64,000 nucleotides of DNA. Origin: Pseudomonadota bacterium. GTDB taxonomy: Bacteria > Pseudomonadota > Gammaproteobacteria > Burkholderiales > Rhodocyclaceae. The notes under the pieces are model-generated. The model searched no databases. It saw nothing but the letters and a program-made list of their open reading frames with translations, and was not told the DNA's origin. The stretch is from the NCBI GenBank assembly GCA_029780075.1, contig JAKOZI010000125.1, positions 1 through 64,000 of the forward strand. The letters are read 5' to 3'. Shown piece after piece: positions 1 through 64,000 of this stretch; within the stretch, counting starts at the first letter, position 1, and the number at the start of each line of letters is the position of its first letter. A program made the translations under genes and the position numbers.

Positions 1-190
1 TCAAACTGCTCGCACGCGCCAACAAACTCGTCAAAATACGTGTCGCTTGTGTATGCTTCCATATGAAGGGGTCTCCTGTGGCGGTACGTAATCGCCTCGT
101 AACCGGTTACATACCACCCGAGAGACCTCTTCACTAGGCCCTTTATGCCCCCACGCTTTGATCTGCCTACGATCTTTCGTGGCCAAAAAG
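1..190 (-). other. Foreign, lower-GC sequence abutting truncated pilT (possible transposase fragment, not identified)
   Basis: PilT reading frame is lost at ...DVFPAAEKEM|GVDLFGHERS*. Beyond it the base composition changes; two minus frames are open (KWVWIFLATKDRRQIKAW... and ...MEAYTSDTYFDEFVGACEQF), weakly reminiscent of IS1-like transposase cores. Confidence 0.4.
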
Positions 191-952
191 ATCCACACCC
201 ATTTCCTTTTCGGCGGCGGGGAACACGTCGATGACGCGGTCAATGGTCTTGGCGGCGCTCGAGGTATGCAGGGTGGCGAAGACCAGGTGCCCGGTTTCCG
301 CACCGGTCAACGCCAGACGGATGGTCTCGAGGTCGCGCAACTCACCGACCAGGATCACGTCCGGATCTTCGCGCAAGGCCGAGCGCAAAGCGTTCTGGAA
401 AGACAGCGTATGCGGACCGACCTCACGCTGATTGATCAGGCATTTCTTCGACTGGTGCACAAACTCGATGGGATCCTCGACGGTGAGGATGTGGCTATAC
501 GAATTTTCATTGACATGATTGATCATCGCCGCCAGGGTGGTCGACTTGCCCGATCCGGTAGGCCCGGTGACCAGCACGATGCCTCGCGGATAATCGGAGA
601 TGTCCTTGAAGATCTTCGGACAGTTCAGTTCCTCGAGCGTCAGCACCTTCGACGGAATCGTTCGGAATACCGCCCCGGCACCGCGATTCTGGACGAAAGC
701 GTTGACCCGGAAACGCGCCAGATTGGGAATCTCGAACGAGAAATCGCATTCCCGCGTGTCCTCGTACTGCTTGCGCTGTACGTCGCTCATGATGTCGTAG
801 ACCATGGCGTGCACGTCCTTGTGCTCCATCGCCGGCAGGTTGATCCGCCGCACATCACCGTTGACCCGGATGATCGGTGGCAGGCCCGCAGATAGATGGA
901 GGTCGGAAGCCTTGTTCTTGACACTGAACGCAAGTAGTTCGGTGATGTCCAT
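167..952 (-). pseudogene. pilT: Twitching motility ATPase PilT, C-terminally truncated
   Basis: MDITELLAFSVKNKASDLHLSAGLPP..., Walker A GPTGSGKSTT, LREDPDVILVGELRDLETIRLALTGAETGHLVFATLHT; about 85 C-terminal residues expected of PilT are missing. Confidence 0.85.
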
Positions 953-1021
953 CCGTGCTGGTCCTCGGGCGGTGGGCTGGGCGCGGTGCTATACTCTCGT
1001 AAATTTGCGCAACATCCGATT

Positions 1022-1711
1022 ATGACCACACTTGGTGCCAGGCTGCAAGACGTTCTCGCGCGAATCGCGCGCGCTGCGCAGCAGCACGGCCGAGATCCCG
1101 CCAAGGTACTGCTGCTCGCGGTAAGCAAGACGTGGCCCTCCGCGTCGGTGGCTGAACTGGCAGCCGCCGGCCAGCGGGCATTTGGCGAGAGCTATGTTCA
1201 GGAAGGGGTTGACAAGATCTCCGCGTTACGTTCGCTGCGGCTGGACTGGCATTTCATTGGTTCGCTGCAGAGCAACAAAACGCGCATCGTCGCCGAGTCT
1301 TTCGACTGGGTGCATTCGGTGGACCGGCTGCGGATTGCGCAGCGCCTCTCCGAACAACGTCCAGCCTCGCTGCCTCCGTTGTCGGTCTGCCTGCAGGTCA
1401 ACATCAGCGGCGAGGCAACGAAAGGTGGTGTTTCTCTCGCGGCAGCACCGACCCTGGCGCAGGCAGTCGCGGTGCTGCCGCGACTACGCCTGCGTGGCCT
1501 GATGGCCGTGCCGGCGCCGAGCGGGGATTTCATGACGCAGCGCCAACCCTTCCGCTGTTTGCGGGAACTTTCCGAGCGTTTGCAGGCCGATGGTCTGCAG
1601 CTAGATACACTTTCGATGGGTATGTCGCACGACCTGGAAGCAGCAATTGCCGAAGGAGCGACGCTGGTGCGTGTCGGCACCGCAATTTTTGGTGAGAGAA
1701 ACACAGCATGA
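1022..1711 (+). CDS. yggS: YggS/PROSC family PLP homeostasis protein
   Basis: VLLLAVSKTWP..., FGESYVQEGVDKI, WHFIGSLQSNK, LSMGMSHDLEAAIAEGATLVRVGTAIFG. Confidence 0.93.
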   Translation: MTTLGARLQDVLARIARAAQQHGRDPAKVLLLAVSKTWPSASVAELAAAGQRAFGESYVQEGVDKISALRSLRLDWHFIGSLQSNKTRIVAESFDWVHSVDRLRIAQRLSEQRPASLPPLSVCLQVNISGEATKGGVSLAAAPTLAQAVAVLPRLRLRGLMAVPAPSGDFMTQRQPFRCLRELSERLQADGLQLDTLSMGMSHDLEAAIAEGATLVRVGTAIFGERNTA

Positions 1712-2523
1712 AGATCACTTTCCTTGGCGGTGGCAATATGGCCAACGCGATGATCGGCGGCCTGGTGAAGACCGGTTTTTCGGCAGCCGACATCGCAGTC
1801 ATCGAACTCGGTGCGCAGGGGCGAGCCAAGCTGCGGTTGGTGTACGGTGTGCGCTGTTACGAAGCGCCGACGGCGGCGGCGCTCGACTGCGATGCGGTAC
1901 TGCTGTCCGTCAAGCCGCAGCAGTTGCGGGACGCTTGTGAGCCGCTGCTTCGCCATCTCAAGCAGCAATTGATCATCAGCATCGCTGCCGGCCTGCGTCT
2001 CGCAGACGTTTCTCGCTGGCTGGGTGGTTACGGCAAGATCGTGCGCGCGATGCCCAATACCCCCGCGTTGATTGGCGCCGGCGTTACCGGCCTGTATGCC
2101 TTGCCGGCGGTGTCGATGGCCGAGCGACTCGGTGCCGAGCGTATTCTGCAGGCGGTCGGCAGTACCCTGTGGATTGCCGACGAAGCGCAGATGGACGCCG
2201 TGACCGCCATCTCGGGGAGTGGGCCGGCCTATGTCTTTCTATTCATCGAGGCCCTGCAGCAGGCGGCGAAGGAACTGGGACTGACGCCGGCACAGGCCCG
2301 TCAACTGTCGATCGATACCGTACTCGGGGCCGCCAAGCTGGCCTCGCAGTCCGACGAAGCGGCCAGCGTGCTGCGGGAGCGAGTGACCTCCAAAGGCGGC
2401 ACCACCGAGGCGGCCTTGCGGACGATGGCCGAGCGCGGCGTCAAGGAGGGTTTCATCGCCGGGGTCTTTGCTGCCAATGCGCGTGGTCGCGAGTTGGGCG
2501 AACTGCTCGGTGGAGACGCTTGA
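1708..2523 (+). CDS. proC: Pyrroline-5-carboxylate reductase
   Basis: MKITFLGGGNMANAMIGGL, RAMPNTPALIGAG, AISGSGPAYVFLFIEAL, VTSKGGTTEAAL. Confidence 0.95.
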   Translation: MKITFLGGGNMANAMIGGLVKTGFSAADIAVIELGAQGRAKLRLVYGVRCYEAPTAAALDCDAVLLSVKPQQLRDACEPLLRHLKQQLIISIAAGLRLADVSRWLGGYGKIVRAMPNTPALIGAGVTGLYALPAVSMAERLGAERILQAVGSTLWIADEAQMDAVTAISGSGPAYVFLFIEALQQAAKELGLTPAQARQLSIDTVLGAAKLASQSDEAASVLRERVTSKGGTTEAALRTMAERGVKEGFIAGVFAANARGRELGELLGGDA

Positions 2524-3068
2524 TGTTCGCCCAGGCCAGCCTGTTTCTGATTGAAGCGCTGACTGGTTTTCTGACTTTTGCACTGCTCCTGCGTTTCTAC
2601 ATGCAGGCCTGTCGCGTCTCGTTCAACAACCAGATCGGCACCTTCGTCGTCGAGTTGACCAACTGGCTGGTCAGGCCGCTGCGCAAGGTGCTCCCGGGAT
2701 TGTTCGGGCTGGATCTGGCAAGCCTGCTGCCGGCTTATGTGCTGCAGGTTCTGTTTGCCTGCGCAGTGTTCGTGCTGCGTGGCGGCATCGCCATGGAAGC
2801 CTGGTCGCCGGAGGTACTGATTCCCCTGCTGCTGTGGCGCGGCGTCGTGGCGACCTTGCGTCTCAGCCTCTACCTGCTGATTGGCGCACTATTGGCGCAG
2901 GCGGTGCTGTCTTGGGTCAATCCCTACTCCCCATTCAGCCAGCCGGTGTCACAGTTGACGAGACCCGTCCTGCGACCGATCCAGCGCGTGGTGCCCCCGA
3001 TTGGCGCCATCGATCTGTCGCCGCTGATTGCCATCGTCCTCGCCCAACTGCTGCTTATCTTTGTGTAG
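2523..3068 (+). CDS. yggT: YggT family membrane protein
   Basis: Two repeats of the YGGT type (RPLRKVLPG...; NPYSPFSQPVSQLTRPVLRPIQRVVPPIGAIDLSPL); follows proC as in many proteobacteria. Confidence 0.88.
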   Translation: MFAQASLFLIEALTGFLTFALLLRFYMQACRVSFNNQIGTFVVELTNWLVRPLRKVLPGLFGLDLASLLPAYVLQVLFACAVFVLRGGIAMEAWSPEVLIPLLLWRGVVATLRLSLYLLIGALLAQAVLSWVNPYSPFSQPVSQLTRPVLRPIQRVVPPIGAIDLSPLIAIVLAQLLLIFV

Positions 3069-3072
3069 CGCG

Positions 3073-3363
3073 GTGCCCGACTGGCTGCGCGAGGTTGACG
3101 GCGCGATCATTCTGACCATTCATGTTCAGCCGGGAGCGAAGCGCAGCGAGGTGGCCGGTGAGTACGGTGATGCCCTCAAAATCCGCCTCGCGGCGCCGGC
3201 GGTAGACGGCCGGGCCAACGCCGCACTACTGGCGTTCATCGCCCAGCGGCTGGGCCTCGCACGCTCGGCGGTGGAACTGAAAAGTGGCCTAACCTCACGA
3301 CGCAAGTCGCTGCGGGTCACGGGGGCGCGTCCCGATGCCTGGCACTGCCTGCTGGGGCAGTGA
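3073..3363 (+). CDS. DUF167/YggU family protein
   Basis: LTIHVQPGAKRSEVAGEYGDALKIRLAAPAVDGRANAALLAFIA; GTG start; end of proC-yggT operon. Confidence 0.85.
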   Translation: MPDWLREVDGAIILTIHVQPGAKRSEVAGEYGDALKIRLAAPAVDGRANAALLAFIAQRLGLARSAVELKSGLTSRRKSLRVTGARPDAWHCLLGQ

Positions 3364-3406
3364 GCGAGCAGGCGTCGGCTGCTACGCCAGGTTCTGCCGG
3401 TAGGGC

Positions 3407-4663
3407 TCAGGCCTCGAAAACGATGCGTCCGCCGACCAGTGTCATGCGCACTCGACCGCTGAGTTCGTAACCCATGAACGGGGTGTTCTTGCCCTGGCTG
3501 CGCAAGGCCTCCGGGGTGACGCGCCAGGCCTCGTCGGGATCGAAGACGCAAACGTCGGCGGGACTGCCGACACTCAGCGAACCTGCCTCGATGCCGAGAA
3601 TGGCGGCCGGATCGCAGGTAATGCGGGCCAGCGCCCGAGCCAGCGGCAGTTTTTCCTGCGTCGCCCACTGCAGGGTCAGCGGCAGCAGGAGTTCAAGTCC
3701 GGTCGCGCCGGGCAGGGCTTCGGCAAACGGCAGTTGCTTGCCGTCCGCATCGACCGGGGTATGGTCCGAACAGATCGCCGCCAGACCTTCGGCAACCGCA
3801 CTGCGCAGCGCGTCACGGTCGCTCGCCGAACGCAGTGGCGGGTCGAAGCGGGCATTGCTGTCGAAGTAGCCGATGTCCATTTCCGACAGGTGCAGGTGAT
3901 GGACCGCGACGTCACAACTGACCTGCACGTTGGACCGTCGTGCCTGGCGAATCAGGGCGATGCCTGCGGCCGACGAGAGGCGTGAAAGATGCAGGCGAAC
4001 CCCGGTCTGGGATGCCAGCAGCAGTGCCGTGGCGATGGCGACGGTTTCGGCCGATACCGGAATGCTGGCCAGCCCGAGCCGTGAAGCCACCTCGCCATCG
4101 TGGGCAACGCCGTCGCCGGTGAGAAACTGATCCTGCGGCCGCAAGCGCACGGCATAGCCGAAAGTGGCGGCGTATTGCATCGCCCGCAACAACAACTGGG
4201 TGTCGACGATCGCCCGTTTGGCTTGCGAAAAAGCGATGCAGCCGGCGCGCGCCAGACTGTTCATTTCGGCGAGTTTCTCGCCGGCCAGTTGCTGTGTCAG
4301 GGCGCCGATGGGATAAACGCGTGCCAGGCCGAGCGTCTCGCTGCGTCGAACCAGGCGTTCGACGAGGCCCGGTTCGTCGAGCGGTGGTTTGCTGTCTGGC
4401 GGACAGGCGAGCGAAGTGACGCCGCCGGCGACTGCTGCGTTGAGTTCGGGTTCGATGCCGCCAAGCCGGCTGGAGAGGTCGACCAGACCGGGGCAGGCGA
4501 TCAGGCCGCTGGCGTCGATGCTGCGTTCAGCCGCGAAACCGGTCGGTGGCTGGCCGATGCCCGCCACCAGGCCATAGGCAATGAACAGGTCGAGGTGGGC
4601 ATCAAGACTGATTTTCGGGTCGATCAGGCGAGCGTTGCGAAGGTGAAGGTGTTGTCTGTTCAT
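3407..4663 (-). CDS. pyrX: Dihydroorotase-like protein lacking metal-site motifs (PyrX/PyrC' type)
   Basis: Dihydroorotase fold signatures (PGLVDL, PPLR, DHTP) but DLSSRL in place of DxHxHxR and LRPQD in place of the HCED-type motif; directly downstream of pyrB. Confidence 0.85.
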   Translation of the reverse strand: MNRQHLHLRNARLIDPKISLDAHLDLFIAYGLVAGIGQPPTGFAAERSIDASGLIACPGLVDLSSRLGGIEPELNAAVAGGVTSLACPPDSKPPLDEPGLVERLVRRSETLGLARVYPIGALTQQLAGEKLAEMNSLARAGCIAFSQAKRAIVDTQLLLRAMQYAATFGYAVRLRPQDQFLTGDGVAHDGEVASRLGLASIPVSAETVAIATALLLASQTGVRLHLSRLSSAAGIALIRQARRSNVQVSCDVAVHHLHLSEMDIGYFDSNARFDPPLRSASDRDALRSAVAEGLAAICSDHTPVDADGKQLPFAEALPGATGLELLLPLTLQWATQEKLPLARALARITCDPAAILGIEAGSLSVGSPADVCVFDPDEAWRVTPEALRSQGKNTPFMGYELSGRVRMTLVGGRIVFEA

Positions 4664-4666
4664 CGC

Positions 4667-5626
4667 TCAGTTCCCCGCCAGGATTCCCATGACCGCCATC
4701 CGGACGGCAATCCCGAAGGTAACCTGCGGCAGGATCACTGCCTGTGGTCCGTCGGCGACATCGCTGTCGATTTCCACGCCGCGGTTCATCGGCCCGGGGT
4801 GCATCACGATGGCGTCCGGTTTGGCCAGAGCCAGCATTGTGGGCGTCAGGCCGTAACAGCGAAAGTACTCGCGCGCCGAAGGCAGCAGGGCGCCATTCAT
4901 GCGCTCGTTCTGCAGGCGCAGCATGATCACCACATCGCAATCGCGAAGACCGGTGCCCAGATCGTGGCAGACACGCACGCCCATCTTCTCGATGGCGGTC
5001 GGGAGCAGCGTTTGTGGGCCGACAGCGCGCACTTCGGCGGCGCCAAGCGTGGTCAATGCGTGGATATCCGAACGGGCGACCCGCGAGTGCAGAATATCGC
5101 CGACAATCGCCACCGCCAGGTTGGTGAAATCCTTCTTGTAGTGGCGAATCGTATACATGTCGAGCAGCCCCTGCGTCGGATGCGCGTGGCTGCCATCGCC
5201 GGCGTTGACTACATGCACATCGTTGCGTCCGAGGCGGCGCAGATGGTCGGCGATCAGGTGCGGCGCGCCACTGGCCGCGTGCCTGACGACGAACATGTCG
5301 GCATGCATGGCCACCAGGTTGTCGACCGTGTCCAGCAGGGTTTCGCCCTTGGCGGTCGAAGAACGCGTGACATCGAGGTTGATCACGTCCGCAGACAGCC
5401 GTTTGGCGGCGATTTCGAAAGTCGTCCGCGTGCGCGTGGAATTTTCGAAGAAGACGTTGAAGACGCTTTTTCCCCGCAACAAGGGCACCTTCCTGACATT
5501 CCTGTCGGAGACCTTGAGGAAACTCGATGCGGTGTCGAGAATGTGATTGATCACGGCACGCGGCAGGCCCTCGATCGACAGCAGGTGTGTCAACTCACCG
5601 TTGGCGTTGAGTTGTGGATTATGCAT
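4667..5626 (-). CDS. pyrB: Aspartate carbamoyltransferase catalytic subunit
   Basis: [64 protein letters not shown]. Confidence 0.95.
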
Positions 5627-6140
5627 GCTCGGCGAGGCTCCACTGCAGTCGATCGCCGGTTTCCGCCGAGAGGATCAGTTCCTGCGATGCATCGAGATCG
5701 ACTCGCCAGGCGCAGAAGTCGGCGCAGATCGGAAGCTGGCGGCGTCCGCGATCAGCCAGAACCGCGAGCTGTATGCTGGCCGGGCGGCCGTAGTCGAAAA
5801 GTTCGTTGATTGCTGCGCGTGTCGTACGTCCGGTGTAAAGCACATCATCGACCAGGATCAATGGCCGGCCCTCGACATCGAAGGGAATCGAGCTTGGTTT
5901 GACACGGGCATGCAAACCCCGGGCACGGTAATCGTCGCGGTAGAACGAAACGTCGATCAGGCCGATTTCGTTGCGCAACCCAAGCAGCTCGCGCAGGCGT
6001 CGGGCAACCCAGGCGCCGCCGCTGTGGATGCCGACCAGCACCATGTCCGGCTGCAACCGGGGGCGGATCAGATCAGCCAGTTCGGCACATTGCGTTTCGG
6101 CGTCGGGGAGTTCAAATGCAAGCATCGGTTTCGCGGTCAT
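5619..6140 (-). CDS. pyrR: PyrR family pyrimidine regulator / uracil phosphoribosyltransferase
   Basis: PRTase motif [34 protein letters not shown]; start chosen at MTAKPML. Confidence 0.92.
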
Positions 6141-6171
6141 CAAAGGGTTTGGGGGGGAAGGCGAGGGCAGG

Positions 6172-6615
6172 CTATTGCCCGGCCATGGCGTCAAAATAGC
6201 CCTGCAGGATCAGTTGCGCAGCGACCGCGTCGATATGCCTTCTGGCGCTGCGGCTGTCGTGACCCGCGCTGCGTAAGCGCTCCTCGGCGGCACACGACGA
6301 AAGCCGCTCCTCGGCGAAAGCCACGCCGAGTCCGAAGCGGCCGCGCAACTGGTTGGCGAAGCGTGTGCAGCGCGCGGTCATGGCGTGTGGTGTGCCGTCG
6401 AGCGCAACCGGCCGTCCGACAACCAGGTTGGCCGGCTGCCATTCACGGATCAGGGTGGCAATCGCGGAAAAACGTTCGCCGTCGCCGGTGCCCTGGATGG
6501 TGGTCAGCGGATGTGCCTGCAGCAGTTGCCACTCACCGACGGCGACGCCGATTCGCTTTTCTCCAAAATCGAAAGCGAGGACCGTGCCAGTGGCCTTGCG
6601 GGCTGGCTCAAGCAT
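6172..6615 (-). CDS. ruvX: Putative pre-16S rRNA nuclease / Holliday junction resolvase-like YqgF
   Basis: [66 protein letters not shown]. Confidence 0.93.
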
Positions 6616-7168
6616 GGCCGGCGGCATCGGCGAGATTGGCGAGATTGACGCCAAGCAATTCCAGTGCCGAGGCCAGCCTTTCCTCGTAAGGGAGCTCGAA
6701 AAGAATGTGCGGTTCAGCAAGCACGGTCAACCAGGCGTTCTGCGTCAACTCGTGTTCGAGCTGCCCGGCAGCCCAGCCGGCGTAGCCCAGGGTCACCATC
6801 ACATCGCGTGGCAGGCCGCTGCGGGCGACGGCCTGCAGGATGTCGCGCGAACTGGTCAGACCGACCTGGTCGTTGATCGCCAGCGTAGACTGCCATTGCC
6901 CGACCGGTCGATGGAGGACGAAACCACGATCAGTCTGTACCGGTCCGCCGAAGAGGACGGGCAGATTGGCGAAACCATCGACCTCCAGGGGCACGTCGAT
7001 TTTTTCGAGGAGCGTTCCCAGGCTCATGTCGATTGGCCGGTTGACGATTATCCCCAGGGCGCCGCGCTCGTTGTGTTCGGCGACGTAGACCAGGGTCTTG
7101 GAGAAATAGGAGTCCACCATTGCCGGCATGGCAATGAGAAAATGGTCCGTCAGATTGATTCTTGGCAT
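6608..7168 (-). CDS. YqgE/AlgH family protein (DUF179)
   Basis: [68 protein letters not shown]. Confidence 0.92.
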
Positions 7169-7337
7169 AGGCTCATTTTAAACGGCGCTGGCGGCTGACA
7201 CAAACGTTCATCGCCTTGTCCGATTCCGGCAAACACGAACATCATGCCTGATTTTGCGGTCCCTGGCGCTTGTCCTGACGATGACAGAGGCGAGATGGGC
7301 ACGTCCGCGCGGGCTGGGTCTACCATTGGGGGAAGGC

Positions 7338-8789
7338 ATGCTGGAGGCGATTCTTGTCTGGTTTCGGCGCGATCTGCGGGATTACGATCACGCCGCGCTT
7401 TCCGAAGCGCTACGGCGTGGACGACAGGTCTATTGCGCTTTCGTTTTCGACCGGGAGATTCTCGATACCCAGGATCGACGCTGCGACCGTCGCGTCGAGT
7501 TCATCCGCGAGTCGCTGGTCGAACTCGACGCGGCGCTGCGCGCACGCGGCGGCGCACTGATCGTTCGCCACGGCTGGGCCACTCGCGAGATCCCCGAGTT
7601 GGCGAAATCGCTTGGTGTGGCCGCAGTGTTTGCCAATCGTGACTACGAACCGCAGGCCAAGCGACGCGACAGTGCGGTCGCCACGGTTTTGCAGGCGAAC
7701 GGCATTGTCTTCGAGTCGTTCAAGGATCAGGCGCTGTTCGATGCCGAAGAGGTGCTGACGCAGGCCGGGCGCCCTTATACCGTGTTCACCCCCTACCGGA
7801 ACGCCTGGCTCAAGCGACTCGGGGAGGACGACTGGCAGCCGCATGCCGGCCGTGGCCGGGGGCTCGCCGTGGCGCCGGTGGGCGGTGGCGTGCCGACGCT
7901 GGCGGAACTCGGTTTCGCCGCCAGCGATCTGCGCGCACTCGGCATCGCGCCGGGGATGTCCGGTGGCCGGCAGCGCCTGAGCGACTTTCTGGGGCGCATG
8001 GCTCGGTACCGGGAGCAGCGTGATTTTCCAGCGGTCAAGGGGGTATCGTATCTCTCGGTGCATCTGCGCTTCGGAACCCTCTCGGTCCGCGAGCTGGTGG
8101 CGCAGGCAATTGCCGCCGGCGCCCTGCATGCGCCGACCGGGGGTGCAGCGACCTGGCTTTCCGAACTCGTCTGGCGCGATTTCTACTTCATGATTCTCGA
8201 CCGTTTTCCATACGTCAGCGAGCGCTCGTTCAAGCCGCCGTACGACGCCATCGTCTGGGAACAGGGACCGCACGCGGACGCGGCCTTCGCCGCCTGGTGC
8301 GCTGGCCGCACCGGCTATCCGCTGGTCGATGCCGCCATGCGGCAACTCAACAGTACCGGCTACATGCATAACCGTCTGCGCATGCTCGTGGCCTCCTTTC
8401 TGGCCAAGGATCTGGGCATTGACTGGCGGCGCGGCGAAAGCTACTTTGCCAGTCAACTCAACGATTTCGATCTGTCGGCCAACAATGGCGGGTGGCAATG
8501 GGCGGCCTCAAGCGGCTGCGACGCGCAACCCTATTTCCGCATCTTCAACCCGGTGACGCAATCGGAGCGCTTTGATCCCGCCGGCAAGTTCATCCGGCGT
8601 TATCTTCCCGAGCTGGCCAGTGTCCCGGACCAGTGGGTGCATGCGCCATGGCGCATGAGTGAGCCGGAGCAGGCCGCCTGCGGCGTGCGCATCGGTCGCG
8701 ATACGCCAGCACCGTTGGTCGACCATGCGCAGGCCAGGCGTCAGACGCTGCAGCGCTACGCGGTGGTCAAGACTGACGCTGGGCCCTGA
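7338..8789 (+). CDS. phrB: Deoxyribodipyrimidine photo-lyase
   Basis: VWFRRDLRDYDHAALSEA, LSELVWRDFYFMIL, TGYPLVDAAMRQLNSTGYMHNRLRMLVASFLAKDL, SANNGGWQWAASSGCDAQPYFRIFNP. Confidence 0.95.
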   Translation: MLEAILVWFRRDLRDYDHAALSEALRRGRQVYCAFVFDREILDTQDRRCDRRVEFIRESLVELDAALRARGGALIVRHGWATREIPELAKSLGVAAVFANRDYEPQAKRRDSAVATVLQANGIVFESFKDQALFDAEEVLTQAGRPYTVFTPYRNAWLKRLGEDDWQPHAGRGRGLAVAPVGGGVPTLAELGFAASDLRALGIAPGMSGGRQRLSDFLGRMARYREQRDFPAVKGVSYLSVHLRFGTLSVRELVAQAIAAGALHAPTGGAATWLSELVWRDFYFMILDRFPYVSERSFKPPYDAIVWEQGPHADAAFAAWCAGRTGYPLVDAAMRQLNSTGYMHNRLRMLVASFLAKDLGIDWRRGESYFASQLNDFDLSANNGGWQWAASSGCDAQPYFRIFNPVTQSERFDPAGKFIRRYLPELASVPDQWVHAPWRMSEPEQAACGVRIGRDTPAPLVDHAQARRQTLQRYAVVKTDAGP

Positions 8790-11700
8790 CGTGCTCCGCT
8801 ACCAGGCGCAGCAGTTCATCCTCCTGGTACGGTTTGCCGAGATAGTGGTTCACGCCGAGCTCAAGGGCGTATTGACGGTGCTTGTCAGCGGTTCGCGAGG
8901 TGATGATGATGATTGGCACCTTTTGCAGGCGCGCATCGGCGCGCACGTTTCGGGTCAGTTCAAACCCGTCCATGCGGGGCATCTCGATGTCGACCAGCAT
9001 GACGTCCGGGACCACGGCGACGAGTTGTTCGAGCGCGTCGACGCCATCCTTGGCGGTCATCACCTGGTAGCCCTCGCGTGCCAGTAGCCGACTACTGATC
9101 TTGCGTACGGTCAGCGAGTCGTCCACGATCATCACCGTCGGCAGCGTGGCCGTGACCAGATCGGCCGCCGTGGGTTGACGTACCGTCGGCACCGGCGAAA
9201 CCGCGGGACCCGCGCGGTCGCGACTGGCCAGGGCGATCGGGTTGAGAATCAGCACCACCTGGCCGTTGCCGAGAACGGTGGCGCCATCGACACCGATGAC
9301 CCGGGCCAGTTGTGGTCCGATGTTCTTGACCACGATTTCCTGGTTGCCCAGCAGTTCGTCGACTTGCAGCGCGACCCGCTGGGTGCCGCTGCGTAGCAGC
9401 AGGACCCAATACTGCTGATGTTTCTCCGGCAGCGCACGCGTTTCGCCGAGGAGATGCGGCAGGTAGCTGAAGGGATACAGATTCCCCGTCCAGGATGCGG
9501 CACGCGCATCGCGAATTCGGGTCAGTCCCTTTTCCTTGAGGTCGAGCACCTGCTCGATCATCGCCGCAGGAATCGCGTACTCGCGGTTGCCGGAGCGTAC
9601 CAGCAAGGCTTTGGTCACCGCCAGCGTGAGCGGCAGATAAAGCCGGAACGTCGTTCCCTGATCGGGGGCGGACAGCACTTCAATGCGGCCACCCAGGCTG
9701 CTCACCTCACTCTTGAGGACATCCATCCCGATGCCACGACCGGACAGGCGCGACACCTCACTGGCCGTCGAGATTCCCGGGGCAAAAATCAGATCCACCA
9801 CGCGTGCCGTATCGGCGGCTTCGCTTTCGCGCAGCAGACCGGCGCGCAGACCGCGCTCGCGCAAGCGGTCAAGGTCCAGGCCGGTGCCGTCATCAGAGAA
9901 GGTGAGGATGATCTCGTTGCCTTCCTGCGCCAGTTTCAGCGAGATCTCGCCGATTTCCGGCTTGCCCTTGGCCAGGCGCAGCGGCGCGTCTTCAAGTCCG
10001 TGTGCGACGGCGTTGCGCAGCATGTGTTCGAGCGGCGCCAGCATCTTGTCGAGCACCGTCCTGTCGAGTTCCAGTTGCGCACCACTGATTTCCAGATTGG
10101 CTCGTTTGCCGACTTCCTTGCCCGCCTGCCGAACGATACGGTAAAGGCGGTCGGCAATGCTGGCAAACGGCACCATGCGTACCGACATCAGTTCCTGCTG
10201 AACCTCACGGTTCAGGCGCGCCTGTGCGACGATCGCCGCGTTGGCGTCGTCCAGGTTTTTCAGCAGATTCTGCTGGACCGTGGCCACATCGTTGACCGAT
10301 TCGGCCATCATCCGCGTCAGTTCCTGGAAGCGCGTGAAGCGATCGAATTCGAGCGGATCGAAATCCGCGTGGTGCTCACCGGTCTGCGCCGCACGTGACT
10401 GCATCTGCAGTTCGGCTTGCAGTTCGATGTCGCGCAATTGCCGACGCAGGCGGATGACGTTCTCGGTCAGGTCGAGCAGCGACGCTTTGATCGCTCGCAT
10501 CTCGCCTTCGATACGTGAGCGGGCGATCGACAGTTCGCCAGCCTCGTTGACCAACCGGTCGATCAGGTCGGCACGCACACGCAGCATCGCGCGCTGGACG
10601 GCGGCATCGCTTTCGCTGTCTGGCGTTTCGGCTGTGACGGCCACGCTGCCCTGTTCGCCAGCCGCGACCAGATCGGAGGTGGGCTGGGCCGCTGGCGGCA
10701 GTTGCGACGCCGCTTCGTCCGGTATATCGACGGGTGCCTCGGATGATTCCCCATGCTGCAGGTGCTCGACAATCTGCACAATCACGTCGAAGGCATTGTC
10801 GATGTCGTCAATCAGGTCCAGCGGTGCAGTACCGGCATCCTGCGCTTCGCTCATGCGCGTTTCGATGGCGTGCGTCATTTCACCGAGGTTCATCGCCCCG
10901 GCCATCCTGGCGCTGCCCTTGAGCGTATGGAACAGGCGCGCCAATCGGCGGACGGGTTCACCATCGGCGGGATTGTTTCGCCAGGCATGCAACTGCGCCG
11001 CGATGTTCTGGTTGAGGTCGAGCGCTTCCTCGATAAAGAGGGGCAGCAGTTGCTCGTCCAGTTCGTCGTGCAGTTCCGGGAGCTCGAAGGCAACTGCCTC
11101 CGTCGCCGCAACTGCTGGCGGTGTAGACGTTGGCACCGCCACCTGCGCGGCGGCGGTTGCCGCCTCTGCTAGTGCGTCGGTTTCGGCAAGCTCGGCCGTC
11201 GGCGCGACCACCGGCTCGGGGTATAGCGTATCGAGGGCTTCGACCAGGGTTGGCGCCGCCTCCGGCTCGTGGTCGTGGGCGACATCCGCAAGCATCAAAG
11301 ACAGGACGGCGATCGTCTGGCGAACGGTTTCCAGGGCTTCGAGGCTCTCGGGATGGGGTGTCAGCTTGCGCCGTACCAGAGCCAGCTCAAGGGCGTGGCC
11401 GAGCCGATTGATCGCCGTGATACCGACCGTGCCGGCGATGCCGGCAAGGGTGTGGGCGGCCCGGTACATCTCGTGCGTTGTCGGAGCAGCAAGGTTGTTC
11501 TCAAGCAGCGCAAATTCGCGCTGCAGCGTCGACAGGTGCGTACCGGCCTCGTCGTTGAAGATCTCGGCCAGTGCGGGGGCGATCGACAGGCGCGGTCGCG
11601 TTCCCTGCGGAGTGGCTTCTTCCTTGCTCGCCGGCAATGCGGCAACGCTTTCCGCAGAAGGTGGCAGCACGGCTTCCGCCTCGCCGCCTGCACCCGCAGT

Positions 11701-14154
11701 AGACAAGGCCATGCCCGGTGGCACGCCGATCGGCAACTCGCTGCCGTCGCGCAGTAAAGCTGCGGTCGCGATCATGCTGCGGGGATCGGGTGCGTGCCCC
11801 TGCCCGGTCTTGAGGTGCGTCATCCAGGCGAGAAAGACGGCATACGCCTGATCGAGCAGGTCGAGGAGCGGCGGGGTAACCGCTTGCTCCTGACGCAACC
11901 AGAGGTTGAGAACCTGCTCGACCGCCCATGCGGCGTCACCGAGATCCTTGAGCCCGACCATTCGACCGCTGCCCTTGAGGGTGTGCGCCGAACGACGGAT
12001 TGCGGTCAGCAGTTCGACGTCATGCGGTTTGTCCTTCAGTGCCCGCAGGTTGCCATCGACGCTGGCCAGCACTTCATCGGCTTCCTCAAGAAAGATTCCG
12101 AGAAGTTCGGCATCGACTTCCTCGGTGGAGGCCTGCGAGAGCTGCAAGGTCTGTGCCGAGGGCGGCGGTGCCTCGGGTGCTTGCGGTCTGAGCGTTGCCA
12201 TCGCCGCGTCGATCTGCCGGGCGGCGTCGCCGCCGGCAGCGAGCGCGGTGAGTACATGCTTGGTTTGTTGTCCGAGTGCCTTGTCGGCGACCAGGTCGGC
12301 GTCCTTTTGCAGCGCCGTCAGATTCTGTTGAACCTCCTGACGCAGACCGGCATCGCCAGGCTGTTCCTTGAGCGCCACCAGCAAGGCGTGTGTTTCGCGC
12401 TTCTGCTGCTCCAGTTCCTGTTCGACCGTCGCCGCCGGTTCTTCGTCGACGGATTTTCTGGCGGCGTCCGACTGCATCTGGCTGACGAAACTCTCGAAGT
12501 CGGCGGCTCCGTGTTGCATCGCATCGACAAAGAATCCGATCAGCGACAACTGCTCGGCAACGCCTACGAAGTCAGCCTCGTGCGGGACATAGGCCGGTTG
12601 CGCAAAGCTTTCGATGGCTGTTGCGCACTGGCGGAGAACCGTCACCGCGCCGTCATGGCGCATCATGGCCAGCGCGCCGATGACCTGTCGCAGCGGCGTT
12701 TCCAGGCTGCCCAGATCGGTACCCTTTTCGGCGTCACGGAAGAAGCCGTCCAGGACCTGCTCGATCTGCGCAAGATTGTTCTGGATTTCTCTGGCGACCT
12801 GGCCGACGAGCATCTTTTCCTGCGCCTGGCGCGACATCTCGTCGAGCGAGGGAAGCTCGGATTCCGGCTTCGGTGGGGTGCCCGCAATGCAGTCGTGCAG
12901 GCGGGCGACCATCACGTCCACCTGGTGAGAGAAACTGCTGCCCAGGTACTGCATGTTCTCCTGCGCGTGCTGCGCGAGCAGGATCGCCGTCGCCGTTTCC
13001 ATGGCCAGAGCTTCGCTGTGGCGCGACGGAGACTGCGTCAGCAGGCCCGCCACCTCGCTGATCGCATGCACGAGGCGACGGAAATCTGCGTGGCCCAGTT
13101 CGTCGACCAGCGTGGTCAACGTCGTGGTGTTGGCCCTGAATACCGGCAGAACCTGCATTGTTCCGGCACAGAACTTGTTCCAGGTTTCTTCTGTTGCGGC
13201 GATCGCTTCACGCACCTGGCGGCGGACCGACTCCATGGCGATCGGAGTAGCGCTTGCCGGTCCGGGCAGCAAGTCTGCCAGGTGGTAGGCATCCTTGACC
13301 TGGAGCACCGCGCGACTGCTGCTCTGGGCGTTGCTGACCAGATACAGGGCATCGCGCACCAGGCGCTCGGCGACATTGCTCGAACCTTCGAGGAGGCGGC
13401 GGATCTGCAGGTCGATACGGCTGCAGAGCTGTCTGGCATCGCCGTCCGCCGGCAGCGCGCGCTCACCCAGCGCGGTCAGGAAAGCGGTGGCGATCCACCA
13501 GAAGGCGCGAGCGGACGGGGCGTCCTGGAGGGACTCGATGCGCTTGACGGCGTCGAGCATCTCGGGAACTCCGGCTCCGGACTGGGGGGCACGCAACCAA
13601 CCGAGCAAACCGCGCTGGAAATGGGCTCTTTGCTGACGCAGGCGGGCCTGCAGTTCGCTGCGACCGATTTTCGCCGTCCGCTCGGCCCGTTGCGGCGGTC
13701 GTACGCGCAGGTCGGGAAAGAAAAGATCCGTCGCCAAGACCCTCTCCTGCCCGCGCGCGGCCTGCACTTCACGGTACAGTGGCAATAGCCGCAGGGGCTG
13801 GTTTGGCTGGCCGCCGATCAGATCGGCGAGATAATGTCCAAGCGCCGCCATGGCACGTTGCGCCAGTTCGATGACCTCCGGCGTGGCTGGGCGTTCGTCT
13901 CTCTCGATGGCCTCGAGCATCGACTCCAGTGCTTCGGCAAACTGGGTAACTCCGTCCAGGCCGACGATCGTCAGGGCGCCTTGCACCTGGTGCAGATGAG
14001 TGCGACAGAAGCGGATTTGCGTGTGGTCGCCGTGCGTATCCTCGGCATTCGCAGTCATGCTCTGCAACGCCTTTTCGCCACGCTCCAGGGCGAGGTCGAT
14101 CTCGCTCTTGACCCAGGTCAGCGGGCCGATATCGAAGTCCGTCGGGGCACTCAT
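8767..14154 (-). CDS. chpA: Multi-Hpt hybrid CheA-type kinase ChpA/PilL of the Pil-Chp system
   Basis: 1795 aa with several Hpt segments (SAHTLKGSGRMVG, AAHTLAGIAGTVG, LFHTLKGSARMAG), HATPase (EHMLRNAVAHGLE, SGRGIGMDVLK), CheW-like domain and C-terminal REC (MIVDDSLTVRK, VDIEMPRMDGFE). Confidence 0.93.
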   Translation of the reverse strand: MSAPTDFDIGPLTWVKSEIDLALERGEKALQSMTANAEDTHGDHTQIRFCRTHLHQVQGALTIVGLDGVTQFAEALESMLEAIERDERPATPEVIELAQRAMAALGHYLADLIGGQPNQPLRLLPLYREVQAARGQERVLATDLFFPDLRVRPPQRAERTAKIGRSELQARLRQQRAHFQRGLLGWLRAPQSGAGVPEMLDAVKRIESLQDAPSARAFWWIATAFLTALGERALPADGDARQLCSRIDLQIRRLLEGSSNVAERLVRDALYLVSNAQSSSRAVLQVKDAYHLADLLPGPASATPIAMESVRRQVREAIAATEETWNKFCAGTMQVLPVFRANTTTLTTLVDELGHADFRRLVHAISEVAGLLTQSPSRHSEALAMETATAILLAQHAQENMQYLGSSFSHQVDVMVARLHDCIAGTPPKPESELPSLDEMSRQAQEKMLVGQVAREIQNNLAQIEQVLDGFFRDAEKGTDLGSLETPLRQVIGALAMMRHDGAVTVLRQCATAIESFAQPAYVPHEADFVGVAEQLSLIGFFVDAMQHGAADFESFVSQMQSDAARKSVDEEPAATVEQELEQQKRETHALLVALKEQPGDAGLRQEVQQNLTALQKDADLVADKALGQQTKHVLTALAAGGDAARQIDAAMATLRPQAPEAPPPSAQTLQLSQASTEEVDAELLGIFLEEADEVLASVDGNLRALKDKPHDVELLTAIRRSAHTLKGSGRMVGLKDLGDAAWAVEQVLNLWLRQEQAVTPPLLDLLDQAYAVFLAWMTHLKTGQGHAPDPRSMIATAALLRDGSELPIGVPPGMALSTAGAGGEAEAVLPPSAESVAALPASKEEATPQGTRPRLSIAPALAEIFNDEAGTHLSTLQREFALLENNLAAPTTHEMYRAAHTLAGIAGTVGITAINRLGHALELALVRRKLTPHPESLEALETVRQTIAVLSLMLADVAHDHEPEAAPTLVEALDTLYPEPVVAPTAELAETDALAEAATAAAQVAVPTSTPPAVAATEAVAFELPELHDELDEQLLPLFIEEALDLNQNIAAQLHAWRNNPADGEPVRRLARLFHTLKGSARMAGAMNLGEMTHAIETRMSEAQDAGTAPLDLIDDIDNAFDVIVQIVEHLQHGESSEAPVDIPDEAASQLPPAAQPTSDLVAAGEQGSVAVTAETPDSESDAAVQRAMLRVRADLIDRLVNEAGELSIARSRIEGEMRAIKASLLDLTENVIRLRRQLRDIELQAELQMQSRAAQTGEHHADFDPLEFDRFTRFQELTRMMAESVNDVATVQQNLLKNLDDANAAIVAQARLNREVQQELMSVRMVPFASIADRLYRIVRQAGKEVGKRANLEISGAQLELDRTVLDKMLAPLEHMLRNAVAHGLEDAPLRLAKGKPEIGEISLKLAQEGNEIILTFSDDGTGLDLDRLRERGLRAGLLRESEAADTARVVDLIFAPGISTASEVSRLSGRGIGMDVLKSEVSSLGGRIEVLSAPDQGTTFRLYLPLTLAVTKALLVRSGNREYAIPAAMIEQVLDLKEKGLTRIRDARAASWTGNLYPFSYLPHLLGETRALPEKHQQYWVLLLRSGTQRVALQVDELLGNQEIVVKNIGPQLARVIGVDGATVLGNGQVVLILNPIALASRDRAGPAVSPVPTVRQPTAADLVTATLPTVMIVDDSLTVRKISSRLLAREGYQVMTAKDGVDALEQLVAVVPDVMLVDIEMPRMDGFELTRNVRADARLQKVPIIIITSRTADKHRQYALELGVNHYLGKPYQEDELLRLVAEHVRAQRQS

Positions 14155-14295
14155 CCGGGGCAGTCTCTCCAGTCCAGTCTCTTGGCACGAGGGCTCAGCG
14201 GTCGTGCATCAATCTACTGCGGGGCCGGGCAGTACGCGTACATTGCGCTTGCCGGCCTGATTTTTAATGTGAAAGTCGCGCCAGCGAATCACGAA

Positions 14296-14336
14296 ACTCC
14301 CCTCGCCTGCCTGTGGGAGAGGGGTCGGGGGTGAGG
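14296..14336. repeat. REP-like G/C-rich repeat (cctgcctgtgggagaggggtcgggggtgaggg)
   Basis: Resembles the CCCCTCTCCC...GGGAGAGGGG-type repeats scattered in many proteobacterial intergenic regions; sits between chpA and pilJ. Confidence 0.45.
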
Positions 14337-14338
14337 GA

Positions 14339-14388
14339 AACGGTCATGGCTTTCATCATCAGGGGTGTCTTGCCTAGCCATGACCGTT
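14339..14388. repeat. 12-bp perfect inverted repeat AACGGTCATGGC ... GCCATGACCGTT
   Basis: Arms at 14339-14350 and 14377-14388 with a 26-bp loop, in the chpA-pilJ gap. Confidence 0.85.
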
Positions 14389-14406
14389 AGCGTGGTTCGG
14401 TCGTTC

Positions 14407-16575
14407 TCAGACGACCTTGAAGCCGGCCACCGAGCCCTTCAGTTCGGTGGCGAGACTTGCCAATTCGCCAATTGCCGTTGCCGTTTTCTGGGTACCAGCC
14501 GTGGTCTGCCCGGTGACCAGCAGGATGTCCTGCATTTTGCGGGCTACATTGGTCGCCGAGTCGGCCACCTGGCGTGTCGCGCCAGAAATGTTCTGAATCA
14601 GTTCGGTGAGTGCCTTCGAGACCTCGCCGATCTCTGCCAGGGCCTGACCCGCAGCATCGGAGAGCCTGGCGCCTTCCACTACACCGCGGGTGGACTCTTC
14701 CATTGCCGAGACGGTGTCCTGAGTGTCGGTCTGAATCGTTCTGACGATCGCCCCGATCTGCTTCGTCGCCTCCCCGGAACGTTCGGCGAGGCGCTGTACT
14801 TCCTCGGCGACGACGGTGAACCCGCGCCCGGCTTCCCCAGCGGACGCGGCCTGGATGGCGGCATTGAGTGCCAGTACGTTGGTCTGCTCGGTGATGTCGG
14901 AGATCAGTTCGACGATTTCACCGATCTCTTGTGACGACTCGCCTAGCCGCTTGATGCGCTTTGAGGTTTCCTGGATCTGCTCGCGGATTTTGTTCATCCC
15001 CTTGATCGAGTCCTGAACCGCCTGCGCACCCTTGCTCGCGGCCGCCAGCGACTGGCGCGCGACGGTGGCTGACTGCTTCGCGTCGCCGGACACGCCGGTC
15101 ATCGAACTGGCCATGGCCAGAACCGACTGGCCGGCAAACTTGATCTCGGAAGCCTGGCGTTCGGCAGCTGCGAGCAACTCGGTAGACGTTTGCTGGGCGA
15201 TCTCCGTCGCCAGCGTCACCCGCCCGGCGGCATCGTTGATGCGGCCGACAAGGACCCGCAATTCTTCGATCGTGTAGTTGATCGAGTCGGCGATGGCGCC
15301 AGTGATGTCTTCGGACACGGTAGCGGTTACCGTCAGATCGCCGTCGGCGAGGTCGCCCAGTTCATTCATCAGTCGCAGGATGGCCTCCTGATTCTGGCGG
15401 TTGATCAACTCCGTCTCGTGGCGGGCCTGTTCTGCCTGTTCGGTCTGGCGACGGGTTTCTGCCAGGTAGGTCGCGGCCAGCAGGGCGACCAGACCGGTGG
15501 CCAGCAGAATCAGCACCAGCAGGACGACGCCATAGGCCGTCCTTTTCAGGACGCTGCTCTGGTAGGAATGTGCCAATTCGTCGGTGGAGGTAAGCAACTC
15601 TTCGCTGTCCCGAAAGATTTGCGAGCCCGCCTGTTTGGCGATGATCAGCTTCTGCATGTTGCCCAGAATGCCGCCAACGGCGGTGCGATACTCCGCAAAA
15701 CTGGCTTCGAGTTCGCCGAGCTTGAGCTTGGTATCGGGGTCATTGGTGCCTGCGATACGCAGCGTGTCGCTGCCTTTGGACAGGGCGTGTATCGTGTCGC
15801 GAAAGGTATTCGTGTCCTTGCCCAGGAGAAAGGTGATTTCCGGGTCGATGGCATCGCCAACCAGCAGTGCGCTGGCGTTCTTGGCGATCCGTTGCGTCAG
15901 CATGACCAGTAGATTGGCGGCTGCAATCTCACGGACTCCGGAACTGCTTTGCAGCTTGAGTGCGGCGATCTGTTCTGCCAGGTCGAGCAGTTGCGGATTC
16001 TTGTCGTTGATGATCGCAACTTCCTTGCCGAGCGAGATCAGGTTTTTCTCCATTTCGAGCAGTCGCGCCGCGTTCTTGTCGGTCTTGTCCCATAACTGCG
16101 TCAACGCTACCAACTGTGCCTGCACGCCGTCCGGAGAAGGCGGCACCTGGGTGCCGGCCAACTCACCACCGCTGGTCAGGCGCTCGAGGTTGCTGGCGAA
16201 ACTTTCACGCGATTCTGCCAGTTGCTTGAAGGCCAGGGGATCGCCCAGCAAGGCCAGACTCGAAGCCTTGGCCAGTCGCTGCGAAAGCATCCGCATCTCG
16301 CCGGCAGTGGCGATATAGGCGGTGTTGTACGTCGCCTGCCGGCTGTCGCGGTAGACCGTGACGGCAATGAACAGCATGACCAGTACCAGGCAGCCGCCAA
16401 GGATCTGCAGTTGTTGGGTCACCGGGTAACGCTGCAGGAAAGCAAGCGACAACGGCACTTTCCCTTTACTCTCCGGCTCGCCGGGTTCCATCGGTGTGCT
16501 GCGCACCAACAGGGTTTCGCCGGCCGGGTCTGTCGCCCGCGACAGGAATGCCGGCAGCTTGGGTTTGAAGGTCAT
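14407..16575 (-). CDS. pilJ: Methyl-accepting chemotaxis protein PilJ
   Basis: MCP hairpin core [48 protein letters not shown]; type-IV-pili N-terminal sensor repeats ([25 protein letters not shown]); position in pil-chp cluster. Confidence 0.93.
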
Positions 16576-16647
16576 CTTGCTTCTCCGGTTACACAGCCTT
16601 GGCCGCGACGATCGTCGCCGTCAGGGACTCCGTGATACGACAGCGGC

Positions 16648-17157
16648 TCAAGCGCCAATGTCCATGAACGCCTCGTCCGCCAGCAACTCGCGTACCTTGA
16701 GTTTGTTCCAGCGGCGGCCTTCGTTGTCCGTATAGGCTTCGAGTGCCCAGGCAGGTGCGGCGCCATTTTGCGGTTCCGGATTCAAGGCCTCGACGTTGCG
16801 CAGGCCGATCATGCGCGTGACCAGCAGGGCCGCATTGCTGCCATGGCGGGTGCCAATCAGCAGCAGTCGCGAACTGGTATTCTGGGGGGTGACGTCCTTG
16901 CCCAGAAAAGCGGAAAGATCGACGACCGAGTACAGATTGCCGCGAATGTTGGCGATCCCCGCGAACCAGGGTTTGGTCAGCGGCACCTTGGTCAGCGGAC
17001 TCAGCGGTACGATTTCGCCCGAGTCCGCGAGATCGAGCAGCCAGAAATCCGAACCCGCCTGAATGCCGAGAAGTCCGGCAGAACTCTGATTGCTGGTTCC
17101 GGAAAGCCGGGCCGCGAGGTAGGACTGGAATTCATGCAGGCTGATCTTCTTGGTCAT
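16648..17157 (-). CDS. pilI: CheW-like adaptor PilI
   Basis: MTKKISLHEFQSYLAARL...; PWFAGIANIRGNLYSVVDLSAFLG; between pilJ and pilH. Confidence 0.9.
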   Translation of the reverse strand: MTKKISLHEFQSYLAARLSGTSNQSSAGLLGIQAGSDFWLLDLADSGEIVPLSPLTKVPLTKPWFAGIANIRGNLYSVVDLSAFLGKDVTPQNTSSRLLLIGTRHGSNAALLVTRMIGLRNVEALNPEPQNGAAPAWALEAYTDNEGRRWNKLKVRELLADEAFMDIGA

Positions 17158-17171
17158 GCCCTGGCCGCCGT

Positions 17172-17534
17172 CTAGAGCGCTGCGATCTTGGCCAGCAACT
17201 CTTGACCATTGACTGGCTTGACCAGGTAGTCCTGGGCACCCTGGCGCAAGCCCCAGATCTTGTCGGTCTCCTGGCCCTTGGTCGTACACACGATGACCGG
17301 GATGTTCCGTGTCGTCGGATCGCGGGTCAGGGTGCGGGTTGCCTGGTAGCCGTTCAGGCCGGGCATGACGACGTCCATCAGGATCAGGTCGGGCAACTCG
17401 CTCTTGGCCTTGGCGATACCCTCTTCGCCACTCTCGGCGGTCAGCACCTCGTAACCATTGCTGGTCAGCAGGACTTTCAAGACATGACGTTCGGTCGGTG
17501 AATCGTCAACCACGAGAATTTTCTTGATGGTCAT
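17172..17534 (-). CDS. pilH: Response regulator PilH
   Basis: ILVVDDSPTERHVLKVLL, LILMDVVMPGLNGYQATR; CheY-like single domain. Confidence 0.9.
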   Translation of the reverse strand: MTIKKILVVDDSPTERHVLKVLLTSNGYEVLTAESGEEGIAKAKSELPDLILMDVVMPGLNGYQATRTLTRDPTTRNIPVIVCTTKGQETDKIWGLRQGAQDYLVKPVNGQELLAKIAAL

Positions 17535-17578
17535 GGCTCTCTGCTTTCGCAGCCCCCTCTCGGCAAGTTCGGGTTTTC

Positions 17579-17974
17579 TCAGGCTGTCGGCGGCGCGAAG
17601 GTGGCGACCGTTTGCAGCAGGCTGTCCTTGGTGAATGGCTTCGTCAGATAGTGGTCGGAGCCGACCATGCGCCCGCGGGCGCGGTCAAACAGGCCATCCT
17701 TTGACGACAGCATGATCACCGGCGTGGCGCGGAAACGTTGATTCTTCTTGATCAGGGCACAGGTCTGATAGCCGTCGAGGCGCGGCATCACGATGTCGCA
17801 AAAGATCACGTCGGGCTGGTGATCGGCCACTTTGGCGAGAGCGTCGAAGCCGTCCTCGGCAAGCAACACCTGACAGCCGGCCTGCACCAGGAAAATCTCC
17901 GCGCTACGCCGTATGGTATTGCTGTCATCGATGACCATGACCTTGACGCCGCGCGGGCTTGCAGCTTCAGCCAC
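17579..17974 (-). CDS. pilG: Response regulator PilG
   Basis: VMVIDDSNTIRRSAEIFL, VIFCDIVMPRLDGYQTC, MLSSKDGLFDRARGRMVGSDHYLTKPF. Confidence 0.9.
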   Translation of the reverse strand: MAEAASPRGVKVMVIDDSNTIRRSAEIFLVQAGCQVLLAEDGFDALAKVADHQPDVIFCDIVMPRLDGYQTCALIKKNQRFRATPVIMLSSKDGLFDRARGRMVGSDHYLTKPFTKDSLLQTVATFAPPTA

Positions 17975-18064
17975 TTCACTCCTCCAGGGTGTCCCCAGTC
18001 ATTATTCTAATGAAATCCCGGATCCGACATCATCTCCTGCCAGCGTTACTATACCGCATTGTCT

Positions 18065-18253
18065 TCAGATCTCGATCATTTCGAAATCTTCCTTGCGTGC
18101 CCCGCATTCCGGACACGTCCAGTTGATCGGTACATCCGGCCAGCGAGTTCCCGCGGCGATGCCTTCTTCAGGCAGTCCCGCAGCTTCCTCGTAGAGGAAA
18201 CCACAGGTCAGGCACATCCATGTGCGGTAGGTTTCGGCGCTTGCTGGGTTCAT
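18065..18253 (-). CDS. Rubredoxin
   Basis: WMCLTCGFLYEEAAGLPEEGIAAGTRWPDVPINWTCPECGARKEDFEMIE with paired CxxC motifs. Confidence 0.95.
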   Translation of the reverse strand: MNPASAETYRTWMCLTCGFLYEEAAGLPEEGIAAGTRWPDVPINWTCPECGARKEDFEMIEI

Positions 18254-18366
18254 GGTCGCTGTCGGTTTTCGGTTAGAATCAAAAAATCATCGAGATTCTA
18301 GCCAAACCCTTGGGTTGCTGCCAAGACTTTGTGCACCAGACCCCTCCGCTACCCAGACTTTTCCTC

Positions 18367-19230
18367 ATGCTTCCACGATCTCCCCAACAGTCGCCGCCCA
18401 TCGTGCTGACCTTTGCTGCCAGCGACCCCTCCGGCGGCGCCGGCATTCAGGCGGACTTGATGACCCTGTCTTCGTTTGGCTGCCACCCGTTGACGGTGAC
18501 GACGGCGCTGACCGTGCAGGATACCGTCGGCGTCGGTTGCGTCCTGGCCATCGATTCCGATTGTGTCGAGGATCAGGCGCGAACGTTGCTGGAGGACATG
18601 CCGGTTGCCGCTTTCAAGATCGGCCTGCTGGGCAGCATCGAGAACATCGTGGTCATCGCCGAAATCCTCGCCGATTACCCTGGCTTGCCGGTGGTGCTCG
18701 ACCCAGTGCTGGCTTCCGGGCGGGGCGACGAACTCGCGGACGAGGACATGATTGTGGGTTTGCGCGAGCTGTTACTGCCGCTGACTACGATACTGACGCC
18801 GAATTCGCTGGAAGCTCGGCGACTGGCTGGCGACGACCGTGCTGCTGAAGACGAACCTGACGAAGCCAGCCCTGTGCCTTTGGCACAATGTGCGCAGACT
18901 TTGCTGGATCTGGGTTGCGAATACGTGCTGCTGACCGGCACGCATGAGAATACCGCGCGCGTGGTCAATGACCTCTATGGCCAGCGACTGGGGCTGGTGC
19001 GCAGCGACGCCTGGGATCGTCTGCCCGGCAGCTATCACGGTTCCGGTTGCACGCTGGCCTCGGCCATTGCCGCGCATCTCGCTCGCGGCCTGTCGATCGA
19101 TGCCGCGGTGTGGGCCGCCCAGGAATACACCTGGCAGACGCTGGCGGCCGGCTTCCGACCGGGAATGGGCCAATACATTCCGGACCGCTTCTACCAGACC
19201 CGTTTACGGGGCGGAGCCCTCGATGCCTGA
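18367..19230 (+). CDS. thiD: Hydroxymethylpyrimidine (phosphate) kinase
   Basis: [79 protein letters not shown]. Confidence 0.95.
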
Positions 19231-19891
19231 AGCGCTCGGCAACAGTCTGCGCGGTCTCTATGCGATCACCCCCGAAGGGCTGCCGCAGGATCACCTGCTG
19301 GCGCATGTGGAGGCTGCCCTGCGTGGTGGTGCGGTGCTTGTTCAGTATCGGGACAAGAGTCGGGATTCGACGCGGCGTGCGGAGGTGGCGCGTGCCTTGC
19401 AGCGGTTATGCCGGCAGTTCGGCGCGCGTCTGCTGATCAATGATGACCTGGCATTGGCCTTGGCAGTCGACGCCGACGGTGTACACCTCGGAGCGACGGA
19501 TGGTGACCTGCTGACGGCCCGGCGGGCACTTGTCCGCGGTCGTCTGCTCGGTGCCTCGTGTTACGCCGATTTCGAGTGCGCGCGTGCCGCAGCAGCGGCG
19601 GGTGCTGATTACCTTGCGTTTGGGGCAGTTTACCCATCGCCGACCAAGCCCCTGGCGGTGCGCGCACCGCTGACGCTGTTCAGCCGCTGCCGCGCCGAAT
19701 TGCGGTTGCCGGTCTGCGCCATCGGTGGCATTCGGCTGGACAATGCGGCGCCGCTGCTGGCAGTCGGCGTCGATCTGCTGGCGGTGATCAGCGATCTTTT
19801 CGACGCGCCGGATGTGGCGGCGCGCGCCGCGGCCTATCAACAACTGTTCAAGGAAGTGAATTGTGAGTTCCCGCAGTCAGCAACTTTTTGA
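19223..19891 (+). CDS. thiE: Thiamine-phosphate synthase
   Basis: [76 protein letters not shown]; overlaps thiD stop. Confidence 0.95.
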
Positions 19892-21143
19892 GCGCGCGCA
19901 GCGGCACATCCCGGGTGGTGTCAATTCGCCGGTCCGGGCGTTTCGTTCGGTCGGCGGTACGCCGCGCTTTTTCGCCACCGGTTCCGGTGCGCGCGTCGTC
20001 GACGTAGACGGCAAGAGTTACGTCGATTACGTTGGTTCGTGGGGGCCGCTGATCCTTGGGCACGCGCATCCCGAAGTAGTCGCCGCGGTCCGCGCGGCGG
20101 CGTTGCAGGGACTCTCCTTCGGTGCCCCGACCGCCGGTGAGGTCGAGATGGCCGAGCTGTTGTGTGAAATGTTGCCTTCGCTCGAAATGGTTCGCCTGGT
20201 GAGTTCCGGTACTGAAGCGACGATGAGTGCGATCCGGCTGGCACGCGGCTTTAGCGGGCGCGACCTGCTGATCAAGTTCGAGGGTTGTTACCATGGCCAC
20301 TCCGACAGCCTGCTGGTGAAGGCCGGCTCGGGGATGCTCACCTTTGGCAATCCGAGTTCAGGCGGCGTCCCCGCCGATATTGCCCGGCACACGCTGGTGC
20401 TCGACTATAACGACTGCGCCGGCCTGGCGGCGGCATTTGCCGAGCACGGCCCGCGGATTGCCGCGGTGATCGTCGAGCCGGTCGCCGGCAACATGAACCT
20501 GATCGCGCCGCAGCCTGCTTTCCTGCAGGCGATGCGCGACCTGTGCTCGGCCCACGGAGCGGTGCTGATCTTCGACGAAGTGATGACCGGATTTCGTGTG
20601 GGTGCCAGGGGAGCGCAAGGTCTTTATGGCATCACTCCCGATCTCACGACGCTCGGCAAGGTGATTGGCGGCGGCATGCCGGTAGGTGCTTTCGGTGGCC
20701 GGCGCGAGATCATGGCCATGATCGCCCCGCTCGGCCCGGTGTACCAGGCGGGTACCCTGTCCGGCAATCCGGTGGCCGTCGCCGCCGGTCTGGCGACGCT
20801 GCAACTGCTGCGCGGCGCGGGTTTCTACGAATCGCTGGCGCGGCGCAGCAGACAACTCACCGACGGTCTGGTTGCGGCTGCCGACAAACATCGCGTGCCG
20901 TTCTCCGCGCAAGCGATCGGTGGCATGTTCGGTCTGTATTTCCGCCCGCAGTGCCCGCAGAGCTACGCCGAAGTGATGGGCTGCGACAAGGACGCCTTCA
21001 ATCGCTTCTTCCACGCCATGCTCGATGCCGGCCACTACTTTGCTCCGTCGGCCTTCGAAGCCGGCTTCGTATCGGCCGCGCACAGCGAGGACGACATCGC
21101 CAGCACGATCGCTGCTGCCGAAGTGGTGTTCAGCGCCTGGTGA
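19863..21143 (+). CDS. hemL: Glutamate-1-semialdehyde 2,1-aminomutase
   Basis: [86 protein letters not shown]. Confidence 0.97.
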
Positions 21144-21171
21144 GGCGCGTCCGGCCGCTGCGGACGAAGTA

Positions 21172-22545
21172 TCAGTCAGTCCGCCGGTTTGCCGCTTGGC
21201 TGCTGCTTGCCCGGCGCTGCTCGAAATGCCGTAGACCGTAGTAGGTCAAAGCGCCGACACCAACCATGGCGCAGGCAAAACTACCGTAGGCGATCGGCCA
21301 GGGAATCCCTTCGGTCATCATCGAGAATTCCGACATGCCGCCCATGCCGGCAAGGACATTGATCGGCATGAATATCACGCTAAGGATCGTCAGACGCTTG
21401 ATGTCCTTGTTCTGATTGATGTTGATCGCACTGTCGGTGGCATCCATCAGGAAGTTGATCTTGTTGAACAGGAAAGCCGTGTGACCATCAAGCGATTCAA
21501 TGTCGCGCAGGATCTCGCGTACGTCGGCATGTTGCGCGTCGGAGAGGAACTTGCCGCGCAGCAGGAAGGACAGGGCGCGCCGGGTGTCGAGTACGCTGCG
21601 GCGAGTGCGCCCGTTGAGATCCTCGGCCTCGGAAATCGCCGTCAGGATCTTTGACGCTTCCTGGTCGGTGGTATGCGAGCGCAACACCTGCCTGCCGACT
21701 TTCTCCAGTTCGCCGTAGACATCCTCCAGGGCATTCGCAGAGTACTCCACATCGGCTGCGTAGAGGTCGAGCAGCACATCGGTGCCATTGCTGACGTAGC
21801 CCGGGCGGGTGCGCGCGCGCGCGCGCTGCAGGCGAAACACCGGCAATTCCTCGCTGCGCACCGTAAATAACACATCGTTCTGAAGAATCAGGGCGACCGG
21901 AACGTTGCGCGATTCCTCGCGGGTGTCGAGCAGGAAGTCGGAGTGCAGATGCGTGTGCCCCTCCTCGTCCACATAGAAGCGGGCGCTGGCTTCCAGGTCG
22001 GTCAGGTTGCCGGGGTCCGGCAGATCGACGTCGAACAACCCGCCGATCCAGGAGCGGATTTTTTTCGTCGGCGCGACCAGGTCGACCCAGATCGGCTTGA
22101 CGTTGCTCAGATCCTCGGGGTTGGTGACCGTGATCTGGCGAAGTCGCCCGTCACGAATCTCGAAAGCAGTAACCGCCGTCTTCTCGTTGCGGTAGTGACT
22201 GTCGTCAATCAACTCCTCAAGGACGTCGTCGGGGAGCAGTGCCAGGATCGGGTCGGCACCTTCCTTGACTTCCTCCCAGACGACCAGGCGCTCGTTGGGT
22301 TCGAGTGATTCTAGGATGTAAGCGACTTCCCTCGGTGGCATCAGCTTGAGTTTCTGGCGAAGCTCCTTGCGATATTGCTGCTGCAACTCCACGTCCACCT
22401 CGTCCTGGTTGGGCGTTTCCTGCTCACGTACCAGGTCCTCGACCAGTTTCTGCAACGACAACAAGGAGCGTACTTCCGTGAGGTGTACGTCGGCTAGCCG
22501 CTTTTGCAGCATTTCAGGGACATGTGGTCTGTTTTCTTCGCTCAC
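21172..22545 (-). CDS. corA: CorA-family magnesium/cobalt transporter
   Basis: LTILSVIFMPINVLAGMGGMSEFS with GMN-like C-terminal TM signature; GTG start proposed at VSEENRP. Confidence 0.88.
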   Translation of the reverse strand: MSEENRPHVPEMLQKRLADVHLTEVRSLLSLQKLVEDLVREQETPNQDEVDVELQQQYRKELRQKLKLMPPREVAYILESLEPNERLVVWEEVKEGADPILALLPDDVLEELIDDSHYRNEKTAVTAFEIRDGRLRQITVTNPEDLSNVKPIWVDLVAPTKKIRSWIGGLFDVDLPDPGNLTDLEASARFYVDEEGHTHLHSDFLLDTREESRNVPVALILQNDVLFTVRSEELPVFRLQRARARTRPGYVSNGTDVLLDLYAADVEYSANALEDVYGELEKVGRQVLRSHTTDQEASKILTAISEAEDLNGRTRRSVLDTRRALSFLLRGKFLSDAQHADVREILRDIESLDGHTAFLFNKINFLMDATDSAININQNKDIKRLTILSVIFMPINVLAGMGGMSEFSMMTEGIPWPIAYGSFACAMVGVGALTYYGLRHFEQRRASSSQAANRRTD

Positions 22546-22680
22546 GCTATGGACTTTCTGATGATCAGACGCCGAAAAGGGCTGCGATTGTAGCACCGCA
22601 AGCCTGGTCGAGCGCGCTCCGAGCGGCATTTATCTGGCCACTGAAACAACTTGAAATCTTTTTTTGCACAATCGCCTAGC

Positions 22681-22706
22681 GCCGCCCGCGACGGCTCGCG
22701 GGCGGC
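22681..22706. other. Perfect 11-bp GC-rich stem-loop in the corA/kup divergent region
   Basis: GCCGCCCGCGA CGGC TCGCGGGCGGC. Confidence 0.85.
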
Positions 22707-22717
22707 GATCGCGGTGC

Positions 22718-22746
22718 TTGTGGCGAGATTGTATTCGTCCTAGAAT
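22718..22746 (+). promoter_or_regulatory. Predicted sigma70 promoter for kup
   Basis: TTGTGG (22718-22723), 17-bp spacer, TAGAAT (22741-22746); about 127-nt leader to kup ATG. Confidence 0.5.
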
Positions 22747-22878
22747 CGCGCTCTTGTTGCTGCGCCGCAGCAGGATGTGGGTTCGCCTGGACAGGGACAG
22801 GGCGAGTGATGCATCGACAGGGCGTGGCAGAAAAAGCCAGGCGGATGACATTCCGCGACTGAGGGTCAGGGAGGGCCA

Positions 22879-24783
22879 ATGACTGCAACACACGCGCCGC
22901 ACGGCGAGAAGACCGGCCTCGCGGCCACCGCGCTGGCGGCCATGGGCGTCGTATTTGGCGACATCGGCACGAGTCCCCTATATACAATGAGGGAGATCTT
23001 CGGCGGTCACCATCCGCTGGCGGTCACCCCGGACAATGTGCTGGGTATCCTCTCGCTGGTCTTTTGGGCTTTAACCATCACGGTGACCCTGAAGTACGTT
23101 CTTTTCATCACCCGCGCCGACAACAAGGGCGAGGGCGGCATCATGGCGCTGACGGCGCTGGCGCTGCGTACAGCGAACGCTTCGCCACGTGTGCTGTGGA
23201 TAATGTCGGCGCTAGGGATTTTTGGTGCCGCACTGTTCTACGGTGATGCGGTGATCACGCCGGCGATGTCGGTACTCGGGGCTGTGGAGGGACTTGAAGT
23301 TGTGACACCACTGCTCAAGCCCTATGTTCTGCCAATCACCGTCGCCATACTGGTCGCGCTTTTCTTCTTTCAGCGGCACGGCACAGCAGCCGTCGGGGCG
23401 TTGTTCGGGCCGCTGATGATGTTCTGGTTTGCCACCCTCGGCGCGCTCGGATTGTGGAATGTGGTGCAGTACCCGTCGGTGCTGGCAGCGATCAATCCTT
23501 GGTATGCGCTATCGTTCGGCATTCAGCATCAAGGCATGGCCTTCTTGGCGCTGGGTTCGGTGGTGCTGGCGATTACCGGCGGCGAGGCGCTCTACGCCGA
23601 CATGGGACACTTCGGTCGCCGTGCTATCAAGTGGGCCTGGTTGGCTTTCGTCTTTCCGCTGTTGTACCTCAACTACCTCGGTCAGGGGGCGCTGATCCTC
23701 AACGATCCGAAGGCGATCGAAAACCCCTTTTTTTTGATGGCGCCGAGTGAGATCCTGCTGATTCCGCTGGTCATTCTGTCCACCGTGGCGACGGTGATCG
23801 CTTCGCAAGCGGTGATTTCCGGAGCCTTTTCGCTGACCAGCCAGGCCATGCAGCTCGGGTATTGCCCACGCATACAGGTCAGATTCACGTCGGAGCGCGA
23901 AAAGGGCCAGATCTACGTGCCGAACATCAACTGGCTGCTGTTATTGACGGTGATCATCGTCGTGCTCGGCTTCCGTTCGTCGTCGAATCTCGCTTCGGCC
24001 TACGGCATCGCCGTCACGCTGACGATGATGATCGACACGATTCTCGCTTTTGTCGTTGTCCGCGCCCTGTGGCGATGGAGCTGGCCGCGTGCGGCGCTTT
24101 TCCTGGTGTTCTTCGTGGTCGTCGACTTCGCCTTCTTTTCAGCCAACGTCATCAAGATCCTCGACGGCGGCTGGTTCCCGCTGGCCTTGGGTTTCTCGGT
24201 GTTCGCCCTGCTCTCGACCTGGAAGCTCGGTCGCAAACTGCTTTACGAGCGCCTGAAGCAGGATTCGGTATCGATCCACGCCTTCATCGGCGGCCTCGCC
24301 ATGGGCGGGCCGCATCGGGTCGACGGCACCGGCGTATTCATGACCGCCGACCCCGAGAGTGTGCCGCGGGCCCTGCTGCACAACCTGTATCACAACAAGG
24401 TCCTGCACCAGCGGGTGGTGCTGCTGAATGTGGTTACCGAAGACGTGCCGCATGTCCCCGAAGACGAGCAGGTGCGCGTCGAAGCGCTGCCGGCGGGATT
24501 TCATCGAGTGTTCGTTCGCTACGGCTTCAAGGACGACCCCGACCTGCCGCATGCCCTGGCGTTGTGCGCCGCGCACGGCATGGACTTCGAAATGATGGAG
24601 ACTTCGTTTTTCCTCGGACGCGAGACCGTCGTCAGCATGCCGATCTCCAGGCGCTCGCGTATGGCCCGCTGGCGCCAGGTATTGTTCACCTGGATGTTCC
24701 GCAACGCCGATACCGCCACCGCGTTCTTCAAGCTGCCCCCCAACCGCGTCGTCGAGTTGGGGGCGCAGGTCGAACTGTCGTAG
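22879..24783 (+). CDS. kup: Kup-type potassium uptake protein
   Basis: ALAAMGVVFGDIGTSPLYTMREIF, TRADNKGEGGIMALTALA, ALFYGDAVITPAMSVLGAVEGL, ASQAVISGAFSLTSQAMQLGYCPR. Confidence 0.96.
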   Translation: MTATHAPHGEKTGLAATALAAMGVVFGDIGTSPLYTMREIFGGHHPLAVTPDNVLGILSLVFWALTITVTLKYVLFITRADNKGEGGIMALTALALRTANASPRVLWIMSALGIFGAALFYGDAVITPAMSVLGAVEGLEVVTPLLKPYVLPITVAILVALFFFQRHGTAAVGALFGPLMMFWFATLGALGLWNVVQYPSVLAAINPWYALSFGIQHQGMAFLALGSVVLAITGGEALYADMGHFGRRAIKWAWLAFVFPLLYLNYLGQGALILNDPKAIENPFFLMAPSEILLIPLVILSTVATVIASQAVISGAFSLTSQAMQLGYCPRIQVRFTSEREKGQIYVPNINWLLLLTVIIVVLGFRSSSNLASAYGIAVTLTMMIDTILAFVVVRALWRWSWPRAALFLVFFVVVDFAFFSANVIKILDGGWFPLALGFSVFALLSTWKLGRKLLYERLKQDSVSIHAFIGGLAMGGPHRVDGTGVFMTADPESVPRALLHNLYHNKVLHQRVVLLNVVTEDVPHVPEDEQVRVEALPAGFHRVFVRYGFKDDPDLPHALALCAAHGMDFEMMETSFFLGRETVVSMPISRRSRMARWRQVLFTWMFRNADTATAFFKLPPNRVVELGAQVELS

Positions 24784-24844
24784 GCGGCGCCCTTTCTACC
24801 GACTACCCGCACGTCAGGCCAGCGCCAAAGCAACGGAGGAAGCC

Positions 24845-26161
24845 ATGATCCACGCCGGACGCCTTGCCGCCACGCTGCTCGTGGTTTTGGCCGCCACGCC
24901 GGTACTGGCCGACAATCTGCCCGCGGCAGCCATTGAGCTGGGCCCGATTCGTCGCAACGAACAGGGTCGGATCGAGGTCGTCAGGACGCCTGCCGATGGC
25001 CCGGCGGTCGGCAGGGACGGCAGTCAGGTGCAGCTTCTGGACAAGAAGGTGCCGAGCGCTGCGTCGAACGGCAGGACCATCGTCGTCGGCCCGCAGGAAG
25101 AAATCAGGAGCATCAGCGAAGCCGCACGCATGGCGCGTGACGGCGACACCATCGAGATCCTGCCCGGCGAGTATCGGCAACAAGCGGTGGTCTGGACGCA
25201 GGGTCGGCTGACCATTCGCGGCGTCGGCAAGCGCCCGCTGTTGCTTGCCGATGGGGCCAGCGTCGAAGGCAAGGCGCTGTGGGTGGTGCGCAACGCCGAG
25301 ATGCTGATCGAGAACATCGAATTCAGGGGCGCACGCGTTCCGAACGGCAACGGTGCCGGCATTCGTTTCGAGCGCGGACACCTGAAAATCCTGCGCTGTG
25401 CGTTCTTCGACAACGAGATGGGTATTCTGACGGGCAACTTTGCCGACACCGTGCTCGAAGTCGAGGATAGCGAGTTCGGTGAGGCCCCCCGGCACGCCAG
25501 TGGCGCGCTGCATCACCTGCTTTATGCTGGGGGGATTGGCCGCCTGAGTGTCCGCGGCAGCCGCTTCCAGCAAGGCTTTCGCGGACACCTGATCAAGTCG
25601 CGGGCGCGCGAAAGTGCGATCCTCTACAATCTGATCGTTGATGGGGCTGGCGGCAGCGCGTCGTACGAGATCGAGTTCCCGAACGGTGGGCTGGCGTGGG
25701 TGATCGGCAATGTCATCGGTCAGAGCACCACCAGCGACAATCCGGATCTGATTTCCTATGCCGCCGAGGGGCAGCGCTGGCCCGACAATGCCCTGTACCT
25801 GGCGCACAACACGCTGATCGACGACCGCACCGATGGGCGCTTCCTGCACGTCTGGACGGAGCGGATGCCGGCGGGCACCGAGGTCTGGGCGATCAACAAC
25901 CTGCTCGTCGGCCGCGGAGCTTTCACACCGCAAGCGCCGGGGCGCCACGAAGGTAACCAGGCGATCATCGACAAGACGATGTTGATCGACGGTGGCGGCC
26001 AGGCGCTGGCCCTGCCGAGCAACTCGCCGTTGCGCGGCCAGGCCCGGCCCGCCGGGTTTGTCCGCGAGCAGAGTCTGGTCCCGACGGCGGAATTCCGTTT
26101 TCCTGTCGGCACTCGCCCACTCGTCGTCGGCAAGCCGCTGTCGGCAGGAGCGTTGCAGTAG
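24845..26161 (+). CDS. Secreted right-handed parallel beta-helix repeat protein
   Basis: Signal peptide MIHAGRLAATLLVVLAATPVLA; SISEAARMARDGDTIEILPGEYRQQAVVWTQ, LTIRGVGKRPLLLADG, IENIEFRGARVPNGNGAGIRFERGHLKILRC. Confidence 0.8.
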   Translation: MIHAGRLAATLLVVLAATPVLADNLPAAAIELGPIRRNEQGRIEVVRTPADGPAVGRDGSQVQLLDKKVPSAASNGRTIVVGPQEEIRSISEAARMARDGDTIEILPGEYRQQAVVWTQGRLTIRGVGKRPLLLADGASVEGKALWVVRNAEMLIENIEFRGARVPNGNGAGIRFERGHLKILRCAFFDNEMGILTGNFADTVLEVEDSEFGEAPRHASGALHHLLYAGGIGRLSVRGSRFQQGFRGHLIKSRARESAILYNLIVDGAGGSASYEIEFPNGGLAWVIGNVIGQSTTSDNPDLISYAAEGQRWPDNALYLAHNTLIDDRTDGRFLHVWTERMPAGTEVWAINNLLVGRGAFTPQAPGRHEGNQAIIDKTMLIDGGGQALALPSNSPLRGQARPAGFVREQSLVPTAEFRFPVGTRPLVVGKPLSAGALQ

Positions 26162-26181
26162 CCAGGGCGCGCCAAAGCAAA

Positions 26182-27948
26182 CTAGGGTACGCGCGACAGC
26201 AGGCTCAGAAATTCCTCGGCGTTCTGGAAGCCGACCACGCGCAGGCCCTCGATCTCCCTGCCGCTGCGGTCGAAGAAGATGATTCCCGGCGGCCCGTAGA
26301 GCTTGAAGCGCTGCAGCAATGCCCGGTCGTCCTCCGAGTTGGCGGTGACGTCGACCTGCAGCAAGGTCCAGCCGGCCAGACGGGCCTGCACGCGCGGATC
26401 GGCGAAGGTGAAACGTTCCATTTCCTTGCACGACACGCACCAGTCGGCATAGAAATCGAGCATTACCGGCTGCCCCGCAGCCGCGATGCGGCTGTCGAGT
26501 TCGGCCAGCGAGCGCACGCGGGTGAACGCCAGAGGCCGGGTGTCGGCGCTCGCCGAGCCGCCGCGCAGGACCGACAACGGCTGCAGCGGATCACGCGAGC
26601 CGGCGAGCGTTCCCAGCAGCATCGCCGCGCCGAGCAGCAGCAGGACGATGCCGATGCCTTTCCAGAAACGTTGCCAGCCCCTGGCGTGCGGCGGCAAGGG
26701 ATCGAGCGCGTGCAGATAGATCGCCGGAACGATCAGCAGCAGCGACCACGCCAGCATCTGGGCGACCACCGGAATCACCGGTGAGACGATCCAGACGGCG
26801 GTCGCCAGCAGGACCACGCCGAACGCCTTCTTGATGGCCTCCATCCACGGGCCGGATCTGGGCAACAAGCTGCCGGTCGAGACGCCCACGGCGAGCAGCG
26901 GTACGCCCAGGCCCAAGCCCATCGCGAACAGCGCCGCACCGCCGAGCGCCGCATCGCCGGTCTGGCCGATGTAGAGCAGGGCTCCGGCCAGCGGCGCGGC
27001 GACACAAGGTCCGACGATGATCGCCGACAGTGCGCCCATGGCCGCGACACCGGGCAGCGAGCCGCCGCGGATATGGCGTGCCTCCTCGGACACCTTGCTT
27101 TGCAGGAAGGTCGGCAGTTGCACTTCGTAGAAGCCGAACATCGACAGCGCGAGGACCACGAACACCGCTGCGAAACCTCCCAGCACCCAGGGGTTCTGCA
27201 ACGCCGCCGCCAGCAGGGTGCCGGTCAGCCCGGCCGCGACGCCGGCCGCCGCATAGGTGACGGCCATGCCGAGAACGTACGCCAGCGACAGCGAGAAGCC
27301 GCGGGCGTGCGACACCGCACGGCCACGGCGACCGGCCCCGATGATGATGCTCGACAGAATCGGAATCATCGGGAAGACGCAGGGGGTCAGCGCCAGCAGC
27401 AGCCCGAAACCAAAAAAGCTGCCGATCAGCAGCCAGAAGTCGGCGTGCCGGAACAGCTGGGCGATGTGTCCCGACTCGTCGCCCGTTGGGCCCTCGCGCG
27501 GGGCTGCCGCGACGATCGCTACCGTTGCCGGGTCCGGCAACTGCACTGCGAGCTTCTGCTGTTGAGGCGGATAGCAGATGCCGGCGTCGGCGCAGCCCTG
27601 TGAGGTCAGGACGAGCGTCAGCGGCAGCGGCCCCGAGGTGTTGCGCACGACCGGCAGATGGATGATCGCTTCGTGGTAGTACACCTCGACGTCGCCGAAA
27701 GTGTCGTCGCGCTTCTCCTTGCCCGGCGGCAGGAGCGGTGCGCCGAGTTCCACCGTCGCCGGCTCGACCGCGAAACGGAACCGGTCACGGTAGAGATAGT
27801 AGCCCTTGGAGATCTCGAAGCGAATTTCCAGGGTTTGTCCGTCGAGGGCGTGTACTGTCGGCTTGAAGGCGATCGCCGGGTCGAGAAATTCCTCGGCGCA
27901 CACCAGGGTGCCCAGCAGCATAGTGAAAGCGAGCAACCAGCGGATCAT
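26182..27948 (-). CDS. dsbD: Thiol:disulfide interchange protein DsbD
   Basis: CYPPQQQKL, LLLALTPCVFPMIPILSSII, GPCVAAPLAGALLYIGQTGD, C-terminal thioredoxin VMLDFYADWCVSCKEMERFTF. Confidence 0.95.
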   Translation of the reverse strand: MIRWLLAFTMLLGTLVCAEEFLDPAIAFKPTVHALDGQTLEIRFEISKGYYLYRDRFRFAVEPATVELGAPLLPPGKEKRDDTFGDVEVYYHEAIIHLPVVRNTSGPLPLTLVLTSQGCADAGICYPPQQQKLAVQLPDPATVAIVAAAPREGPTGDESGHIAQLFRHADFWLLIGSFFGFGLLLALTPCVFPMIPILSSIIIGAGRRGRAVSHARGFSLSLAYVLGMAVTYAAAGVAAGLTGTLLAAALQNPWVLGGFAAVFVVLALSMFGFYEVQLPTFLQSKVSEEARHIRGGSLPGVAAMGALSAIIVGPCVAAPLAGALLYIGQTGDAALGGAALFAMGLGLGVPLLAVGVSTGSLLPRSGPWMEAIKKAFGVVLLATAVWIVSPVIPVVAQMLAWSLLLIVPAIYLHALDPLPPHARGWQRFWKGIGIVLLLLGAAMLLGTLAGSRDPLQPLSVLRGGSASADTRPLAFTRVRSLAELDSRIAAAGQPVMLDFYADWCVSCKEMERFTFADPRVQARLAGWTLLQVDVTANSEDDRALLQRFKLYGPPGIIFFDRSGREIEGLRVVGFQNAEEFLSLLSRVP

Positions 27949-27967
27949 GGCGGGAATCTTGGAGAAG

Positions 27968-28291
27968 TCAGTCGGGGATGCGCGTTTCACGGGCGACCCA
28001 GGCGAGATAGTCGGGCAGTCCCTGGACAACGGGTAGCGCGATCACTTCCGGAAGCGCGTAGGGGTGGCGGTTGCGAATCGCTGCCTGCAGCGCCGGGTAG
28101 CGCTCGCTGGTCGTCTTGATCCACAGCGGCACCTCGTCGGCCGTTTCGAGCACGCCCTGCCAGCGGTAGATCGAGTGGCACGCCGGCAGGATATTCACGC
28201 AGGCCGCCAGCCGCGCCTCGACGAGTGCCCGCGCCAGGTCTTCGGCGGCAGGGCGGTCGGGCAGGTTGGTCAGGACGAGCAGGGTGGTCAC
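27968..28291 (-). CDS. cutA: Divalent-cation tolerance protein CutA
   Basis: DLARALVEARLAACVNILPACHSIYRWQGVLETADEVPLWIKTT, HPYALPEVIALPV. Confidence 0.95.
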   Translation of the reverse strand: MTTLLVLTNLPDRPAAEDLARALVEARLAACVNILPACHSIYRWQGVLETADEVPLWIKTTSERYPALQAAIRNRHPYALPEVIALPVVQGLPDYLAWVARETRIPD

Positions 28292-28302
28292 GGCGTGTGA
28301 TT

Positions 28303-31300
28303 CTACTCCATCGGCAAGCCAGCTCTGGCTGAGTTTGCCTGCCAGGCGGTCACGAAGGCCTCTGGCGGCACGGGGTGGCCAAACCAGAAGCCCTGCGCCA
28401 GGTCACAGCCCTGGTCGAGCAGGATGCACTGCTGTTCGGCGGTCTCGACGCCTTCCGCGATCACCTTCAAACCCAGGCCGTGGCCAAGGGCGACAATGGC
28501 CGCGGCGATGGTGCGGTCATCGGGATCGCTGACCAGATCGCGGACGAAGCTCTGATCGATTTTCAAGGCGCTGAGGGGGAGACGTTTGAGATAGCTGAGG
28601 CTGGAGTAGCCGGTACCGAAGTCGTCGATGGCCAGGCCGACGCCGAGTTCTTCCAGGGCCTGCAGGGTTTCCGCCGTCTGTGGTCCGGCTTCCAGCAGGC
28701 TCGACTCGGTGAGTTCCAGCTCCAGTGCCTGCGCAGGCAGGGCGCTGGCTTCGAGCAGCCCGCGGATGCAGTCGGCGAGACCCGGCTGGCGGAAGTGGCG
28801 GGCGGCGAGGTTGACCGCCACCGGCAGGATCGGCAGACCGTCGGCGCGCCAGCGCGCCAGTTGCCGGCAGACCTCGCCGAGCATCCAGACCCCCAGTTCG
28901 ACGATGAGGTCGCTGGTTTCCGCGACCGGAATGAAGCGCCCCGGTGGAATCATGCCGTGCTCGGGGTGCGGCCAGCGCAGCAGCGCTTCGGCGCCGACCG
29001 TCTGGCCGTCGCTCAGCCGTATCTTGGGCTGGTAGTAAGCGCGCAACTGGCCGCTGGCGAGCGCCTGGCGCAACTCGCTTTCGAGTACCAGACGCTGCAG
29101 GATGGCGGCGTTCATTTGCCGGTCGTAGAACACGCGCGTATTGCGACCCTCCTGCTTGGCCTGGTAGAGCGCGGTGTCGGCGTTTTTCAGCAGTTCGGCG
29201 AAGCTGTTGCCGTCGTTTGGATAGAGGGCGATGCCGATCGATACCGTGGTGCGCAGGGGATGGCCGGCCACCATGAAGGGTTGGCGGAACGCCGTCAGCA
29301 ACTTGTCGGCCACCCGCAACGCACCGTCCTGGGCGGTATCCGGCAGCAACAGCACGAACTCGTCGCCGCCCAGTCGACAGACCGTATCCTCGCCACGGGT
29401 GATCTCCTGCAGGCGAGCCGCCGCTTGTACCAGCAGGGCGTCGCCCTCGGCGTGTCCGAGCGAGTCGTTGACTTCCTTGAACTGGTCCAGGTCGAGAAAC
29501 AGCAGCGCCAGCGCGCTGCGCTGGCGTGTTGCCCGGGCCAGCGCCAGTTCCGCGTGCTGTGCCAGCAGTGAGCGGTTCGGCAGGTCGGTCAACGCGTCGT
29601 AGTAGGCCTGGTGCTCGATGCGCTGTTCGGCAATCTTGAGGGCGGTGATGTCGGTGGCCACGCCGACGTGGTGGCTGATCGTGCCGTTGGCGTCGCGCAC
29701 CGCTCCCAGGCTGGCGAGCGCGGCGCGACGTTCGCCGTCCTTGCGCCGGGCCCAGAACTCACCCTGCCATACGCCCGCAACGGCCAGCGTCCGCGCCATG
29801 CTCTCGAAATACGCCGGCTCTTGCCGTTCGGCCCACAACAGACGTGGATTGCGTCCGCGCACCTCGCTTTCGGCATAGCCGGTGAGGGTGCTGAAGGCGG
29901 GGTTGACGGCGACGATGTTCCACTGCTTGTCGGTGACCATGATCGCGTCGCGTGCCGCTTCGAACACTGCCGCCGCCAGCCGCAGGTGTGCTTCGGCCTG
30001 CTGACGTTCGGTGACGTCGCGGAAATTGAAGACCAGCGCATTCACTACCGGCTCGTGCAGCAGGTTGCTGATCGTGCTCTCCAGCCAGCGCCAGGAGCCG
30101 TCCTTGTGGCGAAAGCGATAGCGCGCCGAGACCACATCTCCCGGCCTCCGCGTCAGTCCGTCCAGCAGCGGCAGCAGCCACGGCAGGTCGTCGGGATGCG
30201 TCGCTTGCTCGGGATCCAGAGCCATGGCTTCTTCAGGAGTGTAGCCGAGAAGGTGGGATACCGCCGGGCTGGCATAGCGGATACTGCCGTTGAACAGGGC
30301 AATGCCATCGGGAGCGTGTTCGATCATCGCGCGAAAGCGTTGCTCGCTATCGTGCAGTGCCGTTTCCGCACGCCGTCGTTCAGTGATGTCGACGAAGGCC
30401 ACGGCGACCAGACCCGGCGCGGTCTGGAAGGCCACCATCTCGAAGCTTTCATCCTTCTCCGGCTGGCCATACGTTACCCTCTCCCAGCGTCGTGCCCCGC
30501 CCGTGCGCGCCAGTTGGCGGCAAGCGTTGGGAATTTCACTGGCCAGCAGGCCCGGGAGTATCTCCTCGACCGGTCTGTCCATGCACTGCGCCTGGCTGAT
30601 ACCGAGCATCGCTTCGGCTGCCGGATTGGCGCCGCCGAGCAGCAGCCGGTCATCCGCCGTCAGGCGGTAAAGATGGAAGCCGAACGGGGCATGCTCGATG
30701 ATCTGGCGGAACTGCGCCTCGCTGGCGCGCAACGCGATGGTGCGTTCGGCGACCAGTTGTTCTGCACGCTGGCGTTGCGCCACCAGAGCGAACAGATACA
30801 TTGCCGCGAGCAGGGTGAGCAGGCCGCCGCCGGCCGGGATCCAGCGGTAGCTCTGATCGTGGTGACGGGCAATGAAGGCAGCGCTCGGCGCCACTTCGAT
30901 GCGCCAGAAGCGGTCGGCGAGAGGAAAGTCCCGGGAGAACCGCAGGTCGCTGGTTGTCGCTGCCGGGAAAGCGCCGCCTGGCGGATGATCGTACAACCAG
31001 CCTTGCTCGCTGCCGGCCGTCAGATCGAGCAGGCGAAACGACAACTGCCCGGGTTCGGCACCCTGCAGTGCATCGCTGACCATGTCGCCGACACGCAGGA
31101 CGCCGAGCACGAAGCCGCGCAGGTGACGACGGCGCTGATCGACCTCGGCCGGCATCGGCAGATCGTGATAGACCGGTGCGAACACCAGAATGGAATAACG
31201 TTCGCTGCTGGACCGGTCCTGCACCAGGACGTAGCGCGCGGTGGCCGCCAGTTGTCCCTGGTCGCGCGCCTTGGCGAGGGGCGCGCCACGCGCCGGATGC

Positions 31301-32709
31301 TCCGGGCCGGGGGCAAAACCCAGCGCCGCTGCGTTGCCGGCGTGCGGCTCCAGGTAGTAAACCGGGAAATACTCGGCGCGGTCGCCAGCGCGTACCAGCC
31401 GGCCCTCGGCATCACTCTCGGTGAACTGGAAGTTCTCAAGGTGGTCCCGGCGGGCTGCGGCCTCGTAGGCGGCGCGCTGCGCGTGCGGTACGCGCGGCAG
31501 CCACTCCAGCGCCTGAAACCTGTGCCGCTCCAGCGTTGGGGTCACAAACGTGCTGAACTGCTGACGACTGACGCTGACGACGCCGGTGAAGAAGCGTCGA
31601 ACGGTTTCGATCTCGTCGAGGTTGTTTTCGATCGACGCGCGCACGCGTTCGGCCCTTTCCGCGGCCGCGGCCTGGAAATCACGGGTCAGCGCCTGCCGGC
31701 TGCGCTCGCGCCACTCGGTGAACAGGCCGTAGGTCAGGGTCAGCCCGATCAGCAGCACCAGCGCGGTCACGCCCGAGGCGGCGGCGTGGCGATCCGTGAC
31801 GGCACGTTCGGCACGCGAACGCAACCAGGCATGCACCAGCAGCAGCGCCAGCACCAGCAACCCGAGGGAACCCATCAGGGTCTGGCTGGTGCGCGCGGCG
31901 GTCGCGGAGATCTCCTGTCGGATCGGTGTGCGCAGCAGTGCCAACGCCCGGCCGTCGAGCCCGGCCAGCGCTTCGTATACGAACTGCGTTCCGTCCGCGG
32001 CGGGTCGCAGCACGGCTTCTCCGGTTCGCAGCGTGTCCAGATAGTCACGCTCCCGGGGCGACAGGCGAGGGTCGCTTGCCGGCAGCAGGTCGAAGGTGAC
32101 CTGGGTCTGCGTGCCCAGCGCGCGCAGCAGCTTGTCGTCGAGAATGCGGCCGAAGACGAGCATGCCGCGGGCCAGACCGGTTCCGCGTGTGCTCACGATC
32201 GGACGTGCGGCGAGTAGCAGCAGGCCATGCTCGGTGGACAGTACTCCGCCGTAGGGTTCTTCCCTTGCCAGCCGCGGCGCCAGCATCGACCAGATCGGCG
32301 GCGTCTTGCCGGCAAACGCTGCCGGAGTCAGAAATCCGCCCAGTTGAGCGTCATAGCCGCCACCGTAGAGGACCTGCCCGTCGCGCGCAAAGATGAAACA
32401 GAGATTCAGCCGCGAGTTCTTTTCCAGCAGGTGCCAGTCGCCGAGATTGGAGGCGACGAAAGCGGGGTCGCGGCTGGCCGCGAACGCGTAGGCGTCGTCC
32501 CATTGCGCCCAGTCACTCAGCTCTTCGCCGAGTTCGCGCAACTCGCCATCGATTGCCGCGCGCGCGCGCGCGGCGTCCTCGAAAGCCTGCGCCTGTTCGA
32601 TCTCGACGAAAGCCGGCCGCACGATCCAGCGGTCGAGCGCCCAGATGGCGAACAGGGCCACCAGAAAAGCCAGGGTGGCGGTCAGGACCGGGCGGATGCG
32701 CGGGTGCAT
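28303..32709 (-). CDS. CHASE4-CHASE-PAS(x3)-GGDEF-EAL signalling protein
   Basis: N-terminal [11 protein letters not shown] CHASE4-like, second periplasmic CHASE-like block ([26 protein letters not shown]), PAS repeats, [55 protein letters not shown]. Confidence 0.9.
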   Translation of the reverse strand: [1468 protein letters not shown]

Positions 32710-33178
32710 GCGCTCAAGCACCTGCCGCCCGGGCGCGTGCCGTTGCGGCGCGTCGCTCAGCAGGGAGCGTCATCAACGAACATACATCGAACGTCAGGAC
32801 GCATGCGTCGGGAGCAGGGGCGGTTTCCCCGGACCAGGACCGATTCGGCGTTGCACTAGGAAGCATTTCCACGAGGCCGTCCGTAAGTCCACATGCTTCT
32901 CCGGTCAGAGCCCCGCCGACCGGGGATTCCAGGCCGGCGGTTGCCGGTCGAATGTCCTGCCGGCATGCAAGAGCGAAGCCAGCAAAACCGTTCGCGGTAT
33001 TCTACCCTGCGGGAAGCATGGGTGTGGCGGCTTCTGCTACCCGTACCTTGTGCGGCCATCCCGCTTTGCCAAGTGCATGGTCACAACGGCGCTGCGCTGC
33101 AGTGCCAGTTCATCGCCGCCGTGGTTTGGGAGTTTCTATCTGCGTTGCCGCCATGGCCGAGGGCATGGGTTGCTCATC

Positions 33179-33544
33179 TCAATCGTCGGTGGCCCGAAGT
33201 TCAGCGCGCTCGGCGTCGTTGAATACCCGCGAGCGGGTGTGGAAGGCCTTGCCTTCCGGGCCTTCGAGCGAGAAGGTCCCGCCGTGGCCGTCGATGACAT
33301 CGATGATCAGCTGCGTGTGCTTCCAGTACGCGAATTGCGATTTGCTCATGTAGAAAGGCACGCCGCCGATGTCGCCGAGGTGCACATCACCGGCACCGAT
33401 GGTCAGGTCGGTCGGCAGATAGCAGTTGGCCGCGCTGTTGTCGCAGCAGCCACCCGACTGATGGAACATCAGCTCCCCGTGTTTCGATTTCAGACGTTCG
33501 ATCAGTTCCAGCGCTGCGGGTGTGGCGATGACGCGTGCGACCAT
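33179..33544 (-). CDS. DUF779 family protein (aldehyde dehydrogenase-associated)
   Basis: LMFHQSGGCCDNSAANCYLP, GDVHLGDIGGVPFYMSKSQFAYWKHTQLIIDVIDGHGGTFSLEGPEGKAFHTRSRVF; next to aldehyde dehydrogenase. Confidence 0.9.
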   Translation of the reverse strand: MVARVIATPAALELIERLKSKHGELMFHQSGGCCDNSAANCYLPTDLTIGAGDVHLGDIGGVPFYMSKSQFAYWKHTQLIIDVIDGHGGTFSLEGPEGKAFHTRSRVFNDAERAELRATDD

Positions 33545-33642
33545 GCTGCTCTCCTCGTCTCGGGAACCTCCGGAAAAGCGCGGGGCGGTTGCCCGCCCCT
33601 GCCGGGCTGCCCGCCGTGCGGGTCAGCCACGGCGTGCCTCGC

Positions 33643-35163
33643 TCAGAAAAAGCCCAACTTCTGTTCGCTGTAGCTGACCAGCAGATTCTTGGTTTGCTGG
33701 TAGTGGTCGAGCATCACCTTGTGGGTTTCACGGCCGATGCCGGATTCCTTGTAGCCGCCGAAGGTGGCGTGCGCCGGATAAGCATGGTAGCAGTTGGTCC
33801 ACACGCGTCCGGCCTTGATCGCGCGGCCCATGCGATAGGCGACATTGCCGTTGCGGCTCCAGACGCCGGCACCCAGACCGTAGAGCGTATCATTGGCGAT
33901 GGCCAGCGCCTCGGCTTCGTCCTTGAAGGTGGTGACCGCGAGCACCGGGCCGAAGATCTCTTCCTGGAAGATGCGCATCTTGTTGTGGCCCTTGAGCAGC
34001 GTCGGCTGGATATAGTAGCCGCCGGCGAGGTCGCCGCCGAGGTTGGCGCGCGCGCCGCCGATCAGGCAGGTAGCGCCTTCCTGCTTGCCGAGATCGAGGT
34101 AGGAGAGGATCTTGTTCATCTGTTCCTGCGACGCCTGGGCGCCGATCATCGCCTCGGTGTCGAGCGGGTTGCCCTGCTTGATGGCCTCGACGCGGGCCAG
34201 GCAGCGCGTCATGAAGCGGTCGTAGATCGATTCCTGAATCAGGGCGCGCGACGGGCAGGTGCACACCTCGCCCTGGTTGAAGGCGAACAGCACCAGGCCT
34301 TCGATGGCCTTGTCGAGGAAGCCGTCGTCGGCGGCCATGACGTCCTCGAAGAAGATGTTGGGCGACTTGCCGCCGAGTTCCAGCGTCGCCGGGATGAGGT
34401 TGTTGGCGGCGGCCTGGGCGATCACACGGCCGGTCGAGGTGGAGCCGGTGAAGGCGATCTTGGCGATGCGCTTGCTGGTGGCCAGCGGCATGCCGGCTTC
34501 GCGGCCGTAGCCATTGACGATGTTCAATACCCCTGGCGGCAGCAGGTCGGCGATCAGTTCGGCCACCACCAGAATGCTGATCGGCGTCGATTCGGCGGGT
34601 TTGAGGACGACGCAGTTGCCGGCGCCGATGGCCGGCGCGAGCTTCCAGGCGGCCATCAGGATCGGGAAGTTCCAGGGGATGATCTGGCCGACGACACCCA
34701 GTGGTTCGTGGAAATGGTAGGCGACGGTGTTTTCGTCGATTTCGCTGATCCCGCCTTCCTGCGCGCGCAGGCAACCGGCGAAGTAGCGGAAATGGTCGAC
34801 AGTGAGCGGGATGTCGGCGTTGAGCGTCTCGCGAATCGGCTTGCCGTTGTCCACCGTTTCCGCGTAGGCGATCACTTCGAGGTTGGCCTCGATGCGATCG
34901 GCGATCTTCAACAGGATGTTGGCGCGGTCGGCGGCGGCCGTCCTGCCCCACCTCTCGGCGGCGGCGTGCGCCGCATCGAGCGCCAGTTCAATGTCCTCGG
35001 CGGTGGAACGGGCTACCGAGGTGTACGGCCGGCCGCTGATCGGCGTGATGACGTCGAAGTATTCTCCCCTGGCCGGGGCGACCCACTCGCCACCGATGAA
35101 GTTGTCGTATCTGGCCTTGAATTGCAGCTTGGCGCCAGCGGCGCCGGGTGGGGCGTAAAGCAT
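33643..35163 (-). CDS. NAD(P)-dependent aldehyde dehydrogenase (ExaC/AldB type)
   Basis: [83 protein letters not shown]. Confidence 0.95.
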
Positions 35164-35401
35164 CGGACTCTCCTCTTGGTTATGGATGGCCGTACGGGGA
35201 ACCCCACGGCCTGGCAGCCCTGTCGCCTGCTGCGCACCAGCCAAGCTGGCGAAAGCAAGCGATTGATAAATGGGGATTTCTCTTCCATCCGGGCAGGTGG
35301 ATAGGAAATCCGATGAGCGCAGGGATGCCATGCTCAGTGTCTCGGATCTGCGCCGCGGCTGTCAATCGGAAATTGCCCCCTGCCCGCAGCTTGCCCGGCC
35401 G

Positions 35402-35870
35402 TCAGTTGCGGCAGGCCTGCCGCCAGTCGAGGGGCGTCATCCCGTAGGCGGCCTTGAAATGGCGGTTGAAGTGCTCCGGCTTCGGCATCGGCCCGCGCGA
35501 CGCGCAGTGGATCGAGAAAGCACGGTGTCCCCGGCGCCGCCACCAGTTGCTGGCCGTCGGCGTATTCCAGGCGCAGCGAGCCGGACAGCGGCAGATACAG
35601 GAAGAAGGGATCGTCGCTCTCGCGGGCGATGTTTTCGCGGCTGCGCCGACGCTGATGCGCATCGGCGCGAGCGGTGACGATGTGCAGGCCGCCCAGGCTG
35701 CTGGCCCGCATTTCGGCAAGGAAGGGGCCGGAGCCGCGTCGCTCGACGCCCAGGCGGGTGATCGATGCGCACACCACCTCGCGCCAGTACGGGAACTGCT
35801 CCGCAGGCCGCAGATCGGCGGTGGAAAAGACGATGTTCTCAGCTACTGCCAGCCCCCCTTTGCTCGCCGG
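35402..35870 (-). pseudogene. AraC-family transcriptional regulator, internally deleted and frameshifted
   Basis: N-terminal AraC-binding-like block ENIVFSTADLRPAEQFPYWREVVCASITRLGVE in one frame; only the end of the HTH (EHFNRHFKAAYGMTPLDWRQACRN*) remains, in a different frame; most of the HTH is missing. Confidence 0.75.
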
Positions 35871-36336
35871 TCCCGCCTTCGCCGACGCCAGGTTCGAGGC
35901 CGAGACCACCAGGGAAGTGGAGGCCGTCAAGCTGGCGCGCGACACCCAGGCCGGCGGCTACGAGCTGCTGACGGCGGCCGAACTGAAGAAGATGATCGAG
36001 GATGGCAAGCCGATGCTGCTGGTCGACACCATGCCCTACGACGCCAGCTACCGGGAGGAACACATTCCGGGTGCGCAGCAGTTCCTTTTTCCGGTAGCGC
36101 GAATGAGTACCTGGGACACCAGTGAAACCGACGGCAGGACGACGGCCGATTTCGCGGCCTTGCTCGGTGCCGACAAGGCCAGGACGCTGGTGTTCTACTG
36201 TGGCTTCGTCAAATGCACGCGCAGCGACAACGCCGCGGCATGGGCACGCAAACTCGGCTATACGCAGGTCTATCGCTTTCCCGGCGGGCTCTTCTCCTGG
36301 AAGGGCGCGGGTTTTCCGCTCGAAGCCGTGCAGTAG
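35833..36336 (+). CDS. Periplasmic-type rhodanese-domain protein (5' end altered)
   Basis: AELKKMIEDGKPMLLVDTMPYDASYREEHIPGAQQFLFP, ARTLVFYCGFVKCTRSDNAAAWARKLGYTQVYRFPGGLFSWKGAGFPLE. Confidence 0.8.
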   Translation: MFSATASPPLLAGPAFADARFEAETTREVEAVKLARDTQAGGYELLTAAELKKMIEDGKPMLLVDTMPYDASYREEHIPGAQQFLFPVARMSTWDTSETDGRTTADFAALLGADKARTLVFYCGFVKCTRSDNAAAWARKLGYTQVYRFPGGLFSWKGAGFPLEAVQ

Positions 36337-36580
36337 CGCTGCACCGGGTATCCCGGCGGCCTCGCAGCCTGCAGATACGGTTGCCGGCTGTGTATAATCT
36401 TATCGCGAGGATGGTCATCGCCTGCGTCGGTGGAGAGAAAGTTCACCATTGCCCCCCCTGGAGGACGGTCAGTCCGCGCCTGTTCTGTTGCATTCCCGAT
36501 CACATGGATCTTGCTGCCCTCCGTTCGGTGGTTTCCGGTCGCATGCCTGCCTGGCATCGCCAAGCGGGAGCGCGCACCCG

Positions 36581-37279
36581 GTGACCGGACATCCGCCCTT
36601 CATTGAGGAAACGCGCTTCGGCAACTGGTTCCTCAAAACCGCTACCTGGAAGGCTTATGTCTTGTGCGCGGCGCTCGACGACTTGCAGCGTCTGTTGCCG
36701 CCGGGCGAGCGACGCTTCGACCGGGTACTCGACGTCGGCTGTGGTTTTGGTCATTCCTTCGCAGAGTTGGCGCGGCGTTTTGCGCCTGCACTAATCGTCG
36801 CTCTCGACGCCGATCCGAAGCTTCGCAACCGGAGCGAGGGTGCCGCCGCGGCCTGTGCACGCCCGGTACAACTGCATGCCGCCAATGCCGCACGCATGGA
36901 TTTCCCGGACGCTTCGTTCGACCTCGTCTTCTGCCATCAGACCTTCCACCACATCGTCGAGCAGGAACAGGCGATGGCGGAGTTTTTTCGGGTTCTCAAG
37001 CCGAACGGCCTACTGCTGTTGGCCGAGTCGACGCGGCGCTACATCCACTCGCTTCCGATTCGGCTGTTGTTTCGACACCCGATGAACGTGCAGAAGCGTG
37101 CCGCGGAATACGTGGCGATGATTCGCGCCGCGGGCTTTGACCTTCCCGACGGGCGTATCTCGACGCCGTATCTGTGGTGGAGCCGGCCCGACATCGGTTT
37201 CCTCGAGTGGATCGGCCTGCGCGTGCCGCGGAATCCCGAGCCGACGCTGCTCAATGTGGTGGCCACCAGGCCACGCTGA
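36581..37279 (+). CDS. SAM-dependent methyltransferase (APE-cluster edge)
   Basis: RVLDVGCGFGHSFAELARRFAP, MDFPDASFDLVFCHQTFHHIVEQEQAMAEFFRVLKPNGLLLLAEST; GTG start. Confidence 0.85.
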   Translation: MTGHPPFIEETRFGNWFLKTATWKAYVLCAALDDLQRLLPPGERRFDRVLDVGCGFGHSFAELARRFAPALIVALDADPKLRNRSEGAAAACARPVQLHAANAARMDFPDASFDLVFCHQTFHHIVEQEQAMAEFFRVLKPNGLLLLAESTRRYIHSLPIRLLFRHPMNVQKRAAEYVAMIRAAGFDLPDGRISTPYLWWSRPDIGFLEWIGLRVPRNPEPTLLNVVATRPR

Positions 37280-37302
37280 ACACCAGCGAAACCGCGCTTC
37301 GT

Positions 37303-38553
37303 TCAGTCGTTGAAACGCCGGAAAATCAGGCTGGCGTTGGTACCGCCGAAGCCGAAGCTGTTGGACATCGCGCTGTCGATCCGGCGTTCGATGCTGTGGC
37401 GAAGAATCGGCATGCCTTGCGTAGCCGGGTCGGGTTGCTGCAGGTGCGCGCAGCCGGCAACAAAACCACGCGCCATCATCAGCAGCGAAAAAATCGCCTC
37501 ATGCGCGCCGGCGGCGGCGATCGGGTGGCCGGTGAGCCCTTTCGTCGATGACAGCAGCGGCACGCGCGTCGCGAAGACTTCGCGCACCGCGGCGAGTTCG
37601 CTGAGGTCGCCGACGCGCGTCGAAGTCGCGTGCGTGTTGAGGTAGTCCACCTCGCCGCCGGCTTCGGCGAGTGCCAGGCGCATGGCGCGCACGGCACCGC
37701 TGGTTGCCGGGTTCAGCATGTCCTGGCCATCCGAACAGGCCCCGTAGCCGGCAAACTCGGCGACGATCCGGGCGCCGCGTCGGCGTGCCTGCTGCAGTTC
37801 CTCCAATACCAGGATGCCGGCACCGCCAGCGATGACGAAGCCATCCCGGCTCAGGTCGTAGGGGCGGGAAGCGGTCGCGTCCTGAACGGCCGTCGACAGC
37901 ACGCCCATCGCGTCGAACAGCACGGTGGACGTCCAGCGCAGTTCCTCGGCGCCGCCGGCGATGACCATTTCCTGCTTGCCGAAGCGGATCAGGTCGGCGG
38001 CGTGGCCGATGCAGTGTGCCGAAGTGGCACATGCCGAGGTCAGCGAATAGCTGATCCCCTGTATGCCGAAGGCGGTGGCCAGACACGCCGAGGTGGTGCT
38101 GCCCATGACGCGTGGCACGATGTAGGGAGCGACCTTGTCGATGCCGTTGCGGCGCAGCGTATCGACGGCGGCAACATGTTCGAACGGCGATCCGACGCCG
38201 GAGCCGACCACCAGCCCGGTGCGTGGCGAGGCGAGAAGTTCCGGCGTCAGCGCGGCATCGGCCAGCGCACGCCGCGTGGCGTGGTAGGCGAACAGCGCGG
38301 CGTCGCCCATGAAGCGGCGCATCTTGCGGTCGACCGAGGGCTCGTGCGTGGTGTCCGGGACACCGGCGACACAGCTGCGCAGGCCCAGTGCTGCATGCTC
38401 CGGCTGGTAACGCACGCCCGAAACGCCGTTGCGCAGTGCCTCGGCGACCCCGTCGAGATCGTTGCCCAGGCAGGAAACGAGGCCCATCCCGGTAATCACC
38501 ACCCGCCTCAAGGGGCGCTTCCGGTCGGGGTTCCAGGCCAGTCGCCGCGGCAC
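37303..38553 (-). CDS. Beta-ketoacyl-ACP synthase (APE-type, KS 1)
   Basis: VVITGMGLVSCLGND, TSACATSAH active-site Cys, NTHATSTRVGD and STKGLTGHPIAAAGA. Confidence 0.93.
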   Translation of the reverse strand: MPRRLAWNPDRKRPLRRVVITGMGLVSCLGNDLDGVAEALRNGVSGVRYQPEHAALGLRSCVAGVPDTTHEPSVDRKMRRFMGDAALFAYHATRRALADAALTPELLASPRTGLVVGSGVGSPFEHVAAVDTLRRNGIDKVAPYIVPRVMGSTTSACLATAFGIQGISYSLTSACATSAHCIGHAADLIRFGKQEMVIAGGAEELRWTSTVLFDAMGVLSTAVQDATASRPYDLSRDGFVIAGGAGILVLEELQQARRRGARIVAEFAGYGACSDGQDMLNPATSGAVRAMRLALAEAGGEVDYLNTHATSTRVGDLSELAAVREVFATRVPLLSSTKGLTGHPIAAAGAHEAIFSLLMMARGFVAGCAHLQQPDPATQGMPILRHSIERRIDSAMSNSFGFGGTNASLIFRRFND

Positions 38554-38584
38554 AGGAATGGCGAGGGGCGACGCACGGTACGCA

Positions 38585-39001
38585 CTACAGGTTGAGCATC
38601 TCGCTGTGGATCGCGTCGATCAGGCCCTGCGTCCATTTGTTGTAGTTGGGGTGGATCAACTGCTCGCCGTCACGTTCGGTATATTTCATGTTGACACTTT
38701 CCTTGTAGGTCAGTGAATACTGGTCGGCGGCGTAGCTGATCTCGACCACGATCGCATGTTTGTTCTGGACCTTGAAGGTTGCCAGCAGCTTGCCGTCCGG
38801 CTGTGGGACAATCAACCAACCCTTGGCCTCCGCGGCGGCGAGGATCGCCCGCTTCACCTCGGCGGCGGTCGGCACCTTGTCTTCGCTCGACGGGACCGAG
38901 ACATTCTCGTAATTGACGATAGGCACCGGCGACCGGGCCATGGCCGGTGTGGCGAACAGCGCCGAAGCGATGAGGAAAGCGGCGAGCAGTTTCGATTTCA
39001 T
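38585..39001 (-). CDS. Small secreted protein of unknown function within APE cluster
   Basis: Signal peptide MKSKLLAAFLIASALFATPAMA; intact ORF in cluster orientation. Confidence 0.7.
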   Translation of the reverse strand: MKSKLLAAFLIASALFATPAMARSPVPIVNYENVSVPSSEDKVPTAAEVKRAILAAAEAKGWLIVPQPDGKLLATFKVQNKHAIVVEISYAADQYSLTYKESVNMKYTERDGEQLIHPNYNKWTQGLIDAIHSEMLNL

Positions 39002-39044
39002 GCGGATGACTCCTGAAAAGCGAGCGGGGTAAGAATGACCTGTT

Positions 39045-39701
39045 TCACCTGTCGAGCAGTCTGTCCTGCAGACGGGCGGAAAAGTCGTCGAGCGCCTTGG
39101 TGACGATCGCCGACCAGTCGTCTTCGGTGGCGATCTGCATCGTGTTGCGCACCTGACCAGTCAACTTCGGGTTGCGTTGCAGCGCGGCGATGGTCGTACT
39201 GAGCGTCACCTCGTAGTTGGCTTCCAGCGCCAGCGCCCAGAAGCCCGGGCGGAACCAGGCCCAGAGCTTTTCCACGCGGCCACTCACCGGGATGGCCTGA
39301 GCGTAATCCGGATCGTCAACGCCGAGCACCCGGTAGCCGGCTGCGCGGAAGGTCCTGGTGATCGCGGACTCGGTGAGTTTTGCCACCGATTGTCCCTCGG
39401 GCAGCAGCACGTCGCCCAGCGCCTTGCCGAAGGTGTTTCGCTTGCGCGCGATGGCGCGGCTGCGCAGGGCGTCGTCGGCGATCTGGTTGTCCATCAGCGA
39501 GGGGATCGACGGTTCCGGCGGATCAACTTCGAAACGGCGCGCATCGTCGATCTTTTCGATGCGTACGGCGATGCCTTGCGCCGGGTTGGCGACGGCATCG
39601 ATCTGTGGGGCAACGACGCTGCGCGAAGTGGCGCAGCCGCTGAGCAGAGCGGCGGCAAGGAGCAGGCCACAGTGCCACTTCTGCGAGGCAAAGGCTGTCA
39701 T
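39045..39701 (-). CDS. Lipoprotein of unknown function within APE cluster
   Basis: Lipobox LLSGCATSRS; intact ORF in cluster orientation. Confidence 0.75.
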   Translation of the reverse strand: MTAFASQKWHCGLLLAAALLSGCATSRSVVAPQIDAVANPAQGIAVRIEKIDDARRFEVDPPEPSIPSLMDNQIADDALRSRAIARKRNTFGKALGDVLLPEGQSVAKLTESAITRTFRAAGYRVLGVDDPDYAQAIPVSGRVEKLWAWFRPGFWALALEANYEVTLSTTIAALQRNPKLTGQVRNTMQIATEDDWSAIVTKALDDFSARLQDRLLDR

Positions 39702-39734
39702 TTTTTCGGATCCTTTTGGGGTGGTGAGAGGGGG

Positions 39735-40961
39735 TTACTTCCAGCGTTGCAGCACGATCGAGGTATTAATGCCTCCGAAGGCGAAATTATTACTCATCAC
39801 ATATTCCGGATCCATCCGGCGTCCGTCGCCGCGCAAATAGTCGAGTTCGGCACAGGCCGGGTCGACCTGCTCCAGGTTGAGCGTCGGCGCGAACCATCCG
39901 GCGCGCATCATCTCGATCGCCCACCAGGCTTCAATGGCGCCGCAGGCGCCAAGGCTGTGGCCGAGGTAGCTCTTCATCGAGCTGATCGGCATGCGGTTGC
40001 CGAAAACCTCGGCGGTCGCACGGCTTTCGGCAATGTCGCCGGAGTCGGTGCCGGTGCCGTGCGCACTGACGTAGCCGATGGCGGCCGGTGCCAGTCCGGC
40101 GTCGGCCAGCGCCTGGCGCATGACCAGGGCCATGGTCGGGGCCGCGGGCTGGGTCACGTGGCTGCCGTCGGAGTTGCTTGCGAAGCCGACGATCTCGGCG
40201 TGGATCTTCGCGCCACGCGCTTGCGCGTGCCGATAGTCCTCGAGCACCAGCGTCGCGGCGCCTTCACCGACCACCAGTCCGTCGCGGTCGCGGTCGAAGG
40301 GGCGTGGCGTGGCCTGTGGCGTGTCGTTGCGGCAACTGGTGGCGAACAGGGTGTCGAAGACCGCCGCTCCGGGCGCCGAGATCTCTTCGGCGCCGCCAGC
40401 CAGCATCAGCGTCTGGCGGCCGAAGCGGATCGCCTCGTAGGCGTAGCCGATGCCCTGGCTGCCCGAGGTGCAGGCGCTCGAAGTCGGGATGATGCGGCCC
40501 TTGAGGTGGAGGAAGAGGCCGATATTGACCGCCGTGGTGTGCGGCATCATCTGGATGTAGCTCGTCGAGGTGACGCCCTGCAGCGAGCCGCTGCCGAGCA
40601 TCTGGCCGAAAACCCGTACCGGCTCGACGCTGCCCGATGACGAGCCGTAGGCAATGCCCATCCGCCCGTCGCGGATTGCCGGGTCGTCGAGCAGACCGGC
40701 GTCGAGCAGTGCCATTTCACTGGCGCGCACGGCCAGCAGCGAGACGCGGCCCATCGATCGGACCATCTTGCGCGAGTAATGGGCGGGAGTAACGAAGTCG
40801 TCGACCGGTGCGCCAAGCCGCGTGTGCAATTGTTCGAAATAGTCCCATTCCGGCATCCGGCGGACACCGTTGCGACGCGCGCGCAGCCGGTTCTCGATCG
40901 CCTCCCAGTTGTCGCCGAGGGCGCTGATGCCGGCCATGCCGGTGACCACGACACGCGCCAT
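39735..40961 (-). CDS. Beta-ketoacyl-ACP synthase (APE-type, KS 2)
   Basis: MARVVVTGMAGISALGDNW, TSSACTSGSQGIGYA, SAHGTGTDSGD, SMKSYLGHSLGACGAIEAW. Confidence 0.94.
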   Translation of the reverse strand: MARVVVTGMAGISALGDNWEAIENRLRARRNGVRRMPEWDYFEQLHTRLGAPVDDFVTPAHYSRKMVRSMGRVSLLAVRASEMALLDAGLLDDPAIRDGRMGIAYGSSSGSVEPVRVFGQMLGSGSLQGVTSTSYIQMMPHTTAVNIGLFLHLKGRIIPTSSACTSGSQGIGYAYEAIRFGRQTLMLAGGAEEISAPGAAVFDTLFATSCRNDTPQATPRPFDRDRDGLVVGEGAATLVLEDYRHAQARGAKIHAEIVGFASNSDGSHVTQPAAPTMALVMRQALADAGLAPAAIGYVSAHGTGTDSGDIAESRATAEVFGNRMPISSMKSYLGHSLGACGAIEAWWAIEMMRAGWFAPTLNLEQVDPACAELDYLRGDGRRMDPEYVMSNNFAFGGINTSIVLQRWK

Positions 40962-41689
40962 CAGACGATCCCGCCATTGACACCGAGCACCTGGCGGGTG
41001 ATGTACGAGGCCTCGTCGGACATCAGGAAGGCGACCGTTGCGGCGACCTCCGCGACCTGGCCGAGGCGCTGCATCGGCACATTCCGCAGTGCCTCGGCGA
41101 GTGGCAGGTCGGCGGTCATGTCGGTTTCGATCAGGCCTGGGGCGACGCAGTTGACGGTGATCCGGCGGCTCGCGAGTTCGACGGCGAGCGCCTTGCTGGC
41201 GCCGATCAGGCCGGCCTTGGCCGCGCTGTAGTTGACCTGGCCACGGTTGCCGGTAACGCCGGAAACCGAAGCCAGGGTGACGATGCGGCCACCCTGTCTG
41301 GCGCGCACCATGGGCATGGTCAGCGGTTGTACGACGTTGAAGAAGCCGTCGAGGCTGGTGTCCAGCACGCCGTCCCAGTCCTCGTCGGAGAGCGCCGGAA
41401 AGGCGTTGTCGCGGCTGATGCCGGCGTTGCAGACGATGCCGTAGTAGGTGCCGTGGGTTGCGACGTCGGTGTCGAGCACGGCGCGCACGGCGGCGCGGTC
41501 GCAGACGTCGAACTGCAGGACCTGTCCGACGGCTCCGCCGCCCGCGATGTCGGCGGCCACGGCCTCGGCTTGCGCCCGCTCGCCACGGCAATGCACGGTC
41601 ACCGCAAAACCGTCGCGGGCAAGCCGGATGGCGATGGCGCGGCCGATGCCACGGCTCGATCCGGTGACCAGGACACGTCGCTGATTCAT
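40961..41689 (-). CDS. 3-oxoacyl-ACP reductase (FabG-like)
   Basis: RRVLVTGSSRGIGRAIAIRLARDG, IVCNAGISRDNAFPAL, VNYSAAKAGLIGASKALAVELASRRITVNCVAPGLIETDM. Confidence 0.95.
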   Translation of the reverse strand: MNQRRVLVTGSSRGIGRAIAIRLARDGFAVTVHCRGERAQAEAVAADIAGGGAVGQVLQFDVCDRAAVRAVLDTDVATHGTYYGIVCNAGISRDNAFPALSDEDWDGVLDTSLDGFFNVVQPLTMPMVRARQGGRIVTLASVSGVTGNRGQVNYSAAKAGLIGASKALAVELASRRITVNCVAPGLIETDMTADLPLAEALRNVPMQRLGQVAEVAATVAFLMSDEASYITRQVLGVNGGIV

Positions 41690-42153
41690 GAAAGACTCGC
41701 TTGCAGAAAGGTGGGGAAGTCGTCGGGTTCGAAGACCGTGAGGGTGGCGCTGGCCACTTCCTCGGTGTCGAGCACGATCCGGCAGGCGTAGGCGGCGAGG
41801 CCGCCGGCGTCGCGGTAGAGCAGGGTGGCGGAAACGCGCAGCGCCTTGCCGCCGGCAAAGGCCGGACGTCTCGCGGCGTAGCGCCGCGTGCCGAGCACGA
41901 CGCCCGGCTTCGGTTGCGCACCAGTGCCGTGCTTGCGCAGGCCGACATCCGCGGCGATGGCCTGCGCCATCAGTTCGATGCCGATCCACGCCGGCATGTC
42001 GCCGTCGGAATTGGCGTACCAGGCGTCGCAGCGTGGCGTGTATTCGGCGCAGACGCCTTCGGCATCGAATGTCAGCAGGCGGTCGAGCAGCCGCATCGTG
42101 CCGCGATGCGGCACGATCTCCTCGATCGCTGGCAGCGATGGCGTCGCGTTCAT
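41686..42153 (-). CDS. ApeP-like 3-hydroxyacyl-ACP dehydratase
   Basis: IEEIVPHRGTMRLLDRLLTFDAEGVCAEY, MPAWIGIELMAQAIAADVGLR; overlaps neighbours. Confidence 0.88.
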   Translation of the reverse strand: MNATPSLPAIEEIVPHRGTMRLLDRLLTFDAEGVCAEYTPRCDAWYANSDGDMPAWIGIELMAQAIAADVGLRKHGTGAQPKPGVVLGTRRYAARRPAFAGGKALRVSATLLYRDAGGLAAYACRIVLDTEEVASATLTVFEPDDFPTFLQASLS

Positions 42154-43331
42154 CGCGCGTCGCCAATCAGCAGGCTGGCGTTGCTGCCGCCGAATGCGAA
42201 GGAATTGCTCATGCACACCCGCCCGCGCGTCCGCGCGAAGTGGCGCTCGCCGCCGATCAGGTCGAGGCGGGGCAGTTCGGGGTCGACCACACCGTCCCAG
42301 AGGTGTGGCGGAAGTCGACCGTCACGCAGCGCCAGCCAGCAGAAAGCCAGTTCGGTAGCGCCGGCGGCGCCCAGCGTGTGACCGGTCAGCGGCTTGGTGC
42401 CACTCGCCGCGACACCCTGAGGAAAAACGCGCGCCACCGCGCGGCTCTCCATTTCGTCATTCCTGGGTGTCGCCGTGGCATGCAGGTTCAGGTAATCCAC
42501 CGCGCTGGCCGGCAAGCCGGCGTCGGCCAGCGCCGCGCGCATCGCGGCTTCTGCGCCGCTGCCCGCGGGGTGCGGTGCCGAGATATGGTGCGCATCGCTG
42601 CTTTCGCCGATGCCGAGCAGTTCGACGGCGGCCTCGTCGCGGGTCAACAGGAACAGCGCCGCGCCTTCGCCGATATTGATCCCGCACCGGTTGCGACTCA
42701 TCGGGTTGCTCAGCGCGGTGGTGGTCGATTCGAGCGCGGTGAAACCGTTGATCGTCAGGCGGCACAGCGAATCGACGCCGCCGACCAGTACCGCGTCGCA
42801 GAGGTCGTGGCGCAGCAGCCGGCGCGCCGAAGCGAAGGCCTTGGCGCTCGAGGTGCAGGCTGTCGAGACGGTGTAGGCCGGACCGCGCAGGCCGAGATAG
42901 CGAGCGAGGAAGACGGCGGGCATGCCGATTCCCTGCTGGGTATAACGGTAGTTGTCGGGCAGCCTGCCGCTTGCGCGGTACGCGGCGAGCGCCGCCTCGC
43001 CCTCGGCAATTCCGGAGGTGCTGGTACCGAGCACGCTGCCAACGCGCGATCGTCCATAACGCGTGAGCACCGAGTCAACGGCGGCTGCGATCTGCGCCAG
43101 GGCCGCCAGCAGCAGGCGGTTGTTGCGGCAGGCATAAGCGGCGAAGTGCGCCGGCAGCGCCGGCAGGGCGCCGCGCGCACGACCGACGCGGGCTGCGGCG
43201 GACGGCAGCCAGTGCTCCTCGAGGAGCATGCCGGAGGTGTCGCCGGCGAACAGCGCGGTGGCGACCGCGTCGGCGTCGCCGCCGAGGGCGTTGACCATGC
43301 CCAACACCGGCAGATAGGCGCGTTGGCTCAT
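42150..43331 (-). CDS. Beta-ketoacyl-ACP synthase (APE-type, KS 3)
   Basis: GPAYTVSTACTSSAKAFASARRLL, NLHATATPRNDEMESRAV, GTKPLTGHTLGAAGATELAF. Confidence 0.92.
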   Translation of the reverse strand: MSQRAYLPVLGMVNALGGDADAVATALFAGDTSGMLLEEHWLPSAAARVGRARGALPALPAHFAAYACRNNRLLLAALAQIAAAVDSVLTRYGRSRVGSVLGTSTSGIAEGEAALAAYRASGRLPDNYRYTQQGIGMPAVFLARYLGLRGPAYTVSTACTSSAKAFASARRLLRHDLCDAVLVGGVDSLCRLTINGFTALESTTTALSNPMSRNRCGINIGEGAALFLLTRDEAAVELLGIGESSDAHHISAPHPAGSGAEAAMRAALADAGLPASAVDYLNLHATATPRNDEMESRAVARVFPQGVAASGTKPLTGHTLGAAGATELAFCWLALRDGRLPPHLWDGVVDPELPRLDLIGGERHFARTRGRVCMSNSFAFGGSNASLLIGDAR

Positions 43332-43918
43332 CGTTCCGGTTCTTGGTCTTCGTTCAGGTCTTCAGACAGGGTTTCGATTTCCAGTTCCATCGCCAGGGCG
43401 TGTACGCTGAGGTGCATGCGGCGCCATGGTGCCTGGTCGGTACTGAAGCGGATGCTCAGGATCACCTGGCCGGCGTTCAGGACGCGCCGCTGACCGTCAT
43501 CTTCTTCCAGCTTGAGCGGCGAGGTCAAGCCGGCGCGCACGGCGTCGGCCGGCCACAGCGTGATCTGCAGCAGCGCGACGAGCAGCGTCGGATCGAGACG
43601 GCCATCGGGCAGGGTCGCCGCGCTGACCTGGCGGTTGTCGTAGCTGATCTGCAGCAGTTTCTGGCCGAAGGGGGTCAGGCCGATGACCCGCAGCCCGTCG
43701 GCGTCATTCTCGATGGCCGCGATCATCGTCGCCTGCCGCCCGCGGAAGCTGGCCTCGACCTTCTGCCGCACGGCAAAGGGTCCGGGCGCGCTGGTCGCCT
43801 GCAGGCAATAGCCGCCACCGCCGCCGAGCATCGGACAAGGCGAGTCGCGGCTGCCCTCGCCGCAGGCCGTCACCAACAGCAGCGCACAGAGGCGGATCAG
43901 CAGGCGTCGCCGGGGCAT
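43328..43918 (-). CDS. DUF3261-type lipoprotein of APE cluster
   Basis: N-terminal lipoprotein-like LLLVTACGEGSRDS; conserved position between KS and exporter in APE-type clusters. Confidence 0.7.
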   Translation of the reverse strand: MPRRRLLIRLCALLLVTACGEGSRDSPCPMLGGGGGYCLQATSAPGPFAVRQKVEASFRGRQATMIAAIENDADGLRVIGLTPFGQKLLQISYDNRQVSAATLPDGRLDPTLLVALLQITLWPADAVRAGLTSPLKLEEDDGQRRVLNAGQVILSIRFSTDQAPWRRMHLSVHALAMELEIETLSEDLNEDQEPER

Positions 43919-46311
43919 GCGGTCTGGGCAGCAGAGAAGGTCAGGACCATCGGCGCGAGCAATACCGCCATGCCGACGCCGACGAGCAGCGTCAGCCCGA
44001 AGCCGGCAAGCGCCGGCATCGAGCTGAAGGCGAGCAGGCCGAACGACAGCAGGGTCGTGCCGGCCGACAGCAGTACCCCGGCCAGCGTCGCGGCCGCGCG
44101 TACCCCGCCCTCGCGCAGGAAGATCGCGTAATTGACGCCGACCCCGAGCACCAGCATCAGGCCCATCAGGTTGAACAGCGTCAGCGGCGCGTCGGCGTAG
44201 CCAAAAGCGCCCAGCGCCAGACCCATGGCGAGCAGCGTTGGCGCCAGGGTTACCGCCGCCTGGCTAGGGCCGTAACGCACGCACAGCACACCGTAGACCA
44301 GAGCGCAGGCGCCGAGCAGCCAGAGCACGCCCCATTGCCGGTAATCGCGGAACAACCGGCTGACACTGCCGGCCTTGTCCACCAGCGTGACGCCCGCAAG
44401 TCCGGCGGCTGCGTCGGTGAGGTGGGCGACGTCGCGTATCCCCTGCGGCAGCACGATCGTCGCGTAGCCCGGCCCGGAACGGCCCAGCCAGAGATGACGG
44501 AAGGGCGTCGACAACGGTGACTGCAGCCACTCGTCGAGACTGAGGGCGTGCCCGGCCGAGTCCTTGAAGCTGGCGATGAGGTGCTCGGCGAGTTCGTCGC
44601 GCAGTGCGCTGCGGGCGAACAGCGCCCGCAGCGCGCCTTCGTCGGCGAACACCTTTTCCTGCCACAGGTGGTAATTCTCGGCTTGCCGGGCCTGCGAGGG
44701 GACAAAGGCGGACAGTGCCTGATAGCCGGAGATCCGGTCCTGCGCGACGAGCGCGTCGAGGCGGGCGGCAAGCTTCTCTTCGCCGGCCAGCACGGCGTCC
44801 GGCGTCGCATCCTCGACGAGGAAAAACTGGCTGCTGTTGCCGAAACCGGTCAGTGCGCGAATGTGCTCCTCCTGCGCGACCAGCCATGGCGGGCGGGCGA
44901 CCAGCAGCCGGACATCGTCGTTGCCGGCCAGCCGCAGCCAGCCCGGCACCGCGGCGATCAGCAACAGCCCGCCGAGCAGCAGGCAGCGGCGGCGAGGCAT
45001 GCGTCGACGCCACCAGTTCAGGAAGGTCTGCGCGCCGGACACGGCGGCCGCCGGGTCGCGCCGGTTGGGGCGAGCCAGCAGCGCCGGCAGCAGCAGGAAC
45101 ACCGAGAGCCAGGCGGCTGTGAGGCCGGCGATGGCGAACAGCGCGATCTGCGAGAGCGCCGGGAAGGGGGCCAGCAGCAGTGCGCCGTAGCCGAGCAGGC
45201 TGGTCGCCAGCGCCAGCGTCAGGCCGGGAGCGATGCGCCGCAGGCCGGCCAGCGGTTCCCAGCCGGCGCCGGCGCCGAGGTGGGCGGCAAAATACTGGAC
45301 CGCGTAGTCGATCGCCTCGCCGATCAGGCTGGCGCCGAAGACCAGGGTGATCAGGTGCAGCTCACCGTATACGGCGATGGTCACGGCGATCGCCGTGCCG
45401 ATGCCGAACGCGACCGCGAGCAGACCGAGTGCCAGGGGGCGCAGCGACCGGAAGACGAGGTACAGCAGCGAGAACATGCCGAGCAGCGAGCCGGCGGCGA
45501 TCAGGTCGAACTCGCGCTCGGCGCTCCGGCGCGCGGCGTCGGCGTAGAAAACGGTGCCGGCGCGGAGCAGCACGGCGTCTGGATGGGCGTGCCGGAGAGC
45601 TCTTTCGGCTTGCGCGACGGCGGCAGCAACACCTTGCTGCAGCGTCGAATCATAGGCCGACGCGGACAGCTCGGCGGTGATGAGCACCCAGGTGCGGCGC
45701 TCGTCGTGGCTGACCAGCAGGCCGTTCTCGGTTTCGAGCCTGAGGCTCCTGAGAGGCAGTTCGGCGAGCCAGGCATCGCTGAAGCCGAACGGGTCATCGG
45801 ACGGCGGCAGGGTCAGGCCGAAGCGGAAGGGCGTGTAGAGCTTGCGCCGCAGGCGTGCCTCAAGATCGGCAGGGCCGACCGCACCGCTCGCCAGCGCCGC
45901 GCGGTCGGCCGCCGCGAGCAGCGAGAAGCGGTGTTGCACGTACAGTGCGGTGAGCTGCCCGGGATCGAACGCCGGGATATCGGCGATCACCTGCCGGAAG
46001 GCGTCGGCGCTGCGCAATGTGGCGGCGAAGGCGCGCGCCGCGGCGGCCGCCGCTGTGGGTTCTGCCGCCCCGACCAGGAAGACGGCACGGTTGCCGGCGG
46101 CGTCGGCGAGCCTGCGCACGGCTTCCTCGGCGACCGGATTGCGTTCGGTTGCTGGCAGTAGAGCGAGCAGGTTGGTCTGCAACGGCACGCGGCCAGCGGC
46201 GGCGAACTGTGCCGTGCAGACCAGCGTGACGGCGAGCGCGAGCAGCAGCCACAACCCGGCGCGCAACTGCATGGCCGTGCTTGCCCGCGGCTGTTTTGGC
46301 GGGGCGGTCAT
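43897..46311 (-). CDS. MMPL/RND-type exporter
   Basis: 804 aa, two blocks of TM segments (GASLIGEAIDYAVQYFAAHLG; LGVGVNYAIFLREGG) separated by a large periplasmic region. Confidence 0.9.
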   Translation of the reverse strand: MTAPPKQPRASTAMQLRAGLWLLLALAVTLVCTAQFAAAGRVPLQTNLLALLPATERNPVAEEAVRRLADAAGNRAVFLVGAAEPTAAAAAARAFAATLRSADAFRQVIADIPAFDPGQLTALYVQHRFSLLAAADRAALASGAVGPADLEARLRRKLYTPFRFGLTLPPSDDPFGFSDAWLAELPLRSLRLETENGLLVSHDERRTWVLITAELSASAYDSTLQQGVAAAVAQAERALRHAHPDAVLLRAGTVFYADAARRSAEREFDLIAAGSLLGMFSLLYLVFRSLRPLALGLLAVAFGIGTAIAVTIAVYGELHLITLVFGASLIGEAIDYAVQYFAAHLGAGAGWEPLAGLRRIAPGLTLALATSLLGYGALLLAPFPALSQIALFAIAGLTAAWLSVFLLLPALLARPNRRDPAAAVSGAQTFLNWWRRRMPRRRCLLLGGLLLIAAVPGWLRLAGNDDVRLLVARPPWLVAQEEHIRALTGFGNSSQFFLVEDATPDAVLAGEEKLAARLDALVAQDRISGYQALSAFVPSQARQAENYHLWQEKVFADEGALRALFARSALRDELAEHLIASFKDSAGHALSLDEWLQSPLSTPFRHLWLGRSGPGYATIVLPQGIRDVAHLTDAAAGLAGVTLVDKAGSVSRLFRDYRQWGVLWLLGACALVYGVLCVRYGPSQAAVTLAPTLLAMGLALGAFGYADAPLTLFNLMGLMLVLGVGVNYAIFLREGGVRAAATLAGVLLSAGTTLLSFGLLAFSSMPALAGFGLTLLVGVGMAVLLAPMVLTFSAAQTACPGDAC

Positions 46312-46931
46312 GGTCTGGCCGCCTCGGCGCCGAACAGTTGCAACTCGGCTTCGGCAGGCGCGCTCGCGCCCTGGGTGTTACGCAAGCGGAGTTGCGTCGT
46401 GTCGCCGCCAGCTTCGTCGATGCCGATGCTGTCGACGAAGCGCCCGCCCGATAACTTCAGGCCAATCAGAAACTGCGCGATCTGCGCCTGGCGCGGCTTG
46501 AGTTCGATTTCCCACTTCGCGGCATCGCCTTGTACGCTGACCTCGAAGACTTCGCGCAAGGCCGTCGTGTTGGCGCCGAGCAGTGCCCGGAAAACCCGGC
46601 TCACCTGCGCCAGCCCCGGCACATCGCGCAGGCCACGCTCGCGACGCGTGCCGTCGGCGGCGATTTCGACGATGCGTTCGTCACCGAAGACATAGCCTAT
46701 CCGGTAGGGCTGTTCGATCAACCACAGCACACCGTGCCGCCGCGAATAGACGAGGCGGCCGGAAGTTACCAGCGGGCGCTTGAGCGCGGCCATCTGCTTG
46801 GTCTGCACGAAGTCGGCACGCAGCACGCCGTACTGCTCGATCTGCGCGCCGATGCGGGCTAGGGTATCCGCTTCGGCGGCCAGCAGCGGGGCCGCCGCCA
46901 GCAACAGCAGCCACTGCATCAGTCGGCGCAC
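46308..46931 (-). CDS. LolA-like outer-membrane lipoprotein carrier family protein
   Basis: VLRADFVQTKQMAALKRPLVTSGRLVYSRRHGVLWLIEQPYRI. Confidence 0.88.
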   Translation of the reverse strand: MRRLMQWLLLLAAAPLLAAEADTLARIGAQIEQYGVLRADFVQTKQMAALKRPLVTSGRLVYSRRHGVLWLIEQPYRIGYVFGDERIVEIAADGTRRERGLRDVPGLAQVSRVFRALLGANTTALREVFEVSVQGDAAKWEIELKPRQAQIAQFLIGLKLSGGRFVDSIGIDEAGGDTTQLRLRNTQGASAPAEAELQLFGAEAARP

Positions 46932-47338
46932 GCCTGCTCCAGTCTGGCCAGCACGATCGCCGGAGAAACGAATTGCAGCTCGCCGGTGGTGGCGTCGACG
47001 GCGACCTGGATGGTGCTCCCCTTGGTCAGTCGTTCGCCGCTGTCCCGGTCATGGATTTCGTAGCCGATCCTGAGGCGGTTGTGGTATTCGAGCAGCCGGG
47101 CCGTTACCCGCAGACGCTGGCCGTAGCGCGCCGGGCGAACGTACTTGAGATGGCAGTCGACGATCGGCCACAGATAGCCCGAGGTCTGCATCTGCGGATA
47201 GTCGTAGTCGAAGCGTCGCAACAGCGCGCAGCGGGCGAGCTCGAAGTACTTGAGGTAGTGGCCGTGCCAGGCGACGTTCATCGCGTCCACATCGTGGAAA
47301 GGCACTTCCAGTTCGACGCTGGCGACGAGTTCAAGCAT
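46919..47338 (-). CDS. Acyl-CoA/ACP thioesterase (4HBT hotdog)
   Basis: VPFHDVDAMNVAWHGHYLKYFELARCALLRRFDYDY. Confidence 0.92.
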   Translation of the reverse strand: MLELVASVELEVPFHDVDAMNVAWHGHYLKYFELARCALLRRFDYDYPQMQTSGYLWPIVDCHLKYVRPARYGQRLRVTARLLEYHNRLRIGYEIHDRDSGERLTKGSTIQVAVDATTGELQFVSPAIVLARLEQACAD

Positions 47339-48908
47339 CGGGATACAGGGACCAGCGGCCGGCGCGGATCAGGCCGCTGAGCGCACGCAGTTCGCTTTCG
47401 AGCGCCCGGTCCTCGTCGAGGAACGGCGAGTGTCGGCTGACCAGGTGCATGAATGTCGTGACCGCCGGGGTCAGTTCGGCCGCTGCGCGATCCGGCAGAC
47501 GCTGGCGCAGTTTCACCCCCTGCACGCTGGCCAGCGTCAGGGCGGCGGCCACCTGCTCGCTGAGTTCGAGCACGCGCAGGCAGTCGCGCGCGGCGATGGT
47601 GCCCATGCTTACCTTGTCCTGGTTGTGGCATTCGGTCGACCGCGAGAAAACGCTGGCCGGCATGGTCAGTTTCAGTGCTTCGGCGGTCCACGCCGAAGCG
47701 CCGATCTGTACGGCCTTGAAACCGTGGTTGATCGACGCGCGCTCGCCGCAGCTCCCGGAGAGGTTCTGCGGCAGTCCATGGTTGTACCTGGTATCGACCA
47801 GCAGTGCCAACTGGCGGTCCATCAGGTCGGCGAGATTGGCCACCGCCGTCTTCAGCGCGTCCATGGCGAAGGCGATGTGACCGCCGTAGAAATGCCCGCC
47901 GTGCAGCACCAGTTCGGCATCGCCGTCGATCAGCGGGTTGTCGTTGGCACTGTTGAGCTCGTTTTCGATGTCCCGGCGCATCCAGGTGAGCGCGTCGCGC
48001 GTGACGCCGATGACATGCGGGGCGCAGCGGATCGAGTAACGGTCCTGCAGGCGGATGGGTTCGGCGCGGGCTCCCGGCTCGCCAGCGTGCAGGTCGCTCC
48101 AGATCCAGGCCGCGGCCTGGTTCTGGCCGGCGTGCGGTTTGGCGGCGAAGAGGCGCGGGTCGAAGTGGCCGCGGTTGCCACGCAGGGCGATCGCCGCCAG
48201 CGCGGTGAGGCGGCAGCACAGGCGCGACAGCGTCTCGGCGCGTTGCCAGGCGAGACAGGCCAGCGCGGTCATCACCGCGGTACCGTTCATGATCGCCAGG
48301 CCTTCCTTCGGTGCCAGGCGCAGCGGTGCCCGCCGCAGCAGGGCGAGCGCTTCCGCCGCCGGCCGGCGGGTACCCGCGTGCCGCACGTCGCGCTCGCCGA
48401 CCAGCGCGGCGGCGACGTAGGAGAGCGGCGTCAGGTCGCCGCTGGCGCCGACCGAACCTTCGCAGGGGATGAAGGGCAACACGCGGTGTTCGATCAGCGC
48501 GGCGAGTTGCTCGAGCAGTTCCCAGCGCACGCCCGAATAGCCCTGTGCCAGCGAGTTGAGCCGGCAGACGAGGACCGCCAGCGTCGCTTCGTCGTCGAGG
48601 TATTCGCCCATGCCGCAGCCGTGGAAACGCGTCAGGTGCAGCGGCAGTTCGGCAACCAGGTCGGGCGGGACGCGAATCGTGCAGGAATCGCCGTAACCGG
48701 TGTTGACTCCGTAGACGACGCCGTCGTCGGCCAGCAGGCGTTCGAGGAAGGCCGCGCCGCTTCTGATGCGCCGGGCGAATTCGGGGGCACTGGAGAGCAC
48801 CACCAAGGCGTTGTCGCGCGCCACCTGCAGGACGTCCTCGATGCGCAGGCGGCGGGCGCCGATTTCGACGCTCGCCGGGCACGCGGCTAGCCTGTTGTCC
48901 ATGTTCAC
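47331..48908 (-). CDS. HAL/PAL-family aromatic amino acid ammonia-lyase (MIO enzyme)
   Basis: MIO motif SVGASGDLTPLSYVAAALVGE, VYGVNTGYGDS, QNLSGSCGERASINHG; substrate-selectivity pair reads F-H (LTRFHGCGMGEYLDDE). Confidence 0.93.
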   Translation of the reverse strand: MNMDNRLAACPASVEIGARRLRIEDVLQVARDNALVVLSSAPEFARRIRSGAAFLERLLADDGVVYGVNTGYGDSCTIRVPPDLVAELPLHLTRFHGCGMGEYLDDEATLAVLVCRLNSLAQGYSGVRWELLEQLAALIEHRVLPFIPCEGSVGASGDLTPLSYVAAALVGERDVRHAGTRRPAAEALALLRRAPLRLAPKEGLAIMNGTAVMTALACLAWQRAETLSRLCCRLTALAAIALRGNRGHFDPRLFAAKPHAGQNQAAAWIWSDLHAGEPGARAEPIRLQDRYSIRCAPHVIGVTRDALTWMRRDIENELNSANDNPLIDGDAELVLHGGHFYGGHIAFAMDALKTAVANLADLMDRQLALLVDTRYNHGLPQNLSGSCGERASINHGFKAVQIGASAWTAEALKLTMPASVFSRSTECHNQDKVSMGTIAARDCLRVLELSEQVAAALTLASVQGVKLRQRLPDRAAAELTPAVTTFMHLVSRHSPFLDEDRALESELRALSGLIRAGRWSLYPDA

Positions 48909-50605
48909 GCCTCGAGTTGTTCGGCGACTGCCGCTGCCGTGGTGGCGGCGTCCTGCCGCCAGAAGTCATAGAAATTGAACCACTGCTCGGGCGCCCGCAG
49001 GCAGTAGGCTTCGAGCCGGCGCGCGTATTGCTGCAGGTACGCCTGCAGGCGTTGCTGGCGTTCGCGGCGCGGGAGCTCGATGCACTCGGCGAACAGCTCG
49101 AAATGGATGCGGTAGCCGTCGCTCTCGCGCAGGCAGAAGAACAGATACACCGGGCAGGCGAGCAGGCTGGCGAGGATCATCGGACCCTGTGCGAAAGGCG
49201 CCGGCGCACCGAGAAAATCGACCGTCTTGACCCGTCCGTTCTGCGCCGGCGGCGTGCGGTCGCCGACGATGACCAGCAACTCGCCGGCGTCGATTTTTTC
49301 CTTGAGCAGGATCGCGGTTTGCGGGCCGAGGTTCGACACCGGCAGCAGATTCACCGCGAAGTTCGCGTTTGCCGCGGCCAGCAGGGCGTTGAACCGGCGG
49401 GCGTGCTCGCTGTAAACGACCGCGTTGATGGTCGCCAGTCGCTGTTTGCTGGCCAGCGCACGCGTCATTTCGAGGTTGCCCAGATGCGAGCCGATGAGAA
49501 CGGCGCCGCGTCCCGAAGCGAGCAGTGCCTCAAACGCCGGGCGATTGGGAAAATCGACACGGCCTTCGATTGCTCCGATCCAGGCGGCGACCTTGTCGAG
49601 GCCCGCCTGCGCGAAGGCCAGCATGTGGCGGAAACTGTCGCGCCAGCCGGGTGGCGGCCGGCCGCTGAGCTGCGCAACCCGTTGCAGATAGTCGCGCGAA
49701 GCGGCACGCGCCCGGCTTCCGGTCAGGAAAAAATAGCTCACGATCGGATAGAGCAGCAGTCGTGTCGCCCGTTCGCCGAGCAGGCGGTAGCAGAGGAACA
49801 CGATACGCAAGCCGAGTCCGCTGCCGCGCTCGGCAAGGCGCGACCAATGCGCGCCGCGCCGCGCGTGCGCCGGCAGCTTGCGCCACAGCAACCGTGGCAG
49901 GCGCGGCAGCATGGCGAAGAACAGCCGGGCATGCATCTTCGAGATGCGCACGTTGTCGTGCCACAGGTCGAAGTGCGAGATCCCCTCCCTGGGGTAGGTG
50001 ACCCGGGTTTCGAGATTCTCGACGGGCACGCCGGCCCAGGCCAGGCGGACGATGATCTCGATGTCGAAGTCCATGCGCGTCGGGATGCGCACGCCATCGA
50101 TCAAGGTGCAACTGGCCGCCAGCGGATAGAGTCGGAAGCCGCACATCGAATCGCCGATGGCCAGCGACAGGGTTTCCACCCAGACCCAGAAATGCGTGAC
50201 GTAGCGTCCGTAGTGCCGGCTTCTGGGGACCGAGTGATCATGCACCGCCTTGCCGCAGACGACGGCTTCCGGGTTGGCGAAGCCCCGTTCCAGGAAGCGC
50301 GGCACGTCGGCGAGGTCATGCTGCCCGTCGGCATCGACCTGCAGGGCGTGACTGAAACCGGCCCGCCGCGCCGCGCGCATGCCGGCCATCACCGCCGCCC
50401 CCTTGCCGGCGTTCTCCGGGAGGCGCAACAGCCGAAGCAGCGGCTGTTCGGAAGCGAGCACGGCGAGCACGGCCTGTGTCGCGCCGTCGCTGCCGTCGTC
50501 GACGACGAAGATCGGCAGGTCATGCGGCAGCAGGCGCTCGACGGTGCCGCGGATGCGCTCCTTGTGGTTGTAGATGGGGATCAGGACGCAGGGTTTGAAA
50601 CTCAT
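48905..50605 (-). CDS. GT2 glycosyltransferase fused to LPLAT-type acyltransferase
   Basis: N-terminal GT2 (VLIPIYNHKERIRGTVERLLPHDLPIFVVDDGSDG, LQVDADGQHDLADVPRFL); C-terminal acyltransferase (GRGAVLIGSHLGNLEMTRALA). Confidence 0.9.
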   Translation of the reverse strand: MSFKPCVLIPIYNHKERIRGTVERLLPHDLPIFVVDDGSDGATQAVLAVLASEQPLLRLLRLPENAGKGAAVMAGMRAARRAGFSHALQVDADGQHDLADVPRFLERGFANPEAVVCGKAVHDHSVPRSRHYGRYVTHFWVWVETLSLAIGDSMCGFRLYPLAASCTLIDGVRIPTRMDFDIEIIVRLAWAGVPVENLETRVTYPREGISHFDLWHDNVRISKMHARLFFAMLPRLPRLLWRKLPAHARRGAHWSRLAERGSGLGLRIVFLCYRLLGERATRLLLYPIVSYFFLTGSRARAASRDYLQRVAQLSGRPPPGWRDSFRHMLAFAQAGLDKVAAWIGAIEGRVDFPNRPAFEALLASGRGAVLIGSHLGNLEMTRALASKQRLATINAVVYSEHARRFNALLAAANANFAVNLLPVSNLGPQTAILLKEKIDAGELLVIVGDRTPPAQNGRVKTVDFLGAPAPFAQGPMILASLLACPVYLFFCLRESDGYRIHFELFAECIELPRRERQQRLQAYLQQYARRLEAYCLRAPEQWFNFYDFWRQDAATTAAAVAEQLEA

Positions 50606-52338
50606 GTATCGACATCCAGGACAATCCGCCCACTCGCATGCTTGCGCTGTGGCGTCAGGAAAAGGAAGTCGAGCCGACCGCTGGCGGTATCCCAGTGCAG
50701 TTGCAGGCGCAGGCGCGCGTCGGGCAGTACCGGCGCGTGAAACTTGAGTTTCTCCAGCGCCGAGAAACGTGGCAGACAGGCATCCCAGGCGAAATGACGG
50801 CGCGCCAGGCGCAGCGCCCAGTCGACTTGCACCACCCCGGGCAGGATCGGCAGGCCGGGGAAGTGTCCGGCAAAATGCAGCAGTTGCGGCGGTACGTGCA
50901 AATCGAGCGTGACCACCGCCGCGCTGTCACGGTGCACCGCCAGCACCGCCGGCAGCAGGTCGCGTTCGGAAACGTTGCTGGTGCTGGGGGTGAACAGGGC
51001 GCGCAGGGAATCGTCGGTCAGTTTGCCGCGTTCGTTGACTGGCAGGACGTCCGGAAAGCGCCAGTGTCGCGGCAGGAGGACCGCCTCGAAGCAGGTCGCC
51101 AGGTGGCGCGTCAGTTCGCGCCGCACGGCGAGCTTCCCCAGCGCCAGCAGCCTTTCCGCGCCGTCGGTATTGAGCACGACGACGGCGCCGACCGTTTGCC
51201 GCGGGCCGTCAAGAGGCACTGCCGCCGCCGCCGCGACCCACGCGTGTTCGCTGAGACGCGCTTCCATTTCCGGCAGCGACAGGCGCTTTTCTTCGACCTT
51301 GATGGTACGGTCGAGGCGGCCACCCAGGCGGAAGCAGCCGCCGGGCAAGAGTTCGACTGCGTCGTCCATGCGCCACGGCGAGGGGTCATCGAGAAATGGC
51401 GAATGCAGGATCAGCGCGCCATCCGCCGCGGCATCGACGCGGACTCCCGGCAGCGGCGTCCAGGCGTCGCCGTTCTCCAGCCGGCGCCAGGCGACCCCCC
51501 CGGTTTCGGTGCTGCCGAAGACTTCGGTTGGCGCCTGACCAAACTGACGGGTGAATTCGCCGGCCGCGGCGATCGGCAGCGGGCCACCCGAGGAGAAGAG
51601 CAGGCGCGGTGGCGGCTGCAGGGAGGCGAGGGAGATCAGGGCCGGCAGGCGCGCCAGATGTGCCGGACTCGACACCAGCACGGTGTCCGCGAAGAGCGCC
51701 AGCCGTTGCTGTAGCGTGTCCGGCGTCGCGCAGGTCACGGTATCGAAGCAGCGCCCGGCGGAGAGCGGCCACAGCAGACGGAAGAGCAGGCCGTAAATGT
51801 GCTGATGCGGTACCGTAGCGACCACCGTCGCGTTGCCGAGGGTTGCCCCCCACAGTTTTTCCAGCGTCTCGATTTCGGCCTCGAAGCTGGCCAGGGTCTT
51901 GCGTACGCGCTTCGGTTCGCCGGTGCTGCCCGAAGTGTAAAGGTCGATCAGCGCGGCCCGTGGTTGCAGCGCGGTCAGCGGCGCGTCGGGCGGCGTGTCG
52001 CTGACCGCCCCCGGCTCGGCGACGGAATCGAAAAAAGCGTTCAGGCGGGCGATGGTCGACGGCTGCGTGTTGGGCGGGATGACCACCGTCTTGCCGGCGT
52101 GCACGACAGCCAGCAGCCAGATGACGAAATCCAGCGGTGACTCGCTGACCAGCAGCCAGCGCGCGCCGCCGCTGCTGGCGACACCCCGCGCACGCTGTCG
52201 CACGCGGGCGCGGAACTCTTCCCAGACGAGGTAGCGCCGGCCGTCGTGGCAAACCGGCTGTGCCAGCGGTCGCCAGGTGTCGAGCAAGGCGTGCAGGGGG
52301 GCCGGGGGGCCGACCGCCGGGACCGGCATGTCAGCCAT
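50602..52338 (-). CDS. AMP-dependent acyl-ACP synthetase fused to FabA/Z-type dehydratase
   Basis: LIDLYTSGSTGEPKRVRKTLASFEAE, TEVFGSTETGGVAWR; C-terminal LLHFAGHFPGLPILPGVVQVDWALRLA. Confidence 0.92.
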   Translation of the reverse strand: MADMPVPAVGPPAPLHALLDTWRPLAQPVCHDGRRYLVWEEFRARVRQRARGVASSGGARWLLVSESPLDFVIWLLAVVHAGKTVVIPPNTQPSTIARLNAFFDSVAEPGAVSDTPPDAPLTALQPRAALIDLYTSGSTGEPKRVRKTLASFEAEIETLEKLWGATLGNATVVATVPHQHIYGLLFRLLWPLSAGRCFDTVTCATPDTLQQRLALFADTVLVSSPAHLARLPALISLASLQPPPRLLFSSGGPLPIAAAGEFTRQFGQAPTEVFGSTETGGVAWRRLENGDAWTPLPGVRVDAAADGALILHSPFLDDPSPWRMDDAVELLPGGCFRLGGRLDRTIKVEEKRLSLPEMEARLSEHAWVAAAAAVPLDGPRQTVGAVVVLNTDGAERLLALGKLAVRRELTRHLATCFEAVLLPRHWRFPDVLPVNERGKLTDDSLRALFTPSTSNVSERDLLPAVLAVHRDSAAVVTLDLHVPPQLLHFAGHFPGLPILPGVVQVDWALRLARRHFAWDACLPRFSALEKLKFHAPVLPDARLRLQLHWDTASGRLDFLFLTPQRKHASGRIVLDVDT

Positions 52339-52894
52339 TCGCGGCGAGCAGCCGTCGGCGCAACAGCCATTCGCCGGCGAACAGGGTGCCCATCAGCAGG
52401 TAGGCGATCAGCCCGTTGTACAGGGCCCAGATGTCACGGCTGGTCCATACCGCGGTGTAGGTCGCGAGCAGGCCATTGCACACAAAGAAGGCACACCAGA
52501 CCTGCGTGACGCGGCGGGTGTAGCGCACCGCGGCCGGCGGCAGGTCGGCCTGGCCCAGTCTGGCGAAGCGCTCGATCATCGATGGCGGATGCCGGAGCGA
52601 CAGGCCGAACAGCAGCAGCATACCGAGGTTGACCGCCACCGGGTAAAGGCGGAGCAACTGTTCGCTGTTGGTCGCCGCGGTCAGCCCCGAAAGCATCAGC
52701 ATCGCCACCAGAATCATGAAATCGGTACGCGACAGATCCGTCAGCAGACGGCTCGCGAGTTGTCGGCGGCGCAACAGCAGCAGCATGGCCAGCAGCAGGG
52801 CCAGGTCGCGTGGCTCAAGAAGCTGCAGCCCACAGAAAATGAGCGCCGGATAGGCGAGCCACAACAGCACCTGGAGCATGCGCGTGGCGATCAT
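52331..52894 (-). CDS. COG4648-type membrane protein of APE cluster
   Basis: Multiple TM segments; CGLQLLEPRDLALLLAMLLLLRRRQ, RYTRRVTQVWCAFFVCNGLLATYTAVWTSRDIWALYNGLIAYLLMGTLFAGEWLLRRR. Confidence 0.85.
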   Translation of the reverse strand: MIATRMLQVLLWLAYPALIFCGLQLLEPRDLALLLAMLLLLRRRQLASRLLTDLSRTDFMILVAMLMLSGLTAATNSEQLLRLYPVAVNLGMLLLFGLSLRHPPSMIERFARLGQADLPPAAVRYTRRVTQVWCAFFVCNGLLATYTAVWTSRDIWALYNGLIAYLLMGTLFAGEWLLRRRLLAANG

Positions 52895-52913
52895 CGCTGG
52901 TGTGCCGGTTTCT

Positions 52914-53159
52914 TCAGGCGGCGAGCAGCGTGCGCACGGTGCTCACCACGTCGCCCACCGTGCGCACGGTCTTGAAATTCTCCGGCCGGATGCGCTTGCC
53001 GGTCATTTCCTGGAGTTTGATCGCCAGATCGACGGCGTCGATGCTGTCCAGGTCGAGTTCGTCGAACAGACGCGTTTCCGGGCCGACCCGTCCCGGATCG
53101 ATTTCGAAGGCCTCGAAAAGAATGGCCTGCAGTTTTTCGAGAATCTGTTCGTCGGTCAT
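52914..53159 (-). CDS. Acyl carrier protein 1
   Basis: ETRLFDELDLDSIDAVDLAIKLQEMTG with 4'-phosphopantetheine Ser. Confidence 0.94.
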   Translation of the reverse strand: MTDEQILEKLQAILFEAFEIDPGRVGPETRLFDELDLDSIDAVDLAIKLQEMTGKRIRPENFKTVRTVGDVVSTVRTLLAA

Positions 53160-53198
53160 GACTTTCTCCCTGAGAGTCTCTTGGTGTTGGACGCGCTG

Positions 53199-53465
53199 TC
53201 AGAGCGTCGCCCCGGAACTGCCGACCAGTTGGGCCAGCGTGCTGACCGAACGGAAATGCTGGCGGTTGGCCGCGTCGTTGGCTGCGAGCTGGATATGGTA
53301 CTTCTTGCGCAGGGCAATGCCGAGTTCCAGTGCGTCGATCGAGTCGAGCCCGAGTCCGTCTTCACCGAAGAGCGGCGCCTCATCGTCGATGTCGTCGACG
53401 GTGAGGTCTTCAAGATCGAGTGCTTCGATGATCAGGCGTTTGATTTCAAGCTTCAAGGCGTCCAT
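53199..53465 (-). CDS. Acyl carrier protein 2
   Basis: EAPLFGEDGLGLDSIDALELGIALRKKYHIQL with 4'-phosphopantetheine Ser. Confidence 0.94.
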   Translation of the reverse strand: MDALKLEIKRLIIEALDLEDLTVDDIDDEAPLFGEDGLGLDSIDALELGIALRKKYHIQLAANDAANRQHFRSVSTLAQLVGSSGATL

Positions 53466-54228
53466 GTTTGTACAGTTCCTGGGTGAAATAGGCCTCAAGG
53501 GCGCGTGTCAGCCGGCGCGCGGCGATCGGCAGGGAGACGTTCGGCGTGACCCACTCGTTGACCGAAATCGGTGTCAGTACTTCGAGGCGCAGATGGAATC
53601 GTCGTGGCGGAATCCGGTACCAGCGTTCGTGTTTGCTGAGGGTCGTCGGATGGCAGTCGATCAGCACCGGCAGCACCGGCATGCCGCTCTTCAGGGCGAT
53701 GTACGAAGCGCCGCGCAGGAAATGCAGCGCCTGCCCCGGCACGCTGCGCGTTCCCTCCGGGAAGATGATCAGCGGATGCCCGGCGGTGAGATCCCGGCTG
53801 CAGTCGTCGATCAGGGTCTCGGGAAGCGAATTGTTGATGTAGTCGGCTGCGCGCACCACGCCGCCGAGAAACGGGTTTCGCCACAGCCGTTGCTTGACGA
53901 CGCAACTGGCGGCAGGCATCAGCGAGATCAGCGCGACGACATCGATCAAGGTCGGGTGGTTGGCCAGCACCAGGGTGTTTCGGCAATGCCGCAGGCGCTC
54001 GCCGCCGATCAGTTCGAAGCGCATGATCCCGACGCTCTCCATCAGCCAGATGAACGCGCCGAACGCCTTGTGGATGATCCACCGCACGCGCGTCGAGCGT
54101 GTCCGCGGCCCGCAGCAAAGCGCGACCACCGGGAAGACCAGCAGCGTCAGCAGCAAGCCGCCGATGCCGAATACCGCAAAACAGCCTGCGGTGGCCAGCA
54201 GCCGCCAGTAATAGTCGAGGCCGCCGCT
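53446..54228 (-). CDS. 1-acyl-sn-glycerol-3-phosphate acyltransferase family protein
   Basis: NTLVLANHPTLIDVVALISLMP, LIIFPEGTRSVPGQALHFLRGASYIALKSGMPVLPVLI. Confidence 0.92.
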   Translation of the reverse strand, partial: SGGLDYYWRLLATAGCFAVFGIGGLLLTLLVFPVVALCCGPRTRSTRVRWIIHKAFGAFIWLMESVGIMRFELIGGERLRHCRNTLVLANHPTLIDVVALISLMPAASCVVKQRLWRNPFLGGVVRAADYINNSLPETLIDDCSRDLTAGHPLIIFPEGTRSVPGQALHFLRGASYIALKSGMPVLPVLIDCHPTTLSKHERWYRIPPRRFHLRLEVLTPISVNEWVTPNVSLPIAARRLTRALEAYFTQELYKHGRLEA

Positions 54229-54977
54229 CATCTCCTGCTCCAGTGCCACGCCGTATCGTCACCGTACCAGCTACTGCTGCCCGTTGCCAGGCAACGCAGG
54301 AAGGCTCGCGACTGGCTCTCGGTACTGCGCGGCATGTCGGAGTCAGTGCGGCAGCAGTCGATGTTGCGTTCGGCGCAGCTTTCGAGCAAAACCGCCAGCG
54401 CGTGACGGCTGCGCTCGCCATCCTCGACAAGGCCATAGATCGCCGGAGCCGGTTCGTCGGCATAAACCAGCAGCACCGGAACGTCTGGCGCGCTGGCCAA
54501 CTGCAGGCAGGCTTCGAGCAGCCCATAGCCGAAGCTCTCGGCGGCAGCCGAAACCGCCGTCGTGGGCGCGGTGCTGCCCTGCAGGATCGAGAATATCCCG
54601 GCCGTCGCGTTGAGCACCGACAGGCTGAAGGCGGTGGGGGAGAGCGCCTCGCCGGCGGCAAGATCCTCGAGCATCGATGTCGTGCGTACCAGCTCACCGT
54701 GCTCCGATGCATAAACCACGCGTACGTCGACTTTGTCGTGGGCGCAGTCATGCGCGACGCGCAACGACATCCTGGCCAGCGAACTCAGCCGTCGGCGCAG
54801 CATCGGCTCGATGAATCCGACGTCGGGAGTCGCGCCCGGCCCCTCCGGCCGCACGGGTTCCCAGAGGGCCCAGCGGGCCACCGGCGCCGTCCAGTGTAGG
54901 CCCTCACTTCGGGTATTCAATGGTCTCACTGCGAGCGGAACACCTTTTTGATCCCGGCGGGCGCCTCGCCCGGCCAC
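54228..54977 (-). CDS. Beta-ketoacyl synthase N-terminal-like protein (APE-type chain-length/accessory)
   Basis: RRRLSSLARMSLRVAHDC, VVYASEHGELVRTTSMLEDLAAGEALSPTAFSLSVLNATAGIFSIL; no ACxxS-type Cys motif. Confidence 0.88.
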   Translation of the reverse strand: MAGRGARRDQKGVPLAVRPLNTRSEGLHWTAPVARWALWEPVRPEGPGATPDVGFIEPMLRRRLSSLARMSLRVAHDCAHDKVDVRVVYASEHGELVRTTSMLEDLAAGEALSPTAFSLSVLNATAGIFSILQGSTAPTTAVSAAAESFGYGLLEACLQLASAPDVPVLLVYADEPAPAIYGLVEDGERSRHALAVLLESCAERNIDCCRTDSDMPRSTESQSRAFLRCLATGSSSWYGDDTAWHWSRR

Positions 54978-55270
54978 TCCGGGCCGACCACCTGGTAATC
55001 GCCGGCGGCATGACCCGTCGCCCGGCTGGCGACATAGCCAGAGTTGTAGGTATTGCCGTCGGTCAAGTGTAGCCAGTAGTAGCGCCCCCTGGCCACGGAA
55101 GGCACCGAGATCACCATTTGTTCCGCGCGCAGATCCAGCCTGAGCATCGAATAGGGCGTATCGCTGTTGGGCGTGACAACGGCCGTATCCTGGTAGGTGA
55201 AGTCGCGGGCTTCGTTGTAGAGGGTATTGAAGAGCGCCAATGGTTTGTGCATGGGCATTCTACTGGCTGT
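54926..55270 (-). pseudogene. DUF1254-domain protein remnant
   Basis: VVTPNSDTPYSMLRLDLRAEQMVISVPSVARGRYYWLHLTDGNTYNSGYVASRATG...; both ends of the expected ~450-aa protein are absent. Confidence 0.75.
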
Positions 55271-55435
55271 TCTGCGTAGTGGATGGTCATGGCCTGGTCT
55301 GCCGCCGCGGACGGCAAGCTGCGGTCGAGGTTCGCCACCGTGAGTTTCAGCGGAGTATAACGAGGTACACGCATGACTGCATTCCGAAAACCCCGCCACG
55401 GTCCGGAGGCGAATCCGGCATTCGGCGGCACCTCC

Positions 55436-56347
55436 TCACCGCGACGATTCGGCGATGGCCGGTGCACATACCTCCCGCACGCAACCGCGCAGCCAACGAT
55501 GCGCCGGATCGGCATCCATCCGCGGGTGCCAGTGCAATGAGACGGTGATCGCCGGCGTGGCGATCGGCAGGGAAAAAGCATGCATGCCGGCGCGAAGGCT
55601 GTCGGTATGCCGCTCGGGGACACTGGCGATCAGGTCGGAAGCCCGGGCGAGAGCCAGCGCTGTCGAAAAACCGCTGACGATGGTGACCACCTCGCGTTCC
55701 AGCCCCAGCAGCTTCAGGGCTTCATCGATCGGCCCCTGGACTAGCCCCCGGCGCGAGACGCAGATGTGTCTGCCAGCCGCATAGCGTTGGGGAGTGATCT
55801 CGCCCTGGCTCAGCGCATGGCGCATGCGCACCACACCGATCCAGCGGTCCCGGAACAAGGCCTGCACCCGCAGTTCCGGGGCTGTCGTCCGGCTGACGAC
55901 ACCCGTCTCCAGATCGACGCTGCCGTCGCGCAGCGGCGCGCTGTCCCTGTCTGACTTCGGTACGAAGCAGAGCCGCACGCCGGGCGCTTCTTCAGCGACG
56001 CGCGCAATCAGGTCCGGCCCGAAGTTTTCCGCAAAGCCTTCGCTGGTCCGCAGCGTGAATGTTCGCTGCAGCCGTTCGAGGTCGAGCTTTTCTGCCGGCC
56101 GTAGAACCGCTTCGGCCTCCTGCACCAGCCGGCTGACCTGCGCGCGCAGTTCGAGCGCACGCGGGGTAGGAACGAGGCCGCGTCCAGCCCGGACCAACAG
56201 GGGGTCGCCGGTCGTCTCGCGCAATCGCGTCAGCGCCCGGCTCATCGCCGACGGGCTCAGCCGTAACCGCTGCGCGGCGCGCGCCACGCTGCCTTCCGCA
56301 AGCAGCACATCAAGGGTGACCAACAGGTTGAGATCGGGCATCGACAT
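55436..56347 (-). CDS. LysR family transcriptional regulator
   Basis: LLVTLDVLLAEGSVARAAQRLRLSPSAMSRALTRLRETTGDPLLVRAGRGLVPTPRALELR. Confidence 0.95.
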   Translation of the reverse strand: MSMPDLNLLVTLDVLLAEGSVARAAQRLRLSPSAMSRALTRLRETTGDPLLVRAGRGLVPTPRALELRAQVSRLVQEAEAVLRPAEKLDLERLQRTFTLRTSEGFAENFGPDLIARVAEEAPGVRLCFVPKSDRDSAPLRDGSVDLETGVVSRTTAPELRVQALFRDRWIGVVRMRHALSQGEITPQRYAAGRHICVSRRGLVQGPIDEALKLLGLEREVVTIVSGFSTALALARASDLIASVPERHTDSLRAGMHAFSLPIATPAITVSLHWHPRMDADPAHRWLRGCVREVCAPAIAESSR

Positions 56348-56492
56348 GCCGCGACCATAGCACGGCCGGATCGTGATGCGGCGTCAAACGCACGCACAAA
56401 GTGCAAACGCTGCGCCTTCCGCCAGGCCAGGCAAAGGCATAGAGTCGCTCTCCAAGCGCTCCACTTCGGGAGTCCGCAGAACAGGAGGGCAC

Positions 56493-57968
56493 ATGCCACC
56501 GATCCATGTAATCCGCGACGCGGTTGTCGCCGGCAGCGCGGAACGCAGTCCGGCGGTGCTCTGGGCGCTTGCCAGCCTCGCCCTGTCGATGTTGCTGTCC
56601 TCGCTCGGCACCAGTATCGCCAATGTCGGCCTGCCGACCCTGGCCCAGGCGTTCGCCGCCTCTTTCCAGGAGGTCCAGTGGGTCGTCCTCGCCTATCTCC
56701 TGGCGATCACCACCCTGATCGTCGGCGTCGGCCGGATCGGTGACCTCATTGGCCGCCGCCGGCTGCTGTTGGCCGGCATCGTCCTGTTCAGCGTGGCCTC
56801 GCTGCTCTGCGGCGTCGCCTCGACGCTGGGGCAACTGATTGCCGCGCGTGCGGCGCAGGGCTGCGGCGCGGCGATCATGATCGCGCTCAGCATGGCCCTG
56901 GTCGGTGAGGCGGTTCCACAGGCCAGGACCGGCAGCGCCATGGGGCTGCTCGGCACGATGTCGGCGATCGGCACGGCACTCGGTCCGTCGCTCGGCGGCG
57001 TTCTGATCGCTGGATTCGGCTGGCGGGCGATCTTCCTGGTCAACGTACCGCTGGGCCTCCTGACTTTTCTGCTCGCGCGTCGCCATTTGCCTGTGGATCG
57101 CCGGGGGCCGAAGACCGGGCGGGCCGGCTTTGACCGTCTGGGCATGCTGCTCTTGGCCCTGACGCTCGCGGCCTATGCCCTGGCGATGACGATGGCGCGT
57201 AGCCGCTTCGGTCCGATCAACATTGCCCTGCTCCTGGCGGCCGCCATCGGAGTCGGCCTCTTCGTGCGGGTCGAGGCGAGAGCAACAGCGCCCTTGATCG
57301 ACCTGGCGATATTCCGCGATCCCGGCTTGCGTGCCGGCTTCGCGATGAGCGCGCTGGTGGCGACGGTGATCATGACGACGCTGGTGGTCGGGCCGTTCTA
57401 TCTCGCGCGGGCGCTCGGGCTCGATGCGCCCCTTGTCGGACTCGTCATGTCGGCGGGGCCCCTCGCCGCCGCGCTGAGCGGCGTGCCGGCCGGGCGCAGC
57501 GTGGACCGTTTTGGCGCACCACGCATGACCATCGTCGGGCTCATCGGCGTCGCGGTAGGTTCCTGCATGCTCTCGATGCTGCCGACGAGGCTCGGCATCT
57601 CCGGCTACCTCGCCCCGATGATCGTCATCACCGCCAGCTATGCCCTGTTCCAGACCGCCAACAACAGCGCCGTGATGTCCGCCAGCCGCCCGGAGCAGCG
57701 CGGCGTCATTTCCGGGATGCTCGGCCTGGCGCGCAATCTCGGGCTGATCACCGGCGCATCCGTTCTGGGCGCGGTGTTCGCGCTCGCGGCAGCCACCCCG
57801 GACATCGCCACGGCGCCTCCCGAGGCCATTGCCCGCGGCATGCGGATCACCTTCGCCGTCGCGACGCTGCTGGCCGCCACCGCGCTGACCATCGCGCTCA
57901 CCCTCGTGGTTGCCCGTCGCGCTGTCGCAACACGCCCTGCGCCCGATGAATTCAGCGTCGGAAAATGA
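56493..57968 (+). CDS. DHA2-type MFS drug-efflux transporter
   Basis: 14-TM-like MFS with LGTSIANVGLPTLAQAF, VVLAYLLAITTLIVGVGRIGDLIGRRRLLLAGIVLFSVASLLCGVA; divergent from LysR gene. Confidence 0.93.
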   Translation: MPPIHVIRDAVVAGSAERSPAVLWALASLALSMLLSSLGTSIANVGLPTLAQAFAASFQEVQWVVLAYLLAITTLIVGVGRIGDLIGRRRLLLAGIVLFSVASLLCGVASTLGQLIAARAAQGCGAAIMIALSMALVGEAVPQARTGSAMGLLGTMSAIGTALGPSLGGVLIAGFGWRAIFLVNVPLGLLTFLLARRHLPVDRRGPKTGRAGFDRLGMLLLALTLAAYALAMTMARSRFGPINIALLLAAAIGVGLFVRVEARATAPLIDLAIFRDPGLRAGFAMSALVATVIMTTLVVGPFYLARALGLDAPLVGLVMSAGPLAAALSGVPAGRSVDRFGAPRMTIVGLIGVAVGSCMLSMLPTRLGISGYLAPMIVITASYALFQTANNSAVMSASRPEQRGVISGMLGLARNLGLITGASVLGAVFALAAATPDIATAPPEAIARGMRITFAVATLLAATALTIALTLVVARRAVATRPAPDEFSVGK

Positions 57969-58116
57969 CGGCAACCCGGCACCCGAGCACTCGCCAGCCG
58001 CTCGCGCCGGCCGCAAACCGTGCATCTTTTGCGCACCTCGCCCGTCTCCGAGATAATAGGCCGGTACTTCGCCGGCCTGCGATCAGCCGTGTGCGGGAGT
58101 GATCTGGAGTGGGCGC

Positions 58117-59169
58117 ATGAACCTTGCAGCGATGGACAGGAGTCCGGGCACCCGGCTCGGCTTCTGGCTGGCCGGACTGACCCTGGCAGGCGTACTGTGG
58201 GTCGCCGCCTACAGCCATCTCGGCGAATTCGCCGACGCGGTGATCGGCGCCTTCGGACTTTCCCGGCGGACGCCTTTCGGCGAAGCCGTGCATTTCTTCT
58301 TCTACGACACGCCGAAGGTGTTGCTGCTGCTGACCGGCATCGTTTTCGTCATCGGCGTCGTGCAGACCTTCTTTTCGCCGGAGCGGACGCGGGCGCTGCT
58401 TTCCGGCCGGCGCGAAGGTCTTGGCAACGTGCTGGCGGCCATCCTGGGCATCGTCACGCCGTTCTGCTCGTGCTCGGCGGTGCCGCTGTTCATCGGCTTC
58501 CTCTCGGCCGGCGTACCGCTCGGCGTGACCTTCTCGTTCCTGATCTCGGCGCCGATGGTCAATGAAGTCGCGCTGGTGCTGCTGTTCGGGATGTTCGGCT
58601 GGCAGGTGGCCGCGCTCTACCTCGGCATGGGGCTGCTGGTGGCCATCGTCGCCGGCCTGGTGATCGGCAGGCTGAAGATGGAACGCTACCTCGAGGACTG
58701 GGTGCAGCAGATCCTCTCCGGGCAAATGGCGCAGGCGGTCGGCGAGCAGTTGTCCTGGCTCGAACGGCTGCAGGTCGGCGCGGCGCATGTGCGCGAGATT
58801 GTCGGCAAGGTCTGGCCCTACGTGCTCGCCGGGATCGGCCTGGGCGCCGGCATCCACGGCTATGTACCCGAGGATTTCATGGCCGCGTTCATGGGCCGCG
58901 AGGTCTGGTGGGCGGTGCCGGCCGCGGTGCTGTTCGGCGTGCCGATGTATACCAACGCCGCGGGCATCATTCCGATCGTCGAAGCGCTGATCGGCAAGGG
59001 CGCGGCGCTGGGCACCGTGCTCGCGTTCATGATGGCGGTGATCGCGCTGTCGGCGCCGGAGATGATCATTCTGCGCCAGGCGCTGCGGCCACCCTTGATC
59101 GCCACCTTCGCCGTGGTGGTGGCCACCGGCATCCTGCTGGTGGGCTACGTTTTCAACTGGCTGTTGTGA
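58117..59169 (+). CDS. DUF318/UPF0718 permease
   Basis: ILGIVTPFCSCSAVPLFIGFLSAGVPLGVTFSFLISAPMVNEVALVLL; GVPMYTNAAGIIPIVEALIGKGAALGTVLAFMMAVIALSAPEMIILRQ. Confidence 0.92.
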   Translation: MNLAAMDRSPGTRLGFWLAGLTLAGVLWVAAYSHLGEFADAVIGAFGLSRRTPFGEAVHFFFYDTPKVLLLLTGIVFVIGVVQTFFSPERTRALLSGRREGLGNVLAAILGIVTPFCSCSAVPLFIGFLSAGVPLGVTFSFLISAPMVNEVALVLLFGMFGWQVAALYLGMGLLVAIVAGLVIGRLKMERYLEDWVQQILSGQMAQAVGEQLSWLERLQVGAAHVREIVGKVWPYVLAGIGLGAGIHGYVPEDFMAAFMGREVWWAVPAAVLFGVPMYTNAAGIIPIVEALIGKGAALGTVLAFMMAVIALSAPEMIILRQALRPPLIATFAVVVATGILLVGYVFNWLL

Positions 59170-59225
59170 CGCCGCGGCCGTGACGGCTGCGACTGATGAA
59201 TTTTCACCCCAGGAAGGGAAATCCC

Positions 59226-59456
59226 ATGCAGAGCATCAAGGTCCTCGGCACCGGCTGTGCCAACTGCCGCGCGACGGTCGCCCTCATCGAGGCGGTGGCC
59301 AGGGAAAAGGGCGTGGCGATCACCCTCGAAAAGGTCGAGAGCCTGCCGGAGATCATGCGCCATGGCGTGCTGAGCACGCCCGGCGTGGTCATCGACGGCC
59401 GCGTGGTGCATGCCGGCGGCGTGCCGGCGCGCAGCAAGGTCGAAAGCTGGCTGTGA
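59226..59456 (+). CDS. Thioredoxin-like small protein (redox-active disulfide protein 2 type)
   Basis: IKVLGTGCANCRATVALIEAVAREKGVAITLEKVESLPEIMRHGVLSTPGVVIDGRVVHAGGVP. Confidence 0.92.
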   Translation: MQSIKVLGTGCANCRATVALIEAVAREKGVAITLEKVESLPEIMRHGVLSTPGVVIDGRVVHAGGVPARSKVESWL

Positions 59457-59477
59457 AGCCGCGGCGCGGCGACCGCG

Positions 59478-59846
59478 GTGGCTGATCCGCGGGCTCGCTG
59501 GCCGAGCGTAGAGATGGGCGAGCGGTCCGGATCGCTGTGCCGCCAGACACGGATGCTGCTCGGCCAGAATGCGCAACTCATCCCGCCCGGTTACCAACTG
59601 GCCGAAGCGCAACGCGATCTCGCCACCTGCGATCTGCAGCACCCGCGTTTCAGCCGCCTGCGGCAGTTGAGCAGGAAAGCTGAAGACACCGAAATGGCCC
59701 TCGGCAGCGATATCCTGATCGCCGCACTCGAAGGCTATGCGCTCGCCAAGGCCATCGGCAAGGGTGTCGGATTCGATGCGCTCAAGGAAAGCATGGCCAC
59801 CCGTTTCAGTGGCCGCCGCCGGGCAGCCAGGTCAGCCACCGAATGA
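59478..59846 (+). CDS. Hypothetical protein
   Basis: ORF with protein-like composition (MALGSDILIAALEGYALAKAIGKGVGFDALKESMATRF); no family recognised. Confidence 0.5.
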   Translation: MADPRARWPSVEMGERSGSLCRQTRMLLGQNAQLIPPGYQLAEAQRDLATCDLQHPRFSRLRQLSRKAEDTEMALGSDILIAALEGYALAKAIGKGVGFDALKESMATRFSGRRRAARSATE

Positions 59847-59943
59847 TCCGTCGGCGCTCGCGCCTGTCGCCGCCCCGGCATCGGGGCGCATCACCGGACC
59901 CGGCAGGTTCGCGGGCTCGCCTGCATTCCGCCACGGCGCGCGC

Positions 59944-60252
59944 CCGTTCTTCCGAACGACGCCGCCGTGCCGCCGAGGCACGCTGTCGTCGTTCGGAACT
60001 GCACCAGCGTCGTTCGCAGATACGGCATTCCCTCGCTTGAACCACGACCGCATCGATGCGGGCGACGCGTTCGTCGCTCGCAACGACTAACGCGTCCCTT
60101 TGCGCAGCGATGTCGTCGTTCCGAACATCCTCCGAGTTCTCCCGGAAAGAAGGCGTCGTCGATCCGAGGAACGACGACATGCCCCCGCGCAACGGCGTCG
60201 TTGCTCGCAGCAACGACTTTACAGCATGACGCTGCGACACGATCACTCCGAG
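59944..60252. repeat. Degenerate ~42.4-bp tandem array with palindromic core
   Basis: Unit starts 59944, 59986, 60029, 60071, 60113, 60156, 60198, 60240 (spacings 42/43 bp). Examples: TCGTCGTTCGGAAC, TCGTCGCTCGCAAC, TCGTCGTTCCGAAC, TCGTCGATCCGAGG, TCGTTGCTCGCAGC. Confidence 0.75.
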
Positions 60253-60567
60253 CGATGACGGCGCAGCGTCGATCGACGAATCTGCCCTTCCTCGCAGCTC
60301 GATCACACTGTCGTGGGCGAGTGTCGTGGGCGAGTGGTTTCGGGTGCAGGGAGGAACGGCTACCATCGGACATCGGACCGAGAAGAAACCTGCCCAAGGC
60401 AGTCATCCAAGCGCTCCGGCTCCATGCTATTGATCTGTACGGCTTAGTGCCGCTATTCGTGGAAATTTAGTACCATGCGGAAACCGCAAACGGATCAACG
60501 GAAGCCCGCAGCCAGACGGCTTGCAGCGCGGTATGCGACGCCGAGCCGGGGAGCGGGCGGCGGCCTT

Positions 60568-61422
60568 ATGCGGCCAAAATGCTCCCGATTACAAAATTAT
60601 ATTACAGGAGTCACCTTGGTATCCCCACGGTTAGTCGCCAAAATTGAAACCGAAGAGTCCACCCTTCGTTTAGCGGTTCTTATTGACGCCGACAATGCCC
60701 AAGCGGCTGTCATTGAGGGGCTGCTTGCAGAAATTGCACGGTTCGGAGAAGCAACCGTAAAACGCATCTATGGTGACTTCACTGCTCCTACAAGCTCTTC
60801 CTGGAAGAAGGTGCTTCAACAATATGCCATAAAACCAGTTCAACAATTTGCATATACGACTGGCAAGAATGCCACGGACAGTACTCTAATCATTGATGCA
60901 ATGGACTTGCTCTACACGCGAAAATTCGATGGGTTTTGTCTGATTACGAGCGACAGTGATTTCACTGGTCTTGCAATGCGCTTGCGTGAAGAGGGGCTCA
61001 CTGTTCTCGGCTTCGGCGAAAGGAAAACGCCAGATGCCTTTCGTAATGCCTGCCATAAATTTGTGTTCACTGAAGTTCTTCGTATAAGTTCTGCAACCGA
61101 GCCCACTGCATTGGCAAAGAAGGCTGAATGTGATCAAAAATCGACTCCACCTCAACTCCCCACAGAGGTTGCGGAAACAAAACAAGAATTCCCTAGGAAA
61201 TTCGTACTCGCCGCACTTGAACAATCAAGTGACGACGCTGGATGGGCACATTTAGGCACTTTCGGTAGCTACCTCACCAAGTTGCAACCTGATTTTGACT
61301 CCAGGCTTTACGGTTACAAGAAGCTCTCCGAACTTGTCAAGGCCAAATCAGAACTCTTTGTAACCGAAGAACGACAGGCACCGGGATCAACACAAAAGGT
61401 TTTGTATCTTCGTGCGAAATAG
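60568..61422 (+). CDS. NYN-domain (LabA/DUF88) protein with C-terminal OST-HTH/LOTUS domain
   Basis: LAVLIDADNAQAAVIEGLLAEIARFGEATVKRIYGDF, NATDSTLIIDAMDLLYTRKFDGFCLITSDSDFTGLAMRLREEGLTVLGFGERKTPDAFRNACHKFVF; LOTUS-like FVLAALEQSSDDAGWAHLGTFGSYLTKLQPDFDSRLYGYKKLSELVKAKSELFV. Confidence 0.9.
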   Translation: MRPKCSRLQNYITGVTLVSPRLVAKIETEESTLRLAVLIDADNAQAAVIEGLLAEIARFGEATVKRIYGDFTAPTSSSWKKVLQQYAIKPVQQFAYTTGKNATDSTLIIDAMDLLYTRKFDGFCLITSDSDFTGLAMRLREEGLTVLGFGERKTPDAFRNACHKFVFTEVLRISSATEPTALAKKAECDQKSTPPQLPTEVAETKQEFPRKFVLAALEQSSDDAGWAHLGTFGSYLTKLQPDFDSRLYGYKKLSELVKAKSELFVTEERQAPGSTQKVLYLRAK

Positions 61423-61431
61423 TACTCCCCA

Positions 61432-61456
61432 GAAACCGGGGTCTGTCCCCTGTTTC
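61432..61456. repeat. REP/RAYT-like imperfect palindrome GAAACCGGGGTCTGTCCCCTGTTTC
   Basis: 10-bp arms (9/10 complementary) around TCTGT. Confidence 0.65.
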
Positions 61457-61549
61457 CCACCCCCCCTGTTTTCCTTCACTTCGCACGCCGTCTTGACAGC
61501 GCCAACTTTCTTCGACGTGACGTTCTTCACTCACGATTGGAGCATTGAA

Positions 61550-61804
61550 ATGGAAAAGCTGTTCAGGGTTTACGTCCATACACAAGGCGATGAAAGTTTC
61601 CGTGAGTTTGTTGTTACGGCTTCCAGCGAAAATCAAGCAAAGGAAAGCGCGCTAGATCACGTCAAAGCCGCCAATCAAGGAATGGGCAGCCAGTCAAAAA
61701 CAACGTCCGAAAGCATGACTGATATTCGGTCTGTAAGACCAACAAGTCGTCCTCATTGCCTAAGGATTCATAGCATCCCGCTTGCAGTCGTAGGTCGCCT
61801 TTGA
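61550..61804 (+). CDS. Small hypothetical protein
   Basis: MEKLFRVYVHTQGDESFREFVVTASSENQAKESALDHVKAANQGMG...; start chosen by protein-like sequence. Confidence 0.5.
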   Translation: MEKLFRVYVHTQGDESFREFVVTASSENQAKESALDHVKAANQGMGSQSKTTSESMTDIRSVRPTSRPHCLRIHSIPLAVVGRL

Positions 61805-61831
61805 TCTCAAATTGTGTGGCCGCTACGCCAG

Positions 61832-61919
61832 GCCCAACCCGGTGGTCGACTTCGTTCCCTTCGGCCGCTGGACGCTGCGTGATAAAACCACGCAGCGCCG
61901 GTCACCTCTACTATTAGGC
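61832..61919. repeat. attC-like or stem-loop element upstream of dGTPase gene
   Basis: GCCCAAC (61832-61838) ... ATTAGGC (61913-61919), with internal perfect 9-bp hairpin CGCTGCGTG-ATAAAAC-CACGCAGCG (61873-61897). Confidence 0.3.
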
Positions 61920-61956
61920 GTCAGAATACCCTTCACCGCATTGACCAAATAAAACA

Positions 61957-63429
61957 ATGACCACTCTCTATGCTACGCTTCTTACGCCGAATCGATTTCG
62001 GCCCTCTACTGTCACGAATAGGAACATAATTGCGGAAGCGGAAAGCGACCGAGGACGTCTTCTGTTCTGCGCGGCATTTCGCCGACTTCAGCAGAAAGCT
62101 CAAGTCTTCTCAATGGAGCCGAACGCCGCAGTCAGAAGCAGGCTTACGCACTCATTTGAAGTCTCTCAAATGGGAAGATACATCGCTGACTTGATCGCCA
62201 AGTCGCTGCACGAGCAAGCCTTGGCCACCGACGATGAATGTACCGCGCTCGTTACGTTCGTCGAAAACTCATGCTTAATGCACGATATTGGCAACCCACC
62301 ATTCGGTCACTTTGGCGAAGCTGCTATCGCTACCTGGTTCAGCGAAAAAGGTGAGGAAGCCATTATCGAGGCGTGCAACACGGGGGCAGGTAATATTGGC
62401 ACTGCAGATCCTCGGCTCCAATCAGCAATATCAGATTTTCTCGAGTTTGATGGTAATCCCCAAGGCTTGCGAGTCGTAGCCAAGCTTCAAAGAAACTCGG
62501 ACGAATTCGGACTGAATTTAACAAAGACGACCATCGCTTCATATCTGAAATACGTAAGAGCAAGCGGGTTGTCGGTTGCCGAAATCAAGTCGCCGTTCAC
62601 GAAGAAATGCGGATACTTTCAAACGGAAGCACAGATTATAGCGGACATATGGCGGCACTTTAGCTACATCGAGCCCAGACGATTTCCCCTAGCCTACATA
62701 ATGGAGGCTGCGGATGACCTCGCGTATTGCATAAGTGACCTTGAAGATTCGATAGAGAAGGGGCTACTCAATCAGGTCTTTGCTTTATCTGAACTCTTTG
62801 ATCAGTGGAAAGCCAATACCAAGACGATAGCTTCGCATCCAACATTCGCGAAGATCGACCAAATTCTAAAGAACGCTGCATCTGGGAATTTAACCTATAC
62901 CGACTTCAGAACAGCACTCAATCGTGAGATAGTAGAGTACTGTGCCAAACGGTACATTGAGAATCATGATCAAGTCAATCTTGGTACACTACCGTCGCTT
63001 ATAGCATCTGACTCTCCGGCTGGCCACATCCTCAATCTACTAAAGGAATATTGCCGAAGCAAAGTCTACTGCCATGAAAGTGTTCAACGCGTAGAGCTCG
63101 CAGGTTACAAGGCAATATATGGCTTATTAGAAAGCTTCAAGTGTTTGCTGACCTGCAGCTTTGAACGTTTCAGTTGTTCACTCGACTACGCCCAGAACAA
63201 AGACAACATCGGCCGGAAAATAGTAGTTGAGAAAAAGCTATTGACTCTATTCCCAAAGAACTATATCAAGGTATACAATGATGACTTAAAATCATTGGAT
63301 AGAAATTGCAATGATTTCAGGTTTCGAGAATGGGCCTTGCGAGCACACCTAGTAACGGATTTTCTCGCTGGCATGACTGATGACTTCGCAATGTCCACCT
63401 ACCGCACGCTTTCAGGAATGAGGCTCTGA
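61957..63429 (+). CDS. dgt: dGTP triphosphohydrolase-like HD-domain protein
   Basis: AESDRGRLLFCAAFRRLQQKAQVF, RSRLTHSFEVSQMGRYIA, CLMHDIGNPPFGHFGEAAIATWF, YIMEAADDLAYCISDLEDSIEKGLL. Confidence 0.92.
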   Translation: MTTLYATLLTPNRFRPSTVTNRNIIAEAESDRGRLLFCAAFRRLQQKAQVFSMEPNAAVRSRLTHSFEVSQMGRYIADLIAKSLHEQALATDDECTALVTFVENSCLMHDIGNPPFGHFGEAAIATWFSEKGEEAIIEACNTGAGNIGTADPRLQSAISDFLEFDGNPQGLRVVAKLQRNSDEFGLNLTKTTIASYLKYVRASGLSVAEIKSPFTKKCGYFQTEAQIIADIWRHFSYIEPRRFPLAYIMEAADDLAYCISDLEDSIEKGLLNQVFALSELFDQWKANTKTIASHPTFAKIDQILKNAASGNLTYTDFRTALNREIVEYCAKRYIENHDQVNLGTLPSLIASDSPAGHILNLLKEYCRSKVYCHESVQRVELAGYKAIYGLLESFKCLLTCSFERFSCSLDYAQNKDNIGRKIVVEKKLLTLFPKNYIKVYNDDLKSLDRNCNDFRFREWALRAHLVTDFLAGMTDDFAMSTYRTLSGMRL

Positions 63430-63434
63430 TTCCC

Positions 63435-64000
63435 GTGATTCTACCCTCGCATCCCTATTGGCAACTGCGCGCACTGGCTCAGTCGCAATCGGGTGTCATC
63501 TCGAAGTTCAATCTAAGCTACTACGAGTATGTTCCGCAATCTCTTTCGGACACACGCCAACTCATAGCAGTCAGCCTGCAAGATTTCCTGAATGAAGCGT
63601 TTATAGAGAACATAATTCAATCAACGCCCTCCGGACGCGATTTGGCATTTCACTCACAGGTTACAACAATGGAGTCAGACGACTTGCACATTCCAATGGT
63701 CGATATGTCAACAGGTTCGGCCGCACAACTAGAGAAGCTTCGACCATTCTTGAGCGCTTTTCTCTTCGAGAAATTTAAGTGGTACAAAAGTGGAAGGTCG
63801 TTTCATGGCTACGCAAACGCGCTGGTCGACCCGAAGGAATGGGCATCCTTAATGGGAAAGCTATTGCTCGCGAATCAGAAGGGACTGCATCCTGCGGTTG
63901 ATCCCCGTTGGATTGGGCACAGACTGATTGCGGGCTACTCCGCACTACGTTGGACTAAGAACACCTCGCATTACATTGAATTGCCACGAGCAATCGATTG
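63435..64000 (+). CDS. Partial ORF, archaeo-eukaryotic primase-like (AEP) candidate, runs off window edge
   Basis: GTG start 5 nt after dgt stop; 188 open codons to window end: VILPSHPYWQLRALAQ...HIPMVDMS...KSGRSFHGYANALVDPKEWASLMGKLLL...VDPRWIGHRLIAGYSALRWTKNTSHYIELPRAID. Confidence 0.75.
   Translation, partial: MILPSHPYWQLRALAQSQSGVISKFNLSYYEYVPQSLSDTRQLIAVSLQDFLNEAFIENIIQSTPSGRDLAFHSQVTTMESDDLHIPMVDMSTGSAAQLEKLRPFLSAFLFEKFKWYKSGRSFHGYANALVDPKEWASLMGKLLLANQKGLHPAVDPRWIGHRLIAGYSALRWTKNTSHYIELPRAID

Follow-up and report, generated by a model that had tools for sequence, protein, structure and literature searches.

A conserved gene pair encoding an E. coli Dgt-type dGTPase and a small protein of predicted primase fold in proteobacteria

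The two genes and their products

The features of the locus are listed in Table 1, in which the window is the whole stretch of DNA that was analysed, 64,000 nucleotides in length. At its end a dGTPase gene of the E. coli Dgt type is followed on the same strand by a shorter reading frame, which encodes a protein resembling the archaeo-eukaryotic primases (AEP). An AG-rich sequence, GAATGAGG, is found just 5' of the gap between them.

Table 1 Coordinates of features in the window, further along its contig (C110), and at related loci
Feature	Position	Strand	Remarks
Low-GC segment	60000..64000		GC 0.45–0.55; on to ~65500 of contig
NYN nuclease + OST-HTH/LOTUS gene	60475–61422		315 aa
dGTPase ORF, E. 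coli Dgt-type	61957..63429	+	490 aa, ATG start
AG-rich sequence	~63416–63423		5' of gap
Intergenic gap	63430..63434	+	5 nt
AEP-like partner ORF	63435..64000 (in window)	+	GTG start, 188 aa complete
GmrSD_N-type, then HipA-like gene	L003:2602–5493 (C110 65602–68493)		560 aa, 402 aa
Caspase-family-looking ORF	L003:6228–7952	−	574 aa
nrdB, Pseudomonas	L015:3258–4508		by separate Pfam test
nrdB, Pseudomonas	L025:3308–4555		by ORF
PRTase-CE + NADAR	L020:1961–3674		upstream of pair
Lone AEP-like gene	L027:5932–6585		no dGTPase beside it

The initial annotation described a GTG-started frame 5 nt after the dGTPase gene, open for 188 codons, and this description is confirmed. It also took the frame to be cut off by the edge of the window, which proves not to be the case. 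The contig goes on to 72369, and its sequence places a TGA stop codon at 63999–64001, one base past the end of the window. The entire 188-residue protein therefore lay within view, and the stop codon rules out a truncated larger primase. A chance open reading frame is ruled out by the match to a Pfam family (PF24387), by homologues in 16 other loci, and by the codon-position pattern: on comparison with the closest homologous pair (locus L090), changes are most frequent at codon position 3, followed by 1 and then 2, as expected for a coding sequence under selection.

The only Pfam match of the AEP-like protein is to PF24387 ("Archaeo-eukaryotic primase 1D-like"), spanning residues 52–184 with an E-value of 8.1e-34 and a score of 116.7 bits (cut-off 27). 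All 16 aligned homologues match the same family. No sequence similarity to solved primases was detectable, and a PDB profile search using the alignment returned spurious matches only. An AlphaFold2 model based on the alignment of 16 homologues has a mean pLDDT of 91.2 and a pTM of 0.87. When the model was compared with the PDB using Foldseek, the top matches were 3h20 and 3h25, both being the primase RepB' of RSF1010, with TM-scores of 0.53 and 0.51 and probabilities of 1.00 and 0.99, far ahead of the rest. Replication and primase proteins also head the list of viral fold matches. The Foldseek E-value is modest (1.4e-3), so the assignment depends on Pfam, the model and the conserved motifs being in accord, and together these show a predicted AEP fold.

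The residues that are invariant across the 16 homologues include D90, S119, G120, S122, H124, Y126, D156, R158, W159, G161, H162, R163, L171 and R172, and the conserved residues match AEP motifs I, II and III. The sequences HIPMVDMS, SGRSFHGY and VDPRWIGHRL..., picked out from the window alone as possible AEP motifs, are these same conserved segments, being invariant or nearly so. In motif II, S122-x-H124 (within S119-G-R-S-F-H124) is invariant in 16/16, as is the acidic residue of motif III, D156 (in D156-x-R-W-x-G-H-R...L171-R172). Motif I of classical AEPs contains two acidic residues. Here there is a single one, D90, in all 16 sequences; the lack of a second, already remarked on for the window protein, is true of the whole family. 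Nucleotidyl transfer may therefore be lost, which makes catalytic competence uncertain, and on this account the protein is filed here as AEP-like and not as a primase. The initial description of it as primase-like is thus upheld for the complete protein as regards the predicted fold, but not as regards a truncated primase, and with this motif I neither priming nor polymerisation is assured.

The dGTPase has HD and HD_assoc domains in Pfam and aligns to E. coli Dgt (4x9e) with an E-value of 2.3e-75. It scores 491.6 bits against the E. coli-type model NF003429, which is above the equivalog threshold (cut-off 405), a naming that should be taken cautiously since the paired dGTPases form a separate clade (see below). 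The PADLOC dGTPase model matches at 1.1e-65. The HD catalytic residues H65, H109-D110, H118, E121 and D253 are all present, and in the alignment they are invariant or nearly so among the paired homologues.

Conservation, descent and mobility of the pair

When one genome of each species was scanned, 15 AEP-like loci were obtained, of which 14 have an E. coli-type dGTPase gene immediately upstream on the same strand. L090, found independently by an HMM search, is also paired, and is the closest relative of the window pair (51% and 58% identity). With the window included, 16 of 17 proteobacterial loci are therefore paired, a count that takes in L017, where the dGTPase gene is incomplete because the contig begins within it, and a Pantoea plasmid (L022), where it is split in two frames. 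In the remaining locus, from an alphaproteobacterial MAG (L027), the AEP-like gene stands alone. The lone protein keeps all the invariant motif residues, and may act with another partner. A further match to PF24387, in G215, was not counted: it is below the cut-off, and the longest frames of the 3-kb contig are unlike the family.

The two genes overlap by exactly 4 nt in 14/14 paired loci of the first set and by 1 nt in L090, with the 5-nt gap of the window being the third arrangement. These overlaps bear out the translational coupling that had been suggested from the window. The pairing is real and conserved. It had been put forward as a candidate new system; the co-conservation on which that proposal depended is what is found here, but the AEP-like domain is not in itself new, being an already named Pfam family.

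A tree was calculated for 13 full-length paired dGTPases and 31 unpaired ones, E. coli Dgt among the latter. The paired enzymes form one clade (support 94/94, found in 96% of bootstrap trees), whose sister group consists of E. coli Dgt and a Dgt from the same family as G412, the unpaired Dgt-type enzymes near the clade being thinly sampled (two rows). No AEP-like gene was found in the flanks of the unpaired dGTPases that were examined (approximately 1.5 kb where the contig allows). Distances among the dGTPases correlate with those among the AEP-like proteins (r 0.56, with none of 5000 permutations as high), a correlation that may partly come from shared host ancestry. Groupings cross taxonomy, for example placing Acinetobacter with Sedimenticola and a betaproteobacterium. 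The two proteins have co-diversified.

The AEP-like gene is absent from all 60 relatives searched. It is present in three of the 399 genomes of a phylum sample, the source genome included, and in 2/399 genomes in the family of G412. There is one match among plasmid records and none among GenBank phage records, while in E. coli genomes the sole match is the housekeeping dgt, with no AEP-like DNA. The pair has a GC content of 0.477, compared with 0.642 for the window and approximately 0.65–0.70 for the genome, and the low-GC segment in which it lies is read as horizontally acquired. In L090 a pair of GC 0.41 lies between flanks of 0.68, and the insert seems to consist of the two genes and nothing else. 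No empty insertion site was recognisable in same-genus genomes, where the blocks that flank the pair are on separate contigs or widely spaced. The cassette is thus rare, patchy, mobile, and AT-rich in GC-rich hosts. The host genome has a separate dGTPase on contig C35, and a dGTPase family match is found elsewhere in every same-genus genome searched, as well as in the source genome, which makes the paired dGTPase an extra copy.

Genomic surroundings and possible function

Directly upstream of the pair are HsdS/HsdR in L016, and the neighbours in L014 include IetS and a restriction protein resembling type III. L013 has a type II methylase nearby and L019 a tyrosine integrase, and in a pooled scan one neighbour gave a match to an XhoI-type endonuclease model. 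In an Oceanospirillaceae MAG (L020) the pair is preceded by PRTase-CE and NADAR, which constitute another nucleotide-related immune unit. The enrichment of the pair near defence genes is an impression and not a statistic. In two Pseudomonas genomes (L015 and L025) the pair is directly downstream of nrdB, the ribonucleotide reductase small chain, which reflects either a preferred site of insertion or a functional tie to the supply of dNTPs. A TSCPD gene adjoins the pair in L018, and a DNA polymerase A-type ORF in L023. In these four loci such genes take the place of known defence genes as neighbours, and the surroundings also fit nucleotide metabolism.

It is worth adding some observations on the window and its contig. 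The protein encoded upstream in the same low-GC segment combines an NYN nuclease (PF01936, 2.8e-37) with OST-HTH/LOTUS (PF12872, 2.3e-17), and matches a phage family of unknown function (phrog_37744, 1.4e-63). Downstream, the stop codon of a GmrSD_N-type gene is adjacent to the start codon of a HipA-like kinase gene, and the two may be a second unit, of defence or toxin type. Beyond the HipA-like gene is an ORF that looks like a caspase-family protein (peptidase C14); other genomes of this genus have related sequences.

We hypothesise, with somewhat more confidence than doubt, that the pair is a mobile module in which the dGTPase is the effector of a nucleotide-depletion defence and is controlled by the AEP-like protein. 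The mobile, defence-rich context and the analogy with Clover (discussed below) point to an anti-phage role. We also infer that the AEP-like protein regulates the dGTPase, presumably by restraint rather than activation and perhaps through a nucleotide product. By draining dGTP, the dGTPase would halt replication of the phage DNA, at some expense to the host, and the AEP-like protein, translationally coupled to it, would exert the control. Most probably it would either sense nucleotides and bind the dGTPase, or make a (di)nucleotide for an allosteric interface, so keeping the dGTPase quiet until infection alters the nucleotide pool, in the way that CloB acts on CloA. Control of this kind is favoured because the gene logic of Clover recurs here with an AEP-fold partner.

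Primases make short linear (deoxy)nucleotides in their first step. It is conceivable, if rather doubtful, that the AEP-like protein is a signal synthase whose short linear (deoxy)nucleotide constantly restrains the dGTPase, the effector being released when the phage interferes with the nucleotide pool or with the signal. The main rival to nucleotide signalling is direct binding, a reading that we hold to be equally tentative: the AEP-like protein would be a non-enzymatic, antitoxin-like or sensor subunit, which binds the dGTPase or loads nucleotide or single-stranded DNA onto it, and makes no signal. This would suit a small single-domain protein whose motif I has only one acidic residue in every family member, and also the strict 4-nt overlap, which is frequent for stoichiometric partners. 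Moreover, E. coli Dgt is itself controlled by single-stranded DNA. However, the S-G-x-S-x-H of motif II, D156 and the arginines that follow it are invariant in all 16 homologues, which exceeds what a plain binder needs, even if substrate binding alone could explain these motif II and III residues.

A role in replication, repair or dNTP balance, with the AEP-like protein acting on DNA ends or primers, the dGTPase tuning the local dGTP level, and any defence incidental, is unlikely. The fold relatives are indeed plasmid and phage primases, and some loci adjoin nrdB, the TSCPD gene or the DNA polymerase A-type ORF, but the pair is rare, patchy and mobile in a host that has another dGTPase. The loci showed no consistent linkage to a helicase, a replication initiator or a relaxase, and the record searches gave no phage match and a single plasmid match. 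That two unrelated genes have spread together by chance is strongly disfavoured and very improbable indeed: the one locus with the AEP-like gene alone would fit such hitch-hiking, but it has to be set against pairing in 16/17 loci, constant order and strand, a near-constant 4-nt overlap, a single partner clade and correlated divergence. We continue to favour a dGTPase under the control of the AEP-like protein, and if this is correct, primase-type folds would join the regulators of nucleotide-depleting immune effectors.

Comparison with known systems

A literature search found no description of a dGTPase–AEP pair. The accession of PF24387 is close to those of HD-CE (PF24391) and PRTase-CE (PF24390), which suggests the same source study. 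We take the names HD-CE and PRTase-CE to be those of Nicastro et al. 2023, and PF24387 was probably deposited from the same work; that paper, which lay outside the search, may mention the association.

The Shewanella-type anti-phage dGTPase (NF041026, PADLOC) is likewise an HD dGTPase that is presumed to deplete dGTP. However, the window dGTPase fails the NF041026 cut-off, scoring 194.8 of 400 bits, and the Shewanella-type system is, to our knowledge, encoded by one gene and lacks an AEP-like partner. RSF1010 RepB' provides the best PDB fold matches of the AEP-like model, but the gene described here is not in a plasmid replicon, and its product has one acidic residue in motif I.

Clover is, like the present pair, a two-gene unit found in mobile or defence regions, in which an HD dGTPase is combined with a small protein of nucleotide-transferring fold. 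Its dGTPase, CloA, is toxic without its partner, is activated by dTTP, and is restrained by p3diT made by CloB, a Pol-beta nucleotidyltransferase; primases are not mentioned in the Clover paper (PMC12265719). Among solved structures, CloA (9p8t) comes next after the Dgt enzymes in its relatedness to the window dGTPase, with an E-value of 1.2e-49. The differences are that the partner here is of PF24387 and predicted AEP fold, in place of the Pol-beta CloB, and that the dGTPase is of the E. coli Dgt branch. Of the eight p3diT contacts of CloA that can be compared in the alignment, the window dGTPase keeps four (R38, F41, N181 and R314), and four are replaced (R34 by S30, D37 by G33, N75 by Q71, and Q311 by T315). 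R29 and T25 fall outside the alignment, and the CloA chain numbering is two higher than that of the paper, as inferred from matching residues. With the pocket half replaced, the ligand, if there is one, is probably not p3diT. In CloA, Y452 stacks on dTTP (PMC12265719). The window dGTPase has F477 at this position, which is F in 12/13 paired dGTPases, compared with Y in 10/11 unpaired ones in that comparison. Membership of Clover can be ruled out, on the basis both of the partner and of the pocket residues.

In Panoptes, a polymerase-type protein again lies beside a toxic effector, and inhibitory nucleotide signalling is the logic proposed here also (PMC12657230). It differs in its cyclase, mCpol, which is of the Cas10 type, and in its effector, 2TMbeta (PMC12657230), which is not a nucleotide-degrading enzyme. 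If our hypothesis is correct, the combination of a toxic nucleotide-degrading effector with a governor of nucleotidyltransferase fold would have arisen more than once. Should the AEP-like protein in addition prove to be a signal synthase, it would be the third polymerase fold to be found in inhibitory nucleotide immune signalling, after the Pol-beta CloB and the Cas10-type mCpol. As a unit of two genes and approximately 2 kb, the pair is small and directly testable beside Clover.
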